Shown here piece by piece: positions 1-64,000 of a DNA stretch of 64,000 nucleotides. The stretch is from Mesorhizobium sp. GbtcB19 (lineage in GTDB: Bacteria; Pseudomonadota; Alphaproteobacteria; Rhizobiales; Rhizobiaceae). Both the position numbers and the translations under genes were made by a program. The stretch lies in the NCBI RefSeq assembly GCF_019091085.1, contig NZ_JAGXJY010000023.1, forward strand, positions 1 to 64,000, read 5' to 3'. Every line of letters starts with the position of its first letter. The stretch's first letter is position 1. The notes below the pieces were generated by a model. It was not told the origin of the DNA. It searched no databases and saw only the letters and a list, made by a program, of their open reading frames with translations.

Positions 1-69
1 CCAAAAGTCAGCCTTGAATCTGATTTGCCTCGCGATGGGAATCCCAAGCCGTTAAATTGTCACTACAGC

Positions 70-1188
70 CTAGCCGAATTTTTCCCTCAGCCATTGCTTC
101 GGCAGCGCCGGCACGAAATTGCCGTCGCGCCCCGTCATATCCTCATTGGCGACCAATGCGTTGAGGATCGCCTCCTCGACGCCTTGCACGACCGCGTCGA
201 AGAACGGGTCGATGTCGACGTCCGGGATGAATTCCGCGTGGCCGATGCTGCCCGAGACGCCGAGCGCCGCCTGAGGATTGGCGGTCGAAAAAGCCAGAAA
301 GATGTCGCCCGAACTGTGGTAGCCATAGCCGCCGGTCATGGCGATGCCCAGCGGCACGCGCCGGGCGAGCCGCTTCATCTGATGCGGCAGGAACGGCGCG
401 TCGGTGGCGACGACAGCGATGATCGAGCCCTTTTCGGCGCGCGGCGCTCCCTCGCGGATGGCCGGCTCGACCAGGTCAGCGCCGACTCGCTTGCCGCGAA
501 TGGTGAAATTATGCCGCTTGCCGAAATTCGCCTGCACGAACACGCCGAGCGTATAGCGCCTGTCCTGCCATCTCACGAGGCGGGAGGCTGTGCCGGACCC
601 GGCCTTGAAGCCGAAGGCGATCATGCCGGTGCCGCCGCCGACACTGCCTTCCTCGATGGCGCCGCCCGCGGCGCTGTCCAACGCCGCCGTGACATGCTCG
701 ACGCTAACATGATGGCCGTTGATGTCGTTGAGGAAGCCGTCATAGGTCTCGGCCGCCACCGGCAGGCCCCAGCCCATGTCAAGCGCGGCCGGCAGCACCT
801 TGTGCATCCAGCGCAGCGTGGCGTCACGCGCGACGCCGCAGGAATGCGTGTTGGTGACGGTGACCGGGAAGTTGAACGCGCCGGTCTCCTCGATGATATG
901 CGTTCCCGTCAGCTCGCCATTGCCGTTCTGGCTGAACACGCCTGCGAACACCGGCGTCGCGAGCTCTTGAACCGGTCTTGGCAGGATCGCGGTGATGCCG
1001 GTGCGCACGGGGCCGTTGCCAACCCGAAGCGGCCCGTCGCCTGAAATCAGCGTCGTGTAGCCCACCGACACGCCTGGAACGTCGGTGATGGCGTTGAAAC
1101 GGCCCGGCGTCCCGTCCAGCGCGCTGCCGAAGGCGCGCAGGCGCGGCTTGCCGGACGGCGTGCGAAGATGCGGATCGTGGCTGCTCAT
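70..1188 (-). CDS. P1 family peptidase (DmpA/L-aminopeptidase-esterase type)
   Basis: A 372-residue protein of the peptidase S58/DmpA family, which are self-processing N-terminal nucleophile hydrolases that cleave N-terminal residues from amides and short peptides. The family hallmark GSVGGGTGM lies at residues 181-189; by analogy with DmpA the chain would be cut between Gly181 and Ser182 to expose the nucleophilic Ser. The N-terminal signature ITDVPGVSVGYTT is also present. I chose the ATG at 1188 because it begins one base after the xseA stop; an open frame continues upstream but only as the antisense-like 3' end of xseA. No signal peptide is seen, so the protein is probably cytoplasmic. 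It is likely translationally coupled to xseA. The natural substrate cannot be inferred. Confidence 0.9.
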   Translation of the reverse strand: MSSHDPHLRTPSGKPRLRAFGSALDGTPGRFNAITDVPGVSVGYTTLISGDGPLRVGNGPVRTGITAILPRPVQELATPVFAGVFSQNGNGELTGTHIIEETGAFNFPVTVTNTHSCGVARDATLRWMHKVLPAALDMGWGLPVAAETYDGFLNDINGHHVSVEHVTAALDSAAGGAIEEGSVGGGTGMIAFGFKAGSGTASRLVRWQDRRYTLGVFVQANFGKRHNFTIRGKRVGADLVEPAIREGAPRAEKGSIIAVVATDAPFLPHQMKRLARRVPLGIAMTGGYGYHSSGDIFLAFSTANPQAALGVSGSIGHAEFIPDVDIDPFFDAVVQGVEEAILNALVANEDMTGRDGNFVPALPKQWLREKFG

Positions 1189-1189
1189 C

Positions 1190-2755
1190 TCAGAACAACG
1201 AGCCCTGATTGCCGGGCTCCTTGGCCTTGGCGGGCGATTTCGCGGCCAGCTTCGGTCGCGCGCCGCCGCTGGTGGCAATGGCCTCGGCGGTGCCGTCGGC
1301 GAATTCAAGCTGCAGCGCCGCGCCCGGCGCCAGGTCCTCAACCCGCTTGATCACCGAACCGTCGGCATCCTTGACCAGCGCGAAGCCGCGCGCCAGCACG
1401 GCTTTGTGCGACAGCGTCGAAAGCAGCCGGTCGGCCTGGGTCAGCGCCGCGCGCAGCCGGTCCAGCCGCCGCGCCGTTGCCTGATCCTGGCGGCGCGTCA
1501 GCGCGGCCAGCGTATCGGCCTGCTGCTTCTGGCGCCGCGCGATCGGCGCCGGCGATAGCCTTGCCGCCGTGCGTTTGAAGCGTGCGCGCCTCTCGCGCAC
1601 GATGGCGAAGAAGGCGGCGCGGGCACGCGCGATATCGCGACCGGTCAGCGTGCGTGCTTCGTTGAGGCGCCGCGACAGGGTCGCCGGCGTCAGCCTTTGT
1701 CGCTCCAGCGTTGCCCGCTTGCGCTCGATATTCACCGTCAGTCCGCGCCCGAGCCGGCTGGTCGCATCGTCGAAACGGCGCCGCGGCAAGGCCAGCAACT
1801 GGTCGGGCGAGGGCAGCGCCCGCGCCGCGGCGCGCACCGCCTGGCGCTTGCGCTCCAGATGCCGCGAGGCACAGGCGTTGAGTCGCGCGCCGAGGCTGGC
1901 AAGCGTCGCTTCCAGATCCGCCCTGACCGGCACGGCGATCTCGGCCGCACCCGTCGGCGTCGGTGCGCGCATGTCGGCAACGAAGTCGATCAGAGTCGTA
2001 TCGGTCTCGTGCCCGACGGCGGAGATCACGGGAATCCCGGACGCCGCGACGGCGCGCGCCAGCCCTTCGTCGTTGAAGCCCCAGAGATCTTCCAGGCTGC
2101 CACCGCCGCGCGCCACGATCAGGAGATCGGGCTGGCGGATGGGTCCATCCCAGGTCAATGCGTTGAAACCATTGACGGCCGCGGTCACTTCCCGGGCCGT
2201 CGTGTCGCCCTGGACTCTCACCGGCCAGACCAGCACATGCAGAGGAAACCGGTCCTTGATGCGATGGATGATGTCGCGGATCACCGAGCCGGTCGGCGAG
2301 GTGACGACGCCGATCACGCGTGGCATGAACGGCAGCCGCCGCTTGCGGCCGGCATCGAACAGGCCCTCGGCCTGCAGCCGGCGCTTGCGCTCCTCGAGCA
2401 GCGCCATCAGCGCGCCGGCGCCGGCCGGTTCCAGATTGTCGATGACGATCTGGTAGTTGGATTTGCCGGGGTAGGTCGTCAGCTTGCCGCTGGCGATCAC
2501 CTCCATGCCTTCCTCGGGGCGGAATTTCAGACGTGCCATGGTGGTCTTCCAGACCACGGCATCGATCCGCGCCCGGTCGTCCTTCAACGCGAAGTAGGCG
2601 TGGCCGGACGAATGCGGGCCGCGATAGCCGGAAATCTCGCCACGAACCCGCACATTGCCGAAGGCGTCCTCGACAGTGCGCTTCAGCGCGCCGGAAATCT
2701 CGCTCACCGTGTATTCGGTGGCGTTGCTGCGTGATTCGGTTGCTGTTTCACTCAT
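1190..2755 (-). CDS. xseA: Exodeoxyribonuclease VII large subunit
   Basis: A 521-residue large subunit of exonuclease VII, which degrades single-stranded DNA in both directions together with the small subunit XseB (not in this window). The N-terminal OB-fold spans about residues 14-115. The catalytic region carries [10 protein letters not shown] (216-225) and [14 protein letters not shown] (248-261), both typical of XseA. The middle is rich in Arg/Ala and probably forms the long coiled coil that binds XseB. The length is slightly above the E. coli protein (456) because of a Lys/Ala-rich C-terminal tail, which is common in rhizobia. The start ATG at 2755 is the first in the frame with the expected N-terminus. 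Confidence 0.95.
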
Positions 2756-2875
2756 CTGGCGATTGGGGAGCGCTTATCGGCCGGCGTCAAGCCGGGACAA
2801 ACCTCGCTAATATTATAACGTGATTTTAAGCCCGATTTGCTTTGACTGGCGACACGAGAGCCGGCCAGGGACGCG

Positions 2876-5086
2876 ATGAGCGCACGCCACAACAGCAGCC
2901 CGTTGACGCACCAGGTCACGCTGACCGTGCTGACGCTTGCCGCTTTCGCCTTGGCCATGGTCGTTGGCTTCGGCTTCTATGCCGCAGCCCAGGCCGACCA
3001 GGCTTCGCTCGAACGGCAGAAGATTTTCATCGCCGATGGCCTGAAGGACCAGATTGCCGCGGTTCAGCGCGAGCAGGAAAGCGTGACGGTCTGGGATGAT
3101 TCCGTAACCAATGTGAGGGCGGGCAACCAGGCCTGGATCGAGGAAAACCTCAGCACCTGGATGTACACCTACTACGGCCACAACCGGGTCTACATCCTCG
3201 ACGCCGCCAACCATGCGGTCCATGCCATGCGGGAGGGCAAGGTCGTAGAGGCTTCAATCTTCGGCGAGGATCAGCCGGAACTGCAGCCGACCATCGAGAA
3301 GCTGCGCCACATGTTGGCTGAGCCAGCGAAGGCCGACGCATCCGGCCAGCCGGCCAAGATGGTCGCGCAGGACCTTGTGTCGCTCCAGGGGAAGCCCGCG
3401 ATCCTGAGCATCATGCCGCTGGTGCCGAGCACGGATCGCGTCACCCAGGTGGCCGGTACGGAATATCTGCATGTCTCGGCCGAGTTCATCAACGATGCCG
3501 TCATCGGCAAGATCGCGGCCAAATATCTGCTCGACGGCGCGCGCCTGGTGCCGTTGTCACAGCCGGCTGGTCCGGCCGCCGTCCCGCTGGTCGATTCGCG
3601 CGGCGTCATCCTCGGCTATATCGGCTGGGACCAACTGCGGCCCGGCCTTACCTTGGTGCGCAAAATCGCTCCGGCCCTGGCGATTGCACTGCTCTTGGCC
3701 GGCAGCGTCCTGGCCTTCTTGCTGCGGCGGCTTCGACGTGCCTCGGCCGCGCTGCAGACCAGCCAGGACGAGGCGCAATATCTCGCCTTCCACGACACGC
3801 TCACCGGCCTCCCCAACCGGGCGCTGTTCGAGGATCGCCTGCGGCGCACGCTGCTGTTCGCCAGCCAGGACGGAGCGCGCGTCGCGCTGCTTTACCTTGA
3901 TCTCGATCGCTTCAAGCATATCAACGACACGCTCGGTCATCCGGCCGGCGACCAGCTCGTGCGCCAGACGGCGGCGCGGCTCAAGCACACGATCCGCGAA
4001 GTCGATACCGTCGCCCGGCTCGGCGGCGACGAGTTCGCCATCATCCTGCTCGATGTTCCCGACGTAAGAAGCGCTGAAGACATCGCCGACAGATTGCTCT
4101 TGAAGCTGCGCGAGCCGTTCAGGCTGATCGACGATCAGGTCTTCGTCAGCGCGAGCATCGGCATCGCGCTGTCGTCCGGATCGGATACCGACGCGGACGA
4201 TCTGCTGCGCAAGGCCGACATCGCGCTTTACGAGGCCAAAAAGAACGGCCGTGGCCGTTACCAGCTGTTTGCCGGCGACATGGACGATCTGCTGCTGCGC
4301 AAGCGCAAGGTCGAGGCGGAACTGCGCAAGGCGCTGGATGGCGACGGTGGCATAAAGCTCGCCTATCAGCCTGTCTTCGCGATAGACGGCCACCGGATTC
4401 TCGGCGCCGAAGCGCTGATCCGCTGGGGGCATGAGGTGCATGGCGCGCTGCCTGCCGGGCAATTCATCGCCATCGCCGAAGAACGCGGGCTGATCGGCGA
4501 GCTCGGCAGATGGGCGCTGACCGAGGCCTGCCGCTTCGCGGTTACGACCGAACTGCCCTGGATCGCCGTCAACATCTCGCCCGTGCAGTTGCGCGATGCC
4601 GGCTTCGCCGCGCTGGTTGCATCGGTGCTGAGCGAAACCGGGTTGGACCCGGCCCGGCTGCAACTCGAGACCACCGAGGGCGTGCTGCTGGAGCACAACG
4701 ACACGATTGCCTCCGTCATCGCAACCCTGCGTGAATCCGGCGTCCGCATCGTTCTGGACGATTTCGGCACCGGCTATTCGTCGCTGAGCTATCTGCGCCG
4801 TCAGTCGATCGACAAGCTGAAGATCGACCGCTCCTTCGTGCGTCTGCTCGACGAGGACGAAAGTGCCCGCGCAATCGTCAAGTCGCTGATCGAGCTGGCG
4901 CTGGCGCTGAGGGTGGAAGTGACCGCCGAAGGCGTCGAGACGGATGGACAGAAGGCCCTGCTGGTCGGCATGGGCTGCCGGCAGTTGCAAGGTTATCTGC
5001 TGTCGCCGCCGCTGGAGCCCGGCCAGTTGCTGGCGCTGCCGGGTGTTTCGGAACCCAACCAGGAACGTTCCGCCGTTCGCGCATAG
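2876..5086 (+). CDS. Membrane CHASE4-like/GGDEF/EAL cyclic-di-GMP enzyme
   Basis: A 736-residue bifunctional-type c-di-GMP protein. Transmembrane segments at about residues 14-36 and 263-285 flank a periplasmic sensor of about 225 residues that looks like CHASE4 (TVWDDSV near residue 71 is typical). The GGDEF domain has an intact RLGGDEF motif (383-387) and an intact inhibitory RxxD site (R374-D377) five residues upstream. The EAL domain has EAL at 512-514, DDFGTGYSS at 628-636, EGVET at 685-689 and the terminal QGYLLSPP. Both synthase and phosphodiesterase signatures appear complete, so the net activity cannot be read from sequence. It is a single-gene unit; the 120-base upstream region is AT-rich and could hold its promoter. 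Confidence 0.93.
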   Translation: MSARHNSSPLTHQVTLTVLTLAAFALAMVVGFGFYAAAQADQASLERQKIFIADGLKDQIAAVQREQESVTVWDDSVTNVRAGNQAWIEENLSTWMYTYYGHNRVYILDAANHAVHAMREGKVVEASIFGEDQPELQPTIEKLRHMLAEPAKADASGQPAKMVAQDLVSLQGKPAILSIMPLVPSTDRVTQVAGTEYLHVSAEFINDAVIGKIAAKYLLDGARLVPLSQPAGPAAVPLVDSRGVILGYIGWDQLRPGLTLVRKIAPALAIALLLAGSVLAFLLRRLRRASAALQTSQDEAQYLAFHDTLTGLPNRALFEDRLRRTLLFASQDGARVALLYLDLDRFKHINDTLGHPAGDQLVRQTAARLKHTIREVDTVARLGGDEFAIILLDVPDVRSAEDIADRLLLKLREPFRLIDDQVFVSASIGIALSSGSDTDADDLLRKADIALYEAKKNGRGRYQLFAGDMDDLLLRKRKVEAELRKALDGDGGIKLAYQPVFAIDGHRILGAEALIRWGHEVHGALPAGQFIAIAEERGLIGELGRWALTEACRFAVTTELPWIAVNISPVQLRDAGFAALVASVLSETGLDPARLQLETTEGVLLEHNDTIASVIATLRESGVRIVLDDFGTGYSSLSYLRRQSIDKLKIDRSFVRLLDEDESARAIVKSLIELALALRVEVTAEGVETDGQKALLVGMGCRQLQGYLLSPPLEPGQLLALPGVSEPNQERSAVRA

Positions 5087-5136
5087 TTTGCTTGACTCAA
5101 TTCCCGACGGAAGGCCACGGTGAAGACGCCGGGCCT

Positions 5137-5167
5137 AACCGCGTCACACTTTTCCTGGAATTGCTCC
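5137..5167 (-). repeat. Fragment of a rhizobial palindromic intergenic repeat
   Basis: The reverse complement begins GGAGCAATTCCAGGAAAAGT. This matches the left half of a repeat that also occurs at 23230-23284 and, more loosely, at 10734-10790. From memory the sequence is widespread between genes in Rhizobiales. It sits between two convergent genes and may help form a transcript end. Confidence 0.6.
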
Positions 5168-5171
5168 CGCC

Positions 5172-6128
5172 TTACCAGCCAGGCATGATCTGGTTTGCCT
5201 TGACCCGCTTCATCTTGGCGAAGGCGAGCGCGGCGAAGTCGAAGCTTCCGGCCTCTTCGCTGATCGGCACGGAAATATTGTCGAGGCTCTCGGCAATGTG
5301 GCGGGCCAAAGCGTCGACGATCTCCGGCTGCGAGGTCTGGCCGCGCATGATGCCGATGCGGCAGTCCGGCAACTGGCCGAAGCCGTCGGCCTCGCCGAGC
5401 ACGCGCATGCCTGGCCTGAGCGCGCATTCCGGCAGCACCGAGATGGCGAGGCCGGAAAGCACGGCGGCGGTGATGACCGTGGCCGAAAAGCTCGAAAACA
5501 GGATGCGGTAGTCGCGCTTTTGCCGGTCGAGCACGTCGACCGCGGCGCGCCGCCAGATGCAGTTCGGCCGGCCGAAAGCCATCGGCAGGATTTCCTGCTC
5601 GTGCGTGGCGTGATTGGCCGAGGTCACCCATAAAAGCGGCTCGCGCCGCACCACTTCCGACTGTCCCCGCGTGTCGTTATGCGTCACCAGCGCCAGGTCG
5701 AGATTGCCGCGCTTGATGTGTTCGACCAGGCCCGGCGTCGGCTCGCAGACGACGGTCAGCTCGACACGCGGATTGGAGCGCGAGAAGCGCGCCATGATCT
5801 CGGGCAGGAAGCGGTCGGCATAGTCGTCCGGCGTGCCGATGCGGATCGTGCCTTCGAGACGCTGGTCGTCGAAGGCGGCCAAGGTCTCGCGGTTGAGGTA
5901 GATCAGCCGCCGCGCATAGGAAAGCAGCCGGTCGCCTTCCTCGGTCAGCTTGTTGGTGCGGCCGTCCTTTTCGAACAGCGGCTTGCCGATCCGCTCCTCC
6001 AGCCGCCGCATCTGCATCGACACCGCCGACTGTGTCCGGTGCACCTCTTCGGCCGCGCGGGTAAAGCTGCCGGTGTCGGCGATCGAGATGAAGGTTTGCA
6101 ACTGATCGAGGTCAAGCGGCGCTTTCAT
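5172..6128 (-). CDS. LysR family transcriptional regulator
   Basis: A 318-residue LysR-type regulator. The N-terminal winged helix-turn-helix (about residues 7-66) contains the characteristic stretch SFTRAAEEVHRTQSAVSMQM. The effector-binding domain starts near residue 92 (GTIRIGTPDDYADRFLPEIM) and resembles the LrhA/HexA-like subgroup. It is transcribed away from the DUF1127 gene at 6309; the 180-base region between them could hold an operator for both. LysR proteins usually regulate their own gene and a divergent neighbour, but the effector is not deducible. The start ATG at 6128 gives the normal family N-terminus. Confidence 0.9.
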   Translation of the reverse strand: MKAPLDLDQLQTFISIADTGSFTRAAEEVHRTQSAVSMQMRRLEERIGKPLFEKDGRTNKLTEEGDRLLSYARRLIYLNRETLAAFDDQRLEGTIRIGTPDDYADRFLPEIMARFSRSNPRVELTVVCEPTPGLVEHIKRGNLDLALVTHNDTRGQSEVVRREPLLWVTSANHATHEQEILPMAFGRPNCIWRRAAVDVLDRQKRDYRILFSSFSATVITAAVLSGLAISVLPECALRPGMRVLGEADGFGQLPDCRIGIMRGQTSQPEIVDALARHIAESLDNISVPISEEAGSFDFAALAFAKMKRVKANQIMPGW

Positions 6129-6308
6129 CGGTCCAACCTATCATTGATGTTGATGCTACAGATTAAAAACATTCGTTGGATTAATCAATCGCGCGATGGC
6201 AAATTGGCATTGTCCACATGAAAGCATGTGAATGGAAACCCGAACGGCGCTTCTCCCAAGGCGCCGATCGCTTGGTTTCGTCCGCTCGACTCCGCAGGAG
6301 AGACTGAC

Positions 6309-6599
6309 ATGACCACGATTGAATTCGCTTCCGAGACCCCGCGCATCACCACGCGTCCGGCCGTTGCGACGCGCGTGATCAACGTTCTCGCCAACATCTA
6401 CGTCGCCTGGAAAAATCGCCGCGCCTTCTATCGCCTGGGTGAGATGTCGGACGCCGAGCTTGCCGATATCGGCCTGACCCGCGCCGACCTTCATGTCGCC
6501 ATCGGCGTGCCGTTCGGCCGCGATCCGACGGTGAAGCTGCGCACCATCGCCAGCGAGCGCGCCGACACGATCGAGGATCTCGCTCGTCAGGTCGCCTGA
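6309..6599 (+). CDS. DUF1127 domain small protein
   Basis: A 96-residue protein with a DUF1127 domain at about residues 34-70 (YVAWKNRRAFYRLGEMSDAE, then LADIGLTRADL). DUF1127 proteins are small, basic, and common in alphaproteobacteria; some act in phosphate or carbon metabolism and RNA turnover, and several are induced by stress. The start is fixed by AGGAG at 6296-6300, nine bases before ATG 6309; an in-frame upstream ATG at 6228 lacks this. A strong terminator follows at 6716-6749. It lies divergent to the LysR regulator, a plausible control relationship that remains inference. Confidence 0.85.
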   Translation: MTTIEFASETPRITTRPAVATRVINVLANIYVAWKNRRAFYRLGEMSDAELADIGLTRADLHVAIGVPFGRDPTVKLRTIASERADTIEDLARQVA

Positions 6600-6715
6600 A
6601 CGGCCGCGTTCCCAGGATTTGCGGTCGCGTTGAACCTTTTCAAGGCTCGGCGCGACCAAGGTTCATGCAGGCTCCCACACTCCCTGCCGGTTCCCCGCCG
6701 GCCCGCCTGCACATT

Positions 6716-6749
6716 GCCCGGTTCCTCTTCCAGGACCGGGCATTTTTTT
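6716..6749 (+). terminator. Rho-independent terminator after the DUF1127 gene
   Basis: GCCCGGT at 6716-6722 pairs with ACCGGGC at 6735-6741, extended by CCT/AGG after a one-base bulge, followed by seven T residues at 6743-6749. Its position about 115 bases after the DUF1127 stop and its orientation fit termination of that gene. Confidence 0.85.
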
Positions 6750-6785
6750 CAGGCTGCGCCTCTCTCTGGAAGGTCTTTCAGGGAA

Positions 6786-7010
6786 TTAGGCGAAAGCCAG
6801 TTTTCTCGACGGTCTTGGCACTGATCGGCCAAGTTCATGCGCCGCTTCTATCCAAGCCGCGATAGCATCTTGAACATTCGCGATGGCCTCTTCGGGAGTT
6901 TCCCCATCGCTCATGCAACCGGGAAGATCCGGAACATAAGCCGAGAACCCGCCACCGTCCTCAATCGAGAGTGGCGCGATGACGACAGGATATTCAAGCT
7001 TGTCCGTCAT
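6786..7010 (-). CDS. hicB: HicB family antitoxin
   Basis: A 74-residue HicB antitoxin with the partial RNase H-like fold seen in the family: EYPVVIAPLSIEDGGGFSAY followed by VPDLPGCMSDGETPEEAIAN. It neutralises HicA by binding. The usual C-terminal DNA-binding helix-turn-helix or ribbon-helix-helix is missing; the tail after the HicB core is only about 20 residues, so autoregulation by this short form is uncertain. It follows hicA with a 17-base overlap, the standard hicA-hicB order. Confidence 0.9.
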   Translation of the reverse strand: MTDKLEYPVVIAPLSIEDGGGFSAYVPDLPGCMSDGETPEEAIANVQDAIAAWIEAAHELGRSVPRPSRKLAFA

Positions 7011-7245
7011 GCTTTTTTGCCTCGTCGATAAATGCCACGAGTTTTCGAATATATACGGGCTTGATCGGGCGTTTGAAAGGCACCGTCAAAATGTCAGCCA
7101 TTGCTGAGTGGTAGATTTTGTAATGCGATCCCCCCGATCTCGGCGGCACGCATTGAATGCCGGCCTCGTCACAGACTGCCTTAACATCGCGCATCGACCA
7201 GTCGCCACGGGGATTGTGGCGCATTTGTTCGAGTTTCTTGCTCAC
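6994..7245 (-). CDS. hicA: HicA family mRNA interferase toxin
   Basis: An 83-residue HicA toxin, a double-stranded-RNA-binding-like fold that cleaves mRNA and tmRNA in a translation-independent way. The catalytic histidine is expected at H41 in RSGGSHYKIYH (36-46), and the protein is basic as expected. It is encoded just upstream of hicB and overlaps it by 17 bases, so the two are co-translated. The pair sits between housekeeping genes and no other mobile-element sign is visible next to it. Confidence 0.9.
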   Translation of the reverse strand: MSKKLEQMRHNPRGDWSMRDVKAVCDEAGIQCVPPRSGGSHYKIYHSAMADILTVPFKRPIKPVYIRKLVAFIDEAKKHDGQA

Positions 7246-7272
7246 GGTAGGCGCTCTGGAGGTGTTCGATAC

Positions 7273-8310
7273 CTACCGCCGGTCCATGTCGCGCTTGAAC
7301 TGGTCAAAGATCGTCCCGACGTTCTTTTCATATTCGTCGCGCTGCTGCGCGCCGGTCTCGAACATCTTGCCGAAAATATCGTCGAACGGGTTTCGCGGCC
7401 GGCCGCTCGGATTGGTCTGCGGCTGTTGCGGCGCGCTCTGCTGCGGCTGGCGCTGTTGCGGCTGCGGTGACGGCTGCCCGCCGGGCAGGCCGAAACCGCC
7501 GCCGCCCTGGCGCAGCATCTCCTCGAAGATCTTGCCCAGCGGGTTGTCGCCATAGGGGCTTTGCGTCTGTTGGGGCTGCGGCTGCTGCGGCCGGCCTTGC
7601 GGCTGCTGCGGCGCACCGCCACCAAACATATCCTGCAGCACCTTGCCGAGCGGGTTCTCGCCATAGGGATTGGGCGCCTGCTGGGGCTGGCTTTGCGGCT
7701 GCTGAGCGGCGCCGCCGAACATGTCCTGCAGCACCTTGCCGAGAGGATTCTCGCCGTAGGGATTGGGCGCCGGCTGCGGCGCCTGTCGCGTCTGCGGCGC
7801 CGGCGCGACGCCGCTCTGCCGCATCATCTGCTCGATGATCTCGCCGAGCGGATTGCCGCTGCCGCCGAAGCCGCCGGCGGCCTGCATCTGGTTGTTGGTC
7901 TGCTTGAACAGGCCGCCCATCATCATCGAGGCCATGGCCGGCAGCATCTGCTGCAGCACCTGCTGGCTCAGCCCCGTCGCCTGCGCTGCCTGGACCGCCA
8001 CCGCGCGCGACAAGTCTTTCGAGCCGAACAGATGGCCGAGAATGCCGTTGCCCTCATCGATGCCTTGCGGCGAAAAGGCCCGGGTAGCGTCCTCGAAATA
8101 CTTGGCGTGCTGGCCGCTCGCCATCGCCGTCATGAAGGCGCCCATCCCGTAAGGGTCGGCGGTGTTGCGCTGCAGCCCCTGCGAGAAGGCGGGCAAAAGT
8201 GCCTGCACCGCTGCCTGGGTCTGCTGCATCGAAAGCCCATATTGCTGGGCCAGCGCCTGCATGCCGGCGCCGTTCTGGGCTTGGGCAAAAATGTCGAACA
8301 GGGAAGGCAT
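7273..8310 (-). CDS. DUF937 domain protein with repeated NPLG modules
   Basis: A 345-residue cytoplasmic protein. The N-terminal half (about residues 1-135) is a DUF937 domain, a helical Ala/Gln/Met-rich fold also called YidB-like, of unknown function. The C-terminal half is low-complexity Pro/Gln linker carrying five copies of a short helical module of the type NPLGKVLQDMFGG, spaced about 31 residues apart in the central copies; two central copies are identical. The last copy is degenerate (NPFDDIFGKMF). The repeats look like regularly spaced binding modules on a flexible tether. There is no signal peptide. Confidence 0.85.
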   Translation of the reverse strand: MPSLFDIFAQAQNGAGMQALAQQYGLSMQQTQAAVQALLPAFSQGLQRNTADPYGMGAFMTAMASGQHAKYFEDATRAFSPQGIDEGNGILGHLFGSKDLSRAVAVQAAQATGLSQQVLQQMLPAMASMMMGGLFKQTNNQMQAAGGFGGSGNPLGEIIEQMMRQSGVAPAPQTRQAPQPAPNPYGENPLGKVLQDMFGGAAQQPQSQPQQAPNPYGENPLGKVLQDMFGGGAPQQPQGRPQQPQPQQTQSPYGDNPLGKIFEEMLRQGGGGFGLPGGQPSPQPQQRQPQQSAPQQPQTNPSGRPRNPFDDIFGKMFETGAQQRDEYEKNVGTIFDQFKRDMDRR

Positions 8311-8413
8311 AAGGTTTCCTCCGACAATATCCTCGTCGGGGAGCAGCCTATTTCCTTTCTATCATGGATTGAAGCAGCTTTTGCTGACCAACCGCCAGGC
8401 GGATGCCCGACGG

Positions 8414-9787
8414 TTAATAGGCGTACTCCATGAACACCGGCTCGATCGAGCCGCCCCAGCGCGTGTGATAGGCCGACAGCATCTCCTCGGCGCTGGTGGT
8501 GCCGCGCGCCACGACTTCGTCCAGCGTGTTGAGGAACGAGGTCTCGTCATAGCCGTCGCGGTTCTTCTTTCCACGGTTCTTCAGGCCGGTGCGCGCGATC
8601 GCCAGCACGTCGCGGGCGACGTCGCGCAAGGTGGCGTTGCGGAACGGCGCCGCAATGCCTTGCTCCGGCACGGCGTTGCGCATCGCCAGCGCTTCCTTGT
8701 AAGTCCAGCTCGAAGTCAGCGCCTCGGCGGCGTCCAGCGCCTGCTCGTCGTAAAGCAGCCCGACCCAGAAGGCGGGCAGGGCGCAGATGCGCCGCCACGG
8801 CCCGCCATCGGCGCCGCGCATTTCGAGGAAGCGCTTCAGCCGCACGTCGGGAAACAAGGTCGACAGATGGTTCGCCCAGTCGCCCATCTCCGGCAATCCA
8901 TCCGGAACTTCGTCGCGCGCGGCACCCGCCATGAACTGGCGGAAGGTGTAGCGCGTCATATCGTGATACTGGCCGTCGCGGATGACGAAATACATCGGCA
9001 CGTCGAGCGCCCATTCGACATAGTCGGCGAAACCGAAATCGGGCGAGAAACAGAATTCGAGCATGCCGGAGCGCTGGTTGTCGGTGTCGCGCCAGATGTC
9101 GCCGCGCCAGCTCTGCAGCCCGTTCGGCCGGCTCTCGGTGAAGGGCGAATTGGCGAACAGCGCCGTCGACAGCGGCTGCAGCTTCAGCGACACCTGCATC
9201 TTGCGGCGCATGTCGGCTTCGCTCTCGAAGTCGAGGTTAACCTGGATCGTGCAGGTGCGGTACATCATGTCGAGGCCCTTGGTGCCGACCTTCGGCATGT
9301 AGCGCGTCATGATCTCGTAGCGCGACTTCGGCATTTTCGGCGTCTCGGCCAGCGACCATTTCGGGCTGCCGCCGAGGCCGAGGAAGCGGATGCCCATCGG
9401 CTCGGCGATCTCGCGCACCTGCGCCAGATGCGCGTTGCCCTCGCGGCAGGTTTGATGGATCGACTCCAGCGGCGCGCCGGAAAGCTCGAACTGGCCGCCC
9501 GGCTCCAGCGAGATCGCGCCCTGTCCGGTCGGCTCGACCAGACCGATGATGCGGCCCGCATCCATGATCGGATCCCAGCCGAGCTTTTGCTGCATGCCCT
9601 CGAGGATGGCGCGGATGCCACGCTCGCCGCCATAGGGCACCGGCGCGTTGCCGTCGACATAGAAGGGGAATTTCTCGTGCTCGGTGCCGATGCGCCATTT
9701 GTCGCGCGGTTTGTTGCCGGCGGCCAGATAGCCGACCAGTTCGTCGATGCCTTCGATGGGCTGGGTGTCGGTCGTGTCGCGCGCCAT
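8414..9787 (-). CDS. gshA: Glutamate-cysteine ligase
   Basis: A 457-residue GCS2-family glutamate-cysteine ligase, the first enzyme of glutathione synthesis, which joins cysteine to the gamma-carboxylate of glutamate using ATP. It is the plant/alphaproteobacterial type, seen in WRIGTEHEKFPF (about 31-42), LVEPTGQGAISLEPGGQFEL and MYRTCTIQVNLDFE. The length is normal for this type (about 455). A good ribosome-binding site (GGAGGGG) precedes the ATG at 9787. It is transcribed downstream of rsmE on the same strand but separated by 205 bases and a terminator, so it probably has its own promoter. Confidence 0.95.
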   Translation of the reverse strand: MARDTTDTQPIEGIDELVGYLAAGNKPRDKWRIGTEHEKFPFYVDGNAPVPYGGERGIRAILEGMQQKLGWDPIMDAGRIIGLVEPTGQGAISLEPGGQFELSGAPLESIHQTCREGNAHLAQVREIAEPMGIRFLGLGGSPKWSLAETPKMPKSRYEIMTRYMPKVGTKGLDMMYRTCTIQVNLDFESEADMRRKMQVSLKLQPLSTALFANSPFTESRPNGLQSWRGDIWRDTDNQRSGMLEFCFSPDFGFADYVEWALDVPMYFVIRDGQYHDMTRYTFRQFMAGAARDEVPDGLPEMGDWANHLSTLFPDVRLKRFLEMRGADGGPWRRICALPAFWVGLLYDEQALDAAEALTSSWTYKEALAMRNAVPEQGIAAPFRNATLRDVARDVLAIARTGLKNRGKKNRDGYDETSFLNTLDEVVARGTTSAEEMLSAYHTRWGGSIEPVFMEYAY

Positions 9788-9956
9788 GAGGCCCCTCCGA
9801 GCGCATTGCCCCGGAAATCGGCACCGACTTCCTCAAGGCGTCCTGCACAGAAACGTAAATGTTACAGCGCCCTTCGTGCGTCGAAAAGCATGCGCGGTGC
9901 TGCAGAGGCCGGACGGCCGCCGGCGCTAGATGGACGAAATGTTAGCAGCCGATCAA

Positions 9957-9990
9957 GCAAAAAATCCTGAGCCAGGCCTCAACAGGATTT
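9957..9990 (-). terminator. Rho-independent terminator after rsmE
   Basis: On the minus strand AAATCCTG (9990-9983) pairs with CAGGATTT (9969-9962), followed by a T run. It begins three bases after the rsmE stop and would separate rsmE from gshA. Confidence 0.75.
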
Positions 9991-9992
9991 GA

Positions 9993-10727
9993 TCACCAGT
10001 CGCCGATCGTCGCCTGGATCGCGGCAAGTGCGGCCACCGCCGCCGTGTCGGCGCGCAGGATGCGTGGTCCGAGCGGGATGGCGGTGACGAAAGGCAGCGC
10101 CCTCAGCATCTTGCGCTCGTCGTCGGAAAATCCGCCTTCCGGACCGACCAGCAGCGCAAGTTTCTTCTCTTTGACCGCCTGCAAGGCCGGCAGCGGGTTG
10201 TTGGTCGAGGCATCCTCGTCGCAGAAGATCAGCCGCCGCTCCTTGTCCCAACTGCCCAGCAGCCGTTCCAGCTTCTCCGCCTCGTGCACCTCCGGCACCG
10301 CCAGTATGCCGCATTGCTCGGCCGCCTCGACGACATTGGCGCGCAGCCGGTCGATGCCGGGTTTTGCCACCTGCGTATGCTGGGTGATGACGGGCTGCAG
10401 CATGCCGGCGCCCATCTCGACCGCCTTCTGCACGAGGTAGTCGAGCCGACCCTGCTTCAGCGGCGCGAAGCAATAGACGAGATCGGGCAGCGGCGGCTGC
10501 GGCCGCTGCAACTCCAGCACCTTCAGCCGGACGGCCTTCTTGGACCTGGCGGCGATCGAAGCCGACCATTCGCCATCGCGACCGTTGAAAAGCAGAACCT
10601 CCGCACCCTCGCCGAGCCGCAGCACATGCGCGAGATAATGGCTTTGCTGTTGTCCGGCATCGAATTCGAGGCCCGGCCCGAGATCGTCCGGCACGAACAG
10701 CCGCTGCATTTTGTAATTGGCGCGCAT
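9993..10727 (-). CDS. rsmE: 16S rRNA (uracil1498-N3)-methyltransferase
   Basis: A 244-residue SPOUT-class methyltransferase that methylates N3 of U1498 in 16S rRNA. The N-terminal PUA-like domain begins [12 protein letters not shown]. The knotted C-terminal domain carries [13 protein letters not shown] and [16 protein letters not shown], the SAM-binding signatures of RsmE. I chose the ATG at 10727 because the family begins with Arg-rich RLFV at this point; the longer frame up to 10817 would translate through a palindromic repeat. In many rhizobia rsmE is next to gshA, as here. Confidence 0.93.
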
Positions 10728-10733
10728 GGCCCA

Positions 10734-10790
10734 AGCAGGTTCCGCAAAAGTGTCCAGCGGTTTTGCGATCAGAACCTGCGAAAAACAAGG
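10734..10790. repeat. Rhizobial palindromic intergenic repeat
   Basis: A nested inverted repeat just upstream of rsmE: GCAGGTTC with GAACCTGC as outer arms, and CGCAAAA with TTTTGCG as inner arms around GTGTCCAGCGG. The architecture (AAAGTG-CAGCGGTTTTGCG-AAAAACAA) resembles the element at 23230-23284. It overlaps the expected rsmE promoter or leader region. Confidence 0.6.
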
Positions 10791-10794
10791 GAAT

Positions 10795-10836
10795 CTAAGC
10801 AGATATTCGTGGGACATCCCACGAATATCTGCTTAG
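10795..10836. repeat. Perfect 20-bp inverted repeat
   Basis: CTAAGCAGATATTCGTGGGA at 10795-10814 and its exact reverse complement at 10817-10836 are separated by CA only. It lies between the start of rsmE and the stop of the unknown gene at 10861-11523, abutting the rhizobial repeat at 10734-10790. Read on the minus strand it could end transcription of the upstream gene, since a T-rich stretch follows a few bases after the stem. It could also be a protein site. Confidence 0.85.
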
Positions 10837-10860
10837 CAATGGGCGAGGCGGTGGCTTCCG

Positions 10861-11523
10861 TCAAATATCGGCGGTCGGATGCCAGACCGGCGCAAAACCT
10901 TGCCGCAGCACCGCAATGCTGGTCGCCGGCGTCAGCCGACGCAGCAACAAGCCGGCTAGGCGATCGAAGCCAACAGGATCGGCGTAGCCTGCGAACGACC
11001 ATCGAAGCGCTTTGCCCGAACGCAGCGCATAGGCAGTGTCGCCATCCGCGATCATCGCTCCATCAGGCAAGTCGCCAAGCTCGGATATGATCAGGGCAGG
11101 AGGCCGTCCGCCTGAAGCCAGCCGCTCCTTGTGCAGCCGCTTGTCGACCATCGGCGCGCGCGGTTCGGCAATGCCGAAGGCCTCACCGAAGCGGCCGACG
11201 AAATCGGTTGCTCGCTCGCGCTGGCAGAAGAAGCAGGGCCGGTGGCCGGCGGCGAAAGCCGTCACCTCGTCGAGGAAGAACAACTCGGTCCATCCGGCTT
11301 TTCCGCCCATTTGATCAGCGCCTTGCCGGTTGCGGCCCATCGGCTCGCGCCGAACATTGCGGAATTGGCAGACGCAGATGATCCAGGCCGGCAGCGCCCA
11401 GCGCTTCTTCAGCAGCGTTTTCGTCTCGGGGTCGTGGATGATGCCGCGATTGCCGGTGAACAGGCCGCGTTCAGGCACGGCGTGGATGGCGCCGAACGGA
11501 TCGACCCGGTTCTGCAGTGGCAT
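10861..11523 (-). CDS. Conserved-looking protein of unknown function with a CxxC motif
   Basis: A 220-residue protein that I do not recognise as a named family. It starts MPLQNRVDPFGAIHAVPERG and has a CFFCQRERA motif near residue 103, which could bind a metal or form a disulfide, within a His/Cys/Arg-rich central region. There is no signal peptide or membrane segment. The ATG at 11523 has a strong GGGAGAG ribosome-binding site; the longer frame to 11568 does not. It is divergent from the glutamine amidotransferase gene at 11610, sharing an 86-base promoter region. Codon use and GC match the neighbours, so it looks like a real gene. Confidence 0.75.
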   Translation of the reverse strand: MPLQNRVDPFGAIHAVPERGLFTGNRGIIHDPETKTLLKKRWALPAWIICVCQFRNVRREPMGRNRQGADQMGGKAGWTELFFLDEVTAFAAGHRPCFFCQRERATDFVGRFGEAFGIAEPRAPMVDKRLHKERLASGGRPPALIISELGDLPDGAMIADGDTAYALRSGKALRWSFAGYADPVGFDRLAGLLLRRLTPATSIAVLRQGFAPVWHPTADI

Positions 11524-11609
11524 AGTTTTCTCTCCCGCCGCGCATCTTGGCTGAATTGCCGGCCGCATGATATCGCTCGCCCCAGCGTTTTCATGTCAGC
11601 AGGTTTTCG

Positions 11610-12308
11610 ATGCGGGTTTTGGTCGTCCAGAATTTCGACAATGAGGGCCTTGGCCAGATCGGCGCGGCCCTTGTGGAAGCCGGCGCCGATATCGACCTGC
11701 GTAAGCCTTATCAGGGCGAAACGCTGCCGCAGGACAGCAGCGAGCACGACGCTATGGTCATGCTTGGCGGCGCCCAGAACGCGCTCGACGACGAGAACTG
11801 CCCGTATTTTCCCGCATTGCTCGATCTGACGCGCGACTTCGCCGACAAGGATCGCTCGGTGCTCGGCATCTGCCTCGGCAGCCAGCTTCTGGCGCGCGCC
11901 TTCGGCGGCACGAACCAGATCGGCGGCGCCACCGAGTTCGGCTGGCACAAAGTGTCGCTGACGCCGGATGCTAAGTCGGATCCGGTGCTGGGCGCCTTGC
12001 CCGAAAGCTTCCCCATTTTCGAATGGCATGACGATACGTTCGGCCTGCCGGAAAACGCCGTGCGGCTGGCCGGCAGCGCGGTCGCCGAAAACCAGGCCTT
12101 CCGCCTCGGCCGCGCCGCCTATGGCTTCCAGTTCCATTTCGAGGTGGACAGCCCGATGGCGCGCGATTGGAGCACCTGTTTCGCATCGCTCATCGCCGAG
12201 CGCCATCCAGATTGGGCCGGCAAGCTCGATGACGAGATAGCGCGCAACGGGCCCGATGCCGACGCCGCCGGCCTGGCGATAGCCCGCGCCTGGGTGGCGA
12301 CTATCTAG
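11610..12308 (+). CDS. Class I glutamine amidotransferase-like protein
   Basis: A 232-residue stand-alone class I glutamine amidotransferase domain, the type often labelled GMP synthase-like. The catalytic triad can be read: Cys88 in LGICLGSQLLA, His176 and Glu178 in YGFQFHFEVD. No synthetase domain is fused or adjacent, so it may be a gamma-glutamyl hydrolase or transferase rather than an ammonia donor for GMP synthase; the true guaA is at 49384. It is divergent from the unknown gene at 10861-11523. Its substrate is unknown. Confidence 0.88.
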   Translation: MRVLVVQNFDNEGLGQIGAALVEAGADIDLRKPYQGETLPQDSSEHDAMVMLGGAQNALDDENCPYFPALLDLTRDFADKDRSVLGICLGSQLLARAFGGTNQIGGATEFGWHKVSLTPDAKSDPVLGALPESFPIFEWHDDTFGLPENAVRLAGSAVAENQAFRLGRAAYGFQFHFEVDSPMARDWSTCFASLIAERHPDWAGKLDDEIARNGPDADAAGLAIARAWVATI

Positions 12309-12594
12309 CAGTTCGAACCCATCGCTGAACGAGGCGTGGCATAATTGGCACGGCTCCGCGCTTCCGCCTGGGGATAATACTCTTCTTCCTTGGTTTGTGT
12401 CCGGTCGCTCGCCTAAGAGGGCGCGCTTTGTATCGTCGGTGCAACCGCCATGAACCTTTTGTGTGATCCAGCCGACACACCGGCGATACGGAATCTGCTT
12501 AGAAGCGTGAAATCGTCGAAACATTGAGACGCATTTTATCGTTTCAACGCATTGGTAACCGCCTCGTGCCCAGATGCAGAAAGCTTAACCAGAG

Positions 12595-12735
12595 ATGACG
12601 TCCGTGAAAGCAGCTCTCCTGTCTTTTGTCATGCTGTCTGCCATCGTGCTCTGCGGCCTGGGCATCTATGCCGCCGACGCAGCGACCAACCACCGCGCCG
12701 TCGACGGCTATGGCGTCACCGCCTCGCTCGACTGA
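12595..12735 (+). CDS. Small single-pass membrane or secreted peptide
   Basis: A 46-residue frame beginning MTSVKAALLSFVMLSAIVLC and ending with a short polar tail VDGYGVTASLD. It has a basic start, one hydrophobic segment of about 18 residues and an AADA sequence that could be a signal peptidase site, so it is either anchored in the membrane or secreted as a short peptide. A purine-rich stretch (CAGAAAG) lies upstream. It occupies an otherwise empty 500-base interval between convergent genes. Support is only the frame and its hydrophobic pattern. Confidence 0.5.
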   Translation: MTSVKAALLSFVMLSAIVLCGLGIYAADAATNHRAVDGYGVTASLD

Positions 12736-12774
12736 GCCTCGATAAAATCGCAAGCACGCCCGCGCCGGTATCGC

Positions 12775-12845
12775 GCCTAAAGCGTGTTGAGATTCAGGTC
12801 AGGCCGGCCTCATCTGAATATCAATGCGCCTTAAAGCGCTTTGCC
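12775..12845. repeat. Imperfect palindromic repeat over the phosphatase stop codon
   Basis: Two 19-base arms (12787-12805 and 12806-12824) form an imperfect palindrome with no spacer (3 mismatches), flanked on both sides by TAAAGCG or TTAAAGCG. The right flank supplies the stop codon of the phosphatase gene. Similar TTGAGATTCAGGT-type elements are, from memory, common in Mesorhizobium intergenic DNA. Confidence 0.55.
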
Positions 12846-13598
12846 TTGCACGTCGATGATCTGCTTATCGCCGCCATTGACGGCGAGTGCGCTGAGCGTC
12901 CCCGATTTCCAGGCGAGCGTGTCGACATTGACCCGGTTGGCCATCACCTCGGCCTCGGGCACCGGTGTATGTCCGTGCACGATCACTTTAGGGTAAAGTC
13001 CCGGGTGGTCATGGAAGGCGTCGCGGATCCAGATCAGGTCCTGCCGGCTTTGACTTTCGAGCGGTACGCCGGGGCGGATGCCTGCATGGCAGAAGAAGAA
13101 ATCGCCGAAGCTGACCGAGAAAGGCAGTGACCCCAGGAAGTCGACATGGCTGGGCGGCACCGCCTTCAGCAAGGCCATGTGCCCTCGCGCGATGGCCTCC
13201 GCCTTGCCGAACCAATGCATGTCCCGTGTGAAATCCACGCCATAGGACTGCGCCGTCTGGACACCGCCATAGTTCATGAACAAGCCGTCCGGCTCGGCAT
13301 TGGCGAGAAAATCGAGCATGCCGACATCGTGGTTGCCGGCGAGCATGATGTTGCGCGGATCGCGCCTTTGCGCCTCGATCAGGAAATCGATGACGCTTTT
13401 CGAATCCGGCCCGCGATCGACATAGTCGCCGAGGTGGATGATGCGCCAGTCGGTGGCGGGCGCATATTCCAGCTGGCTCTCGATGCGCCGATGCATGGCG
13501 ACGAGCAAATCGTGGCGTCCATGCACGTCGCCAATGGCGTAGAGCCGCATGCCGTCAGGCCCGCGCGCATCGAGATAGTGTATGCCGGTCTCGGTCAA
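12831..13598 (-). CDS. PPP-family serine/threonine phosphatase or ApaH-like metallophosphoesterase
   Basis: A 255-residue calcineurin-like phosphoesterase. All metal-binding motifs are present: GDVHGR (23-28), GDYVDRGP (57-64), GNHD (88-91) and HGHTPV near residue 210. These put it in the PPP group that includes bacterial protein phosphatases and diadenosine tetraphosphatase; sequence alone does not separate these. The start is uncertain: the frame opens with TTG at 13598 without a clear ribosome-binding site, while an ATG at 13550 (residue 17, just before LYAIGDVHGR) would also give a complete domain. The stop codon lies in a palindromic repeat. Confidence 0.85.
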   Translation of the reverse strand: MTETGIHYLDARGPDGMRLYAIGDVHGRHDLLVAMHRRIESQLEYAPATDWRIIHLGDYVDRGPDSKSVIDFLIEAQRRDPRNIMLAGNHDVGMLDFLANAEPDGLFMNYGGVQTAQSYGVDFTRDMHWFGKAEAIARGHMALLKAVPPSHVDFLGSLPFSVSFGDFFFCHAGIRPGVPLESQSRQDLIWIRDAFHDHPGLYPKVIVHGHTPVPEAEVMANRVNVDTLAWKSGTLSALAVNGGDKQIIDVQGKAL

Positions 13599-13715
13599 GG
13601 GAACGTCTTTTCCGTGTCAATTGTCGCGGACAAGCTAGGAACAATCGGTGAACAAGCGCCTAGCGCCGGAGCTAACCTGCCCTGTCCGCGATGAAGCGCC
13701 TGCCGCGCCCCCAGA

Positions 13716-14852
13716 CTAGCGCCGGAGCTGATCCTTGCCCATGTCGGTGACGAGGCGCTTGCCGCACAGCGCCATCGTGACATCCATTTCCTTGCGGATG
13801 ATCTCGAGCGCCTTGGTGACGCCGTCCTTGCCCATCGCGCCGAGGCCATAGAGGAACGGCCTGCCGATATAGGTGCCCTTGGCGCCGAGGCAGAGCGCCT
13901 TGAGCACATCCTGGCCCGAGCGGATGCCGCCATCCATATGCACCTCGATCCTGTCGCCGACCGCATCGGCGATTTCTTCCAGCACCGAGATCGACGAAGC
14001 CGCCCCGTCGAGCTGCCGCCCGCCATGGTTGGAGACCACGATCGCGTCCGCTCCGGTCTCGGCCGCCATCAGCGCGTCCTCCTTGTCGAGGATGCCCTTC
14101 AGGATCAGCTTGCCGCCCCAGCGCTCCTTGATCCAGGCGACGTCTTTCCAGGAAAGCTGCGGATCGAACTGTTCCGTCGTCCATGACGACAGCGATGAGA
14201 CGTCGCCGACGCCCTTGGCGTGGCCGACGATGTTGCGGAAGGTGCGGCGTTTGGTGCCGGCGATGCCCAGGCACCAGCGCGGCTTCAAGGCAAGGTCGAC
14301 GATGTTGGCAAGCGTCATCTTGGGCGGCGCCGAAAGCCCGTTGCGGATATCCTTGTGGCGCTGCCCGAGGATCTGCAGGTCGAGCGTCAGCACCAGCGCC
14401 GAGCATTTCGCCGCCTTGGCGCGGTCGATGAGGTTGAGCACGAAGTCCTTGTCGCGCAGCACATAGAGTTGGAACCAGAATGGCTTCTTGGTGACGGAGG
14501 CGACATCCTCGATCGAGCAGATGCTCATGGTCGACAGCGTGAACGGCACGCCGAACGCTTCTGCCGCCTGCGCCGCCAACATCTCGCCGTCGGCATGCTG
14601 CATGCCGGTCAGGCCGGTCGGGGCCAGCGCCACCGGCATCGCCACCTTCTGCCCGATCATGGTCGATTCCAGCGAACGGTTGCTCATGTCGACCAGCACG
14701 CGCTGGCGGAACTTGATCTTACCGAAGTCCTCCTCGTTGGCGCGGTAGGTGCTCTCCGTCCAGGCGCCGGAATCGGCATAGTCGAAGAACATCTTCGGCA
14801 CCCTGCGGCGCGCCAGGTCCTTGAGGTCGGCGATGGTGAGGATTTCGCTCAT
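13716..14852 (-). CDS. lldD: FMN-dependent L-lactate dehydrogenase (alpha-hydroxy-acid oxidase family)
   Basis: A 378-residue flavoenzyme of the LldD/glycolate oxidase family, oxidising L-lactate to pyruvate and passing electrons to the quinone pool or to oxygen. The active-site motif SNHGGRQLD is at 274-282 (catalytic His276, substrate-binding Arg279), the substrate Tyr is in FFDYADSGAW (22-31), and the FMN region is DGGIRSGQDVLKAL near residue 315. It is 12 bases downstream of a FadR-type regulator and therefore in one operon with it. The neighbouring glcDEF operon oxidises glycolate, so the region handles two-carbon and three-carbon hydroxy acids. Confidence 0.92.
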   Translation of the reverse strand: MSEILTIADLKDLARRRVPKMFFDYADSGAWTESTYRANEEDFGKIKFRQRVLVDMSNRSLESTMIGQKVAMPVALAPTGLTGMQHADGEMLAAQAAEAFGVPFTLSTMSICSIEDVASVTKKPFWFQLYVLRDKDFVLNLIDRAKAAKCSALVLTLDLQILGQRHKDIRNGLSAPPKMTLANIVDLALKPRWCLGIAGTKRRTFRNIVGHAKGVGDVSSLSSWTTEQFDPQLSWKDVAWIKERWGGKLILKGILDKEDALMAAETGADAIVVSNHGGRQLDGAASSISVLEEIADAVGDRIEVHMDGGIRSGQDVLKALCLGAKGTYIGRPFLYGLGAMGKDGVTKALEIIRKEMDVTMALCGKRLVTDMGKDQLRR

Positions 14853-14864
14853 GATGGGTCCCCG

Positions 14865-15668
14865 CTAGGAACGTTTGCGTGTGGGTTCGATATCGCCGGC
14901 TTCCGCGCGTTGTCTGAGGCGCAACCTCGATACCCGCTGCCAGTCGCCGCTGCGCTCGGCTTCCGCCATCGAGCGCTCGACATAGGTGATGTGATCCATC
15001 GCCGCCTTGCGCGCCGCGATCGGATCGCCGGCCTTGATCGCGGTGTGGATCGCCCGGTGCTGCGCAAGCAGCGCTTCGCGCGCGCCGGGCACGCTGAACA
15101 CCAGCAGACGGTTCTGGAAAACACCTTCCGACAGCAGCCGGTAGCAGGAGCGCAATGTGTGCAGCAAAATGATGTTGTGCGCGCATTCGCATACCGCGTG
15201 GTGGAACTCGACGTCGATTTCCGCTTCGTCGTCGAAATCGCCAGTCCGGTGCGCCTCATCCATGCGCGCCATGATTCGATCGAGCAGCGCCAGATCCTCC
15301 GGCGTCGCGCGCCTGGCTGCATATTCGGCTGCCACCGCCTCGATCTCGCGCCGGTATTCGAGATAATCGGTCACTGCCTTGCGATGCGTTGAGATCAGGT
15401 CCGTCACCGGCTTGGTGAAGAGCTGGCCGATGACGTCGGCGACATGCGTGCCGCCGCCTGGCCTGGTCGTCAGCAGCCCGCGCCCTTCCAGCGCCTTCAG
15501 CGCATCGCGCAGGATCGGCCGCGACACGTCGAACTGGCGCGCCAGTTCGCGTTCGCCGGGCAGCCGGTCGCCGGTGCGCAGCACGCCTTCGAGGATCAGG
15601 CTCTCGATCTGCTGCACCACCTCGTCGGCGGTGCGCGAATGCTCGATCCTGGAGAAAATATCGCTCAA
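14865..15668 (-). CDS. GntR/FadR-subfamily regulator, LldR/PdhR-like
   Basis: A 267-residue GntR regulator with an N-terminal winged helix (about residues 12-75, including GDRLPGERELARQFDVSRPI) and a C-terminal all-helical FCD ligand-binding domain whose His residues (for example in EFHHAVCE) bind metal. The order regulator-lldD and the subgroup point to a hydroxy-acid-sensing repressor like LldR. It starts with TTG at 15668, since no ATG or GTG lies suitably upstream. A matching inverted repeat sits 59 bases upstream and a related one precedes glcD, so it could control both operons; this is inference. Confidence 0.88.
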   Translation of the reverse strand: MSDIFSRIEHSRTADEVVQQIESLILEGVLRTGDRLPGERELARQFDVSRPILRDALKALEGRGLLTTRPGGGTHVADVIGQLFTKPVTDLISTHRKAVTDYLEYRREIEAVAAEYAARRATPEDLALLDRIMARMDEAHRTGDFDDEAEIDVEFHHAVCECAHNIILLHTLRSCYRLLSEGVFQNRLLVFSVPGAREALLAQHRAIHTAIKAGDPIAARKAAMDHITYVERSMAEAERSGDWQRVSRLRLRQRAEAGDIEPTRKRS

Positions 15669-15726
15669 CGGAGGCGCCTGGGGAATGGAACGGATACCAT
15701 CCAGATTAAAGCGTCGGTCGGCAACT

Positions 15727-15752
15727 GGTCAAATTATTTATCCAATTTGATC
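15727..15752. promoter_or_regulatory. Candidate operator upstream of the lldR-like regulator
   Basis: GGTCAAATT at 15727-15735 and AATTTGATC at 15744-15752 form an inverted repeat (8 of 9 positions) with an 8-base spacer. TGGTC half-sites are typical of FadR-subfamily regulators. It lies between the divergent regulator and DUF3422 genes and resembles the site at 17317-17337. Confidence 0.4.
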
Positions 15753-15876
15753 TGCCTGGTCGCATCGCCCGCCCCGCGCTGCCAACCTCCGCTACGGATA
15801 TTTGCTGTTTACGCGATACGCCGATTGCCGCAAGACGACTTGGTTGCACGAAAGGTCGAGAACAGGGGGACCAGCC

Positions 15877-17199
15877 GTGTCGGACGAGACGTCCAACCTC
15901 GAATTCCAGCCGCGCACGCAGGGCAGCGTGATGGGCTTTCCGGCGCATGAGGGACGGCCCGGCGCACTGGGCGAGGTTCATGCCCGGCCGCATCCGCTGG
16001 TCGACAAGCCGCGGGTGCTGATCCAGCTGTCCTTCATGACCGAGGGCGGTTCGGCCGTCGATCACGCCGTGCTCTCGGAGCTGTCGCGCCGCCTCGGCAT
16101 CGCGGCACCCGAGCGCCATGCCCGCCACCACGCCATGAAATGGGGCAAGGGCACGCTGCGCTGGGAACGGCATACGGAATTCTCGACCTATCTCTGGGAA
16201 GGGCCGTTGGCGGAGAACGGCCGGGGGCAGGAGGATTCGCCCTTCGGCAACGGCTTCTCGCCACCAGGCACGGTGATTTCCGGCATCCGCCTCGAAATCC
16301 GCAAATGGACGCAAGTGAGCGAAAAGCTGATCGCCGGCTTCGACCCGACCAGCCTGTGCTATTCGCTGGTCGAGCGGGGTGCCGCCGCCATCATCACCGA
16401 TTTCCGCCAGGACGGCGACGGCCTCACCCGCATCCTGGTGCTCGACCGCGGCCTGACGCCGGCCAGCACCGGCGCCTTGTCGCAGCGGCTGATCGACATC
16501 GAAACCTATCGGACGCTGGCCATGCTGGGCCTGCCGCTGGCACTCACGTTGTCGGGCCGCGCCCGCCGCATCGAGGACCGGCTGGCGACGACGACGCTGG
16601 AAATGAAGGCGGTCGAAACCCGCGACAGCCAGACCTTGCTTGCCGACCTCACCGAACTCGCCGCTGAGCTCGAGGCCGACGCCGCGTCCAGCCTTTACCG
16701 TTTCGGCGCCAGCCGCGCCTATGACGGCATCGTCACCGAAAGGCTGGAGGCGCTGGATGAGGAGTCGGTGCAAGGTTTTGACACCTGGGCGGGATTCTTG
16801 CTGCGGCGCATGGCGCCGGCGATGCGCACCTGCCGTTCGGTCGAGGAGCGCCAGGCCAACCTCTCGCGAAAACTCACCCGCGCCACCACGCTTTTGCGCA
16901 CCTGGGTCGATGTCGACGTCGAGAAGCAGAACCGCGACCTGCTGGCCTCGATGAACAACCGCGCCCGGCTGCAACTGCGCCTGCAGCAGACCGTCGAAGG
17001 CCTGTCCGTCGCCGCCGTCTCCTATTATGTCGTCGGCCTCATCGGCTACGTCGCCAAGGGCGCCTCGGTCTTCGGCCATGCTTTCGCGCCCGAAGTCGTC
17101 ACCGCCGCATCGGTGCCGGTCGCCATCCTGCTCGTCTGGTGGGGCGTGCGCCGCGTGCGCAAGATGCATTCCGAGCCGGCGAAACATCCTGGCGAGTAG
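15877..17199 (+). CDS. DUF3422 family membrane protein
   Basis: A 440-residue protein of the DUF3422 family (membrane-anchored proteins of unknown role in proteobacteria). The conserved N-terminal region contains EVHARPHPLV and a His-rich stretch (RHARHHAMKWGKGTLRWERH) followed by FSTYLWEG. The C-terminal end has two adjacent transmembrane segments (about residues 373-395 and 400-420) after a long helical region, so most of the protein should be cytoplasmic and tethered at its C-terminus. I chose GTG 15877 because AGGGGGA lies eight bases upstream; the longer frame has no such site. It separates the lactate and glycolate operons. Confidence 0.85.
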   Translation: MSDETSNLEFQPRTQGSVMGFPAHEGRPGALGEVHARPHPLVDKPRVLIQLSFMTEGGSAVDHAVLSELSRRLGIAAPERHARHHAMKWGKGTLRWERHTEFSTYLWEGPLAENGRGQEDSPFGNGFSPPGTVISGIRLEIRKWTQVSEKLIAGFDPTSLCYSLVERGAAAIITDFRQDGDGLTRILVLDRGLTPASTGALSQRLIDIETYRTLAMLGLPLALTLSGRARRIEDRLATTTLEMKAVETRDSQTLLADLTELAAELEADAASSLYRFGASRAYDGIVTERLEALDEESVQGFDTWAGFLLRRMAPAMRTCRSVEERQANLSRKLTRATTLLRTWVDVDVEKQNRDLLASMNNRARLQLRLQQTVEGLSVAAVSYYVVGLIGYVAKGASVFGHAFAPEVVTAASVPVAILLVWWGVRRVRKMHSEPAKHPGE

Positions 17200-17316
17200 C
17201 AGGCGAACATCCTCATTTGCGTGTCTACCCGCAGCGGCAGATTGCCGCTGCGGAAGCTAGGCGATGCGCCCGCGGCCCGATGCGACCAAAGCAGCGTTTG
17301 CAACAAAACTGTCAGG

Positions 17317-17337
17317 CTGGTAAAAGATTTTGACCAG
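17317..17337. promoter_or_regulatory. Candidate FadR-type operator upstream of glcD
   Basis: CTGGT-AAAA on the left and TTTT-G-ACCAG on the right form a near-perfect palindrome 17 bases before the glcD start. It shares the CTGGT(C)AAA half-site with the repeat upstream of the lldR-like gene. A FadR-subfamily regulator (LldR or GlcC-like) is the expected binder; binding is inferred. Confidence 0.45.
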
Positions 17338-17353
17338 TCAAGCGAGATGACCG

Positions 17354-19033
17354 ATGTCCGGCCTAGCCATGCCCAAGCCAGATGCCGAGACTATGCGCCG
17401 CCGCGCCGAGATCGTCGCAGACATGCGCATCATCGTGCCGGGCGAGGGCGTCGTCGACGCGGCCAACGAAATGCGCGCCTTCGAAAGCGACGGCCTCACC
17501 GCTTACCGGCAATTGCCGCTGGTCGTGGTGCTGCCGGAGACCGTCGCCCAGGTCTCGCGCGTTCTGAAATACTGCAACGAGCGCAACATCCGCGTCGTGC
17601 CGCGCGGTTCCGGCACCTCGCTGTCCGGCGGCGCGCTACCGCTCGAGGACGCGGTGCTTCTGGTGATGAGCCGCTTCAATCGCATCCTGGCGATCGACTA
17701 TCCCAACCGCGTCGTCGTCGCCCAGCCCGGCGTCACCAATCTCGGCATCACCATCGCCGTCGAGCAGGAGGGCTTTTATTACGCCCCCGATCCATCCTCC
17801 CAGATCGCCTGCTCGATCGGCGGCAATGTCGCGGAGAATTCCGGCGGCGTGCACTGCCTGAAATACGGCCTCACCGCCAACAATGTGCTGGGCATCGAGA
17901 TGGTGCTGATGAACGGCGAGGTGGTGCGGCTCGGCGGCGGCCATCTCGACCAGGAGGGTTATGACCTGCTCGGCGTCATGACCGGCTCCGAAGGCCTGCT
18001 CGCCGTCGTCACCGAGGTGACGGTGCGCATCCTGAAGAAGCCCGAGACGGCGCGCGCGCTGCTCATCGGCTTTCCGACCAGCGAAGAGGGCGGCCAATGC
18101 GTCGCCGACATCATCGGCGCCGGCATCATCCCCGGCGGCATGGAAATGATGGACCGCCCGGCGATCCATGCGGCCGAAGATTTCGTCCATGCCGGCTATC
18201 CATTGGACGTCGAGGCGCTACTCATCGTCGAGCTCGACGGCCCGGGCGTCGAGGTCGACCACCTGATCGGTCTTGTCGAGGCGATCGCCTACAGGAACGG
18301 CTCGACCACCTGCCGAATCTCGCAGTCGGAACAGGAGCGGCTGAGTTTCTGGGCCGGCCGCAAGGCCGCCTTCCCGGCGGTCGGCCGCATCTCGCCCGAC
18401 TATTACTGCATGGACGGCACCATCCCGCGCAAGGAACTGCCGCGCGTGCTCGCCGGCATGCGCGACCTGTCCCAGAAATACGGCCTCGGCGTCGCCAATG
18501 TCTTCCACGCCGGCGACGGCAATTTGCACCCGCTGATCCTCTACGATGCCAACGTGCCGGGCGAACTGGACAAGGCCGAGAGCTTCGGCGCCGACATTTT
18601 GCGGCTCTGTGTCCAGGTCGGCGGCGTGCTGACCGGCGAGCACGGCGTCGGCGTCGAAAAGCGCGACCTGATGCCGGAAATGTTCAACCAGATCGACCTC
18701 GACCAGCAGATGCGCGTCAAATGCGCCTTCGATCCCAAGCACCTGCTCAACCCGGGAAAAGTGTTTCCGCAGCTGCGGCGGTGTGCGGAGCTGGGAAGGA
18801 TGCATGTGCATCGGGGAGAGGTGGCGTTCCGGGATATTCGGGGGTTTGGATGGCGGCCCGGGACCAAAGTCCCCCGCCCCCGCAAGGGGGGGGAGAGGTG
18901 GCCCGGGCGAAGCCCGAGACGGAGAGGGGGACGCCCTCTCAGCCAAGCCGCCGGTCGCCCGAAAAGATCGCTCGTGCGCGCGAGCTGCGCCACGGTGACA
19001 ATCAGGCGGAAGCAACCCTCTGGAACGAACTGA
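17354..19033 (+). CDS. glcD: Glycolate oxidase FAD subunit, with aberrant C-terminal tail
   Basis: A 559-residue FAD-linked subunit of glycolate dehydrogenase (GlcDEF), which oxidises glycolate to glyoxylate at the membrane. The PCMH FAD domain has PRGSGTSLSGGALPLEDAVL (about 77-96) and IACSIGGNVAENSGG; the C-terminal domain has FHAGDGNLHP and GGVLTGEHGVGVEKRDLM. Family members are about 500 residues and end near ...MHVHRGxVAFxDI. Here the frame does not stop at that point but continues about 62 residues through a palindromic repeat and the start of a DUF559 gene read in another frame. The tail is Arg/Pro-rich and unlike the family, so the native 3' end was probably altered by an insertion. 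The core is intact. Confidence 0.92.
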   Translation: MSGLAMPKPDAETMRRRAEIVADMRIIVPGEGVVDAANEMRAFESDGLTAYRQLPLVVVLPETVAQVSRVLKYCNERNIRVVPRGSGTSLSGGALPLEDAVLLVMSRFNRILAIDYPNRVVVAQPGVTNLGITIAVEQEGFYYAPDPSSQIACSIGGNVAENSGGVHCLKYGLTANNVLGIEMVLMNGEVVRLGGGHLDQEGYDLLGVMTGSEGLLAVVTEVTVRILKKPETARALLIGFPTSEEGGQCVADIIGAGIIPGGMEMMDRPAIHAAEDFVHAGYPLDVEALLIVELDGPGVEVDHLIGLVEAIAYRNGSTTCRISQSEQERLSFWAGRKAAFPAVGRISPDYYCMDGTIPRKELPRVLAGMRDLSQKYGLGVANVFHAGDGNLHPLILYDANVPGELDKAESFGADILRLCVQVGGVLTGEHGVGVEKRDLMPEMFNQIDLDQQMRVKCAFDPKHLLNPGKVFPQLRRCAELGRMHVHRGEVAFRDIRGFGWRPGTKVPRPRKGGERWPGRSPRRRGGRPLSQAAGRPKRSLVRASCATVTIRRKQPSGTN

Positions 19034-19362
19034 AGGCGAAGAGGCTGGGCGGATACAAATTCCTTCGCCAAATGCCCATCGGTCCATACTTCGCGGATTT
19101 CGCCTGCAGGAACCAAAAGCTGATCGTGGAGCTGGATGGCAGCCAGCACGCTGAAAGCAGCTATGACAGGCGACGTGATGAGTTCATGCGAGGCGAAGGT
19201 TTCTCGGTTTTGCGGTTCTGGAATTTTGATGCGTTGAAGAGCACGAGGAGTGTTTGCGAAACGATCCTTGCAGCGTTGGAAGGACGGCTTGCTGAAGACG
19301 TGGTTGCTGGCGACCTCAGGTTCGTTTTCGCAGCCAAGAAGACGGGAGACCGCGTTCTATGA
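18850..19362 (+). CDS. DUF559 domain protein (Vsr-like endonuclease fold)
   Basis: Encodes about 170 residues if begun at ATG 18850; a GTG at 18898 is an alternative. The recognisable DUF559 domain runs from about residue 40: TLWNELKAKRLGGYKFLRQM, then GPYFADFACRNQKLIVELDG, SQH, and FSVLRFWNFDAL. The D...ExD pattern in ADFAC-KLIVELDG fits the PD-(D/E)xK-type nuclease core related to Vsr. The first 40 residues are translated repeat sequence and are probably not conserved. The gene overlaps the aberrant 3' end of glcD in another frame and is bracketed by 60-bp inverted repeats at 18871-18930 and 19366-19424. DUF559 function is unknown; DNA cleavage is an inference from fold. Confidence 0.8.
   Translation: MAARDQSPPPPQGGGEVARAKPETERGTPSQPSRRSPEKIARARELRHGDNQAEATLWNELKAKRLGGYKFLRQMPIGPYFADFACRNQKLIVELDGSQHAESSYDRRRDEFMRGEGFSVLRFWNFDALKSTRSVCETILAALEGRLAEDVVAGDLRFVFAAKKTGDRVL
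18871..18930 (+). repeat. Left inverted repeat bracketing the DUF559 gene
   Basis: A 60-base element: CCCCCGCCCCCGCAAGGGGG, then GGAGAGGTGGCCCGGGCGAA, then GCCCGAGACGGAGAGGGGG. It is nearly identical to the reverse complement of 19366-19424. It lies inside both the glcD tail and the DUF559 frame. Confidence 0.85.
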
Positions 19363-19365
19363 AAG

Positions 19366-19424
19366 CCCCCTCTCCGTCTCGGGCTTCGCCCGAGCCACCT
19401 CTCCCCCGCTTTGCGGGGGCGAGG
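19366..19424 (-). repeat. Right inverted repeat bracketing the DUF559 gene
   Basis: Starts CCCCCTCTCCGTCTCGGGCT and ends with a CCCCCGC-GCGGGGG hairpin. Its reverse complement matches 18871-18930 with only a few differences. It begins three bases after the DUF559 stop codon. Confidence 0.85.
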
Positions 19425-19467
19425 AACCCAAGCTTTTCAATGTCGCGACGTCGGCGGTTGGCGTTTC

Positions 19468-19520
19468 CTCGCCCGCATGAAATGGGGGAGAGGTGTCCGC
19501 GTAGCGGACGGAGAGGGGGT
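19468..19520 (+). repeat. Third copy of the palindromic repeat, upstream of glcE
   Basis: Runs from CCTCGCCCGCATGAAATGGG through GGAGAGGTGTCCGCGTAGCG to GACGGAGAGGGGGT, the same plan as the copy at 18871-18930 but with a different central hairpin (GTCCGC-GCGGAC). A C-rich/G-rich hairpin follows at 19541-19560, just before glcE. Confidence 0.75.
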
Positions 19521-19576
19521 AGCGCTGCCGTATGCGATTGCCCCGGCCTTGCGGGGGCGCGGAAAGGCGCGCGCCC

Positions 19577-20794
19577 ATGACCACCTTCGCCCCCACCACC
19601 TCGGCCGAAACCGTCTCCACCGTCCAATGGGCGGCGGCCGAGGAAACGCCGCTCGACATCCTCGGGCACGGCTCCAAGCGCGGCATCGGCCGTCCGCTGC
19701 AGACCGAACACACACTCGACCTGTCCAAGCTCACCGGCGTCACCCTCTACGAACCCGCCGAACTGGTTATCTCTGCCAAGGCCGGCACGCCGCTGGCCGA
19801 GCTCGAAAAACTGCTCGCCGAAAACGGCCAGCAATTCGCCTTCGAGCCGATGGACTACGCCCCGCTGCTTGGTGGTGAGCCGGGCCAAGGGAGCAAGAAC
19901 GGAACCATCGGCGGCGTGCTCGCAGCGAACCTGTCCGGTCCCCGCCGTCTCAAGGCTGGCGCCGCGCGCGACCACATCCTTGGCGTCGCCGCCGTCTCCG
20001 GCCGCGGCGAGGCCTTCAAGTCGGGCGGCCGTGTGGTGAAGAACGTCACCGGCTACGATCTCTCCAAGCTGATGGCGAACAGCTGGGGCACGCTGGCCGT
20101 GCTCACCGACGTCACCTTCAAAGTCCTGCCAGCGGCGGAGACGGAGGTGACGCTCGCCATCCGCGGCCTGCTCGACGATGCCGCCGTCGCCGCCATGGCG
20201 CTGGCGCTCGGCTCGAGCGCCGAAGTGTCGAGCGCGGCGCATCTGCCTGAACGCATCGCCGCGCGCGTCGCGGGCGGCAAGCATGGCAGCGATGCAGCAA
20301 CGTTGCTGCGTGTCGAGGGATTTGGGCCTTCGGTCGTCTATCGTATCGAGGCGCTGCGAAAGCTGCTTGGCAAGGCCGGTCCCCTGGAAGAGATCGCCGG
20401 CGAAGCCTCGAAGACGATCTGGCGCGATATCCGCGACTGCAGTCCCTTCGCCGATGGCGGCGCGCGGCCGGTCTGGCGGGTTTCGATGGCGCCGTCGCAG
20501 GCGCATCACATGGTGATGGCGCTGCGCATGCAGGCGGCGGTCGATGCCTTCTACGATTGGCAGGGCGGCCTGGTGTGGCTGTCGATGCGCGAGGACGAGC
20601 CCGAGGCCGAGCTGCTGCGCGGATTGATCCGCAAACATGGCGGCGGCCACGCGACGCTGGTGCGCGCGTCCGCCCCGCATCGCGCGGCGCTGCCGGTGTT
20701 CGAGCCGCAGCCGCCGCATCTGGCCGCGCTGTCGGCGCGGCTCAAGGCCGAGTTCGATCCGAAGAATATCCTCAATCCCGGCCGCATGGCTTAG
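19577..20794 (+). CDS. glcE: Glycolate oxidase FAD-binding subunit
   Basis: A 405-residue GlcE subunit of glycolate dehydrogenase, a shorter homologue of GlcD with a PCMH-type FAD-binding domain. Visible marks are DILGHGSKRGIGRP near residue 27, LVISAKAGTPLAELEKLLAE, GTIGGVLAANLSGPRR, and SGGRVVKNVTGYDLSKLMA, typical of GlcE. The end LKAEFDPKNILNPGRMA is the family C-terminus. The ATG at 19577 follows a run of palindromic repeats, with no strong ribosome-binding site. It lies 544 bases after the glcD stop because of the DUF559 insertion, whereas glcD and glcE are normally adjacent. glcF follows 11 bases downstream. Confidence 0.92.
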   Translation: MTTFAPTTSAETVSTVQWAAAEETPLDILGHGSKRGIGRPLQTEHTLDLSKLTGVTLYEPAELVISAKAGTPLAELEKLLAENGQQFAFEPMDYAPLLGGEPGQGSKNGTIGGVLAANLSGPRRLKAGAARDHILGVAAVSGRGEAFKSGGRVVKNVTGYDLSKLMANSWGTLAVLTDVTFKVLPAAETEVTLAIRGLLDDAAVAAMALALGSSAEVSSAAHLPERIAARVAGGKHGSDAATLLRVEGFGPSVVYRIEALRKLLGKAGPLEEIAGEASKTIWRDIRDCSPFADGGARPVWRVSMAPSQAHHMVMALRMQAAVDAFYDWQGGLVWLSMREDEPEAELLRGLIRKHGGGHATLVRASAPHRAALPVFEPQPPHLAALSARLKAEFDPKNILNPGRMA

Positions 20795-20805
20795 GACACC
20801 GGCAA

Positions 20806-22134
20806 ATGCAGACCAATTTCTCCCTTGCCCAGCTCGCCGATCCGCATGTCGCGGAATCGGAGAAGATCCTGCGCAAATGCGTGCATTGCGGCTTCTGTAC
20901 CGCCACCTGCCCGACCTACGTCACTTTAGGCAACGAGCTCGATTCCCCGCGCGGCCGCATCTACCTCATCAAGGATATGCTGGAGAACGGCAGGCCGGCC
21001 GATAAGGAGATCGTCACCCATATCGACCGCTGCCTGTCCTGCCTGGCCTGCATGACGATATGCCCCTCGGGCGTGAACTATATGCATCTGGTCGACCATG
21101 CCCGTGCCCATATCCAGGAGACCTACAAGCGGCCGCTGCTCGACCGGCTGATGCGCGCCATGCTGGCTTTCGTCCTGCCTTATCCCGGCCGCTTCCGCGC
21201 CGCGCTGAAGCTGGCCGGGTTCGGCCGTCCGTTCATCGGCCTCTTCGAAAAATTACCCGCACTGAAGCCGGTCGCCGCCATGCTGAAGCTCGCGCCTGCG
21301 TCGATCCCACCGGCATCGCCGAAAGCCTCGCCAGGCACGCATCCCGGGCAGGGGACCGAAAAACGCGGTCGCGTCGCGATCCTTACCGGCTGCGCGCAAT
21401 CCGTCCTCGATCCGGCGATCAACGACACCACCATTTCCTTGCTGACGAGGCTTGGCGTCGAGGTTGTGGTGCCTGAAGGCGAGGGCTGCTGCGGCGCGCT
21501 GGTTCACCACATGGGCCGCGAAGAGGCAGCGCTCGCCTCGGCGAGGCAGAACGTCGATGCCTGGACGCGCGCGATCGACCAGGGCGGCCTCGATGCCATC
21601 GTCATCACCGCGTCCGGCTGCGGCACCACGATCAAGGACTATGGCTTCATGCTGCGCCTCGATCCGGCTTATGCCGAAAAGGCGGCGCGCGTCTCGGCTC
21701 TCGCCAAGGACGTCACTGAGTATCTGGCCGTCCTCGACCTGCCCGAGCCGGTGCGCGAGCCGGGCACGATCGTCGCCTATCACTCCGCCTGCTCGATGCA
21801 GCATGGCCAGAAGATCACGCGCCAGCCGAAGGAGCTTCTCGCCAAGGCAGGCTTCGTCGTGCGCGAGCCGCGCGAGGGGCATCTGTGCTGCGGCTCGGCC
21901 GGCACCTACAACATCCTGCAGCCCGAAATCTCGGCCAAGCTGCGCGACCGCAAGGTGAAAAACATCGAGGCGACGGGCGCCGAAATCGTCGCCACCGGCA
22001 ATATCGGCTGCATCACCCAGATCGCGTCCGCCGCCAAGCTGCCGGTGGTGCACACGATAAAACTGCTCGACTGGGCTTATGGCGGCCCGAAGCCGGAAGG
22101 CGTCTCCGAGCGAGGGCTTGCCGCGGCGGAATGA
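20806..22134 (+). CDS. glcF: Glycolate oxidase iron-sulfur subunit
   Basis: A 442-residue electron-transfer subunit of glycolate dehydrogenase. Two [4Fe-4S] motifs are complete: Cys25, 28, 31 and 35 (CVHCGFCTATCP) and Cys76, 79, 82 and 86 (CLSCLACMTICP). Two CCG domains follow, with EGEGCCGAL and GHLCCGSAGTY. It passes electrons from the flavin subunits to the quinone pool. The ATG at 20806 is 11 bases after the glcE stop; longer frames upstream are out of context. It ends the glcDEF operon, and a paired palindromic repeat follows. Confidence 0.94.
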   Translation: MQTNFSLAQLADPHVAESEKILRKCVHCGFCTATCPTYVTLGNELDSPRGRIYLIKDMLENGRPADKEIVTHIDRCLSCLACMTICPSGVNYMHLVDHARAHIQETYKRPLLDRLMRAMLAFVLPYPGRFRAALKLAGFGRPFIGLFEKLPALKPVAAMLKLAPASIPPASPKASPGTHPGQGTEKRGRVAILTGCAQSVLDPAINDTTISLLTRLGVEVVVPEGEGCCGALVHHMGREEAALASARQNVDAWTRAIDQGGLDAIVITASGCGTTIKDYGFMLRLDPAYAEKAARVSALAKDVTEYLAVLDLPEPVREPGTIVAYHSACSMQHGQKITRQPKELLAKAGFVVREPREGHLCCGSAGTYNILQPEISAKLRDRKVKNIEATGAEIVATGNIGCITQIASAAKLPVVHTIKLLDWAYGGPKPEGVSERGLAAAE

Positions 22135-22149
22135 TCCTCGTCGCCGGCG

Positions 22150-22279
22150 CCCCCTCATCCGGCCGCTTCGCGGCCACCTTCTCCCCATGGGGGAGAAGAG
22201 GTTGACGCCGGCGCTGACAGTCTCCTCTCCCCGCCGGGGAGAGGTCAGCCGAGCGAAGCGGAGGCTGGGTGAGGGGGAG
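22150..22279. repeat. Inverted pair of palindromic repeats after glcF
   Basis: Two units, 22150-22203 and 22222-22279, point at each other with an 18-base spacer. The left begins CCCCTCATCCGGCCGCTTCG and contains the CTCCCC-GGGGAG hairpin; the right ends GAGGCTGGGTGAGGGGGAG. The pair lies between the convergent glcF and folD genes, so the folded RNA may end both transcripts. Confidence 0.8.
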
Positions 22280-22287
22280 TGCCGCGC

Positions 22288-23208
22288 TTACTCCGCCGCG
22301 AGCTGATCCGCCACGCCGTAGGTCGCGCGGTAAAGCGCGCGCTGGCGGTTGAGCGCCACCATGGTGTTGCGCAGCAGGATCGCGACCGTCAGCGGGCCGA
22401 CGCCGCCCGGCACCGGCGTGATCCAGGACGCCACTTCCTTGACGCTGTCGGTGTCGACGTCGCCGACGATGCGGGTTTCGCCGTCAGGTCCGATTTCCGA
22501 ATTGATGCCGATGTCGATGACGGCGGCACCCGGCTTCACCATATCGGCCTTGATCAGGCGCGGCTTGCCGACGGCGACGAACAGCGCGTCGGCGCGCCGC
22601 GCATGCGCGGCCAGCGAGCGGGTCATGTGGTGGCACACCGTCACCGTCGCGCCCTCGCTCATCAGCAGGAAGGCGATCGGCTTGCCGACGATCTCGGAAT
22701 GGCCGACCACGACGACTTCGAGCCCCTTGAGCTCGAGCCCGGTTTCCTTGAGCAACTCGACCGAGGCGGCGGCCGTGCACGGCGCCAGATCGAGCTGGTT
22801 GTAGACGATGTTGCCGATCGAGGCCGGATGCATGCCTTCGACGTCCTTCAGCGGATGCACCGCCGCCTGCAGCGTCTTGATCGGGATATGCGCTGGCACC
22901 GGCCGCTGGATGATGATGCCGGTGACGCGCGGATCGGCGTTGAGGCCGTGGATCGCGGCTTCCAGTTCGCCGGCGGTGATGTCGGCGGCAAAGCGCCGCT
23001 CCTCGAAGCCGATACCGGCAAGGGCGGCCTTGGCGCGCTGGTTGCGCACATAGACATCGACCGCGGCGGTGTCGCCGACGGTGATCGAAACCAGCTTCGG
23101 CGGAAAGCCCTCGGCGGCGGCGATCGCCGCGTCCTCGCGCACCGAAGCGATGATGCGCTGGGCGACCGGGCCGCCTTTCAGGTAGCGGCTGTCGTCGATC
23201 CGGGTCAT
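22288..23208 (-). CDS. folD: FolD-like methylenetetrahydrofolate dehydrogenase, catalytic Lys replaced
   Basis: A 306-residue member of the FolD family, which interconverts 5,10-methylene-, 5,10-methenyl- and 10-formyl-tetrahydrofolate with NADP. The Rossmann motif VVVGHSEIVGKP and the C-terminal WITPVPGGVGPLTVAILLRN are intact. In the active site the family pattern YVxxK reads YVRNQ (Tyr53, Gln57), so the usual catalytic lysine is glutamine; DVDGFHP is DVEGMHP and PCTPxG is PCTAAA. This suggests loss of cyclohydrolase activity and perhaps a dehydrogenase-only enzyme, possibly a second FolD copy. The ATG at 23208 begins the conserved N-terminus. It is convergent with glcF. Confidence 0.88.
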   Translation of the reverse strand: MTRIDDSRYLKGGPVAQRIIASVREDAAIAAAEGFPPKLVSITVGDTAAVDVYVRNQRAKAALAGIGFEERRFAADITAGELEAAIHGLNADPRVTGIIIQRPVPAHIPIKTLQAAVHPLKDVEGMHPASIGNIVYNQLDLAPCTAAASVELLKETGLELKGLEVVVVGHSEIVGKPIAFLLMSEGATVTVCHHMTRSLAAHARRADALFVAVGKPRLIKADMVKPGAAVIDIGINSEIGPDGETRIVGDVDTDSVKEVASWITPVPGGVGPLTVAILLRNTMVALNRQRALYRATYGVADQLAAE

Positions 23209-23229
23209 GGCTGGCACCTTTTGCCTTCT

Positions 23230-23284
23230 GGAGCAATTCGAGGACAAGCGCTGAAGCGGCCTTCGGTCAGGAATTGCGTAACAA
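23230..23284 (+). repeat. Rhizobial palindromic intergenic repeat upstream of folD
   Basis: Begins GGAGCAATTCGAGGACAAGC, has a central AAGCGGCCTTCGG, and ends GGAATTGCGTAACAA. GCAATTC and GAATTGC are its outer arms. The left half matches the fragment at 5137-5167. Confidence 0.65.
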
Positions 23285-23400
23285 CTGAGATTTGTGCGCT
23301 GCAATAGCAGAGCAGCGCCGGGAAATCAGCCCCGAAAGCGAAACCGCCTGCTTTCGGGGCGACTTGCCGCGCTATGCATTCAAATGAAAACTCGAAAACG

Positions 23401-23434
23401 AAAAAGGCAGCGCGGTTTCCCAGCGCTGCCTTTT
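23401..23434 (-). terminator. Bidirectional rho-independent terminator after the L,D-transpeptidase gene
   Basis: AAAAGGCAGCG (23402-23412) pairs with CGCTGCCTTTT (23424-23434), with A and T runs at the two ends. On the minus strand it lies 144 bases downstream of the L,D-transpeptidase stop. Confidence 0.85.
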
Positions 23435-23577
23435 CGTGACCGGCCGTATCCCCACACGGCCCGTCCCCCGTAAACCCTTCACCAGTTAAAGCACATCGCG
23501 CGGGATCGCACTATGACTTGACTGCAACAGCATGAGACTAAAAGTGCCGCGCCGCCTAACCGGCTGATTCGCTGTGG

Positions 23578-24318
23578 CTATATCACCTCGACCGTGGTTC
23601 CCACATTGACGCGCTCGTAGAGGTCGACAACATCTTCGTTGCGCATGCGGATGCAGCCGGAAGACACCGCGCCGCCGATCGTCCAGGGCTGGTTGGTGCC
23701 GTGGATGCGGTATTCGGTGGTGCCGAGATAGAGCGCGCGCGCGCCGAGCGGGTTCTCCATGCCGCCGGCCAGGTAGGTCGGCAGGTAGCGGCCCTTGGCC
23801 GCCTCGCGCTTGATCATCTCCGCCGGCGGACGCCAGTCCGGCCACTCGCGTTTGTTGGTGATCTTGTGCGTGCCCGACCATTCGAAGCCCGGCTTGCCGG
23901 TGCCGACGCCGTAGCGCCTTGCCTTGCCGTTCTTTTCGATCAGGAAGAGGAAGTTCTGGTGGGTGTCGATGACGATGGTGCCAGGCTTTGCCGGGCCGTC
24001 ATAGGCGACCTCCTGCGGCAGGTAGATCGGGTTGATCTGCGGCCGCATCACCATGCGCTTGGCCGGCTGCTGCACGGCCGCCGTGCGCTGCTGGTCGGGC
24101 CGCGCCTGGAAGAGGCGCTGCAAAGGCTGCTGCGTTGCTTGCCGGGCCGGGCGCACGATGCCAGGTGCGCGGCCAAGCTGCAGCACCCAGGGCGCCGAAA
24201 GGTCGGGGCTCACCGTCACCGGCGGCATGTCGGCATAGCGGTCATTGGCGAGCGTGGTCGTGGCGCCGGCGGCAAGAATGGCTACCGCGCCAAGCAGGGA
24301 ACAAAACGCTGTCTTCAT
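23578..24318 (-). CDS. L,D-transpeptidase (YkuD domain)
   Basis: A 246-residue exported L,D-transpeptidase. It has a signal peptide (MKTAFCSLLGAVAILAAGAT, cleavage near LAN-D at residue 25), a Gln/Pro-rich linker, and a YkuD domain from about residue 112. The catalytic motif is HGTNQPWTIGGAVSSGCIRM (nucleophile in SSGC, preceded by the conserved His). Such enzymes crosslink peptidoglycan through 3-3 bonds or attach outer-membrane proteins to it in the periplasm. In rhizobia several paralogues exist, and this one stands alone. It has its own terminator at 23401-23434 and is divergent from tag. Confidence 0.93.
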   Translation of the reverse strand: MKTAFCSLLGAVAILAAGATTTLANDRYADMPPVTVSPDLSAPWVLQLGRAPGIVRPARQATQQPLQRLFQARPDQQRTAAVQQPAKRMVMRPQINPIYLPQEVAYDGPAKPGTIVIDTHQNFLFLIEKNGKARRYGVGTGKPGFEWSGTHKITNKREWPDWRPPAEMIKREAAKGRYLPTYLAGGMENPLGARALYLGTTEYRIHGTNQPWTIGGAVSSGCIRMRNEDVVDLYERVNVGTTVEVI

Positions 24319-24528
24319 CGGAACGCACCTTGATCGTCGAACTCGTCCGGGGCGGGTGGCCCTCGGTTTCGCGATCCTTGGCGCGCAGCGGCAAGCAAAA
24401 CATGAATCGGAATGCGTAAAATGCCGCTTTGTCAGTAAACCTTTTGGTGTGGTTACCGGCCGGTTCAGGAATCTGGTAAAGCCACGGTAAAGGCGCGCCG
24501 AAGCGCATTAACGAATGGATTTGCTTGA

Positions 24529-25167
24529 ATGGGACAGGAAACTTCCGGCGTTATCGAGGGCCCGGACGGCAAGACGCGCTGCTTCTGGCATGGCAATCTG
24601 CCGGACTATCTCCACTACCACGACCATGAATGGGGCCGGCCTGTCACCAATGATCAGCGGCTGTTCGAGAAGATTTGCCTGGAAGGGTTCCAGTCAGGCC
24701 TGTCGTGGCTGACCATCCTGCGCAAGCGCGAGAATTTCCGCGAGGCTTTCGCAGGCTTCGACTTCGACAAGGTGGCGGGGTTCACCGACAAGGATGTCGA
24801 GCGCCTGCTCGGCAACGCCGGCATCATCCGCCACCGCGGCAAGATCGTCTCGACCATCAACAACGCCAAGCGCGCCCGCGAGATGGTCGATGAGTTCGGT
24901 TCCCTGGCCGCCTGGTTCTGGAAGTTCGAGCCCGGTTCGGACGAACGGCCCGAAATCGTCGACCTCGCGCATCTGCGCGCCAACCCGACGACGGCGGTCT
25001 CGGTCAGGATCTCCAAGGAATTGAAGAAACGCGGCTGGAGCTTTGTCGGCCCGACGACGGTCTACGCCTTCATGCAGGCCATGGGCCTGGTCAACGACCA
25101 TCTCGAAGGCTGCTACTGCCGCGCCGAGGTCGAGAAAGAGCGCAAGAAGCTCAAAAGGCCGAAGTAG
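24529..25167 (+). CDS. tag: DNA-3-methyladenine glycosylase I
   Basis: A 212-residue base-excision repair enzyme that removes 3-methyladenine from DNA. Zinc-binding residues fit the family: Cys18 and His31 in CFWHGNLPDYLHYHDHEWG, and the C-terminal His and Cys in NDHLEGCYCRAE. The glycosylase region has EKICLEGFQSGLSWLTILRK and GNAGIIRHRGKI. The length is close to normal (about 190-210) with an Arg/Lys-rich tail. A composite palindromic repeat starts 13 bases after the stop and probably ends the transcript. It is divergent from the L,D-transpeptidase. Confidence 0.94.
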   Translation: MGQETSGVIEGPDGKTRCFWHGNLPDYLHYHDHEWGRPVTNDQRLFEKICLEGFQSGLSWLTILRKRENFREAFAGFDFDKVAGFTDKDVERLLGNAGIIRHRGKIVSTINNAKRAREMVDEFGSLAAWFWKFEPGSDERPEIVDLAHLRANPTTAVSVRISKELKKRGWSFVGPTTVYAFMQAMGLVNDHLEGCYCRAEVEKERKKLKRPK

Positions 25168-25180
25168 GCGCTTTTTCTTC

Positions 25181-25328
25181 CTTCTCCCCTTGTGGGAGAA
25201 GGTGGCCGAGCGAAGCTCGGCCGGATGAGGGGTGTTCCAGGGAAAACCAGCGTCTCACTCCGCTGGAGCACCCCTCAACCGTCTCGGCGCTGCGCGCCGA
25301 TCCACCTTCTCCCACAAGGGGAGAAGGT
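25181..25328. repeat. Composite palindromic repeat, copy 1
   Basis: A 148-base element made of two inverted units that each carry a CTTCTCCCC-type end, joined by a short GGTGTTCCAGGGAA...GCTGGAGCACC centre. It is nearly the same as 25681-25823, in the same orientation, and the two copies bracket the small membrane-protein gene. Confidence 0.9.
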
Positions 25329-25341
25329 CAGGTCGCGAAGC

Positions 25342-25569
25342 TCAAACGCTGCTGGCGCCGGCCAAAAACAGCCCGGCCAGGATCGCCGCCACCGCCGCGA
25401 AGGCCGGGTAGATGACCAAAAGTCCGGTCACCAGCGCGTCGCGCGCGCTCGGCGAGGCCGCGGCAACTTCGAACGGCCCGGCCGGCTGCTGCGCCGGCTT
25501 CAGCGCCGGAACGCCGGCGGGCCGCAGCCTTGCCGTCTCGCTCTCGATGATCTCTTCAGCCGTCGTCAT
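25342..25569 (-). CDS. Small membrane protein of unknown function
   Basis: A 75-residue protein, MTTAEEIIESETARLRPAGV..., with an Ala/Pro-rich N-terminal half and one C-terminal hydrophobic segment (LVTGLLVIYPAFAAVAAILA) that would anchor it with the tail outside. A longer frame up to 25767 exists but reads through a palindromic repeat, so I start at the ATG at 25569. The gene lies between two near-identical composite repeats and is on the opposite strand to tag and hisS. I recognise no family; Ala-rich tails of this kind are common in small rhizobial membrane proteins. Confidence 0.6.
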   Translation of the reverse strand: MTTAEEIIESETARLRPAGVPALKPAQQPAGPFEVAAASPSARDALVTGLLVIYPAFAAVAAILAGLFLAGASSV

Positions 25570-25680
25570 GGCCCCGAACCCTTTGTTTCGGCGCGCTTTA
25601 TCGTCCTCGATTGTGTCGGCAGCATGCCGCACCGATGGCGGAATTGTTTCGTTTTGGTGTGGTTTTGTTTCAGCTCTTTC

Positions 25681-25823
25681 CTTCTCCCCTTGTGGGAGAA
25701 GGTGGCCGCGCAGCGGCCGGATGAGGGGTGTTCCAGGGAACGCCGACGTCTCACTCCGCTGGAACACCCCTCATTCGTCTCGGCGTTGCGCGCCGATCCA
25801 CCTTCTCCCGCAAGGGGAGAAGG
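25681..25823. repeat. Composite palindromic repeat, copy 2
   Basis: A 143-base element, the same build as copy 1: CTTCTCCCCTTGTGGGAGAA at the left, the GGTGTTCCAGGGAA centre, and CTTCTCCCGCAAGGGGAGAA at the right. It ends about 110 bases before the hisS start. Confidence 0.9.
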
Positions 25824-25932
25824 GAAAGAGCCAACCCTTGCCGCACCAAGCAGCATCGGTTAGGACACGCGCGCCTTGGAAGTGGGAAATTTCCTATCCA
25901 TGGCGCGCCACGAAACACTGAGTACCCATCCC

Positions 25933-27438
25933 ATGGCCGACAAATCGGAAAAGACGAAAGCGCGGTTGCCGCGCGGTTTTGCCGACCGCAGCGCCGAAGA
26001 CATCCGCGCCGTCGAGAAGATGATGGCGACCATCCGCTCGGTTTATGAGCTTTACGGCTTCGAGCCGGTCGACCAGCCGATGATCGAATACACCGATGCT
26101 CTGGGCAAATTCCTGCCCGACCAGGACCGGCCGAACGAAGGCGTGTTCTCCTTCCAGGACGACGATGACCAGTGGCTGTCGCTGCGCTACGACCTGACCG
26201 CGCCGACGGCGCGTTTCGTCGCCGAGAATTTCGACAAGCTGCCGAAGCCTTACCGCAGCTACCGCTCGGGCTGGGTGTTCCGCAACGAGAAGCCCGGCCC
26301 CGGCCGCTTCCGCCAGTTCATGCAGTTCGACGCCGACACCATCGGCACGCCGGGCGTCGCCGCCGATGCTGAGATGGCGATGATGATGGCCGACGTGATG
26401 GAAGCGCTCGGCATCAAGCGTGGCGACTACGTCATCCGCGTCAACAACCGCAAGGTGCTCGACGGTGTGCTGGAGGCGATCGGGCTTGGTGGTGACGAGA
26501 ACGCGGGTCGCCGGCTGACCGTGCTGAGAGCAATCGACAAGCTGGACAAGCTTGGCCCGGAAGGCGTGAAGCTGCTGCTTGGCCCGGGACGCTGGGACGG
26601 CGGCAAGGAAGGCGAAGGTGACTTCGCCAAGGGCGCCGGATTGAATGACACGCAGGCCGAAGCGGTTCTGCTCGCAACGGCAAGAAATGGACAGGCTGGC
26701 CAGGATTCCGGCGTCAGCGCCAACGCCGTGTATCAGGAAGGCGTTGGCGAACTGGCGACGATTGAAGCCCTCGTCAGGGCGGCAGGCTATGGCGAAGACC
26801 GTGTCCTGATGGACCGCTCCGTCGTGCGCGGCCTCGAATACTACACCGGCCCCGTTTTCGAAGCCGAACTGCTGGCGGAAATTCCCAATGACGAAGGCCA
26901 GATCGTTCGCTTCGGCTCGGTCGGCGGCGGCGGGCGCTATGACGGGCTGGTCTCGCGCTTCCGCGGCGAGCCGGTGCCGGCGACCGGGTTCTCCATCGGC
27001 GTCTCACGGCTCATGACGGCGCTGAAGAACCTCGGCAAGCTGGATACCTCCGATGTCATCGCCCCTGTCGTCGTGCTGGTCATGGACAGGGACACGGAAA
27101 GCCTCGGGCGTTACCAGAAGATGGTCGCCGACCTGCGCGCCGCCGGCATCCGCTCCGAAATGTATCTCGGCGGCGCCGGCATGAAGGCGCAGCTGAAATA
27201 TGCCGACCGCCGCGGCAGCCCCGTCGCCATCATCCAGGGCGGCGACGAGCGCGCCAGGGGCGAGCTGCAGATCAAGGATCTGATCGAAGGCGCGCGGATG
27301 TCTGCCGAGATCACCGATAACGCCGAATGGCGCGCCGCAAGGCCGGCGCAGGTGACGGTGGCGGAGAGCGAGCTGGTCGCCGAGGTGAAGAAGATTCTCG
27401 CGGCGCAGGCAGCCGATCGCGCGAAAGGTGGCGCTTGA
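25933..27438 (+). CDS. hisS: Histidyl-tRNA synthetase
   Basis: A 501-residue class II aminoacyl-tRNA synthetase charging tRNA-His. Motif 2 is visible as [18 protein letters not shown], the histidine-binding loop as [15 protein letters not shown], and the anticodon-binding domain begins near residue 385. It is the longer alphaproteobacterial form. I start at ATG 25933 ([16 protein letters not shown]), the usual N-terminus; ATG 25900 in frame is possible and neither has a clear ribosome-binding site. It is followed by its paralogue hisZ after 178 bases that contain an inverted repeat pair. Confidence 0.94.
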
Positions 27439-27439
27439 G

Positions 27440-27598
27440 CCCCCCTCTCTGGCCTGCCGGCCATCTCCCCCTCAAGGGGGGAGATTGGATGTCGCGACGG
27501 CTTTCGCCAATTTTCAACGTTGCAGGAGGAGGCGCGGCGCCCGAACTGCCAATCTCCCCCCTTGAGGGGGAGATGTCCGGCAGGACAGAGAGGGGGGC
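27440..27598. repeat. Inverted pair of palindromic repeats between hisS and hisZ
   Basis: Left unit 27440-27488 (CCCCCCTCTCTGGCCTGCCG...) and right unit 27549-27598 (ending GACAGAGAGGGGGG) are reverse complements over most of their length, each with its own CTCCCC-GGGGAG hairpin, separated by 60 bases. In RNA they would make a large stem-loop within the operon. Confidence 0.85.
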
Positions 27599-27616
27599 CT
27601 CGCGCCCAACCTATCA

Positions 27617-28735
27617 ATGACCACCCGCCCCGCCATCGCCGCCGCCATCGCAAAACTCTTCGCCGCCCGCGATACCCACGCGGTCGAAGTCGCCGTGCTG
27701 CAGCCGGCCGATCCGTTCCTCGACATGGCGGGCGAAGACCTGCGCCGTCGCATTTTCCTGACCGAGAGCGAGACCGGCAAGACGCTGTGCCTCAGGCCCG
27801 AATTCACCATCCCGGTCTGCCTCGACCACATCGCCAGCCAGGCCGGCACGCCGCGCCGCTATTCTTATCTGGGCGAAGTGTTCCGCCAGCGCCGCGAGGG
27901 CGGCAACGAGTTCTTCCAGGCCGGCATCGAGGATCTCGGCGACCGCGACACCGCCGCGGCCGATGCCCGTTCGCTGGCCGATGCGCATGCGCTGCTGTCG
28001 CTGGTGCTGCCTGGAAAGGCGCTTGCCATCACGCTTGGCGACCAGACTTTGTTCGAGGCGGTGCTGGCGGCGCTTGGTCTGCCACGCGGCTGGCGCATGC
28101 GGCTTGCCCGCGCCTTCGGCTCGGCGCCGATGCTGGAAGCGGCCCTTGCCGATCTCGCCAACCCGCCGCGCAACAGCCAGCTCTCCGGTCCCGTCGCCTT
28201 GCTGGTGCTCGACGGCGATGCGGAAAGCCTCGCCGCGCACATTGCCGAAGGCATGGAAGAGGCAGGGCTGCCGGCGTCGTCCGGTCGTGCCCCCGCCGAC
28301 ATTGCGCGCAGGCTGATCGAGAAGGCGCAATTGCGAAGCGTGCGGCTGTCCGACGACGCCTTCTCGGCGCTAAAAGGTTTTCTCGAGATCGACGTCGCGC
28401 TCAGCGCCGCGACCGCGGCGCTCGAAAAATTCGCCGCCGATGCCGGCCTGTCGCTGGGACCGGCACTGGAGAATTTCGCCGCGCGAGCCAAAGCGATCGA
28501 GGCGCATGGCCTGTCCTCGGCGCAGATCCGTTATGACGCCGCCTTCGGCCGTCCGCTCGATTATTATACCGGCCTCGTCTTCGAGATTGGCGTCCAGGGG
28601 GGCGACCGTCCGCTGGTCGGCGGCGGCCGCTACGACCGGCTGCTGACGCTGCTGGGCGCCAAGAAGCCGATTCCCGGTGTCGGCTTCTCGGTCTGGCTCG
28701 ACCGCATCGAAGCCTTGCGGGAGCCAGCCAAATGA
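27617..28735 (+). CDS. hisZ: ATP phosphoribosyltransferase regulatory subunit
   Basis: A 372-residue HisZ, a catalytically inactive HisS paralogue that partners with short-form HisG to make the first enzyme of histidine synthesis and gives it feedback control. It keeps the class II fold: [14 protein letters not shown] (about 58-71), [20 protein letters not shown], and the HisS-like [14 protein letters not shown], but lacks the anticodon-binding domain. Ending in an ATGA overlap with hisG, the two are co-translated. It lies after hisS, its ancestral relative. Confidence 0.94.
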
Positions 28736-29430
28736 TCACGCTGGCGATCCCTTCAAAAGGCCGTCTCAAGGAACAGTCTCTCGAAGTGCTGGCCAAGGCC
28801 GGCCTGGCTGTCACCTTGCCGCAGGACGACCGCAAATACCGCGCTCGCATCGACGGTCTCGACAATGTCGAGGTGGCCTTCCTGTCCGCGTCCGAGATCG
28901 CCGGCGAGATCGGCCAGGGCGCGGTCGATCTCGGCATCACCGGCGAAGATCTGGTGCGCGAAAACCTTGCGGACTGGGAAGCCCGGGCGGAAATCGTCGC
29001 CCGGCTCGGCTTCGGCCATGCCGATGTGGTGGTGGCCGTGCCCGACATCTGGCTCGATGTCGATAGCATGGCCGACCTCGACGACGTCGCCGCCGATTTC
29101 CGCCAGCGGCACGGCCGGCGCTTGCGCATCGCCACCAAATACTGGCGGCTGACGCAGCAGTTCTTTTCGCTCAAGCACGGCATCCAGGTCTATCGCATCG
29201 TCGAAAGCCTCGGCGCCACCGAAGGCGCCCCGGCCGCCGGCCTGGCGGATGTCATCGTCGACATCACCACCACCGGCTCGACGCTGCGCGCCAACCACCT
29301 GAAAGTGCTTGGCGACGGCACGATCCTGAAGTCGCAGGCCTGTCTGGTCGCTTCGAAGAAGCAGCGTGATGCGGCGGACGAGGCACAATTGCGCGACATT
29401 GCAGCGAAGATGGGCGCGCTCGTCCTTTAG
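28732..29430 (+). CDS. hisG: ATP phosphoribosyltransferase, short form
   Basis: A 232-residue HisG of the short type, which lacks the C-terminal regulatory domain and needs HisZ. It couples ATP to PRPP as the first step of histidine synthesis. Marks include [17 protein letters not shown] at the N-terminus, [14 protein letters not shown], and the PRPP-binding segment [19 protein letters not shown]. It overlaps hisZ by four bases (ATGA). The remaining his genes are elsewhere. Confidence 0.95.
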
Positions 29431-29500
29431 CCACCTCTACCTTCGGCGGGTTTCCACCGCCTTTGCGGGCTGATAGGCTCGATCCCGGGAGGAGACGGCG

Positions 29501-31267
29501 ATGGCGATCAAACTCGACGAGCTTATGAACGCCACCAATTTGCGCGGCCATCGCGCCAGCGGCACCTTCATGGCCCCGGTGGGCGGTAAGGCGCATGTCT
29601 CGGGCGACCGCTCGGTACCCTTGCTCGGCAAGACCATTCCGGAACTGTTCTCCGACACGGTGAGCAAATACGCCACGCTCGACGCCGCTGTTTTCGTCGG
29701 TCAGGACAAGCGCTTCACCTGGAGCGAGCTGTCGGACGCGGTCGACGCTTTGGCCGCCGGCCTCCTGGCGCTCGGCCTTGAGAAGGGCGACCGTGTCGGC
29801 ATCTGGTCGCCGAACCGCTGGGAATGGCTGGTGACGCAGTTCGCCACCGCGCGCATCGGCCTGATCCTGGTCAACATCAACCCGGCCTACCGGCTGACCG
29901 AGCTCGAATATGCCCTCAACAAGGTCGGCTGCAAGGCGCTGGTCACCGCCGTCAGCTTCAAGACCTCCGACTATCTCGGCATGATCGGGACGCTGGTGCC
30001 GGAACTCGCCAACGCCGAGCCGGGAAGGCTCAAGGCGAAAAAGCTGCCGGCGCTGAAGATCGTCATCCGCATGGGCGACGACAACTCGCCCGGCATGTTC
30101 AATTTCGGCGATGTGCTGGCCATGGCTGGCCGCGACGAGCATGACAGCCTCGACCGCATCTCCGAAAGCCTGAAACCCGCCGATGCCATCAATATCCAGT
30201 TCACCAGCGGAACGACGGGCGCGCCAAAGGGCGCGACGCTGACCCACGCGAACATCGTCAACAACGGTAATTTCGTCACCTCGGCAATAAAACTCACCGT
30301 CGACGACCGGCTCTGCATCCCGGTGCCGCTCTACCATTGCTTCGGCATGTCGATGGGCACGATGGGCTGCGTCACCAAGGGCGCCACCATGGTCTTCCCG
30401 GGTGAAGGCTTCGATGCCGGTGCCGCGCTGAAGGCCGTCGCCCAGGAGCGCTGCACCGGCCTCTATGGCGTGCCGACCATGTTCGTAGCCATGCTCGACC
30501 ATGCCGATTTCGCCAGCTTCGACCTCTCCAGCCTGCGCACCGGCATCATGGCTGGCTCGCCATGCCCGATCGAAGTGATGAAGAAGGTGGTCTCGCTGAT
30601 GCATATGAGCCAGGTGACCATCGCCTACGGTATGACCGAGACCAGCCCCGTCTCCTTCCAGAGCAGTGTCGACGATCCGCTGGAAAAGCGCGTCTCGACC
30701 GTCGGCCGCATCCATCCGCATGTCGAGGTCAAGGCGATCGGCGCCGACGGCGCCACAGTTGCTGTCGGCGAGCCGGGCGAGCTCTGCACGCGCGGCTATT
30801 CGGTGATGAAGGGCTATTGGGACGACGCTGAGAAGACCCGCGAGGCAATCGACGCGGACGGCTGGATGCACACCGGCGACCTCGCCACCATCGATGCCGA
30901 GGGCTATTGCAACATCGTCGGCCGGGTGAAGGACATGGTCATCCGCGGCGGCGAGAACGTCTATCCGCGCGAGGTCGAGGAATTCCTCTACCGCCATCCC
31001 AAGATCAAGGAAGTGCAGGTCTTCGGCATTCCGGACGACAAATATGGCGAGGAGCTCTGCGCCTGGATCGTCTTGAAGCCCGGCCAGATTGCCACCGCCG
31101 AGGAGATCAAGGCGTTTTGCGCCGGCCAGATCGCCCACTACAAGATCCCGCGCTACATCCGCTTCCGCACCGAACTGCCGATGACCGTGACCGGCAAGCC
31201 CCAGAAATTCCTGATGCGCGAGGCTATGGTCGAGGAACTGGGGCTGGTGGTGCAGAAGACGGCGTAA
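29501..31267 (+). CDS. AMP-forming acyl-CoA synthetase
   Basis: A 588-residue member of the ANL adenylating family. The P-loop is [20 protein letters not shown] (about residues 231-250), the aryl/acyl motif [13 protein letters not shown] follows, then [20 protein letters not shown] with [20 protein letters not shown], and the terminal lysine motif TVTGKPQKF. The layout fits a medium/long-chain fatty acyl-CoA synthetase (FadD-like). A strong GGGAGGAG site precedes the ATG. The chain-length preference is not readable. It stands alone after hisG, 70 bases downstream. Confidence 0.92.
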
Positions 31268-31405
31268 GAAGGGGCATGTCGATTTTGTCGCAGCGCTGAA
31301 TGCAGCCAACGTCGCAACCTTGCGGCGTTGCCGGTAGCTGCGGATTGACGTTGTTTGAAGGCGCCGGGCGGCGGCGTTGCCGGCCGGGCGGCGTTTGGGG
31401 CTTCA

Positions 31406-32509
31406 ATGACTGGTTTCGCACGGTCGGTAACTTCCTACACGATGCCATTGGCCGCCTTGGCGATGGCCGTCGCGGTCAGAGCCAGCGGCCTTTCGGTGGA
31501 CGAAGGCTCGCTGAACGTCAGGGTTCTTGTCGGAGCGCTTTCGAGCGCGATCATGTTCATCACCATTTTCGTGGTGCTCGACCACGCCGAGGCGGTTGCC
31601 CGGCGCGTAGGGGAGCCATACGGAACATTGGTGCTGACCTTTGCCGTGACGGCAATCGAAGTGTCGATCATCGTTTCCATGATGCTGCATGGAGCGAACA
31701 ACCCGACATTGGCGCGTGAGTCCGTTTTCTCGACCGTGATGATTACCTCCACCGGCGTTGTCGGCATGTGTCTCGCGCTTGGCGGCTGGCGTCATCGCAA
31801 GCAGGCAATCGTTCGGCAGGGGACCAGCGCATATCTGGCTGTTCTGATTGCGCTGACCGTCATGATCCTGATCCTGCCGACCTATACCCAAACCACTGAC
31901 CCCGGCACGTTTTCGGCGGCTCAGCTTGGTTTTGTAAGCACGCTTTCAGTGGTCCTTTATGCAAGTTTCGTCTTTGCCCAGACCGTCCGGCACCGTGAAG
32001 ACTTCGTCGAAGGACAGGCACGCGAAGTGCCGATGCGATCTGCCTCTCACGAAAGTGTTTCTGTCGCTGCCCTGCTGCTGTTGAGCGGGCTGATAGGAAT
32101 TGTCATGCTTGCCGAGCAGGTCGCCGCAAGCGTCGAGGATACGCTCGTGGCTTACCAGGTCTCCCAGGCCGACAGTATTGTGGGGGCGTTGATCGCGGGG
32201 CTGGTTCTGATGCCGGAAGCCATTTCGGCGGTTCGCGCCTCGCTCAACAATGAGCTGCAGCGCGGCTTGAACGTGGCGATGGGTTCGGCTTGCGCCACGA
32301 TCGGCCTGACGATACCGGCGGTCGCGGCCGCCAGCCTGCTGACGGGCAGGGGGCTGACCTTGGGCGTTCCGTCGGCCGATGCGGTCCTTTTGGTCTTGGC
32401 GCTCCTGATATGCAACGTAAGCTTCAGCACCGAGAGAACGACATTCCTGACAGGCATGGTCCATATCGTGGTGTTCTTTACCTACGTCTTTCTGACATTT
32501 GTGCCGTGA
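31406..32509 (+). CDS. Ca2+/H+ antiporter family protein (ChaA-like)
   Basis: A 367-residue polytopic membrane protein of the CaCA superfamily. The alpha-1 repeat is VLTFAVTAIEVSIIVSMML (about residues 77-95), with the acidic GxxEV core; the alpha-2 repeat is SIVGALIAGLVLMPEAISAV. About eleven hydrophobic segments are visible. It resembles ChaA, which exports Ca2+, Na+ or K+ for protons at alkaline pH. I start at ATG 31406; the frame extends to 31355 but that adds a Gly-rich stretch. There is no operon partner apart from the poly-gamma-glutamate hydrolase-like gene 123 bases downstream. Confidence 0.88.
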   Translation: MTGFARSVTSYTMPLAALAMAVAVRASGLSVDEGSLNVRVLVGALSSAIMFITIFVVLDHAEAVARRVGEPYGTLVLTFAVTAIEVSIIVSMMLHGANNPTLARESVFSTVMITSTGVVGMCLALGGWRHRKQAIVRQGTSAYLAVLIALTVMILILPTYTQTTDPGTFSAAQLGFVSTLSVVLYASFVFAQTVRHREDFVEGQAREVPMRSASHESVSVAALLLLSGLIGIVMLAEQVAASVEDTLVAYQVSQADSIVGALIAGLVLMPEAISAVRASLNNELQRGLNVAMGSACATIGLTIPAVAAASLLTGRGLTLGVPSADAVLLVLALLICNVSFSTERTTFLTGMVHIVVFFTYVFLTFVP

Positions 32510-32632
32510 CGGCTGGCGATCGGATGCGGTGATAAACCGGGCTGTGGTACAGAGACGGCGTGGATCGGGATTGAAATGCCTTCGCAACGAGTCGGAGGGC
32601 GCGATCGCCAGGCACGCGTATTGGATGGGGTT

Positions 32633-33256
32633 ATGGACAACGAGTTCCCGAATTTCGCGGCGCTGAGGGCCGCCAAAACCGAAAACGTCGACTATCGCAT
32701 CGTCGTGCGGCGCGGCGCGCGAACCGGCAATGCGATTGTCATGGCTCCCCATGGCGGGAAAATCGAACCCCGCACATCCCTGATCACCGAGACGATAGCG
32801 GGGCCCGATCTCGATATGTATTGCTTTGAAGGCCTCATGCCGGAAAGCAACCGGGAGCTCCACATAACATCCAGGAACTTCGACGAGGGGACCGCGCTGG
32901 ACCTGTTGCGGACGAAGTCCACCGTCGTCGCTATCCACGGCCGTCAGGACCGCGACGATCCCTCGACAATCTACATGGGCGGCAAGGACGCCGCGTTGGT
33001 TTCAGAAATAGCCTGGCGTCTGCAGGAGGCCGGCTTCGAGACGCAAAAGGATAACCATCCGTTTCCCGGTGTCCAGGATTTGAACATCGTCAACCGAGGT
33101 CTGACGGGGAAAGGAGCGCAGCTGGAAATACCTTTCTCGCTGCGCCGTCGAATCGGCAACGAGCCGGACCTTCTGGAAAAATTCTGTGGGGCGGTTCGCA
33201 AGGCGATCGATGCATTCGACGCCCGAAATGGCGTTCAATCCTGGGCCGTGTCCTAG
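32633..33256 (+). CDS. Poly-gamma-glutamate hydrolase family protein
   Basis: A 207-residue protein of the PF05908 family, zinc-dependent peptidase-like enzymes first known from phages that cut poly-gamma-glutamate. Marks include VMAPHGGKIEPRTS (near residue 36), DMYCFEGLMPESNRELHITS, and VVAIHGRQDRDDPSTIYMGG, with the conserved His and Glu residues present. The C-terminal NRGLTGKGAQLEIPFSLR also fits. No signal peptide is seen, so it should act in the cytoplasm or after lysis. ATG 32633 is chosen; the frame opens earlier without a ribosome-binding site. It may be a phage-derived gene kept in the chromosome. Confidence 0.8.
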   Translation: MDNEFPNFAALRAAKTENVDYRIVVRRGARTGNAIVMAPHGGKIEPRTSLITETIAGPDLDMYCFEGLMPESNRELHITSRNFDEGTALDLLRTKSTVVAIHGRQDRDDPSTIYMGGKDAALVSEIAWRLQEAGFETQKDNHPFPGVQDLNIVNRGLTGKGAQLEIPFSLRRRIGNEPDLLEKFCGAVRKAIDAFDARNGVQSWAVS

Positions 33257-33329
33257 AGCCGCATCGCTATTCGAAACGAAGAGACAGAGCGGTTGTGCGA
33301 ACCGTTCTTGAGAACTGGAGTAGATCCCC

Positions 33330-34190
33330 ATGTCGTCGTGGTCGATGAAGGGTCTGTGGCCGCGGCAAGCGGGGGCGAGTGCTGAGAGTGGCGACGCAAC
33401 CCCCCGGCCGGCGGAACTGCCCATTCCGCCGTTTGAGATGCGGCAACTGGTCGGCCCGACCGACCCGCAGATGTTCGACAATCCACGCCGCGCGCCTGTC
33501 TTTGCCGGCCTGCCGGACGCCGCCTATGACAATGTCTTCGACTTCGGCTCGGGCTGCGGCCGGCTTGCCAGGCAGATGATGCAGCAGTCGCCGCTGCCGG
33601 CGAAATACCGGGGTATCGACCTGCACGAAGGCATGGTGAGATGGTGCCAGGAGAATTTGACGCCGGCCAACCCCGATTTCACCTTCGCGCATCACAACAT
33701 CTTCAATCCCGGCTTCAATCCCGACCCGTCCCTGCCGCGCTTCGCCCCGTTCCCGATCGAGGACGGCGCCGCGACGTTGATGATTGCCTGGTCGGTCTTC
33801 ACCCACACCACCCAGCGGCAGACCGAGCACTATATCAACGAGACGGCGCGGGTCCTTCATGATCGCGGAACTCTCGTCTCGACCTGGTTCCTGTTCGAGA
33901 AGCGGAATTTCCCGATGATGCAGGATTTCCAGAACGCGCTGTATATCAACGAGTTCGACCCGACGAATGCGACCATCTTCGACCGGACCTGGTTGGTGGA
34001 CTTGCTTGCGAGCGCCGGCCTCCAGGTGACGCTGGCAAAGCCACCGGCGATCAGGGGCTTTCAATGGGTGCTTCACATCCGGAAGAAGGGACAGGGCGAG
34101 CCGGTTGAACTCGGCGAAGACCTTGCGCCCTACGGCAAGATGCCGCCGCCGGTTCTCACCCAGGACCCGTCGAAGATCGGACGTTCTTGA
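33330..34190 (+). CDS. SAM-dependent class I methyltransferase
   Basis: A 286-residue methyltransferase. The SAM-binding motif I is VFDFGSGCGRLARQM (about 68-82), followed by GIDLHEGMV and SVFTHTT for motif IV-like and DRGTLVSTWF. The C-terminal part has no known domain. A GGAG site precedes the ATG. It is the first gene of the glycan-associated region and is convergent with the GT2 gene, so it may modify a sugar or lipid; the substrate is unknown. Confidence 0.82.
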   Translation: MSSWSMKGLWPRQAGASAESGDATPRPAELPIPPFEMRQLVGPTDPQMFDNPRRAPVFAGLPDAAYDNVFDFGSGCGRLARQMMQQSPLPAKYRGIDLHEGMVRWCQENLTPANPDFTFAHHNIFNPGFNPDPSLPRFAPFPIEDGAATLMIAWSVFTHTTQRQTEHYINETARVLHDRGTLVSTWFLFEKRNFPMMQDFQNALYINEFDPTNATIFDRTWLVDLLASAGLQVTLAKPPAIRGFQWVLHIRKKGQGEPVELGEDLAPYGKMPPPVLTQDPSKIGRS

Positions 34191-34218
34191 TCCGTGTAAG
34201 AACCGGCGCGGGCTGGCA

Positions 34219-35013
34219 TCAGGCGGAAACGCGGAACCGGATCAGATACCAGAGTGCCTTGATCCCGTCGCGCCAGCCGATTTTCTTGCCCTCGTCATAG
34301 GTTCGGCCGTAATAGCTGATGCCGACCTCATAGATGCGCAGGCCGCCGGCGCGCGCGATCTGCGCGCTCATTTGTATCTCGCAGCCGAAATCATCGCAGG
34401 TGAGGCTGAGCCGCTCTTTGATGGCGCGGGTGAACATTTTGTAGCAGCATTCGATGTCGGTGAGCGTCTGGTTGTAGAGCAGGTTGAACGTCAGCGAGAT
34501 GAACCTGTTTGCCACATAGTGGTGGAAGTAGAGGGACCGGTGCGGCCGGCCATAGAAGCGCGAGCCATAGACCACATCGGCCACTTTGCGCCTGGCGATG
34601 AGATCGTACATGACCGTCCAGTCGGCGGGATCATATTCGAGATCGGCGTCCTGGATGACGATCACGTCGCCGCTCGCGGCAGCAAGTCCGGTGCGCAGCG
34701 CGGCGCCCTTGCCGCTGTTTTTCTGATGGTAGGCCGGTCGAATGATGGTGCTGCCCGACGGCTGGGTCTTGGCGACGACGAGGTCCTGATCATCTGCGAT
34801 GACGAGGTTATTGTGCGCGTCGACGCTGATGGTGCCGCCCGAACGCGGACCGTCCGGAAAGTTGGCCTGCAACCATTCCCGGGTTCCGTCGGTCGACCCG
34901 TCGTCGACGACGATGATTTCCTTGTCGACGCCAGGCAGCGCTTTGCTGACCATGGCGAGCACGCTCGGAAGGGTTGCCACCTCGTTGAAGACCGGGACGA
35001 TGATCGAAAGCAT
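34219..35013 (-). CDS. GT2 glycosyltransferase, polyprenyl-phosphate hexose synthase-like
   Basis: A 264-residue GT2 enzyme of the dolichyl-phosphate mannose/glucose synthase type. The start LSIIVPVFNEVATLPSVLAM and IIVVDDGSTDGT are typical; QKNSGKGAALRTGLAAASGD and VIVIQDADLEYDP contain the DxD metal site. No C-terminal membrane anchor is seen, as in single-domain members. It likely makes a polyprenyl-phosphate-linked sugar at the inner face of the membrane for the GT-C-like neighbour. It is the last gene of a three-gene operon, 31 bases after the UbiA gene. Confidence 0.9.
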   Translation of the reverse strand: MLSIIVPVFNEVATLPSVLAMVSKALPGVDKEIIVVDDGSTDGTREWLQANFPDGPRSGGTISVDAHNNLVIADDQDLVVAKTQPSGSTIIRPAYHQKNSGKGAALRTGLAAASGDVIVIQDADLEYDPADWTVMYDLIARRKVADVVYGSRFYGRPHRSLYFHHYVANRFISLTFNLLYNQTLTDIECCYKMFTRAIKERLSLTCDDFGCEIQMSAQIARAGGLRIYEVGISYYGRTYDEGKKIGWRDGIKALWYLIRFRVSA

Positions 35014-35044
35014 TGGACGAAGCGGCGCCTGGCTGTTGAGCGGA

Positions 35045-35965
35045 TTATAGTGCCGACAGCGATGCCAGCGTGGCCACGACCGTCACGATGCCTATGATTG
35101 CATAAAGCACGCGGTAGCAGCGTTGCAGGGCGACCAGGCTTTCAAAGCTGAGGCCGGCTCGCAGCGCCCGCAACGAGGCCGTGAGATGCAGCGGATAGAG
35201 CAGCGCGGCCAGCATCAGCACGCGCGGAACCAAGCCGTAAAACGCAAGGCCGACCAGCAGGACATAGGCCGCCGTAAAGAGCGCCAGGCCGGCAAAGAAA
35301 CCTTGCGCCTTGCCGAAGGCGACCGCGTTGGTCCGGATCCCGTTGAGCGTGTCGCCCGCGTGGTCGCGGGCCTCATGGGTGAAATGCCCGGCGGTGAAGA
35401 CGAGCGCGAAGAATAAGCTGACGAGGAGGCCGCGCACGTCGATTGCCGAGAAGGCCGCGTAGCCGAGGAGAAAATGCAGCGCGCCGCCCGAAAGGTGAAG
35501 CGCCGAGCTGAAAATCGGCGTGCCCTTGAGGTGGAGGCCGGGCGCCGAATAAAGCGCGCTCAGGCCGGCTATGGCCAGTCCGACGAAGAACGGTGTCTCG
35601 CCGACCATCGCGAACAGCAACAGGCTGAGCGCCAGCAGCGAAATCGCGAGATATCCGACCTCGCTTCGCGAAAGGCCTTTTGCGGCAAACGTGCCCGCCG
35701 CCCGCTTGGGATCGTTGACGTCGCCGTCGATGCCGGACCAGTCGTTGAACAGAAAGACATGCGCGACTAGGCACAGATTGCCGGCGATGACGAAAGCAAC
35801 ATCCAGCATGTTGTTCATCGTCAGGGCGCCGATCGAAAGCACCGCACCGATCAGCGGTGTGCCCTGAAGCGCGCAGACTTCGTCGAAACGGATGCTCGAC
35901 AACAGGCGAGGCCACGATCGTATCGATCTGGGACGGATCGCGACTGCCGGTTCGAGCGGTGTCAT
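35045..35965 (-). CDS. UbiA family prenyltransferase
   Basis: A 306-residue polytopic membrane protein of the UbiA superfamily, which transfers prenyl chains to acceptors such as aromatics or sugar phosphates. The first Asp motif reads FNDWSGIDGDVNDPKR (Asn74, Asp75, Asp80, Asp82) and the second is HEARDHAGD with the two Asp residues near 210. About eight to nine hydrophobic helices are present. The start at 35965 is set by the ATGA overlap with the upstream gene. The subgroup is unclear: it could make a polyprenyl-phosphate sugar (as in DPPR synthase) or prenylate an aromatic. It is translationally coupled to the GT-C/toroid gene. Confidence 0.88.
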   Translation of the reverse strand: MTPLEPAVAIRPRSIRSWPRLLSSIRFDEVCALQGTPLIGAVLSIGALTMNNMLDVAFVIAGNLCLVAHVFLFNDWSGIDGDVNDPKRAAGTFAAKGLSRSEVGYLAISLLALSLLLFAMVGETPFFVGLAIAGLSALYSAPGLHLKGTPIFSSALHLSGGALHFLLGYAAFSAIDVRGLLVSLFFALVFTAGHFTHEARDHAGDTLNGIRTNAVAFGKAQGFFAGLALFTAAYVLLVGLAFYGLVPRVLMLAALLYPLHLTASLRALRAGLSFESLVALQRCYRVLYAIIGIVTVVATLASLSAL

Positions 35966-38703
35966 ATCTCTCCACATTTCTGGCCGGGGCCGCTGGGGCG
36001 GCACGACAGCGTTGTCTGCCCCGACTGACTGGCGAAGTAAAGCCTCAGCCAGAGCGCATAGCCGAGTTCCTGTGACCAGTAGAATCGCCGGACCGTGGCG
36101 CTCAGATCGTTGTGATAGAACAGCGGCGGCGCGCTGTTGAGCAAGGAAAAATCGTTCTCGGCGATCTTGCCGAGAATTTGGGCCGTCTCCAGGCGGCTTT
36201 GGCCCGTGGCGTCGCCGTTCTCCGTTTGGCCAAGCAGTTCGGCCGCCCGGATCCAGATATCCTGCCCGGGCACCGTGCTCTGCAGCCGCGATGGCGCAAT
36301 CCTCAGCTTGCAGCCGGCCTTGCGCAGATCCGCGAGTCGCAAGGCGAGAAGAAGCGGCGCCTTGGCGTAGTAGACCCAGACGTCGTCGTCATCCGCCTTG
36401 CGCGCCATCGCTTCGCACAGCGCCCGCGCCGCTGCCGGATCTTGCCCGGCGAGCAGCATATAGACATGCATCTGGATGCCGAAATCGGCCGGGTTCGGAT
36501 CCTTGCCTGGATCGAGGCATTGGTAGCGCTCACGCGGCGCGAGCCAGGTCCGGTAAAGGCCGTCTGGCCTTTTATACTGGTCGAGGGTGGCCAGCGCCTT
36601 CGACAGCAACTCCGTTTGCTTGCCGGGCGCGGCTCGCCAGACCAGAGCCGTGTCGTCGGCATCGGGAGTGATGGCGCAGCCGAGCTTTCCGATCGTCGGC
36701 GCGTCGGGCCGGCCGTGGTACCGGACCAGACCGTCGGGCTCGATCTGGTCGCTCAGGTAGCGGCGCACCCGCGCCAGCTGATCCTCCATCCCGGCCTCTT
36801 TCGCCACCGGCGTCATGACGTCGAGGATCAAACTGTTCAGATATGTGTTCAGCTCCGGATGCGGCTTGGCGAACTCCAGGCCGCTGGTGAAGGACGTCAG
36901 CCAGTAGCCCGGCGCCTGCAGGCGTCCGGCCAAAGCCTGCTCCGCCTCGAGCGCGACATTCATCAGCTGCGCATCCGGCGCCAGGGTGAACCTGCGCTCG
37001 ATGAGCAGCCGCGGCACGCTGCCGGGCTGCGCGCGGACGCGCGCCGTCAGGACATGCTTGCCAGGTCCCAGTTGATCGGCGGGGAAGGCGATACGCCAGC
37101 CCGCTGGATTTGAGCTTCCAAGCGCCTTGACGACGTCGCTGCGCTCGAAAAACGTGACCGCGCCGCCCATCGGTTGGCCATCCACCGACACCGCGACGTC
37201 CAGCGGCGTTTTCCTGTCGACGAGCGCCCAGCCGAGGACTTCGACCTGGCGCGCCGCCGCCGCGGTGCTGCCTTCGGGTGCCGGCACCCCGACAACATTG
37301 ACCTGGTCGACGCTGCCGGCGAGCTCGGCGAAGAGATCCATCGGAGCCGGCGGATGTCTCAGTTCGGCGATGAAGGCGGCGTTGTTGATGTCCCAGGCGG
37401 GCCGCATCCTGTCCGGGCCGGCAGCAGCCAGCAGCACGTTGTCGGAGGCGCCGGTGTACCAGAACGCGCCGATGGCCTGGATGCCGATTGCCACGCCGCC
37501 GGCCAGCGCGAACACCGCCCGGCCTCTTGATGACAGCGCCGCCAGCACCGGCGGCAGCATCCATATCAGCATCGGAATGAAATCGGTGAGCCAGCGCGGC
37601 CCCCACGACACACCCTGCCGCCAGTCGACAAGAGCATAGAGCACCACCTGCACAACGATGGCGCAAAGCATCGCGATGGTGAGGCCGCGCATCTTCGCAT
37701 CGCGCAGGATCGGCATCAGGAAGAGAGGCACGAACAGCAGAAACGGCGAGAAGACGAAGAGGCCGCGCATCGGGCTGAACAGCAGGCCGGCGATGCCTTC
37801 GATCACATTGTCGTTGTAGTCGTGGGATCGATCGACGAGGGCATAGGCGCCGGCGATATTGCCGACGACCTGCAGATTGTAGGCGACGACCAGCACAACC
37901 GGGATCAGGCCCGTGATCACGAACAGCGGAATTCTGCGCCCGGCCCACCAGAGGCCATAGAGCCCGAGGCTTGCCGCCAGAACGGCATCGGGTTGGCGGT
38001 TCACCGCGATGAGGGCGCAAAAGAAGCCCGCCGTGGCAGCGCGCGCCGGGCTGCATCGCCCGGTGATCAGCAGCATCGTCGCGATGACCAGCAACTCAGC
38101 CAGCCCATGCATCCAGAGCGCCTGGCTGCTGATCACCCAGGTCGTCGTGCCGAAGGCGTAGAGCAGGGTGAGAAGCGCGGCAATTCGCGGCGTGCTGCGC
38201 CGTCGCAGCAAGAGGTAGAAAAGCGCCACCGATGCGGCCGCGAGCAGCGACGCGCAAAGCTTCTCCATGACCCGCGCGACCCGGTCGAGCAGCAGCGGAT
38301 TCCAGTTTCTCGCTTCGAGGTATTTGACGACAGGCAGGTAGGCCGGCGCGATCGCCACCGGAACCGCGAGAGGATATTGCGAGACGAAATGACCGTCACG
38401 CCCCTTTAAGATCCAATACGCGCTGCTGCCCTTGCCTTGAATCGCCGGTGGTTGGCGGCCCTGCGCGACGACGTCGACGATGGGATCGAGGAGAAGGCTG
38501 TGGTTGCGCCAGATCGAGAACGGCAGATAGCGCGCGGCATATGTGTCGCCCGCCGGGATCGACCGCATATTGGCGTTGAAGACAACGAAGGCGGCAAGCC
38601 CAAGCAGGATTGCGATGGCGAAATCCCTGAGCGTGCTGCGCTGAGGATCCCCCGGTGATTGTTCTTGCCCCGGCGCACGGGCCGAACGTGCTTCGGTTGG
38701 CAA
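35962..38703 (-). CDS. Large membrane protein: GT-C-like domain plus C-terminal alpha/alpha-toroid-like domain with DxDDTA
   Basis: A 913-residue protein. Residues about 25-430 hold some eleven to twelve transmembrane segments with the layout of GT-C enzymes (ArnT/PMT-like), including a polar loop after the first helix (AGDTYAARYLPF, 51-62) and WGPRWL at 367-372. Residues about 440-570 look like a beta-rich linker. Residues about 580-913 are a soluble alpha-helical domain, probably periplasmic, containing PDADDTALVW (680-689), the DxDDTA signature known from class II terpene cyclases. Only one toroid is present, so cyclase activity is not established. It begins the operon with UbiA and GT2. 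Confidence 0.75.
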   Translation of the reverse strand: MPTEARSARAPGQEQSPGDPQRSTLRDFAIAILLGLAAFVVFNANMRSIPAGDTYAARYLPFSIWRNHSLLLDPIVDVVAQGRQPPAIQGKGSSAYWILKGRDGHFVSQYPLAVPVAIAPAYLPVVKYLEARNWNPLLLDRVARVMEKLCASLLAAASVALFYLLLRRRSTPRIAALLTLLYAFGTTTWVISSQALWMHGLAELLVIATMLLITGRCSPARAATAGFFCALIAVNRQPDAVLAASLGLYGLWWAGRRIPLFVITGLIPVVLVVAYNLQVVGNIAGAYALVDRSHDYNDNVIEGIAGLLFSPMRGLFVFSPFLLFVPLFLMPILRDAKMRGLTIAMLCAIVVQVVLYALVDWRQGVSWGPRWLTDFIPMLIWMLPPVLAALSSRGRAVFALAGGVAIGIQAIGAFWYTGASDNVLLAAAGPDRMRPAWDINNAAFIAELRHPPAPMDLFAELAGSVDQVNVVGVPAPEGSTAAAARQVEVLGWALVDRKTPLDVAVSVDGQPMGGAVTFFERSDVVKALGSSNPAGWRIAFPADQLGPGKHVLTARVRAQPGSVPRLLIERRFTLAPDAQLMNVALEAEQALAGRLQAPGYWLTSFTSGLEFAKPHPELNTYLNSLILDVMTPVAKEAGMEDQLARVRRYLSDQIEPDGLVRYHGRPDAPTIGKLGCAITPDADDTALVWRAAPGKQTELLSKALATLDQYKRPDGLYRTWLAPRERYQCLDPGKDPNPADFGIQMHVYMLLAGQDPAAARALCEAMARKADDDDVWVYYAKAPLLLALRLADLRKAGCKLRIAPSRLQSTVPGQDIWIRAAELLGQTENGDATGQSRLETAQILGKIAENDFSLLNSAPPLFYHNDLSATVRRFYWSQELGYALWLRLYFASQSGQTTLSCRPSGPGQKCGEI

Positions 38704-38947
38704 TGCCCTGACCCCGTACCGTGCGATGTCGCAGCCGACCTATATCGGCGCGGCTCATATGCTTCAACAGCCGTTTCCATGCATTAACAAAAGACTGTTT
38801 GCCGGATCCTTCGCGGACCTGCGGAGCCCGACGGGCGTCGCTGTCGCCAACCTCACCGTCAGTGCCGGCAAGACGAACAAAACAAATTGTTCAAACGGCC
38901 TTTATCTGTCTTGCAGCCTGGGCGGTTTGTCGCGAAGTGGAGAGACT

Positions 38948-39769
38948 ATGAGCGACCAGAGCACCACGCGGGCCGGTTTGCCAACGCGCGGCACCTACGA
39001 TGGCCGGCGCGTGAACCTGTTTGGCGTCGGCCCGCCCCGCACGGCCACCACCAGCCTCGCCATGATGCTGGCCGCGACGGGAAAGGTCTTTGTTCCGGAC
39101 GGCAAGGAGGTCAACGGCTTCGGCATCACGCCCGAGCTGACGCAAACGCTCTACGATCTGCGTTTCGCCGAGGCGCGCGAAAAGCATCGCTACATTGCCG
39201 ACTTCTCACCGGTCTATCTGTCGGATGCTGAGGTGCCCTCGCGCATCAAGTCATACAATCCAGACGCCAGGATCATCGCCACGCTGCGCGAACCCGTAGC
39301 GCGCATGCTTTCGCAATACGCCCACATGCGGCAGACGAAAGACCCTTCGCTGGATATCGATCTTCGTCTCGACGTGAACGCTTACATCAGGAAAGGCCTG
39401 TCCGATCTGCAGGCCGGCCCCTTGGAGCCCTATCGCTGGTATTCCGCGGCGCTGAACATGACGCACTCCTTCTATGGGCGGAATCTCGAACGCTATTTCG
39501 CGTGCTTTTCCCGCAAGCGCATCCTGGTTCTGGTCTATGAGGATTTGCTGCAACCTCGCCGGTTGTGGCGAAGAGACCGATGGGAGAGAGGCCTGCGGTC
39601 GTTCCTCGGCGTCGCGATCGGCCGGCGGGTATGGGAAAACCAGGTGGCGGATGAGCCGTTGACGGTCGAGCCGGAGCTCAATGCCGAGCTGAGAGCGCTT
39701 TTTGCCCCGGAGGTGAAGGCCGCGGGAAAACTGATCGGACGCGACCTGTCGGCCCTTTGGGGGTATTGA
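38948..39769 (+). CDS. Sulfotransferase
   Basis: A 273-residue PAPS-dependent sulfotransferase. The 5'-phosphosulfate loop is FGVGPPRTATTSLAMML (near residues 25-41) and the 3'-phosphate site is REPVARMLSQYAH. The rest fits the Sulfotransfer_1/3 families, which transfer sulfate to sugars or lipids. It starts at ATG 38948 with GGAGAG just upstream; the longer frame to 38726 has no comparable site. It is divergent from the GT-C-like operon and 131 bases before the GT8/GT4 protein, so it probably decorates the same product. Confidence 0.85.
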   Translation: MSDQSTTRAGLPTRGTYDGRRVNLFGVGPPRTATTSLAMMLAATGKVFVPDGKEVNGFGITPELTQTLYDLRFAEAREKHRYIADFSPVYLSDAEVPSRIKSYNPDARIIATLREPVARMLSQYAHMRQTKDPSLDIDLRLDVNAYIRKGLSDLQAGPLEPYRWYSAALNMTHSFYGRNLERYFACFSRKRILVLVYEDLLQPRRLWRRDRWERGLRSFLGVAIGRRVWENQVADEPLTVEPELNAELRALFAPEVKAAGKLIGRDLSALWGY

Positions 39770-39900
39770 GAGGGTGGCCGCGAGCCGGCCGGAAACCAGT
39801 CGGGCGACGGTCAAGCTTGCCTTTGGCGCATCGATATGATCTCAGGTCCGGCTTGCACTGCGGACCGCGAGTCAAAGGCGGACTGGGACCTGGAGTTGGT

Positions 39901-42453
39901 GTGGCAAGGACCGCGTTTTTCACGATCTCGTCCTGGAATTATCTGCACTATGCGCGCGCGCTTGCCTCGTCCCTGGCCGCATATCATCCGGACGTCGCGC
40001 GCATAATCGCCGTCGCCGATACAAGGCGCGACGACCTGACCGGCGGCGATTTCCCCGAATTCGACGAATGCGTCTTCTTCGACGATCTCGACCTGCCGGA
40101 TCGCCGGGCCTTCAGCTTCCGCTACGATGTCATGGAGTTGAACACGGCGATCAAGCCGACAGTGTTTAGCCGGCTGTTTGCCGAGGGATATGATCGGGTC
40201 ATCTATCTCGATCCCGATATCATAGCCTACCGCCGGTTCGACGAGCTGTTCGATGTTCTCGACGGCGGCGCGTCGTCGGTTCTCACGCCGCACGCGCTGG
40301 CACCGAATTTGCATCCGGACAGCCCGAACGATCTGACGTTCATGCAAGCCGGCGTCTACAATCTGGGCTTCATGGCGCTCGCCAACACGCCCGAGACGCT
40401 TCGATTGCTGAAGTGGTGGGAAACACGTCTGCGCACCGAATGCGTCTCCAACCGGGTTGCCGACGGCCTTTTCGTCGACCAGAAATTCGTCGACCTCTGG
40501 CCGGCCTATTGCCCGGGAACGGCCATTCTGCGCAATCCGGCCTACAATGTGGCGTATTGGAACCTCGACAGCCGCCCTGTCAGACGGCGCGGCGATGCCT
40601 ATGAGGTCGACGGCGTGGCGCTCGCTTTTTTCCATTTCAGCGGCGTGGTCCCCGGGGACCGGTCGATCCTGTCGAAACACCAGCGACGGTGGAAACCCGG
40701 CAGCACCCCTGAACTGCGGGCTCTTTTCGACGACTATCATGATCGTCTCGAGCAATTCGGGCTGCGGCGGTTCTCGAGCATCCCCTACGGCTTCGGAACC
40801 TTCAGCAACGGGACCCGCATTCCGGATGTGGCCAGGCGCCATTTTCGCGAGCGGCTGGAACCCTTTTCCGGCGATCCGTTCGCGGATTTGCCCGCCTATC
40901 TCAACCGTCCGGCGCAGCTTGATCCGAATCCCGACGGGGTCGTCACGCGATTTGCCCACGCGCTCTGGATGACACGGTCCGATCTACAGACCCATTTCGA
41001 CTTGCGGGGAAGCCACTCGCAGCTGAGCTACGTGCAGTGGTTCGCTTCCGGGGGTGCCGAGGAGGCGAAAATCCCCGCGGAATTCATACGGCCTGTCGCC
41101 AAAAGAATTTCCGATCTCGGGGCACAGGTCAGGAAACGTTCACGCAGCTCGAAGCTCACGGCCGCCGCCGCGCGGTTCGCCTATCGGCTGCTGATGAAAG
41201 TTCAGCCCAACATCAGATGGTTCTACCTGCTGATCCCGCCGGCGCGGCGAAAGCGTTTTCTGGATGCCTTGTTCAGGAGCGCCTGGCCCGCCGCCTATGG
41301 CGGCGGATCGTTGCCGCTCAGTCATGGCGTCTCGCTCATCGGCTATCCGTTCGCCGAGATCGGCGTTGGCGAGGCCATGCGCTCGCTTGCCCGCTCGATC
41401 GAGAGCGCCGACGTCAGCTATGAAGTCGTGAACTTCGACGAGCAGGTGCGTTCCTCGCAGAAGGATCGCGCGCTCGAGGAGCGGCTCACCGAGACGCCGT
41501 CGAAAACGGTCAACATCTTTTGCGTCAATGCCGATATGCTGGGGTCGACGGTTCGCGGCGTGGGCAGCGCCGCGCTCCATAACCGCTACAACATCCTGCG
41601 TCCGTTCTGGGAACTGCCGCGCATCCATCCGCAATGGATCGACGGCCTCAGGCAGGTCGACGAAATCTGGGCGCCGACGGCCTTCGTGCGGGATGCGTTT
41701 GCCGCCGAGACCGATCGTCCGGTGATCCATATGCCGGTGTCGATTTCGGTGCCGTCCGACGTGCAGCCGAACAGGCGCCGCTTCGGCATTCCGAATGAAG
41801 CGACCGCTTTTCTGTTCGCGTTCGACTTTTCTTCCTACCCGACCCGCAAGAACCCTCAGGCCGTTTTGGAAGCCTATCTGCGCGCGTTCGGGCAGGACAG
41901 GAAGCGCAACGTTTCCCTCCTCATCAAGACGATGGGCCGAAGCGCCGATAAGGTCGAGGTGCTGAATTCCGTGCGGCGCCTGGCGCGGGACGACCGCAGG
42001 ATCGTCCTGATCGACGATGTCCTGAGCCGGGCCGACATGCACGGCCTCACCGCGTCTTGCGACGTCTTCATCTCCTTGCACCGTTCGGAAGGCTTCGGCC
42101 TGGGCATCGCCGAAGCAATGGCCTTGGGCAAGGCGGTCATCGCCACGGATTTCTCGGGCAGCAGGGATTTCGTGAGCGGCGCAACCGGCTTTCCCGTCCC
42201 CTACAGGCTGATCGACGTCGAACCGGATCAATATCCGTATTTCGTCGAGGGACAGAAATGGGCCGAACCCGACATCGACGCGGCCGCGCGCATCATGGCC
42301 TCGCTTGCCGACGACCGCGACATGGCAAGGGCCGTGGGCAGCGCGGCGAAGTCGTTCATCGAGAATTTTCACAGCCCGCAGGCCGTAGGCCGGATCGCGG
42401 ACACCAGGCTGAAACAGATCTATGGGCACCGCAATGCGCTGATCGGGCGGTGA
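39901..42453 (+). CDS. Two-domain glycosyltransferase (GT-A-like plus GT4)
   Basis: An 850-residue protein with two catalytic domains. The N-terminal half (about 1-330) is a GT8-like GT-A domain, with ISSWNYLHYARALASSL near the start and YLDPDI at 102-107 as the DxD site. The C-terminal half (about 465-850) is a GT-B GT4 domain, with GVSLIGYPFAEIGVGEAMRS, the polyglycine-type loop, and the nucleotide-sugar E-x7-E motif in SEGFGLGIAEAMALGKAVIA (about 728-747). Such fusions add two sugars in turn. The start is GTG 39901, with GGAG at 39892-39895; the frame runs back to 39757 but overlaps the sulfotransferase. Confidence 0.85.
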   Translation: MARTAFFTISSWNYLHYARALASSLAAYHPDVARIIAVADTRRDDLTGGDFPEFDECVFFDDLDLPDRRAFSFRYDVMELNTAIKPTVFSRLFAEGYDRVIYLDPDIIAYRRFDELFDVLDGGASSVLTPHALAPNLHPDSPNDLTFMQAGVYNLGFMALANTPETLRLLKWWETRLRTECVSNRVADGLFVDQKFVDLWPAYCPGTAILRNPAYNVAYWNLDSRPVRRRGDAYEVDGVALAFFHFSGVVPGDRSILSKHQRRWKPGSTPELRALFDDYHDRLEQFGLRRFSSIPYGFGTFSNGTRIPDVARRHFRERLEPFSGDPFADLPAYLNRPAQLDPNPDGVVTRFAHALWMTRSDLQTHFDLRGSHSQLSYVQWFASGGAEEAKIPAEFIRPVAKRISDLGAQVRKRSRSSKLTAAAARFAYRLLMKVQPNIRWFYLLIPPARRKRFLDALFRSAWPAAYGGGSLPLSHGVSLIGYPFAEIGVGEAMRSLARSIESADVSYEVVNFDEQVRSSQKDRALEERLTETPSKTVNIFCVNADMLGSTVRGVGSAALHNRYNILRPFWELPRIHPQWIDGLRQVDEIWAPTAFVRDAFAAETDRPVIHMPVSISVPSDVQPNRRRFGIPNEATAFLFAFDFSSYPTRKNPQAVLEAYLRAFGQDRKRNVSLLIKTMGRSADKVEVLNSVRRLARDDRRIVLIDDVLSRADMHGLTASCDVFISLHRSEGFGLGIAEAMALGKAVIATDFSGSRDFVSGATGFPVPYRLIDVEPDQYPYFVEGQKWAEPDIDAAARIMASLADDRDMARAVGSAAKSFIENFHSPQAVGRIADTRLKQIYGHRNALIGR

Positions 42454-42466
42454 GAGCTGCTGTGCC

Positions 42467-45750
<3,284 letters not shown>

Positions 45751-45767
45751 GATCGTACCTCCCAAGG

Positions 45768-45799
45768 AAAAAGGCGCGGGCCATGCCCGCGCCTTTTTT
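45768..45799 (+). terminator. Bidirectional terminator between katG and aqpZ
   Basis: GGCGCGGGC (45773-45781) pairs with GCCCGCGCC (45785-45793), with five A before and six T after. It serves the convergent katG and aqpZ genes. Confidence 0.92.
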
Positions 45800-45820
45800 G
45801 TTTCAGTCCTTGGAGACCGA

Positions 45821-46498
45821 TCAGTCTTTTTCGAAGATGCCCGCCTTGGCGACGACGCCGGCAATCGCCCCGCCGATCAGCGGCGCCACGATGAACAGCC
45901 AGAGCTGGCTGAGCGCGGCGCCGCCCGAAAACAGCGCCGGGCCGATCGAGCGCGCCGGATTGACCGAGGTGCCGGTCACCGGGATCATGGCGAAGTGGAT
46001 GCCCGCCAGCGTCAGGCCGATGACCAGGCCGGCAAAGGCGGTGGTGTGCTTGGCGTTGGTCACGCCGAGGATCACGGTGACGAAGGTGAAGGTGCCGATC
46101 AGCTCCCACAGGAAGGCCGAGCTCGTGCCCCATTTCGCCTCGTCCCAGCCATTGGCGCCGAAGCCGCCGGTGTGGCCGCCGACCTGGCCGGAGACGATGA
46201 TCCACAGCGCCAGCGAAGCGATGATGGCGCCGATGATCTGCGCGATCCAGTAAGGGACGACATCTTTGGCCGGCATCCGTCCCGCCAGGAACACGCCAAG
46301 GGTGACTGCCGGATTGAGATGCGCGCCCGAGATCGGGCCGATCGCATAGGCCGCGGCGATCAGGCCGATGCCGAACGCCAGGCCGATGCCTTCCTGTCCG
46401 AGCGGCAGCGCGCCGCCGAAACCGCCCGTGACCACGGAGGCCGTACCGATGAACACCAACAAGAACGTGCCGAGAACTTCTGCCAGATAAGTCTTCAT
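45821..46498 (-). CDS. aqpZ: Aquaporin Z
   Basis: A 225-residue MIP channel with six transmembrane helices and two half-helices. The first NPA is N62-P-A in GAHLNPAVTLG and the second N180-P-A-R183 in SVNPARSIGPA. The narrow-filter residues fit a water channel (His168 and Arg183), so it should pass water rather than glycerol. It is convergent with katG. The ATG at 46498 gives the usual N-terminus. Confidence 0.94.
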   Translation of the reverse strand: MKTYLAEVLGTFLLVFIGTASVVTGGFGGALPLGQEGIGLAFGIGLIAAAYAIGPISGAHLNPAVTLGVFLAGRMPAKDVVPYWIAQIIGAIIASLALWIIVSGQVGGHTGGFGANGWDEAKWGTSSAFLWELIGTFTFVTVILGVTNAKHTTAFAGLVIGLTLAGIHFAMIPVTGTSVNPARSIGPALFSGGAALSQLWLFIVAPLIGGAIAGVVAKAGIFEKD

Positions 46499-46828
46499 TG
46501 CCCTCTCCTCATAGGATCCGCCAGATCGCGCTCGCCGCGCCGCGAATCACTGCCGCAAGAGTATTCCTGCCCGCAAAACTTGGAAAGCTGAGAGGTTAAG
46601 TCGACAGGCTTGCTTGTGTATGCCAGTCAAAGACATTAGAAACCTTTCATATTCTGGCCGACTGTTCTTGTTTTCCCGCGGTGCCGCTCGCAATGGAAAA
46701 ACCGTTTGGGAAAACGGCATGACGCTGAAACGTCGTTTCACCGGCAAGCCGAACAGAACTGTTTCAATCCTGGCCTGAAAGGCTTTAAGAGCGGCTGGAA
46801 GCGATTTGTAGGAGCGGCGGAAAACCGG
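46499..46828. other. Gene-free interval between aqpZ and the RsmB-like gene
   Basis: No frame in these 330 bases looks coding. The interval holds the divergent promoters and a small CCGTTT/AAACGG hairpin near 46692. The open frame up to 46706 belongs to the gene at 46829 but its N-terminus does not fit the family. Confidence 0.7.
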
Positions 46829-48118
46829 ATGCGATTGGGCGGAAGGCTGGCGGCGGCCATAGAGGTTCTGGAAGACATCGGCCGTCGGCATCGGCCGGTG
46901 GCCGATGCCTTGCGCGACTGGGGGCTGTCGCATCGCTTTGCCGGCGGCGGCGACCGCGCGGCGATCGGCAACATCGTCTACGACGCGCTGCGCCGCAAAC
47001 GCTCGGCCGGCTGGCTGTTCGGCGAGGACACGCCGCGCGCCACCGGCTTCGGCGCCCTGTTGCTCGAATGGGGGCAGACGGCGCAGTCGCTCAACGATGC
47101 GCTCGACGGCGACAAATTCGCGCCGCCGCTGCTCAGCGCCGCCGAGTTGAAGGCGACGGCCGAGCGTCGGCTTGCCGATGCGCCCGAGGCCGTGCGGGCG
47201 GATGTCCCGGACTGGTGCGCGCCGCTGCTCGAGCAGGCCTATGGCGACGCCTGGGTCGCGGAGGGCGCGGCATTGGCTGAGCGCCCGCCGCTGGATCTCA
47301 GGGTCAACACGCTCCAGGCGGATCGCGCCAAGGTGCTGGCCGAGCTCGAGGGCACTGGCGCGGCGCCGGCGGCAATCGCGCCGCACGGCATCCGCATCCC
47401 ACCGATCGACGGCGACGGCCGCCATCCCAATGTGCAAGCCGAGCCCGCCTTCCAGAAAGGCTGGTTCGAAGTGCAGGACGAGGGCTCGCAGCTTGCCGCC
47501 GCGCTTGCCGGTGCCGCGCCTGGCATGCAGGTGCTCGACTATTGCGCCGGCGCCGGCGGCAAGACGCTGGCGCTGTCGGCCGAGATGGGCAATACGGGCC
47601 AGCTCTTCGCCCATGATGCGGAAAAGGTGCGGCTGGCGCCGATCTTCGAGCGCATCCGCCGCTCGCACAACCGCAATATCCAGGTCGTCAGCAAGCCCGC
47701 GGAGCTTGCGCCGCTCAGCCACCATATGGATCTCGTGCTGATCGACGCGCCCTGCACCGGCAGCGGCACCTGGCGGCGGCGGCCCGACGCCAAATGGCGG
47801 CTGACCGAGCGGCAGCTCGATGCCCGCAAGGGGGAACAGCAGGCCATCCTCGATACGGCGCAGGCTTACGTCAAACCGGGCGGCCTGCTGGTCTACATCA
47901 CCTGTTCGGTGTTCGACGCCGAAAACGGCGAGCAGGTCGCGGCGTTCCGCGAGCGTCACAAGGAGTTTGCGCCGGTCGACCACCGCCGGCTTTGGGACAG
48001 CCACTTCCCTGGCCGTGAGGCAGCAGCGCGCATTGCCGGCACCGGCGGTATCTCGCTGTCGCCGGCGCTGAGCGGCACCGACGGGTTCTATCTCCATGCC
48101 TTGCGCAGGGCCGCTTGA
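46829..48118 (+). CDS. RsmB-family RNA (cytosine-5)-methyltransferase
   Basis: A 429-residue RNA m5C methyltransferase like RsmB (C967 of 16S rRNA). The N-terminal part (about 1-130) is NusB-like and shorter than in E. coli RsmB. The methyltransferase domain has motif I VLDYCAGAGGKTLALSA, motif IV IDAPCTGSGTWRRRPD (catalytic release Cys) and motif VI VYITCSVFDAENGEQV (nucleophile Cys). Start ATG 46829 begins MRLGGRLAAAIEVL; AGGAG is 14 bases upstream, a long spacing. Target site not verified. Confidence 0.9.
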   Translation: MRLGGRLAAAIEVLEDIGRRHRPVADALRDWGLSHRFAGGGDRAAIGNIVYDALRRKRSAGWLFGEDTPRATGFGALLLEWGQTAQSLNDALDGDKFAPPLLSAAELKATAERRLADAPEAVRADVPDWCAPLLEQAYGDAWVAEGAALAERPPLDLRVNTLQADRAKVLAELEGTGAAPAAIAPHGIRIPPIDGDGRHPNVQAEPAFQKGWFEVQDEGSQLAAALAGAAPGMQVLDYCAGAGGKTLALSAEMGNTGQLFAHDAEKVRLAPIFERIRRSHNRNIQVVSKPAELAPLSHHMDLVLIDAPCTGSGTWRRRPDAKWRLTERQLDARKGEQQAILDTAQAYVKPGGLLVYITCSVFDAENGEQVAAFRERHKEFAPVDHRRLWDSHFPGREAAARIAGTGGISLSPALSGTDGFYLHALRRAA

Positions 48119-48212
48119 GGGCAGACGTCCTTTGCTGCGCTGCAACATAAAAGATTGCCTGTCCCGCCTGGCTCTGCAATAAGCTTCGCCAGCAAAACGT
48201 GAGGCGAAGACC

Positions 48213-48671
48213 ATGGCTGCCAAGATCGTACCCGCTCCCGACTTCGAGGAACGCGTCAGGACGTCTTTTGCGCGGCAAAAAGCCATGGCCAGCATCGGCG
48301 CCGAGCTGACGCTGGTGACGCCCGGCATCATCGAGATCGAGATGCCATACTCGGCCTCGCTCACCCAGCAGCATGGTTTCCTGCATGCCGGCGTCATTTC
48401 GACCGCTTTGGACTCCGCCTGCGGCTACGCGGCCTTTTCGCTGATGCCGCAGAATTCCAGCGTGCTGACCATCGAATTCAAGGTCAACCTGCTGGCGCCG
48501 GGCAGGGGCGAGCGCTTCCTGTTCCGCGGCTCGGTGACCAAGCCCGGCCGCACCATCATCGTCGCCGACGGCCAGGCTTACGCCTTTGCTGCCGATGGCG
48601 AGGCCAAACTCATCGCCACCATGACCGGCACGATGATGACGGTGGTCGGCCGCGACGGGATCGAGGGGTGA
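48213..48671 (+). CDS. PaaI-like thioesterase (hotdog fold)
   Basis: A 152-residue hotdog-fold thioesterase, probably acting on an acyl-CoA. The family signature is QQHGFLHAGVISTALDSACG (about 53-72), with the conserved HG...G pattern and catalytic Asp, followed by VLTIEFKVNLLAPG. It is of the PaaI/YigI group, some of which act on aromatic or medium-chain acyl-CoAs. It starts five bases before the nucleosidase gene ends its own 5' side, so the two form an operon. Confidence 0.88.
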   Translation: MAAKIVPAPDFEERVRTSFARQKAMASIGAELTLVTPGIIEIEMPYSASLTQQHGFLHAGVISTALDSACGYAAFSLMPQNSSVLTIEFKVNLLAPGRGERFLFRGSVTKPGRTIIVADGQAYAFAADGEAKLIATMTGTMMTVVGRDGIEG

Positions 48672-48675
48672 TCCG

Positions 48676-49314
48676 ATGCGTAATGCTGTTCGGATCGGCG
48701 GAAAATCCGTCCTCTTCGTCATGGCGGTCGAGGCCGAATACGGCCCGCACCTGAAGAACCTGTTCACGCCGCTGATGACCGGCGTCGGTCCGGTCGAGGC
48801 CGGTGTCAGGCTCGGCGCCGAGCTCGCGGCGTTGAAGGCCGAAGGGGCGCTTCCCGACCTCATCGTTTCGCTGGGCTCGGCCGGCAGCCGCAAGCTGGAG
48901 CAGGCTGAAATCTACCAGGCTGTGTCGGTGAGCTATCGCGACATCGACGCTTCGCCGCTCGGCTTCGAGAAGGGGGCGACGCCGTTCCTCGACCTGCCGG
49001 TGGCAGTGCCGCTGCCCTTCGTCATTCCAGGCATCAAGACCGCCGCGCTCTCGACCGGCGGCGCGATCATTTCCGGCGCCGCCTATGACGCGATCGATGC
49101 GGAGATGGTCGATATGGAGACCTTCGCTTGCCTGCGCGCCTGCCAGCTCTTCGGCGTGCCGCTGATCGGCTTGCGCGGCATTTCCGATGGCGCCGCCGAT
49201 CTGCGCCACGTCGACGACTGGAAAGAGTACCTGCATGTCATCGACGAGAAGCTGGCCGCGGCGATCGGCTTGCTGGAGCAGGCGATCGCTTCCGGCGCGA
49301 TCAGGCTTGCATAG
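48676..49314 (+). CDS. 5'-methylthioadenosine/S-adenosylhomocysteine nucleosidase-like
   Basis: A 212-residue protein of the MTA/SAH nucleosidase family, which cleaves adenine from MTA, SAH or 5'-deoxyadenosine. Marks: MAVEAEYGPH (near residue 16), TGVGPVEAGVRLGAELAAL, LIVSLGSAGSRKLE, and VDMETFACLRACQLFGVPLI, with the Glu and Asp catalytic residues (GISDGAAD). It is somewhat short. It follows the thioesterase by four bases and precedes guaA by 69 bases, all in one direction. Confidence 0.87.
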   Translation: MRNAVRIGGKSVLFVMAVEAEYGPHLKNLFTPLMTGVGPVEAGVRLGAELAALKAEGALPDLIVSLGSAGSRKLEQAEIYQAVSVSYRDIDASPLGFEKGATPFLDLPVAVPLPFVIPGIKTAALSTGGAIISGAAYDAIDAEMVDMETFACLRACQLFGVPLIGLRGISDGAADLRHVDDWKEYLHVIDEKLAAAIGLLEQAIASGAIRLA

Positions 49315-49383
49315 GCGAAAAGGACGGAAAGCCGCAGCGCTGAACCCATTGCGCCGACTCGTTTCTTTCTCTAAAGGCTCGCC

Positions 49384-50949
49384 ATGACGACGACAGCCAA
49401 TCACTCCGATACCGTTCTGATTGTCGATTTCGGCAGCCAGTTCACGCAGCTCATCGCCCGCCGCATCCGCGAGGCCGGCGTCTTTTCCGAGATCGTGCCG
49501 TTCCAATCGGCCGAAGCGGCCTTCAAGCGCATCAATCCGAAAGCGGTGATCCTGTCGGGCGGCCCGGCCTCGACCACCGACATCGGCAGCCCGCGCGCGC
49601 CACAGATCGTCTTTGACGCCGGCGTGCCGGTGCTCGGCATCTGCTACGGCCAGATGGCGCTCTGCGTGCAGATGGGCGGCGTCGCCGAAAGCTCCAACCA
49701 TCGCGAGTTCGGCCGCGCCTTTGTCGAGATCGAGAAGGAAAGCCCGCTGTTCGAAGGCCTGTGGGCACCCGGCCAGCGCCATCAGGTATGGATGAGCCAC
49801 GGCGACCGCGTCATCGAACTGCCCCCGGGCTTCAAGGTGCTCGGCAAGTCGGAAAGCTCGCCCTTCGCCATCTTCGGCGATATCGAGCGCAAGATGTACG
49901 GCATCATGTTCCACCCTGAAGTGGTGCATACGCCGGATGGCGCCAGGCTGCTCAGGAACTTCGTCCACAACATCGCCGGCATCGAGGGCGACTGGACGAT
50001 GCGCGCCTATCGCGAGCACGCGGTCGAGACGATCCGCAAGCAGGTCGGCAAAGGCAAGGTGATCTGCGCGCTGTCGGGCGGTGTCGACTCTTCAGTCGCC
50101 GCACTGCTGATCCATGAGGCGGTCGGCGACCAGCTGACCTGCATCCTCGTCGACCACGGCCTGATGCGCAAGGACGAGGCCAAGAGCGTGGTGGAGATGT
50201 TCCGCCAGCACTACAACCTGCCGCTGATCCTGGTCGACGCGTCCGACCGCTTCATCTCGGCGCTGGAAGGCGAGGCCGATCCGGAGAAGAAGCGCAAGAC
50301 CATCGGCCGCCTGTTCATCGAAGTGTTCGAGGAAGAGGCGAAGAAACTCGGCGGCGCCGATTTCTTGGCGCAGGGCACGCTTTATCCTGACGTCATCGAA
50401 AGCGTCTCCTTCTCCGGCGGTCCCTCGGTGACGATCAAGTCGCACCACAATGTCGGCGGCCTGCCCGAGCGCATGAACATGAAGCTGGTCGAGCCGCTGC
50501 GTGAATTGTTCAAGGACGAGGTGAGGGCGCTGGGCAAGGAACTCGGCCTGCCCGAGAGCTTCATCGGCCGCCATCCCTTCCCGGGTCCCGGCCTTGCCAT
50601 TCGCTGCCCGGGCGGGATCACGCGCGAGAAGCTCGAGATCCTGCGCGAGGCCGACGCCATCTATCTCGACGAGATCCGCAAGGCCGGCCTCTACGACGCC
50701 ATCTGGCAAGCCTTCGCGGTGCTGCTTCCGGTGCAGACGGTCGGCGTCATGGGCGACGGCCGCACCTATGAATTCGTCTGCGCGCTCCGTGCCGTCACCT
50801 CGGTCGACGGCATGACGGCCGACTTCTACCACTACGACATGAACTTCCTCGCCGCCGCAGCCACCCGCATCATCAACGAGGTCAAAGGCATCAACCGCGT
50901 CGTCTATGATGTGACGTCGAAGCCGCCGGGGACCATTGAGTGGGAGTGA
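49384..50949 (+). CDS. guaA: GMP synthase (glutamine-hydrolysing)
   Basis: A 521-residue GMP synthase that aminates XMP to GMP. The amidotransferase domain has [12 protein letters not shown] (catalytic Cys near residue 85) and MFHPEVVHT; the ATP pyrophosphatase P-loop is [13 protein letters not shown] (about 227-239); the C-terminal dimerisation domain ends [14 protein letters not shown], the normal terminus. It is full length. Confidence 0.97.
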
Positions 50950-50996
50950 GGGCAAGCGGCGGCAATAGCGTAGTTTCGGCGGCGATTTGCGCCGCC

Positions 50997-51170
50997 CTAT
51001 GAATTGCCTTCGTGTTCATATCCAACTCCTACTCGACCGGCTCCACCAACTTGGACCGGTTTCGGCCTGCCCGTCGCTGCGAACCGATCTCCCTCCTTCG
51101 AGATATCGAAGAACACCCGCCTTCCACCCGTCGAAATGAGGGCGATGGTTTGAATTTGGCTGTCAAACAC
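50997..51170 (-). CDS. Possible small protein of unknown function
   Basis: A 57-residue frame starting with GTG, FDSQIQTIALISTGGRRVFF at the start and ending GGAGRVGVGYEHEGNS. It lies downstream of the FAD oxidoreductase gene on the same strand. The composition looks protein-like but there is no clear ribosome-binding site and I know no family. It could be a remnant. Confidence 0.3.
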   Translation of the reverse strand: MFDSQIQTIALISTGGRRVFFDISKEGDRFAATGRPKPVQVGGAGRVGVGYEHEGNS

Positions 51171-51199
51171 AATCCAGAGTCTTTTAGTCGGACCCTGTC

Positions 51200-52480
51200 C
51201 TAATCGGTCCGATCGAGCAGCATGCTCCAAGGCAGCAGCATATTGGGCGCGTAGCGCAGCACGCCGTGAAACGGGATCGGCGCCGGCGGCGCGAATGGCA
51301 GCGGCAGGTCGCGCCCTTCTGTCCCGGCCGCCCAGTCGGCCAGCACCTTGCCCGTGGCCGTGGTCATGGCGATGCCGCGCCCGTTGCAGGCGCGGGCCGC
51401 CATCAGACCCGGGCCGAGGTCGATCAGATGCGGCAGGAAATCCGGCTCGACGGCGGCGATCCCCGACCAGCCATATTCGAGCGGCGGCAGGTCGGGCAGC
51501 TCCAGGCGCTTCGCCAGCCGCCGCCAGATTGTCCGCGGCACGCGCCTGTCGGCGCCGGCGCTTATCACATGCATACCGCCGCTGATCAGCCGGTTCCGGG
51601 CATCGAAGCGGAAGGTGATGAGATTGCGTCTGGTGTCGGAGAAACCCTGGCCTCCAGGCAGCAGGCGCTGGCGCGCATTCGACGGCAGCGGCGCCGTCGC
51701 GATCTGAAAAATCTTCAGCGGAAAATAGGTGCGCTGCAGTGTCGGGTTGAGCGCCCCGCCATAGGCGTTGGTGGCGATCAGCACCTTGCCGGCGCGCAGC
51801 GAACCCGACGGAGTCGTCAACGTCCAGCCGTCGGAGAAATGGTCGATCGACGTGACGCGCGTGTGCTCGCAAATCCGCGCACCGGCGTTTGCGGCGGCAT
51901 CGGCCAGTCCGCGCGCGAATGCGACTGGATTGAGCACGCCGCCTGAGCGGTCCATCCAGCCGCCGGCATAGTCGCGCGCGCCGGTCAGCGCCTCGGTCTG
52001 CTGGCTGTCCAGCATCACCGCCGGCCTGCCGCGTTCCGCCCATTGCCTGGCGCGGGATCGGATTCTTTCCAGAGCAGCCGACGAGTGCGCCGCTTGTATC
52101 CAGCCGTTCTGGACGGCGTCGCAGGCGATGCCATGCCGCTCGATCAGGTTGAAGACGAGGTCGGCGCTGCCTGCGGCGACCCCAATCAGCCGCTCGCCGC
52201 GCTCCGCACCGAGATGCGCCACTATGGCGTCCGGATCCATTTTGGCGAAGTTTGGCACGACGAAGCCTGCGTTGCGGCCGGTCGCCCCCCAGGCGATGAT
52301 TTCGGCTTCGAGGACAGCCACCGAAAGGCCTTTGCCGGCGGCATGCAGCGCGGTCGAAAGGCCGGTAAAGCCGCCGCCGACGATGGCAAGGTCGACATCG
52401 AGCCTGCCCTCCAGCGCTGGCCGGGGATGACCATCGCGGCTGACCGCGTGCCACAGCGAAAGCGCTTCCTGCCGCGCCAT
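51200..52480 (-). CDS. FAD-dependent amine/amino-acid oxidoreductase (DAO family, PuuB-like)
   Basis: A 426-residue flavoprotein. The ADP-binding motif is DLAIVGGGFTGLSTALHAAG (about 30-49), followed by GATGRNAGFVVPNF, which is typical of gamma-glutamylputrescine oxidase and related DAO enzymes, and the C-terminal CNGRGIAMTTATGKVLADW binds FAD. It should oxidise a primary or secondary amine. It lies 5 bases after livM in the same operon, so its substrate is probably what the transporter brings in. Confidence 0.88.
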   Translation of the reverse strand: MARQEALSLWHAVSRDGHPRPALEGRLDVDLAIVGGGFTGLSTALHAAGKGLSVAVLEAEIIAWGATGRNAGFVVPNFAKMDPDAIVAHLGAERGERLIGVAAGSADLVFNLIERHGIACDAVQNGWIQAAHSSAALERIRSRARQWAERGRPAVMLDSQQTEALTGARDYAGGWMDRSGGVLNPVAFARGLADAAANAGARICEHTRVTSIDHFSDGWTLTTPSGSLRAGKVLIATNAYGGALNPTLQRTYFPLKIFQIATAPLPSNARQRLLPGGQGFSDTRRNLITFRFDARNRLISGGMHVISAGADRRVPRTIWRRLAKRLELPDLPPLEYGWSGIAAVEPDFLPHLIDLGPGLMAARACNGRGIAMTTATGKVLADWAAGTEGRDLPLPFAPPAPIPFHGVLRYAPNMLLPWSMLLDRTD

Positions 52481-52485
52481 TGGGT

Positions 52486-53463
52486 TCAGGGCCCGCTCTC
52501 GCCGGCGGTGGCCTTCACCCGCTTGCCGAAGCGCATGCGCCGCGGCCGTTCACCGAACAGGCCGTTCGGCCGGACGAGGAGGATGACGCACAGCATCACG
52601 CCGATGGCGACGATTTGCAGTGAAGCGGCTCGCGCCTGTTGTTCCGGCGTGAAGAGCACGCTTGTGAGCGCGCCCGAGCCCGCCCATATCGCCCAGACCA
52701 TCACGCTGCCCGCAACAGCGCCGGCGTTGCTCCCGGAGCCGCCGACGATCAGCATCACCCAGACCTGGAAGGTGAGGATCGACAGGTAGTTGTCGGGTGC
52801 GATGAAGCCGATGAAATGCGCCTGCAGCGCGCCGGCAAGCGCCATGATCGCGCCGCCGACGGCAAAGGCCTGGACACGATAGAAGCGCGCGCTCTTGCCG
52901 AGCGAAATCGCGGCGCGTTCGTCTTCGCGCAGGGCTTTCAGGACGCGGCCCCACGGACTGCGTGTCAGATGCTCTAGCGCCAGATATGCGCAGAGCGTCA
53001 CTGCCGAGACGATGGCCAGGTTGGACAGGTTGAAGAGCAGCGGCGTTTCGGCGAGGTCGCCGAAGGGTCGCGGGATGAAACCGATGCCGAACGGGCCGCC
53101 CGTGAGCTTCTGCGCGTTGAGCGCGACCAGCTGCACGACGACCGCAACACCGAAAGTAGTGATTGCCAGATAGTCCGATCTGAGCCGCAAGGTGGCGATG
53201 CCGGTCAGCGCGGCGGCAACCCCGCCAACAAACATCGCCCCCAGCCAGCCGATGAGGATCGGCAGGCCGAAGCCGCCCAGCCGGGCGGGGTCGTCAGGGG
53301 TGGTGAGCAGCGCCGAGGTGTAGGCTCCGATGGCGACGAAACCGGCGAGGCCGACATTGAACAGACCGGTCAGCCCCCATTGCAGGTTGAGGCCCAGCGT
53401 GACCAGCGAGAAGATCAATGCCGTCGTCAGGAAGAAGGCGCCGTAGCCCACCAGATCGATCAT
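52486..53463 (-). CDS. livM: Branched-chain amino acid-type ABC transporter permease (LivM)
   Basis: A 325-residue permease with eight to ten transmembrane helices. The family loop in ALREDERAAISLGKSARFYR (about 180-199) is the usual cytoplasmic contact with the ATPase, and the second half contains MLIVGGSGSNAGAVAGS. It overlaps livH by four bases (ATGA). The substrate need not be a branched-chain amino acid; this family also carries amides, urea and aromatic acids. Confidence 0.92.
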   Translation of the reverse strand: MIDLVGYGAFFLTTALIFSLVTLGLNLQWGLTGLFNVGLAGFVAIGAYTSALLTTPDDPARLGGFGLPILIGWLGAMFVGGVAAALTGIATLRLRSDYLAITTFGVAVVVQLVALNAQKLTGGPFGIGFIPRPFGDLAETPLLFNLSNLAIVSAVTLCAYLALEHLTRSPWGRVLKALREDERAAISLGKSARFYRVQAFAVGGAIMALAGALQAHFIGFIAPDNYLSILTFQVWVMLIVGGSGSNAGAVAGSVMVWAIWAGSGALTSVLFTPEQQARAASLQIVAIGVMLCVILLVRPNGLFGERPRRMRFGKRVKATAGESGP

Positions 53464-54368
53464 CTTTCACGCACCCCGAAGAGCCCGATGGGGCGCACGA
53501 TCAGCACTGCCATCAGGATGATGAAGGAGACCCCGGCGCGCCATTCAGCGCCGATAAGCTGTACGGCCGCGGCCTCGGCGAGGCCGATGATCAGGCCACC
53601 CAGCACCGCGCCCGGAATGCTGCCGATGCCACCCAGTATGGCGGCGGCGAACATAGGCAACAGCATGTCGAAACCCATCAGTGGACGGATCTGAACCAGC
53701 ACGCCGATCATCACGCCGGCGACGCAGGCCAGTGCTGCGCCGATGACCCAGGTGACGCGCACGACGCTGGCGACGTCGATGCCGGCGATGCGGGCAAGCG
53801 CCGGGTTCTGGCTCATCGCCTGCATGGAGCGGCCGGTCTGGGTGCGTGTCGCCACAAGATGCACGCCCAGCACCAGCGCCGCGGTCAGAAGCAGGAGCGC
53901 GATCTGATCGGGTGTGATGCGGATGCCGAAGCCGACCGGCATTGCGATCTGGATCGCGCGGCTGAAATAGGTCGGGCGCGAGGTGAAGATGAATTCGAGC
54001 AGGCTTCTGAGAGCCATCGAGGCGCCGAAGCTGCCCATCACCACGATGATCGCCTGCTCCTGCTTGCGCAGTCGCGAAAACAGCACCTTGTCGAGCAGCA
54101 GCGCAAGCAGGGCCGTAAACGCCACGCCGACGACCAGCGCGACGATGAGCGGCCAGCCGAAGGACAAAGGCGCGATCGGCGCCACCTTGCCGAACATGGT
54201 GGCAATGGCGCCGACGACGGCCAAGGTCGCGTAGGTGCCCCAGGCCATGAAATCGCCATGGGCGAAGTTCGAGAAGCGCAGGATGGAATAGGTCAGCGTC
54301 ACGCCGATGGCGCCAAGCCCGATCATCGAGCCGGTGAGCAGCCCGTCGACGACGAATTGCAGGTTCAT
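53460..54368 (-). CDS. livH: Branched-chain amino acid-type ABC transporter permease (LivH)
   Basis: A 302-residue permease with about eight transmembrane helices. The N-terminus contains GLLTGSMIGLGAIGVTLTYS and the contact loop is MQAMSQNPALARIAGIDVAS. It forms a heterodimer with LivM. It overlaps livF at one end and livM at the other by four bases (ATGA), so the operon is tightly coupled. Confidence 0.92.
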   Translation of the reverse strand: MNLQFVVDGLLTGSMIGLGAIGVTLTYSILRFSNFAHGDFMAWGTYATLAVVGAIATMFGKVAPIAPLSFGWPLIVALVVGVAFTALLALLLDKVLFSRLRKQEQAIIVVMGSFGASMALRSLLEFIFTSRPTYFSRAIQIAMPVGFGIRITPDQIALLLLTAALVLGVHLVATRTQTGRSMQAMSQNPALARIAGIDVASVVRVTWVIGAALACVAGVMIGVLVQIRPLMGFDMLLPMFAAAILGGIGSIPGAVLGGLIIGLAEAAAVQLIGAEWRAGVSFIILMAVLIVRPIGLFGVRER

Positions 54369-55126
54369 GCCGCACCTCCCGTCTGCCGTGCGCTGTCCTT
54401 ATGCAGCGGCCGCTGGCCGAGATAGAGCTCTGCGACGACCGGGTCGTCCCATAACGTCGAGGCGACCCCCTCGTGCCGCTCCTTGCCCTCGACCAGCACG
54501 TATGCGCGATCGCCGATGGCGAGCGCTGCCTTGGCGTTCTGCTCGACCAGCAGGATGGTGACGCCGGACTTGCGGATGGCCGAAAGCATCTCGAACACCA
54601 TCGACACGAATTTCGGCGACAGTCCGGCAGAGGGCTCGTCGAGCACCAGCACCTTCGGATGGACGATCAGCGCCCGTGCCACCGCGAGCATCTGCCGCTG
54701 CCCGCCCGAGAGGTTGCCGGCAAGGGTCCGCCGCTGGCGCAAAAGGTCGGGAAAGGCCGCGTACATTTCTTCGATGCGAGCAGGCGCCTGGCGCCGTTCG
54801 AAAATGCCGCAGGCGACCTTCAGATTGTCCTCGACCGTCATCCGTGGAAAGACGTTTTCGGTCTGCGGCACAAAGGCAAGGCCGAGGCGGACCATGGTGT
54901 GTGCGGGCGCCGCGGTGATGTCCTTGCCATCGAGCAGCACCTTGCCCCGGCTGATCGGGACAAGGCCGGCGATGGCCTTGATCAGGCTCGATTTGCCGGC
55001 GCCGTTAGGGCCGAGTACGACGACGATCTCGCCCTTGTTGACGGTGATCGAGGCGCCGCGCACGATCGGCACGCCAGGCTCGTAGCCGGCCTCGAGATCG
55101 CTGACGTCAAGCACGGCTTCGCTCAT
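54365..55126 (-). CDS. livF: ABC transporter ATP-binding protein (LivF)
   Basis: A 253-residue ATPase. Walker A is GPNGAGKSSLIKAIAGL, signature LSGGQRQMLAVARAL, Walker B VLVLDEPSAGLSP, and a switch His is replaced by the usual EQN of LivF. It pairs with LivG to drive the permeases. I start at ATG 55126, which overlaps the livG stop (ATGA); the longer frame upstream lies within livG. Confidence 0.95.
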   Translation of the reverse strand: MSEAVLDVSDLEAGYEPGVPIVRGASITVNKGEIVVVLGPNGAGKSSLIKAIAGLVPISRGKVLLDGKDITAAPAHTMVRLGLAFVPQTENVFPRMTVEDNLKVACGIFERRQAPARIEEMYAAFPDLLRQRRTLAGNLSGGQRQMLAVARALIVHPKVLVLDEPSAGLSPKFVSMVFEMLSAIRKSGVTILLVEQNAKAALAIGDRAYVLVEGKERHEGVASTLWDDPVVAELYLGQRPLHKDSARQTGGAA

Positions 55127-55926
55127 GCCGCGCCCCCGAGATAGGCCTCGATGACGCGCGGGTCGCGCGCCACCTCGTCGGCGGTGCCCTCGCACAAGAG
55201 CTCGCCGCTCGCCATCACCAGCACGCGGTGGCAAAGCCGTGTCACCATGTCGATGTTGTGCTCGATCAACAGGAAGGTGATGCCGCTCTCGTTGATGTCG
55301 CGGATGCGGTCGATGATGACCTCGAGCAGGGTGGCGTTGACGCCGGCCGCCGGCTCGTCGAGCAAGATGATCGCCGGATCGGCCATCATCACGCGGGCGA
55401 GCTCGAGCAGCTTGCGCTGGCCGCCGGAAAGTACCCGCGCCGGCTCGTGCGCCAGGCGGGTCAGCGAGACGAGCTCCAGCAACTCGGCGGCTTTCTTGGC
55501 GGCGGCTTTCTCTTCGGCGGCGACCCGCCACGGCGTGAGGAAATTGGCAAGCAGCCGTTCGCCGGTCTGTCCTTGCGCGGCAAGCATGACGTTCTCGATC
55601 AGCGTCAGGTTGGGAAGCGGCCGTGGGATCTGGAACGTGCGGCCGAGGCCACGTCCGATGCGGCGGTGCGCGGCCTCGCCGGAAACGGGCACACCACCCA
55701 GATAGATCTCGCCGCCGGATGGCAGGATGCTGCCGGCCAGAAGGTCGAACATCGTCGTCTTGCCCGCGCCGTTCGGACCGATCAGGCCGAGGATCTCGCC
55801 AGGGCGGACGTCGAACGAGACATCGTTCACGGCAACGAGCCCGCCGAAGCGCCTGACAACGTTTCTTGCCGCCAGCACCGGCTGCTGGGTCTCAGCCCCA
55901 TGCCGTTTCACCGTCTCTCCCATCAA
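55123..55926 (-). CDS. livG: ABC transporter ATP-binding protein (LivG)
   Basis: A 267-residue ATPase. Walker A is [16 protein letters not shown], signature [15 protein letters not shown], Walker [14 protein letters not shown], switch EHNIDMV. LivG is the first gene of the leftward operon livG-livF-livH-livM-FAD oxidoreductase, while the binding protein gene is in the rightward operon. The upstream gap contains two TGATCA elements. Confidence 0.95.
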
Positions 55927-55970
55927 TCCCTCGGGCCGGAAGCGTTTATCGTTTCTTGATTTTTTTGATA

Positions 55971-55994
55971 TGTGATCACACTTGCTTTGATCAC
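55971..55994. promoter_or_regulatory. Candidate GntR operator pair between livG and the regulator
   Basis: TGTGATCACA (55971-55980) is a perfect palindrome and TTGATCAC (55987-55994) repeats its TGATCA core 15 bases downstream. GntR/FCD regulators often bind such sites, and the sites lie between the two divergent operons, so they could coordinate both. Confidence 0.5.
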
Positions 55995-56083
55995 GCTAAT
56001 CAGCTTTAATTTTCTCCGCAAGCCGAAAACAGGCAGGTCCGCCAAAAAGGGCCGCCAGAAAAATGGGCTGGAGTCGGGAGCAC

Positions 56084-56812
56084 ATGCACAAGGCAGCCGT
56101 GGAGCGGAACAATGACGTTTTCGCCGCGCAGCTCGCGCCTGTCGGCCGCGAGACCGTTCAGGACCGCGTCTATTCGGAGCTGCGCCGCGCTCTGATTGGC
56201 GGCCTGTTCGAGCCAAGCCAGGTGCTGACCATTCGCGGCCTCGCCGACGCGCTGGTCACCTCGACAATGCCGGTGCGCGAGGCGCTCGGACGGCTGATCA
56301 CGGAAAAGGCGCTGGAAGCATTGCCCAATCGCTCGGTGCGCGTGCCGCCGATCACGCTGGAACGCATCGACGATCTTTTGCGCGCCCGCATCCTGATCGA
56401 GGGCGAGGCGATCTCGCTCGCCGCAACGCGCATGGGGCCGCGTGGAATTGCGACCGTCGAGGCCTTGCTGCGCGAATGGGACGAGGTCCGGGCACTGAAG
56501 CACAAGAAGGATGTCGACCGCGAAGTGACGCTAAACCAGAGCTTTCACTTCGAAATCTATCGGTCCTGCGGCTCGGCGGTGCTCATCCCGATGATAGAAA
56601 GCCTGTGGCTGCAATCGGGGCCCTGCATCCGCGTCGCCATCTACGCCTTTTCCGAAGCCGGCGAGGTGGACACTGCGCATTACCATCGCAGCATCGTGGC
56701 TGCGCTCGCGGCGCAGAATGCACAGGCCGCGCGCGAGGCATTGGTGGCCGACATCAGCCGCCCCTTTGCCTTCCTTCGCGACAAGCTGCAATCCAAGGCT
56801 CGAACGGAGTGA
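56084..56812 (+). CDS. GntR family regulator with FCD domain
   Basis: A 242-residue GntR regulator. The helix-turn-helix region is in GETVQDRVYSELRRAL-like sequence with TIRGLADALVTSTMPVREAL (about 47-66), and an FCD domain follows with conserved His/Asp residues for metal. The start is not certain: ATG 56084 has a GGAG four bases upstream, whereas ATG 56063 is in frame with a poor site. It is the first gene of the rightward operon and probably controls the whole island. Confidence 0.85.
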   Translation: MHKAAVERNNDVFAAQLAPVGRETVQDRVYSELRRALIGGLFEPSQVLTIRGLADALVTSTMPVREALGRLITEKALEALPNRSVRVPPITLERIDDLLRARILIEGEAISLAATRMGPRGIATVEALLREWDEVRALKHKKDVDREVTLNQSFHFEIYRSCGSAVLIPMIESLWLQSGPCIRVAIYAFSEAGEVDTAHYHRSIVAALAAQNAQAAREALVADISRPFAFLRDKLQSKARTE

Positions 56813-56813
56813 G

Positions 56814-57302
56814 ATGACAAAGCGCGCCATAAAAATCACCGAGCCGCGTTCAGGCCTGTCGGCGACGGCGCTGCTGTTGCCGGAAAAGGCGCCGGCCAAT
56901 ACTGCCTTTCTCTGGAGCTATCTGGAGGGGCCGCGCGTGGTCGCCGGCATCCACGCGATGTGGACCGGTCCTGAAATCTCCTGTCCGGTGCCGCCGTCGC
57001 ATCTGGAGGGCCAGCCCTACGCCCGGCCGTTGCCGGCCGAGAATGCGACGCTGACACCTCAGCCCGGCGACATCGTGCTCTCCTATGTGCCGCCGCGCAT
57101 GTGGGGCGGCAATCCGAACGCGATCTTCGATATCGGCCTGTTCTACGGGCAGGGCGCGCGGCTCTTGTTCCCGATCGGCTGGCTCGCCGGAAGCGTCGCA
57201 GCGCAGGTGCTGCCCGAGCAGCGGGAGCAGTTCGCCGCCGCCTGCGGCGTCATCCGCCGCAACGGCGCGTGCGACATCTCCTTCAGCCTGGTGGAGGCCT
57301 GA
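56814..57302 (+). CDS. DUF3830 family protein (cyclophilin-like fold)
   Basis: A 162-residue protein of the DUF3830 family, whose known structures have a cyclophilin-like fold. Marks are LPEKAPANTAFLWSYLEGPR (about 22-41), HAMWTGPEISCPVP, and PQPGDIVLSYVPPRMWGGNP. It has no known reaction and is usually encoded next to ABC transporters and catabolic enzymes. It begins one base after the GntR stop, with GGAG just before, and is followed directly by the TIGR04076 gene. Confidence 0.85.
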   Translation: MTKRAIKITEPRSGLSATALLLPEKAPANTAFLWSYLEGPRVVAGIHAMWTGPEISCPVPPSHLEGQPYARPLPAENATLTPQPGDIVLSYVPPRMWGGNPNAIFDIGLFYGQGARLLFPIGWLAGSVAAQVLPEQREQFAAACGVIRRNGACDISFSLVEA

Positions 57303-57656
57303 ATGGCTGACGACAGTTTCGAGCTCTTCGATCTTCGCGTCGAAGCGGTCATTCCCGAGGGCAAGCCGATCTATTGCGGCGCCAAGGCCGGCGACTATTT
57401 CGAGCTCAAGGGCGAGATGCTGTCGCTGCCGGCGGGGCAGGGTTTTTCGATCTATTCCATCGCCGCGGTGCTGCCGCTGCTGGCAGCCAAGCAGCGGCCG
57501 ACGCACGCCAATGACTGGATGACGTCGGACGCCGAGATCGCCTGTCCCGATCCGAACTGCGCCAGCCGGCTCAGGATCGTCAGGCTGGCCAAGCGGCGGT
57601 TCAGCCATGCCGAAACGACGGCGGTGCCGCTGCCGGGGGAGACGGAGCACAAATGA
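57303..57656 (+). CDS. TIGR04076 family protein
   Basis: A 117-residue protein of the TIGR04076 family. The start DSFELFDLRVEAVIPEGKPI and the conserved YCGAKAGDYFEL and FSIYSIAAVLPLLAAKQRP fit. The Cys pair in IACPDPNC could bind metal. The function is unknown; it is often found with aldo-keto reductases and oxidoreductases. It starts right after the DUF3830 stop and overlaps the aldo-keto reductase by four bases. Confidence 0.8.
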   Translation: MADDSFELFDLRVEAVIPEGKPIYCGAKAGDYFELKGEMLSLPAGQGFSIYSIAAVLPLLAAKQRPTHANDWMTSDAEIACPDPNCASRLRIVRLAKRRFSHAETTAVPLPGETEHK

Positions 57657-58708
57657 CCGCCAGGACCTTCGAACTCGCCACCGGCTACACGATCTCGCGC
57701 GTCATTCGCGGCGGCTGGCAGCTGGCCGGCGGTCATGGCGCGATAGACCGTGAGCAGGCGGTGGCCGACCTGATCGCCACTTTCGACGCCGGCATCTTCA
57801 CCTATGACTGCGCCGACATCTACACCGGCGTCGAGGAACTGATCGGCGCCGCGCGGCTGCAGCTCGCCAACGAGCGCGGCCTCGATGTCGCCGCCAGGAT
57901 GAAGGTGCACACCAAGCTGGTGCCCGACCTCGAACGGCTGGCCGGCATCAGCCGCGACTATATCAGGCGCATCGTCGACCAGTCGCTGCGCAGGCTGAAG
58001 ACCGAGCGCATCGACCTCGTGCAGTTCCACTGGTGGGATTATGCGCAGCCTCGCTATGTCGAGGCGATGGGATGGCTCGACGAGCTGCGCCGCGAGGGCA
58101 AGGTGCGCAATCTCGGCACCACCAATTTCGACACGCCGCGGCTCGCCGAAATTCTCGCGGCAGGCATTCCGCTGGTCAGTCAGCAACTGCAATATTCCGT
58201 GCTCGATCAACGGCCGGCGGGCAGCCTTGCGGCCCTTGCCGCCAGGAACGGCGTCAGCTTCCTCTGCTACGGTTCCGTTGCCGGCGGCTTCCTCAGCGAT
58301 CGATGGCTCGGCGCTGCCGAACCGGCGACGCCGCTCGAAAACCGCTCGCTGGTCAAATACAAGCTGATCATCGACGACTTCGGCGGCTGGGACCTGTTCC
58401 AGCAATTGCTGCGGGCATTGAAGACGGTCGGCGATCGCCACGGCGTCGACATCGCCACCATCGCCAGCGCCTGGGTGCTGGAACAGCCGCATGTCGCGGC
58501 CGTCATCGTCGGCGCCCGCAACCAGGCGCATGCGCTTGCCAATGCGGCAATCATGGACGTGCAACTGAGCCTTGACGACAAGGCGGCGATCGGCGCCGTG
58601 ATCGCGCGGAGCCCCGGTCTACAAGGCGACGTCTACACGCTTGAGCGTGACCGCCATGGCCGCCACGGCTCTATCATGCACTACAATCTGAATGCGGGGC
58701 GGGTATGA
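57653..58708 (+). CDS. Aldo-keto reductase
   Basis: A 351-residue aldo-keto reductase (TIM barrel, NADPH-dependent). The AKR start is YTISRVIRGGWQLAGGHG, with FDAGIFTYDCADIYTGVEEL (Asp50/Tyr55-type residues), and LRRLKTERIDLVQFHWW, GKVRNLGTTNF, and the C-terminal VAAVIVGARNQAHALANA. The catalytic Tyr is present. It overlaps the neighbours by four bases (ATGA) on both sides. The substrate is unknown but is likely an aldehyde or ketone from the pathway. Confidence 0.9.
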   Translation: MTARTFELATGYTISRVIRGGWQLAGGHGAIDREQAVADLIATFDAGIFTYDCADIYTGVEELIGAARLQLANERGLDVAARMKVHTKLVPDLERLAGISRDYIRRIVDQSLRRLKTERIDLVQFHWWDYAQPRYVEAMGWLDELRREGKVRNLGTTNFDTPRLAEILAAGIPLVSQQLQYSVLDQRPAGSLAALAARNGVSFLCYGSVAGGFLSDRWLGAAEPATPLENRSLVKYKLIIDDFGGWDLFQQLLRALKTVGDRHGVDIATIASAWVLEQPHVAAVIVGARNQAHALANAAIMDVQLSLDDKAAIGAVIARSPGLQGDVYTLERDRHGRHGSIMHYNLNAGRV

Positions 58709-59136
58709 GCGCCATGGACACCTCGCTGTTCTCACGCGCCAGCGCCGAGATCGTCGATCTGCACCGTTTCTTCGTCGACTGGTTCGTCGCCGCGCGCGCC
58801 GACGCGGTCGACTTCGGCCGCTTCGAAGCCGCCATGGGCGAAGGCTTGACCATGATCGCGCCGAGCGGCGCGGTCCTCGGTCGCGATGCCGTCGTCGACC
58901 ATGTCAGGCAAAGCCGTGCCACCTGCGATGACGGCTTTTCCATCACGATCGAGGACATCAGGCCCGGCTGGCAAACCGACGATACCATCGTCGTCCTTTA
59001 TGTCGAGGCGCAGCTGCGCGGCGGCAAGCGCAGCCGCCGCCAGTCGAGCGCCGTCTTCACCACCAGTTCATCGGCGCCCAACGGCGTCGAATGGCGGCAT
59101 CTGCATGAGACCTGGCTGCAGGTGCCGGAACGCTGA
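58705..59136 (+). CDS. NTF2-like (SnoaL/DUF4440-type) protein
   Basis: A 143-residue protein with an NTF2-like cone fold. The N-terminal helix LHRFFVDWFVAARADAVDFG and the strands in ITIEDIRPGWQTDDTIVVLY fit SnoaL/DUF4440 families, which act as isomerases or binding proteins. It ends WRHLHETWLQVPER. It overlaps the aldo-keto reductase by four bases and lies 49 bases before the binding-protein gene. Confidence 0.8.
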   Translation: MSAMDTSLFSRASAEIVDLHRFFVDWFVAARADAVDFGRFEAAMGEGLTMIAPSGAVLGRDAVVDHVRQSRATCDDGFSITIEDIRPGWQTDDTIVVLYVEAQLRGGKRSRRQSSAVFTTSSSAPNGVEWRHLHETWLQVPER

Positions 59137-59185
59137 ACAGGCTCAAGAGATCAAAGCAAAGTCGAGTAACTCAAGGGGAACAACA

Positions 59186-60445
59186 ATGAGAAACACGATA
59201 CTGAAATTCACCACCGCGCTCGCTCTCGTCACGTTGGCAGGGGCGGCTCAAGCCGCCGATTGCAAGATCACCGTCGGCCTCGTCATGGAACTGACCGGCC
59301 CGGCCGGCGAATATGGCCAGGCCGGCGCCAAGTCGGTCGAGATGGCCTTCCGCGATATCAATGCCGCGGGCGGCGTACGCGGCTGCGATCTCGCGACCGA
59401 CACGCGCGACAGCCAGAGCCAGGGCAATGTCGCGGTCGACGCCGCGACCCAGCTCGTCCAGGTCAAGAAGGTGCCGGTGATCATCGGTGGCATCATCTCT
59501 TCGGTGTCGATCCCGATCCTCACCTCGGTGACCGCACCGGCCAAGATCGTCCAGGTGTCGCCCGCGTCCTCTTCGCCGACGCTGACCGCGCTCGGCCGCG
59601 ACGGCAAGACCAACGGCATTTTCTTCCGCACCATCACCTCGGATGCGCTGCAGGGCGTGGCCGCCGCCAAATACGCCATCGACAAGGGCTTCAAGAAGCT
59701 GTCGATCATCCACGTCAACAACGACTTCGGCGTCAACATGGTGGCGGAATTCTCGCGCGCCTATAAGGCGCTCGGCGGCACCATCGTCTCCGACACGCCC
59801 TACAACGAGAAGCAGTCGAGTTATGCCTCGGAAGTGACGGCGGCGATGGCCGGTGAACCGGACGGGCTGTATCTCGTCAGCACGCCGGTCGACGGCGCCA
59901 CCGTCGCCCGCACCTGGATCTCGCAAGGCGGCGTGCAGAAGTTCCTTCTCAATGACGGCATGAACAGCCCCGACTTCATCGATTCCGTCGGCGCCGACTA
60001 TCTCAAGGATGCCTACGGCACGTCCTCCGGCACCAGCCCGACCGCTTCGACCGATTATTTCAACAAGAACTACAAGGAATTCTCCGGCATCGAGCCATCG
60101 AACCCGGCCGCCGATCGTTCGTATGACGCCGGGGCCATTGTCGGCCTTGCCATCGCCATCGCCGGCTCCGACGACCCGGCCAAGATCAAGGACGCCATGT
60201 ACAAGGCGGTCGATCCGGCAGGCACACCGATCTATGCCGGCAAGGAGGAGTTCGCCAAGGCGCTCGGCCTGATCAAGGACGGCAAGCCGATACGCTACGA
60301 AGGCGTCATCGGTCCGGTCGCCTTCGACAAATATGGCGATATCACCGGCCCGTTCCGGCTGTGGAAGATCGTCGACGGCAAAGTGACGACCGACGGCGAG
60401 ATGACGACAGACGACGTCAACGCGTTGCAGGCGAAATTGCAGTAG
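59186..60445 (+). CDS. livK: ABC transporter substrate-binding protein (LivK type)
   Basis: A 419-residue periplasmic binding protein with a signal peptide (MRNTILKFTTALALVTLAGA, cleavage after AQA near residue 23). It has the type I fold of LivK proteins: KITVGLVMELTGPAGEYGQA, KVPVIIGGIISSVSIPILTS and KLSIIHVNNDFGVNMVAEFS. Together with LivGFHM of the divergent operon it forms the full importer. The ligand is not determined; LivK relatives bind amino acids, amides and aromatics. Confidence 0.93.
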   Translation: MRNTILKFTTALALVTLAGAAQAADCKITVGLVMELTGPAGEYGQAGAKSVEMAFRDINAAGGVRGCDLATDTRDSQSQGNVAVDAATQLVQVKKVPVIIGGIISSVSIPILTSVTAPAKIVQVSPASSSPTLTALGRDGKTNGIFFRTITSDALQGVAAAKYAIDKGFKKLSIIHVNNDFGVNMVAEFSRAYKALGGTIVSDTPYNEKQSSYASEVTAAMAGEPDGLYLVSTPVDGATVARTWISQGGVQKFLLNDGMNSPDFIDSVGADYLKDAYGTSSGTSPTASTDYFNKNYKEFSGIEPSNPAADRSYDAGAIVGLAIAIAGSDDPAKIKDAMYKAVDPAGTPIYAGKEEFAKALGLIKDGKPIRYEGVIGPVAFDKYGDITGPFRLWKIVDGKVTTDGEMTTDDVNALQAKLQ

Positions 60446-60488
60446 CGCCCGAACGACTTTGTCCGGCGGCGCTCCATCTCATTGTCGC

Positions 60489-60594
60489 GGATCGGGCGCC
60501 GCCATTGTCGGCCACGACTTCGGGGCGGAGGTCGCCTATGCGATCGCCGCCCAATGGCGCGATCTGGTTTCGAGGCTCGTCATCGTCGACATTG
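60489..60594 (+). pseudogene. Remnant of an alpha/beta hydrolase gene
   Basis: About 35 codons read GSGAAIVGHDFGAEVAYAIA followed by AQWRDLVSRLVIVDI, which is the nucleophile-elbow region of alpha/beta hydrolases, but with Asp in the nucleophile position of GHDFGA (as in haloalkane dehalogenases and epoxide hydrolases). The remaining ends of such a gene are missing on both sides, so the gene has been deleted except for this piece. Confidence 0.6.
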
Positions 60595-60637
60595 GTTCCC
60601 TTTACTCTCCTGCCGATGTCTGGCCATCGGATCCTGG

Positions 60638-62302
60638 CTATTCGAAGCAAAATCGGTGCCGCTCGGTGAGCTCCTTCGACGTCGCTTCCAGCTCCTTCTC
60701 GCGCCGTCCGGCGTCCCACGCCAGCGCGGCTGCTGCGGTGTCGGCAATCTGTTCCAGGTTGCTGCGGCTGAGCCGGCCGGTGATCGCCAGTGCGGTGCGC
60801 CGCATGACGATGTCCGCCAGGTGGACGACATTTTCGTTGCGCGCCAGCCAATCGATTTCCGCCAGCGTATAATCGGACGCGCCGGCAAGCGGCTCGGCCT
60901 GTCGTTCGGCTTCATGCGCCAGGATGAGGCGGGCGGTCGTGCCATAGCGGTCGAGTAGCACTTCAGCGCGGGCCGGCGATGCGCCTGTTTCAGCCGTGAC
61001 CGCAGATATCCAGCGGGCATGCGCTGCCGCATCGGCCGGAAAATTGCGACCGCCGCCGATGGCGAGGCTTTGCGTGCTCACCCGCCTGGGCTGGCCAAGC
61101 CTGGACAAAAGCATGTCCGCCACCTCTTCGGCGAAACCGCGGAAGGTCGTCCACTTGCCACCCACCAAGGAGACGATCGGCCAGGTGCGGTTGCCCTCGG
61201 TCTCCATGATGGGCGCCGAGTGGTCGCGGCTGATCAGGCCCGGCGCCGTGCCGTCCGATGCCGGCAGCGGGCGGATGCCTGAATAGGCATAGACGATCTG
61301 CTCGCGTCCGAAGGCAAGACCGGGCAGGAGCTCGCGCAGGCTGGCCAGGAAATAGTCGATCTCGTCATCCTCGCAGCGGACGGTCTCGGGGTCTGCGGCG
61401 CGGATGTCGGTCGAGCCGACCAGCGCCCGGCCGAGATAGTCGAACACCAGGCATATGCGGCCGTCATTGGCTTCGAAGTAGATCATACGGCCACCAAGCG
61501 CCCGTATCAGGTCGGGATGGTCGAGCACGATGTGCGAGCCCTTGGTGCCGCCGATCAGCCGTGACGGCGCGCCGAGCGCCGTATTGACATGGTCGATCCA
61601 TGGCCCGGCCGCATTGACGACGATGCGCGGCTGGAAGCCGAGCTCGCCGCCGTCGGGCAGGGCGAAGCGCACGCCCCTGCCGTCGCTGCCCAGCAATTGC
61701 ACGTAATTGAAGGCTTCGGATTCGGGGCTGGCCCTGACGCCGTCCTGAAGAAGCTCGAGTACCAGCCGCTCGGGATGACGAACCGTGGCGTCATAGTAGG
61801 TGCCGGCCGCGACGATGCCCGGCGTCAGCGGCGGGATCTCGCTCAGCGCCCGCGCCTTCGACCACATGCTGTGCCGCGGCATGACGCGGCGGCGGGCGCC
61901 GTAGAAGTCATACATGGCAAGGCCGATCTTGATTAGCAGAGCGCCGCGGCCGCGCGGAGCGGTCGTGCTGCCGAAAAGGGTGCGCAGCGCGGCTCCGATG
62001 CCCGTCAGCCAGGAAAAGATCGGGATGACGGTCGGCAGCGGCCGCACCGCATGCGGAGCATTGCGCAGCAAAAGGTTGCGCTCCAGCGTCGATTGCGCGA
62101 CGAGGCCCAGCTCGCCCGTCTCGAGATATTTTATGCCGCCATGGATCAGCCGCGACGGCGCGGCGCTGGTGCCGGAACCGAAATCCGCCTTGTCGACGAT
62201 CGCGACCCGCAGGCCCTGTTCGCACAGATCGCGAAACAGGCCGGCGCCGTTGATGCCGGCACCGATGATGAGGACATCGACATCGCGTGGTGTCCCGGTC
62301 AT
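60638..62302 (-). CDS. GlpD-like FAD-dependent polyol/glycerol-3-phosphate dehydrogenase
   Basis: A 554-residue flavoenzyme of the GlpD family. The dinucleotide motif is DVLIIGAGINGAGLFRDLC (about 9-27), followed by KADFGSGTSAAPSRLIHGGI and the active-site PLIG-like region RPLPASDGTAPGLISRDHSA. It oxidises a polyol phosphate, likely glycerol-3-phosphate or, as in EryB, erythritol-4-phosphate. It is the third gene of an operon after the FGGY kinase and a DeoR regulator and overlaps deoR by four bases. The name is not assigned because the substrate is uncertain. Confidence 0.88.
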   Translation of the reverse strand: MTGTPRDVDVLIIGAGINGAGLFRDLCEQGLRVAIVDKADFGSGTSAAPSRLIHGGIKYLETGELGLVAQSTLERNLLLRNAPHAVRPLPTVIPIFSWLTGIGAALRTLFGSTTAPRGRGALLIKIGLAMYDFYGARRRVMPRHSMWSKARALSEIPPLTPGIVAAGTYYDATVRHPERLVLELLQDGVRASPESEAFNYVQLLGSDGRGVRFALPDGGELGFQPRIVVNAAGPWIDHVNTALGAPSRLIGGTKGSHIVLDHPDLIRALGGRMIYFEANDGRICLVFDYLGRALVGSTDIRAADPETVRCEDDEIDYFLASLRELLPGLAFGREQIVYAYSGIRPLPASDGTAPGLISRDHSAPIMETEGNRTWPIVSLVGGKWTTFRGFAEEVADMLLSRLGQPRRVSTQSLAIGGGRNFPADAAAHARWISAVTAETGASPARAEVLLDRYGTTARLILAHEAERQAEPLAGASDYTLAEIDWLARNENVVHLADIVMRRTALAITGRLSRSNLEQIADTAAAALAWDAGRREKELEATSKELTERHRFCFE

Positions 62303-63066
62303 TGCACCGGCACGATCTTGAGATTGACCCCAGCCGCCTTCAGGCTGCCGGCGACCTCGTCGGGAAGGCCGTCGTCGCTGAGCACGAGATCGAAGTCGGT
62401 GAGGTCCGCGAACAGATGCAGCGCCACCTTGCCGAACTTGGAGGAATCGATGAGCAGCACGCTGCGCGAGGCGGCCGCGGCCATCGCCTGCTTTACGCGC
62501 ACCACCTGCGGATCCTGGATCAGCGTCGCGGTCTTGTCGATCGCCGAAGCCGAGCAGATGAGCAGATTTACCCTGATCTTCTGTAGCGCGCTCTCGCAGA
62601 TGTGGCCGATGAAGGCATTGTAGGTCGGATGGTATTCGCCGCCGAGCAGGATCAGCTTCAGCTCGTCCTTGTCCACCAACTGCTCCGCCAGCGACAGGCT
62701 GTTGGTGACGACGGTCAGCGGCGCGACCTGCGGCAGGAACGGGCCGAGCGCATTGGCGGTGGTCGAATCGTCCAGCAGCACGACCTGGCCCGGCTCGATC
62801 TCGGCCAGGGCTGCCCGGGCGAGCGCCCGCTTGGCCGCCGCCGCATGCGTCTCGCGGAAACGGAAGAGGCTTTCGTAGACGCCGGACGGTTGCGCGCTGA
62901 CCGCGCCATGCAGCTTGCGCAGCACACCCTGTCGCGCCAGTTCATCGACGTGGCGATGGATGGTCATGCGCGAGACGCCGAACGCCGTCACGAGCTCGTC
63001 GATGCGCGCCTCGCCATGCTGAATGACATAGTCGGCAATGTCCTGCCGGCGATTGTCCGCGTTCAT
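62299..63066 (-). CDS. DeoR family transcriptional regulator
   Basis: A 255-residue DeoR/GlpR-type repressor. The DNA-binding helix-turn-helix is RIDELVTAFGVSRMTIHRHV (about 18-37), followed by LARQGVLRKLHGAVSAQPSG. The effector domain (about 75-250) has LDDSTTANALGPFL and ILLGGEYHPTYNAFIG. Members sense a phosphorylated sugar, which fits regulation of the kinase and dehydrogenase genes on both sides; it overlaps both by four bases. Confidence 0.9.
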   Translation of the reverse strand: MNADNRRQDIADYVIQHGEARIDELVTAFGVSRMTIHRHVDELARQGVLRKLHGAVSAQPSGVYESLFRFRETHAAAAKRALARAALAEIEPGQVVLLDDSTTANALGPFLPQVAPLTVVTNSLSLAEQLVDKDELKLILLGGEYHPTYNAFIGHICESALQKIRVNLLICSASAIDKTATLIQDPQVVRVKQAMAAAASRSVLLIDSSKFGKVALHLFADLTDFDLVLSDDGLPDEVAGSLKAAGVNLKIVPVQ

Positions 63067-64000
63067 CGCGCTCCCCCTTCCGCCAGCGCTTCGATCGATG
63101 GCCAGGTATCGGCGAGGCGGTCGGCGATCTCGCAGTGCAGCCGGTAGCGCTTGTCCATGGCGGCGCTGCGCTCTGGGTCGGGCCGGTAGGTGCGGCCAAG
63201 CGCTGCGAGGTCGCGCGGATCATGCTGCGGCGAGGCGAACAGGCCGACGCCGGCGCCGGCGCAGAGCGCGGCGCCCCAAGCGGCGGCTTCCTCCGTCTCG
63301 GTCACCGTAAGCGGCATGCCGAGCACATCGGCGAAGATCTGCGCGAAGGCCGGGTTGCGGGAAATGCCGCCGGTCAGCCGCGCCTCGCGCGGCGCAAAAC
63401 CTTCGCGCAGCGCATCGACGTGGACGCGGTGGTTGAAAGCTATGCCTTCGATCACCGCCCGCAGCATGTCGCCGCGGTCATGCCAGCCGCGCAGTCCGAG
63501 GAAGCCGGCGCTGGCGGCCGGGCCATGCGGCGAGCCGAACAAATAGGGATGGAAGAGCAGCGTCGAGGGCCGCGCCAATGCCGCCTCGATTTCAGGGCCG
63601 ACGATAGCGTGGATCGAGCGCCCGTCGGCTTCCGCCGCCGCCCGCTCGGAACCGCACAGCGTGTCGAGGAACCAGTCGTAATTCGCCGCCGATGCCGGCG
63701 AGATCGACATATTGTTCCATTCGCCGGGCTTCAAACCATTGCGGCAGAACCAGCGGGCATCGATGCGCGGTGCGGCTGAAACCGTCTCGTTGATCGAATA
63801 GGTGCCGGCGACGATGGCGACCACGCCCTCGCCATAACCGCCGATGCCGAGCGCCGAGGCGGTCACGTCGTGCAGGCCGGCCACCACCGGGGTGCCGGCA
63901 AGCAGACCCGTGGCTCGGGCCGCCTGCACTGTCACGGCGTCGACGACCTCGTCGGGCCGAGCCGCCGGCGGCAGCGCATCGCCGAGCGCCTCGAGACCGA
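63063..64000 (-). CDS. FGGY family carbohydrate kinase, 5' end outside the window
   Basis: The C-terminal 311 or so residues of an FGGY kinase. The frame continues to the window edge without a start. The ATP-binding C-terminal domain has LTGGISRNPAFAQIFADVLG (about 220 from the visible start), then EAAAWGAALCAGAG. The N-terminal domain with the FGGY start signature is missing here. Substrate sugar or polyol is unknown; an operon with a GlpD-like enzyme suggests a polyol such as erythritol or a xylitol-like compound. It ends in ATGA with the DeoR gene. Confidence 0.85.
   Translation of the reverse strand, partial: GLEALGDALPPAARPDEVVDAVTVQAARATGLLAGTPVVAGLHDVTASALGIGGYGEGVVAIVAGTYSINETVSAAPRIDARWFCRNGLKPGEWNNMSISPASAANYDWFLDTLCGSERAAAEADGRSIHAIVGPEIEAALARPSTLLFHPYLFGSPHGPAASAGFLGLRGWHDRGDMLRAVIEGIAFNHRVHVDALREGFAPREARLTGGISRNPAFAQIFADVLGMPLTVTETEEAAAWGAALCAGAGVGLFASPQHDPRDLAALGRTYRPDPERSAAMDKRYRLHCEIADRLADTWPSIEALAEGGAR

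Follow-up and report, generated by a model that had tools for sequence, protein, structure and literature searches.

The window analyzed here is the whole 64,000-nucleotide stretch of DNA from Mesorhizobium sp. GbtcB19 (GCF_019091085.1, contig NZ_JAGXJY010000023.1, positions 1 to 64,000, forward strand). The source is a soil bacterium from a cultivable genus. The window contains a fusion gene whose product combines an N-terminal GT-C glycosyltransferase-type membrane half, a FnIII-like linker and a C-terminal helical barrel (toroid) resembling class II terpene cyclases, with genes for a UbiA-family enzyme and a GT2 glycosyltransferase downstream (Table 1). The open reading frame, the PDADDTALVW string at residues 680–689 of the fusion protein, the four-base overlap with the UbiA gene and the presence of the GT2 gene had all been described in an earlier sequence-only reading, and all of them held. 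The fold matches of the linker are weak, and a match with Z < 8 possibly represents no more than a common arrangement.

Table 1. Coordinates of the fusion gene, its parts and its neighbors in the window
Feature	Position	Strand	Basis
GT2, candidate polyprenyl-phosphate-sugar synthase	34219..35013	minus	PF00535, E 1.1e-28
UbiA-family membrane prenyltransferase	35045..35965	minus	PF01040, 67.3 bits (cut-off 34.2)
ATGA overlap, fusion stop/UbiA start	35962..35965	minus	Sequence
Whole fusion gene	35962..38703	minus	913 codons, TTG start; ORF confirmed real
Class II terpene cyclase-like single alpha/alpha barrel (toroid), residues 570–913	35965..36996	minus	AlphaFold2 model, fold searches
Four invariant cysteines (residues 676, 729, 763, 798), candidate disulfides	span 36310..36678	minus	16/16 loci
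Tyr778-Tyr779, candidate acid-activating tyrosines	36367..36372	minus	16/16 loci
DADDTA, residues 681–686, candidate proton-donor motif (D683 = acid)	36646..36663	minus	Conservation
FnIII-like beta sandwich linker, residues 460–569	36997..37326	minus	Weak fold matches, Z ~7
GT-C glycosyltransferase membrane domain, residues 1–455	37339..38703	minus	Fold matches, loop charges
Asp53, first outside loop, candidate GT-C catalytic residue	38545..38547	minus	Invariant in 15/15 aligned GT-C halves
Sulfotransferase, accessory (true start probably later)	38726..39769	plus	PF13469
Two-domain GT8/GT4-like glycosyltransferase, accessory	39757..42453	plus	PF13692, PF00534; GT8 match below cut-off

Comparisons were made across 16 distinct loci including the window (L038 was left out as a duplicate of L002, with the same hits). 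The GT-C–toroid fusion is present in 15 of these loci, the window among them; at the remaining locus (L005) the toroid is tied to a predicted anchor. The UbiA gene lies directly downstream of the toroid gene at all 16 loci, with an in-frame [A/G]TGA overlap at every locus except L034, and the GT2 gene occurs at the same 15 loci as the fusion. Within the genus, this UbiA is found in nine of 144 genomes, and the same nine carry the toroid (9/146). The linkage of these genes, including the co-occurrence of fusion and UbiA by which the sequence-only reading had proposed to check its interpretation, is shown. The accessory sulfotransferase and GT8/GT4-like genes are found at five and eleven of the 16 loci, respectively, the window included in both counts. 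A separate downstream membrane protein in L005 (10845–12491) was not counted as a GT-C homolog because hhalign with the GT-C profile gave no signal, and a match of 134 residues elsewhere (G957, E 6.7e-4) was discarded as chance, given its six internal stop codons. No relatives were found in the plasmid searches, and a scan of viral contigs gave 264 stretches that fit by pattern with no relative among them. Neither a PDB sequence search with the whole fusion protein (nothing useful) nor Pfam (nothing over cut-off) identified the protein.

The N-terminal half has a GT-C membrane fold in the predicted model, which is of low confidence (pLDDT 65), in support of its earlier assignment. VIA-align matched it to ALG12 (Z 18.3), yeast OST (17.6), AftB (16.6), PglB (15.0) and ArnT (13.5), with Emb arabinosyltransferases also among the GT-C fold matches, and the top 26 Foldseek rows were of GT-C type, although the best E value was 3.3e-3 and none reached 0.001 or below. 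At the sequence level, the NCBIfam LA_3751 family matched at 64.5 bits (cut-off 200). About 11 transmembrane helices are predicted, with the N-terminus inside and the C-terminus outside. GT-C enzymes are expected to have an acidic residue in their first loop on the outer side; here this residue is Asp53, which lies outside by the topology read from loop charges and whose catalytic role is inferred by comparison with GT-C enzymes. ALG12, PglB, ArnT and AftB, which resemble this half in membrane fold, are GT-C enzymes fed by polyprenyl-phosphate sugars; they share an active face on the outside and a GT2-type donor synthase, and none is known to bear a cyclase-type barrel at its C-terminus. That the GT-C half uses a polyprenyl-phosphate sugar is an inference drawn from its fold and the neighboring GT2 gene, without activity data, and the synthesis of that donor by the GT2 enzyme (best NCBIfam match AglJ, below cut-off) likewise remains an inference.

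A point not raised by the earlier reading is that the toroid is probably located outside the cytoplasmic membrane, as suggested by the loop charges and the paired cysteines. This placement hinges on reading helix 113–131 as non-spanning. Activity on the outer side of the cytoplasmic membrane is not known for any terpene cyclase.

The 344 C-terminal residues are helical in the AlphaFold2 model (pLDDT 83.4, pTM 0.85), as had been proposed, and the predicted model has the alpha6/alpha6 barrel fold of a class II terpene cyclase. Its best fold match is the drimenol synthase AsDMS (Z 24.8, rmsd 3.5, 287 residues, 12–13% identity; the matched chain, 173–536, is chiefly the TC-beta domain), followed by MstE (Z 20.4, rmsd 3.6, 290 residues, 13–14% identity), A. 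gephyra SHC (Z 20.3, rmsd 3.9, 291 residues) and A. acidocaldarius squalene-hopene cyclase (Z 18.7, rmsd 4.0, 286 residues). Class II terpene cyclases occupy 28 of the first 29 rows of the Z-ranked search, the other being 6ij1 (Z 20.2), an entry without a stated function, as well as ranks 1–13 of the Foldseek list. The objection that the domain is only half of a normal two-toroid cyclase fails because single-barrel class II cyclases exist: MstE is a monodomain enzyme (PMC9401909), and only one TC-beta domain is present in AsDMS (PMC12365925).

No sequence-level tie to cyclases was detected. Pfam hmmscan of the 16 toroids gave nothing over cut-off, SQHop_cyclase (PF13243) had no match in the window's own genome, nor did any of the 16 members match it at E ≤ 1, and the toroid profile gave nothing significant against PDB sequences (a single match at E 0.73). 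Because hhalign of the toroid profile, which is thin, against four squalene-hopene cyclases was also without signal (probability 1.3), the case for linking toroid and cyclases depends on the predicted structure, the motif and the residue spacing. The lack of a Pfam match over cut-off also implies that profile-based mining may well overlook such clusters.

D681, D683, D684, T685 and A686 are invariant at all 16 loci, with A (11 loci) or S (five) at residue 682, so that the conserved DxDD/DxDTT acid motif of class II terpene cyclases is present throughout; the test of these aspartates set by the sequence-only reading thus favors the cyclase interpretation. Shuffling the window's toroid domain 200,000 times produced D.DDTA in 131 cases. 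Each of the 16 toroid genes contains this pattern once, and no copy lies in the remaining 165,254 ORF residues of these loci (ORFs of at least 150 aa; the window contributed 28–46 kb only). In the toroid model, the motif overlies the start of helix 113–122. An invariant Tyr-Tyr pair follows D683 by 95–96 residues, compared with 93–94 in AsDMS, in which the counterpart residues are D333 and Y426/Y427 (PMC12365925). Helix position and spacing agree with AsDMS, although without superposed coordinates this leaves the placement of D683 in a cavity, bonded to an activating residue, as a conjecture. Many aromatic residues of the toroid are likewise invariant (16/16), and its dN/dS in three pairs is 0.13, 0.18 and 0.22.

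These data bear on two rival explanations of the barrel. The first, a version of the glycosidase-type toroid that had been allowed for at the outset, places the barrel in the periplasm as a glycan-processing hydrolase, epimerase or binding module whose target is the sugar product made by the GT-C half, with DxDDTA serving other chemistry or being convergent. This is possible. The best carbohydrate-enzyme toroids, a Vibrio endoglucanase-related protein (Z 16.8) and MmpH and cellobiose 2-epimerase (16.6 each), rank level with the two-domain diterpene cyclases (16.7–17.0), and human OSC (15.8) does no better. The toroid is seemingly outside the membrane, is fused to a glycosyltransferase and lacks a sequence link to cyclases, and the Gmd, GT4 and sulfotransferase genes nearby would also suit a plain glycan pathway. 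However, single-barrel terpene cyclases (Z 20–25) top both fold lists, the invariant motif lies where a helix begins, and UbiA, for which a glycan hydrolase has no need, is present at 16 of 16 loci. The second explanation, that a degenerate, non-catalytic cyclase fold binds lipid or acts as a scaffold presenting a prenyl lipid to the GT-C half, is very unlikely. It would suit a toroid that is joined to a membrane enzyme at 15 loci and, in L005, to a predicted anchor, and one without a sequence-level tie to active cyclases, but the motif Asp, the Tyr-Tyr pair and many aromatics are unchanged at every locus, and a binding module need not keep the acid.

The UbiA neighbor is closer to prenyltransferases than to phosphoribosyltransferases, despite the loss of a magnesium-binding Asp. 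NCBIfam prenyltransferase models match all 16 members (best E 1.1e-17), and in PDB the UbiA profile matches UbiA prenyltransferase and DGGGP synthase. The first motif, NDxxDxxxD, is not met: all 16 members have NDWxGxxxD, in which N, D and the last D are kept and the middle D is replaced by G. This Gly occupies the position of AfUbiA D72, which binds magnesium and whose mutation abolished GPP binding (PMC4106721). The second motif, DxxxD, is intact in 16 of 16, as are Tyr, Ser and Lys residues aligned with AfUbiA Y139, S140 and K146.

A third rival, which we regard as unlikely, is a three-component pentofuranose pathway resembling mycobacterial arabinan or Citrobacter O-antigen synthesis, in which UbiA would be a polyprenyl-phosphate phosphoribosyltransferase feeding the GT-C half and the toroid an accessory. 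Such systems do encode a GT-C enzyme with a UbiA-family enzyme (PMC11127046), the fold matches of the GT-C half include AftB and Emb arabinosyltransferases, phosphoribosyltransferase models in NCBIfam match five and three of the 16 UbiA members (best E 1.4e-5), and six of 16 contain an RxxE string, which in phosphoribosyltransferases forms the pair in loop IV (reference sequences unaligned). However, the prenyltransferase models match far better, RxxE is unconserved and absent from the window whereas DxxxD and the AfUbiA-equivalent residues are kept throughout, and the PDB matches of the UbiA profile at E up to 10 include no phosphoribosyl enzyme. Nor does the altered first motif help this rival: NDxxDxxxD in loop II is also the first motif of polyprenyl-phosphate phosphoribosyltransferases, and the Asp lost here is needed in the Citrobacter enzyme (D251) (PMC11127046). 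The toroid would stay unexplained; in the known systems UbiA is a phosphoribosyltransferase, and no cyclase barrel appears in the relevant sections of PMC11127046.

The closest known architecture is that of the HAD–TC-beta drimenol synthases of AsDMS type (9M7D, 9M7E, 9M7F, 9MHS; PMC9128629; PMC12365925), in which one class II beta barrel carrying a DxD[D/T]T motif, with two consecutive tyrosines about 94 residues beyond the acid, is fused to an unrelated enzyme domain. That partner is a HAD-like phosphatase, whereas the Mesorhizobium partner is a GT-C membrane enzyme; the paired-cysteine pattern and probable outside location belong to the Mesorhizobium toroid, and no UbiA partner is mentioned in the relevant sections of the AsDMS papers (PMC9128629; PMC12365925). 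The merosterolic acid synthase MstE (6SBB-6SBG) provides the other parallel: in its pathway, a UbiA-like prenyltransferase and an SHC-like cyclase act together (PMC5618424). MstE is a stand-alone enzyme in the solved structures.

On balance, we lean toward the interpretation that the fusion joins a GT-C sugar transferase to an outside, single-barrel domain of class II terpene cyclase type, which would cyclize and glycosylate a prenyl lipid made by UbiA, by a route not described before. The sequence-only reading is supported to this extent; activity, substrates and the whole pathway are unproven, and the following order of steps is inferred. UbiA would attach a prenyl diphosphate to an acceptor on the cytoplasmic side, and the membrane-soluble product would arrive at the outer face. 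D683, activated by Y778 or Y779, would protonate the terminal double bond of the prenyl chain, starting ring closure, and the GT-C half would attach a sugar taken from a polyprenyl-phosphate donor that the GT2 enzyme supplies. The predicted end product is a glycosylated, cyclized prenyl lipid, which accessory gene products may at times sulfate and glycosylate further.

A bolder reading, against which we still lean slightly, is that the toroid is an extracytoplasmic terpene cyclase coupled to the GT-C half, such that the UbiA-made lipid is both cyclized and glycosylated outside. Such coupling of terpenoid and glycan assembly would be of a new kind, and the bacterial glycolipid would belong to a new class. 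If this holds, terpene rings can also form beyond the cytoplasm and inner leaflet, and a membrane glycosyltransferase can have a cyclase built in. No periplasmic or glycosyltransferase-fused class II cyclase was found in the open-access literature searched, and a search there for MstE with UbiA and terpene cyclase returned nothing. The fusion, UbiA and GT2 genes form a defined operon that can be tested in a cultivable genus for a new sugar-terpene lipid. Against the favored interpretation, neither of the two trans-prenyl diphosphate synthases encoded by the genome is on the contig of the window. For the four invariant cysteines of the toroid, the order of helices suggests, as a guess, the disulfides C676–C729 and C763–C798. 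A further pair of cysteines in the toroid tail is split by lineage, with both present in nine toroids and both missing in seven.

The C-terminal toroid of the fusion protein (residues 570–913) appears to work as a class II terpene cyclase: the predicted fold and the acid motif both met the tests described here, and the activity itself is inferred. An AlphaFold2 model built from 16 sequences has a mean pLDDT of 83.4 and a pTM of 0.85, and is poor at residues 97–108, directly before the motif. In a Foldseek search of the PDB, class II terpene cyclases take every one of ranks 1–13, with TM-scores of up to 0.62 of the query. VIA-align places the drimenol synthase AsDMS first (Z 24.8, rmsd 3.5 over 287); this match covers chain residues 173–536 and therefore begins ahead of the TC-beta domain. 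Merosterolic acid synthase MstE (Z 20.4, rmsd 3.6 over 290) and the squalene-hopene cyclases of Archangium (Z 20.3, rmsd 3.9 over 291) and Alicyclobacillus (Z 18.7, rmsd 4.0 over 286) are also matched, and class II terpene cyclases fill 28 of the first 29 rows, the remaining one being 6ij1 from Actinoplanes (Z 20.2), for which no function is stated. Two-domain diterpene cyclases (Z 16.7–17.0) and human oxidosqualene cyclase (Z 15.8) score no higher than the carbohydrate toroids 3h7l (Z 16.8), MmpH (Z 16.6), and cellobiose 2-epimerase (Z 16.6). Helical models may reach Z 14 through a common arrangement; for the predicted model, the single-barrel cyclase matches are well clear of this level and the other matches are not.

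The main weakness of the cyclase reading is the missing sequence-profile link to squalene-hopene cyclase: comparison of the two profiles gave none (hhalign probability 1.3, Neff about 2), and the barrel is not a member of that profile family. No Pfam family reaches its cut-off for the C-terminal 344 residues, and PDB sequence searches with the fusion protein and the toroid profile returned nothing useful.

The sequence-only reading had placed PDADDTALVW at residues 680–689 and named conservation of D681, D683, and D684 across homologues as a check; both the position and the conservation held. The motif is PD[A/S]DDTAL in 16/16 toroids, with D681, D683, D684, T685, and A686 invariant, and covers the start of helix 113–122 (model numbering). 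Shuffling the window domain 200,000 times produced it by chance in 131 cases, and it is absent from 165,254 residues beyond the 16 toroid genes (ORFs of at least 150 amino acids in these loci). In AsDMS, where the motif lies at 331–335, D333 is the proton donor and is activated by Y427, Y426 sits on the diphosphate, and variants of D331, D333, Y426, and Y427 lose activity (PMC9128629, PMC12365925). The toroid alignment likewise has an invariant Tyr pair, Y778-Y779. A scripted search found this pair 95 or 96 residues past D683 in 15 sequences; in that of locus L005 it picked an earlier YY, although the aligned columns are nevertheless YY. The agreement with AsDMS is one of colinear spacing, without superposition. 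In the fungal enzyme AstC, the acid D273 is held by N324 and Y361 (PMC13244436).

Relatives of the toroid occur in 9/146 genomes of the genus, 1/297 of the family sample (single query; the window's own genome), 2/385 of the class sample, and 3/349 of the phylum sample, one of these three being dropped as a chance match. Around two other carrier genomes, G897 and G300, they were found in 6/147 genomes of the family of G897, 1/303 of its class (G897 itself), and 1/96 of the order of G300 (G300 itself). The samples overlap, and the counts are not additive; they yield 16 distinct loci, the window included. The window domain is 45–94% identical to the other 15. The window itself is of Mesorhizobium origin, and its locus is closely related to that of M. 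hawassense (L002; 92% identity). The toroid dN/dS is 0.126 for the window and L002, 0.179 for loci L031 and L032, and 0.217 for loci L035 and L036; purifying selection thus acts on the domain.

The pairing of the fusion with UbiA and their four-base overlap, both claimed by the sequence-only reading, held. UbiA adjoins the toroid gene in 16/16 loci, and the overlap is in frame in all except L034. Within the genus, the UbiA family occurs in 9/144 genomes, the same nine that carry the toroid. GT2 and the GT-C fusion are each present in 15/16 loci, L005 being the exception for both. A relative of the window's sulfotransferase is found in 5/16 loci, and some loci add a GDP-mannose dehydratase or another nucleotide-sugar epimerase (assigned by Pfam for examples). 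In the 15–16 kb of loci L031, L032, and L033, the search detected neither a sulfotransferase nor a GT4 gene related to those of the window; therefore, the fusion, UbiA, and GT2 form the apparent minimal unit.

Features of the operon and its surroundings (window positions unless stated)
Feature	Position	Strand	Remarks
Operon flank	31355–33256		
Methyltransferase-like gene	33330–34190		adjoins GT2
GT2 gene	34219–35013		after UbiA
UbiA gene	35045–35965		
ATGA overlap	35962–35965		common to fusion stop codon and UbiA start
Fusion ORF	35962–38703	minus	913 codons, TTG start
Linker, residues 460–569	36997–37326		within fusion ORF
Two-domain GT8/GT4-like glycosyltransferase	39757–42453		divergent to fusion gene; relatives beside toroid in 11/16 loci
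Operon flank	42467–45750		
Toroid gene of L005 (genome G300)	8063–9916 of L005		

The UbiA protein scores over the Pfam cut-off. Its profile retrieves from the PDB the UbiA prenyltransferase 4tq3 (E 2.2e-7), which we take to be AfUbiA, and DGGGP synthase (E 8.1e-5); its matches at E values up to 10 include no phosphoribosyl enzyme. Y139, S140, K146, D198, and D202 of the aligned 4tq3 chain agree with the residues described in PMC4106721, and the Tyr, Ser, Lys, and both DxxxD Asp residues at these places are kept in 16/16 UbiA proteins. NCBIfam prenyltransferase models match all 16 (best E 1.1e-17); those for decaprenyl-phosphate phosphoribosyltransferases recover 5 and 3 of the 16, with poorer scores (best 1.4e-5). 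For the window UbiA, all listed NCBIfam matches are below the cut-off. Loop IV of phosphoribosyl-type UbiA enzymes contains an Arg and a Glu (PMC11127046); an RxxE string occurs in 6/16 proteins and is missing from that of the window. One feature speaks against a normal prenyltransferase: in 16/16 the first motif reads NDWxGxxxD rather than NDxxDxxxD, with invariable loss of a metal-binding Asp. In AfUbiA, the corresponding Asp is a magnesium ligand whose mutation left the enzyme unable to bind GPP (PMC4106721). Judged from its sequence, UbiA probably uses a prenyl donor, with an unusual metal site. Two trans-prenyl diphosphate synthases are encoded in the genome, neither of them on the contig of the window.

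The model of the N-terminal half (GT-C, residues 1–455) is weak (pLDDT 65, pTM 0.63), and Foldseek found nothing for it at E 0.001 or below (best 3.3e-3). Every one of the 26 best-ranked rows is nevertheless either a GT-C transferase or a GT-C-like subunit of such a transferase's complex, and VIA-align gives ALG12 (18.3), yeast OST (17.6), AftB (16.6), PglB (15.0), and ArnT (13.5). The GT-C halves share D53 without exception (15/15); the topology reading places this residue in the first outside loop. The linker can be aligned across the 15 fused proteins and has a weak likeness to FnIII-like modules (Z about 7; VIA-align, window protein only); a small FnIII-like beta sandwich, as modeled, seems to connect the membrane domain with the barrel.

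The topology reading, ours from loop charges, treats helix 113–131 as outside and non-spanning, which places the Arg-rich loops 168–171, 254–257, and 335–338 inside, and the long loops and C-terminus outside. Scripted labels treat this helix as spanning, which reverses the sides and leaves the Arg-rich loops outside; we consider this less likely than a non-spanning 113–131. Four cysteines, neither more nor fewer, occupy identical positions of the toroid core in 16/16 sequences. An extra tail pair is present in 9 (all Mesorhizobium) and wholly missing in 7, and the split therefore follows lineage. From sequence alone, this pattern is compatible with disulfides in an oxidizing compartment. The L005 protein, without GT-C, has a single N-terminal hydrophobic stretch, preceded by three basic residues and followed by two. 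Loop charges and cysteines suggest, without any measurement, that the barrel lies outside the cytoplasmic membrane.

In the proposed pathway, UbiA would prenylate an acceptor, whose identity is not established, the barrel would carry out proton-initiated cyclization, and the GT-C half would glycosylate with a donor supplied by GT2. Combining prenylation, cyclization, and glycosylation is the most economical account in which every conserved part has a role; activity, substrates, and order are inferred, and the proposal does not specify the order of the last two steps or the route of the prenylated compound to the outer face. UbiA is known to be paired with a squalene-hopene cyclase-like enzyme in merosterol biosynthesis (PMC5618424). 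No description of a cyclase fused to GT-C or acting outside the membrane was found in the openly licensed literature searched.

Relatives of the GT8/GT4-like glycosyltransferase extend beyond the window's class sample, to the family of G897, and in some loci are part of a much longer ORF. In L005, an N-terminal hydrophobic anchor and HEAT repeats replace GT-C as the fusion partner of the toroid, and UbiA keeps its place directly downstream; upstream lie an Asn-synthase-like gene, a sugar-transfer-type ATP-grasp gene, an HPr-kinase-like gene, and a short sulfotransferase. The methyltransferase-like gene is shared, among the compared loci, with L002 only; L038 duplicates that locus. The operon flanks, read by eye, encode an antiporter-like protein, a DUF protein, a LysR-type regulator, and a catalase-peroxidase; flanking genes are partly common to L002, L031, L032, and L033, and the operon therefore seemingly occupies one chromosomal site in these loci.
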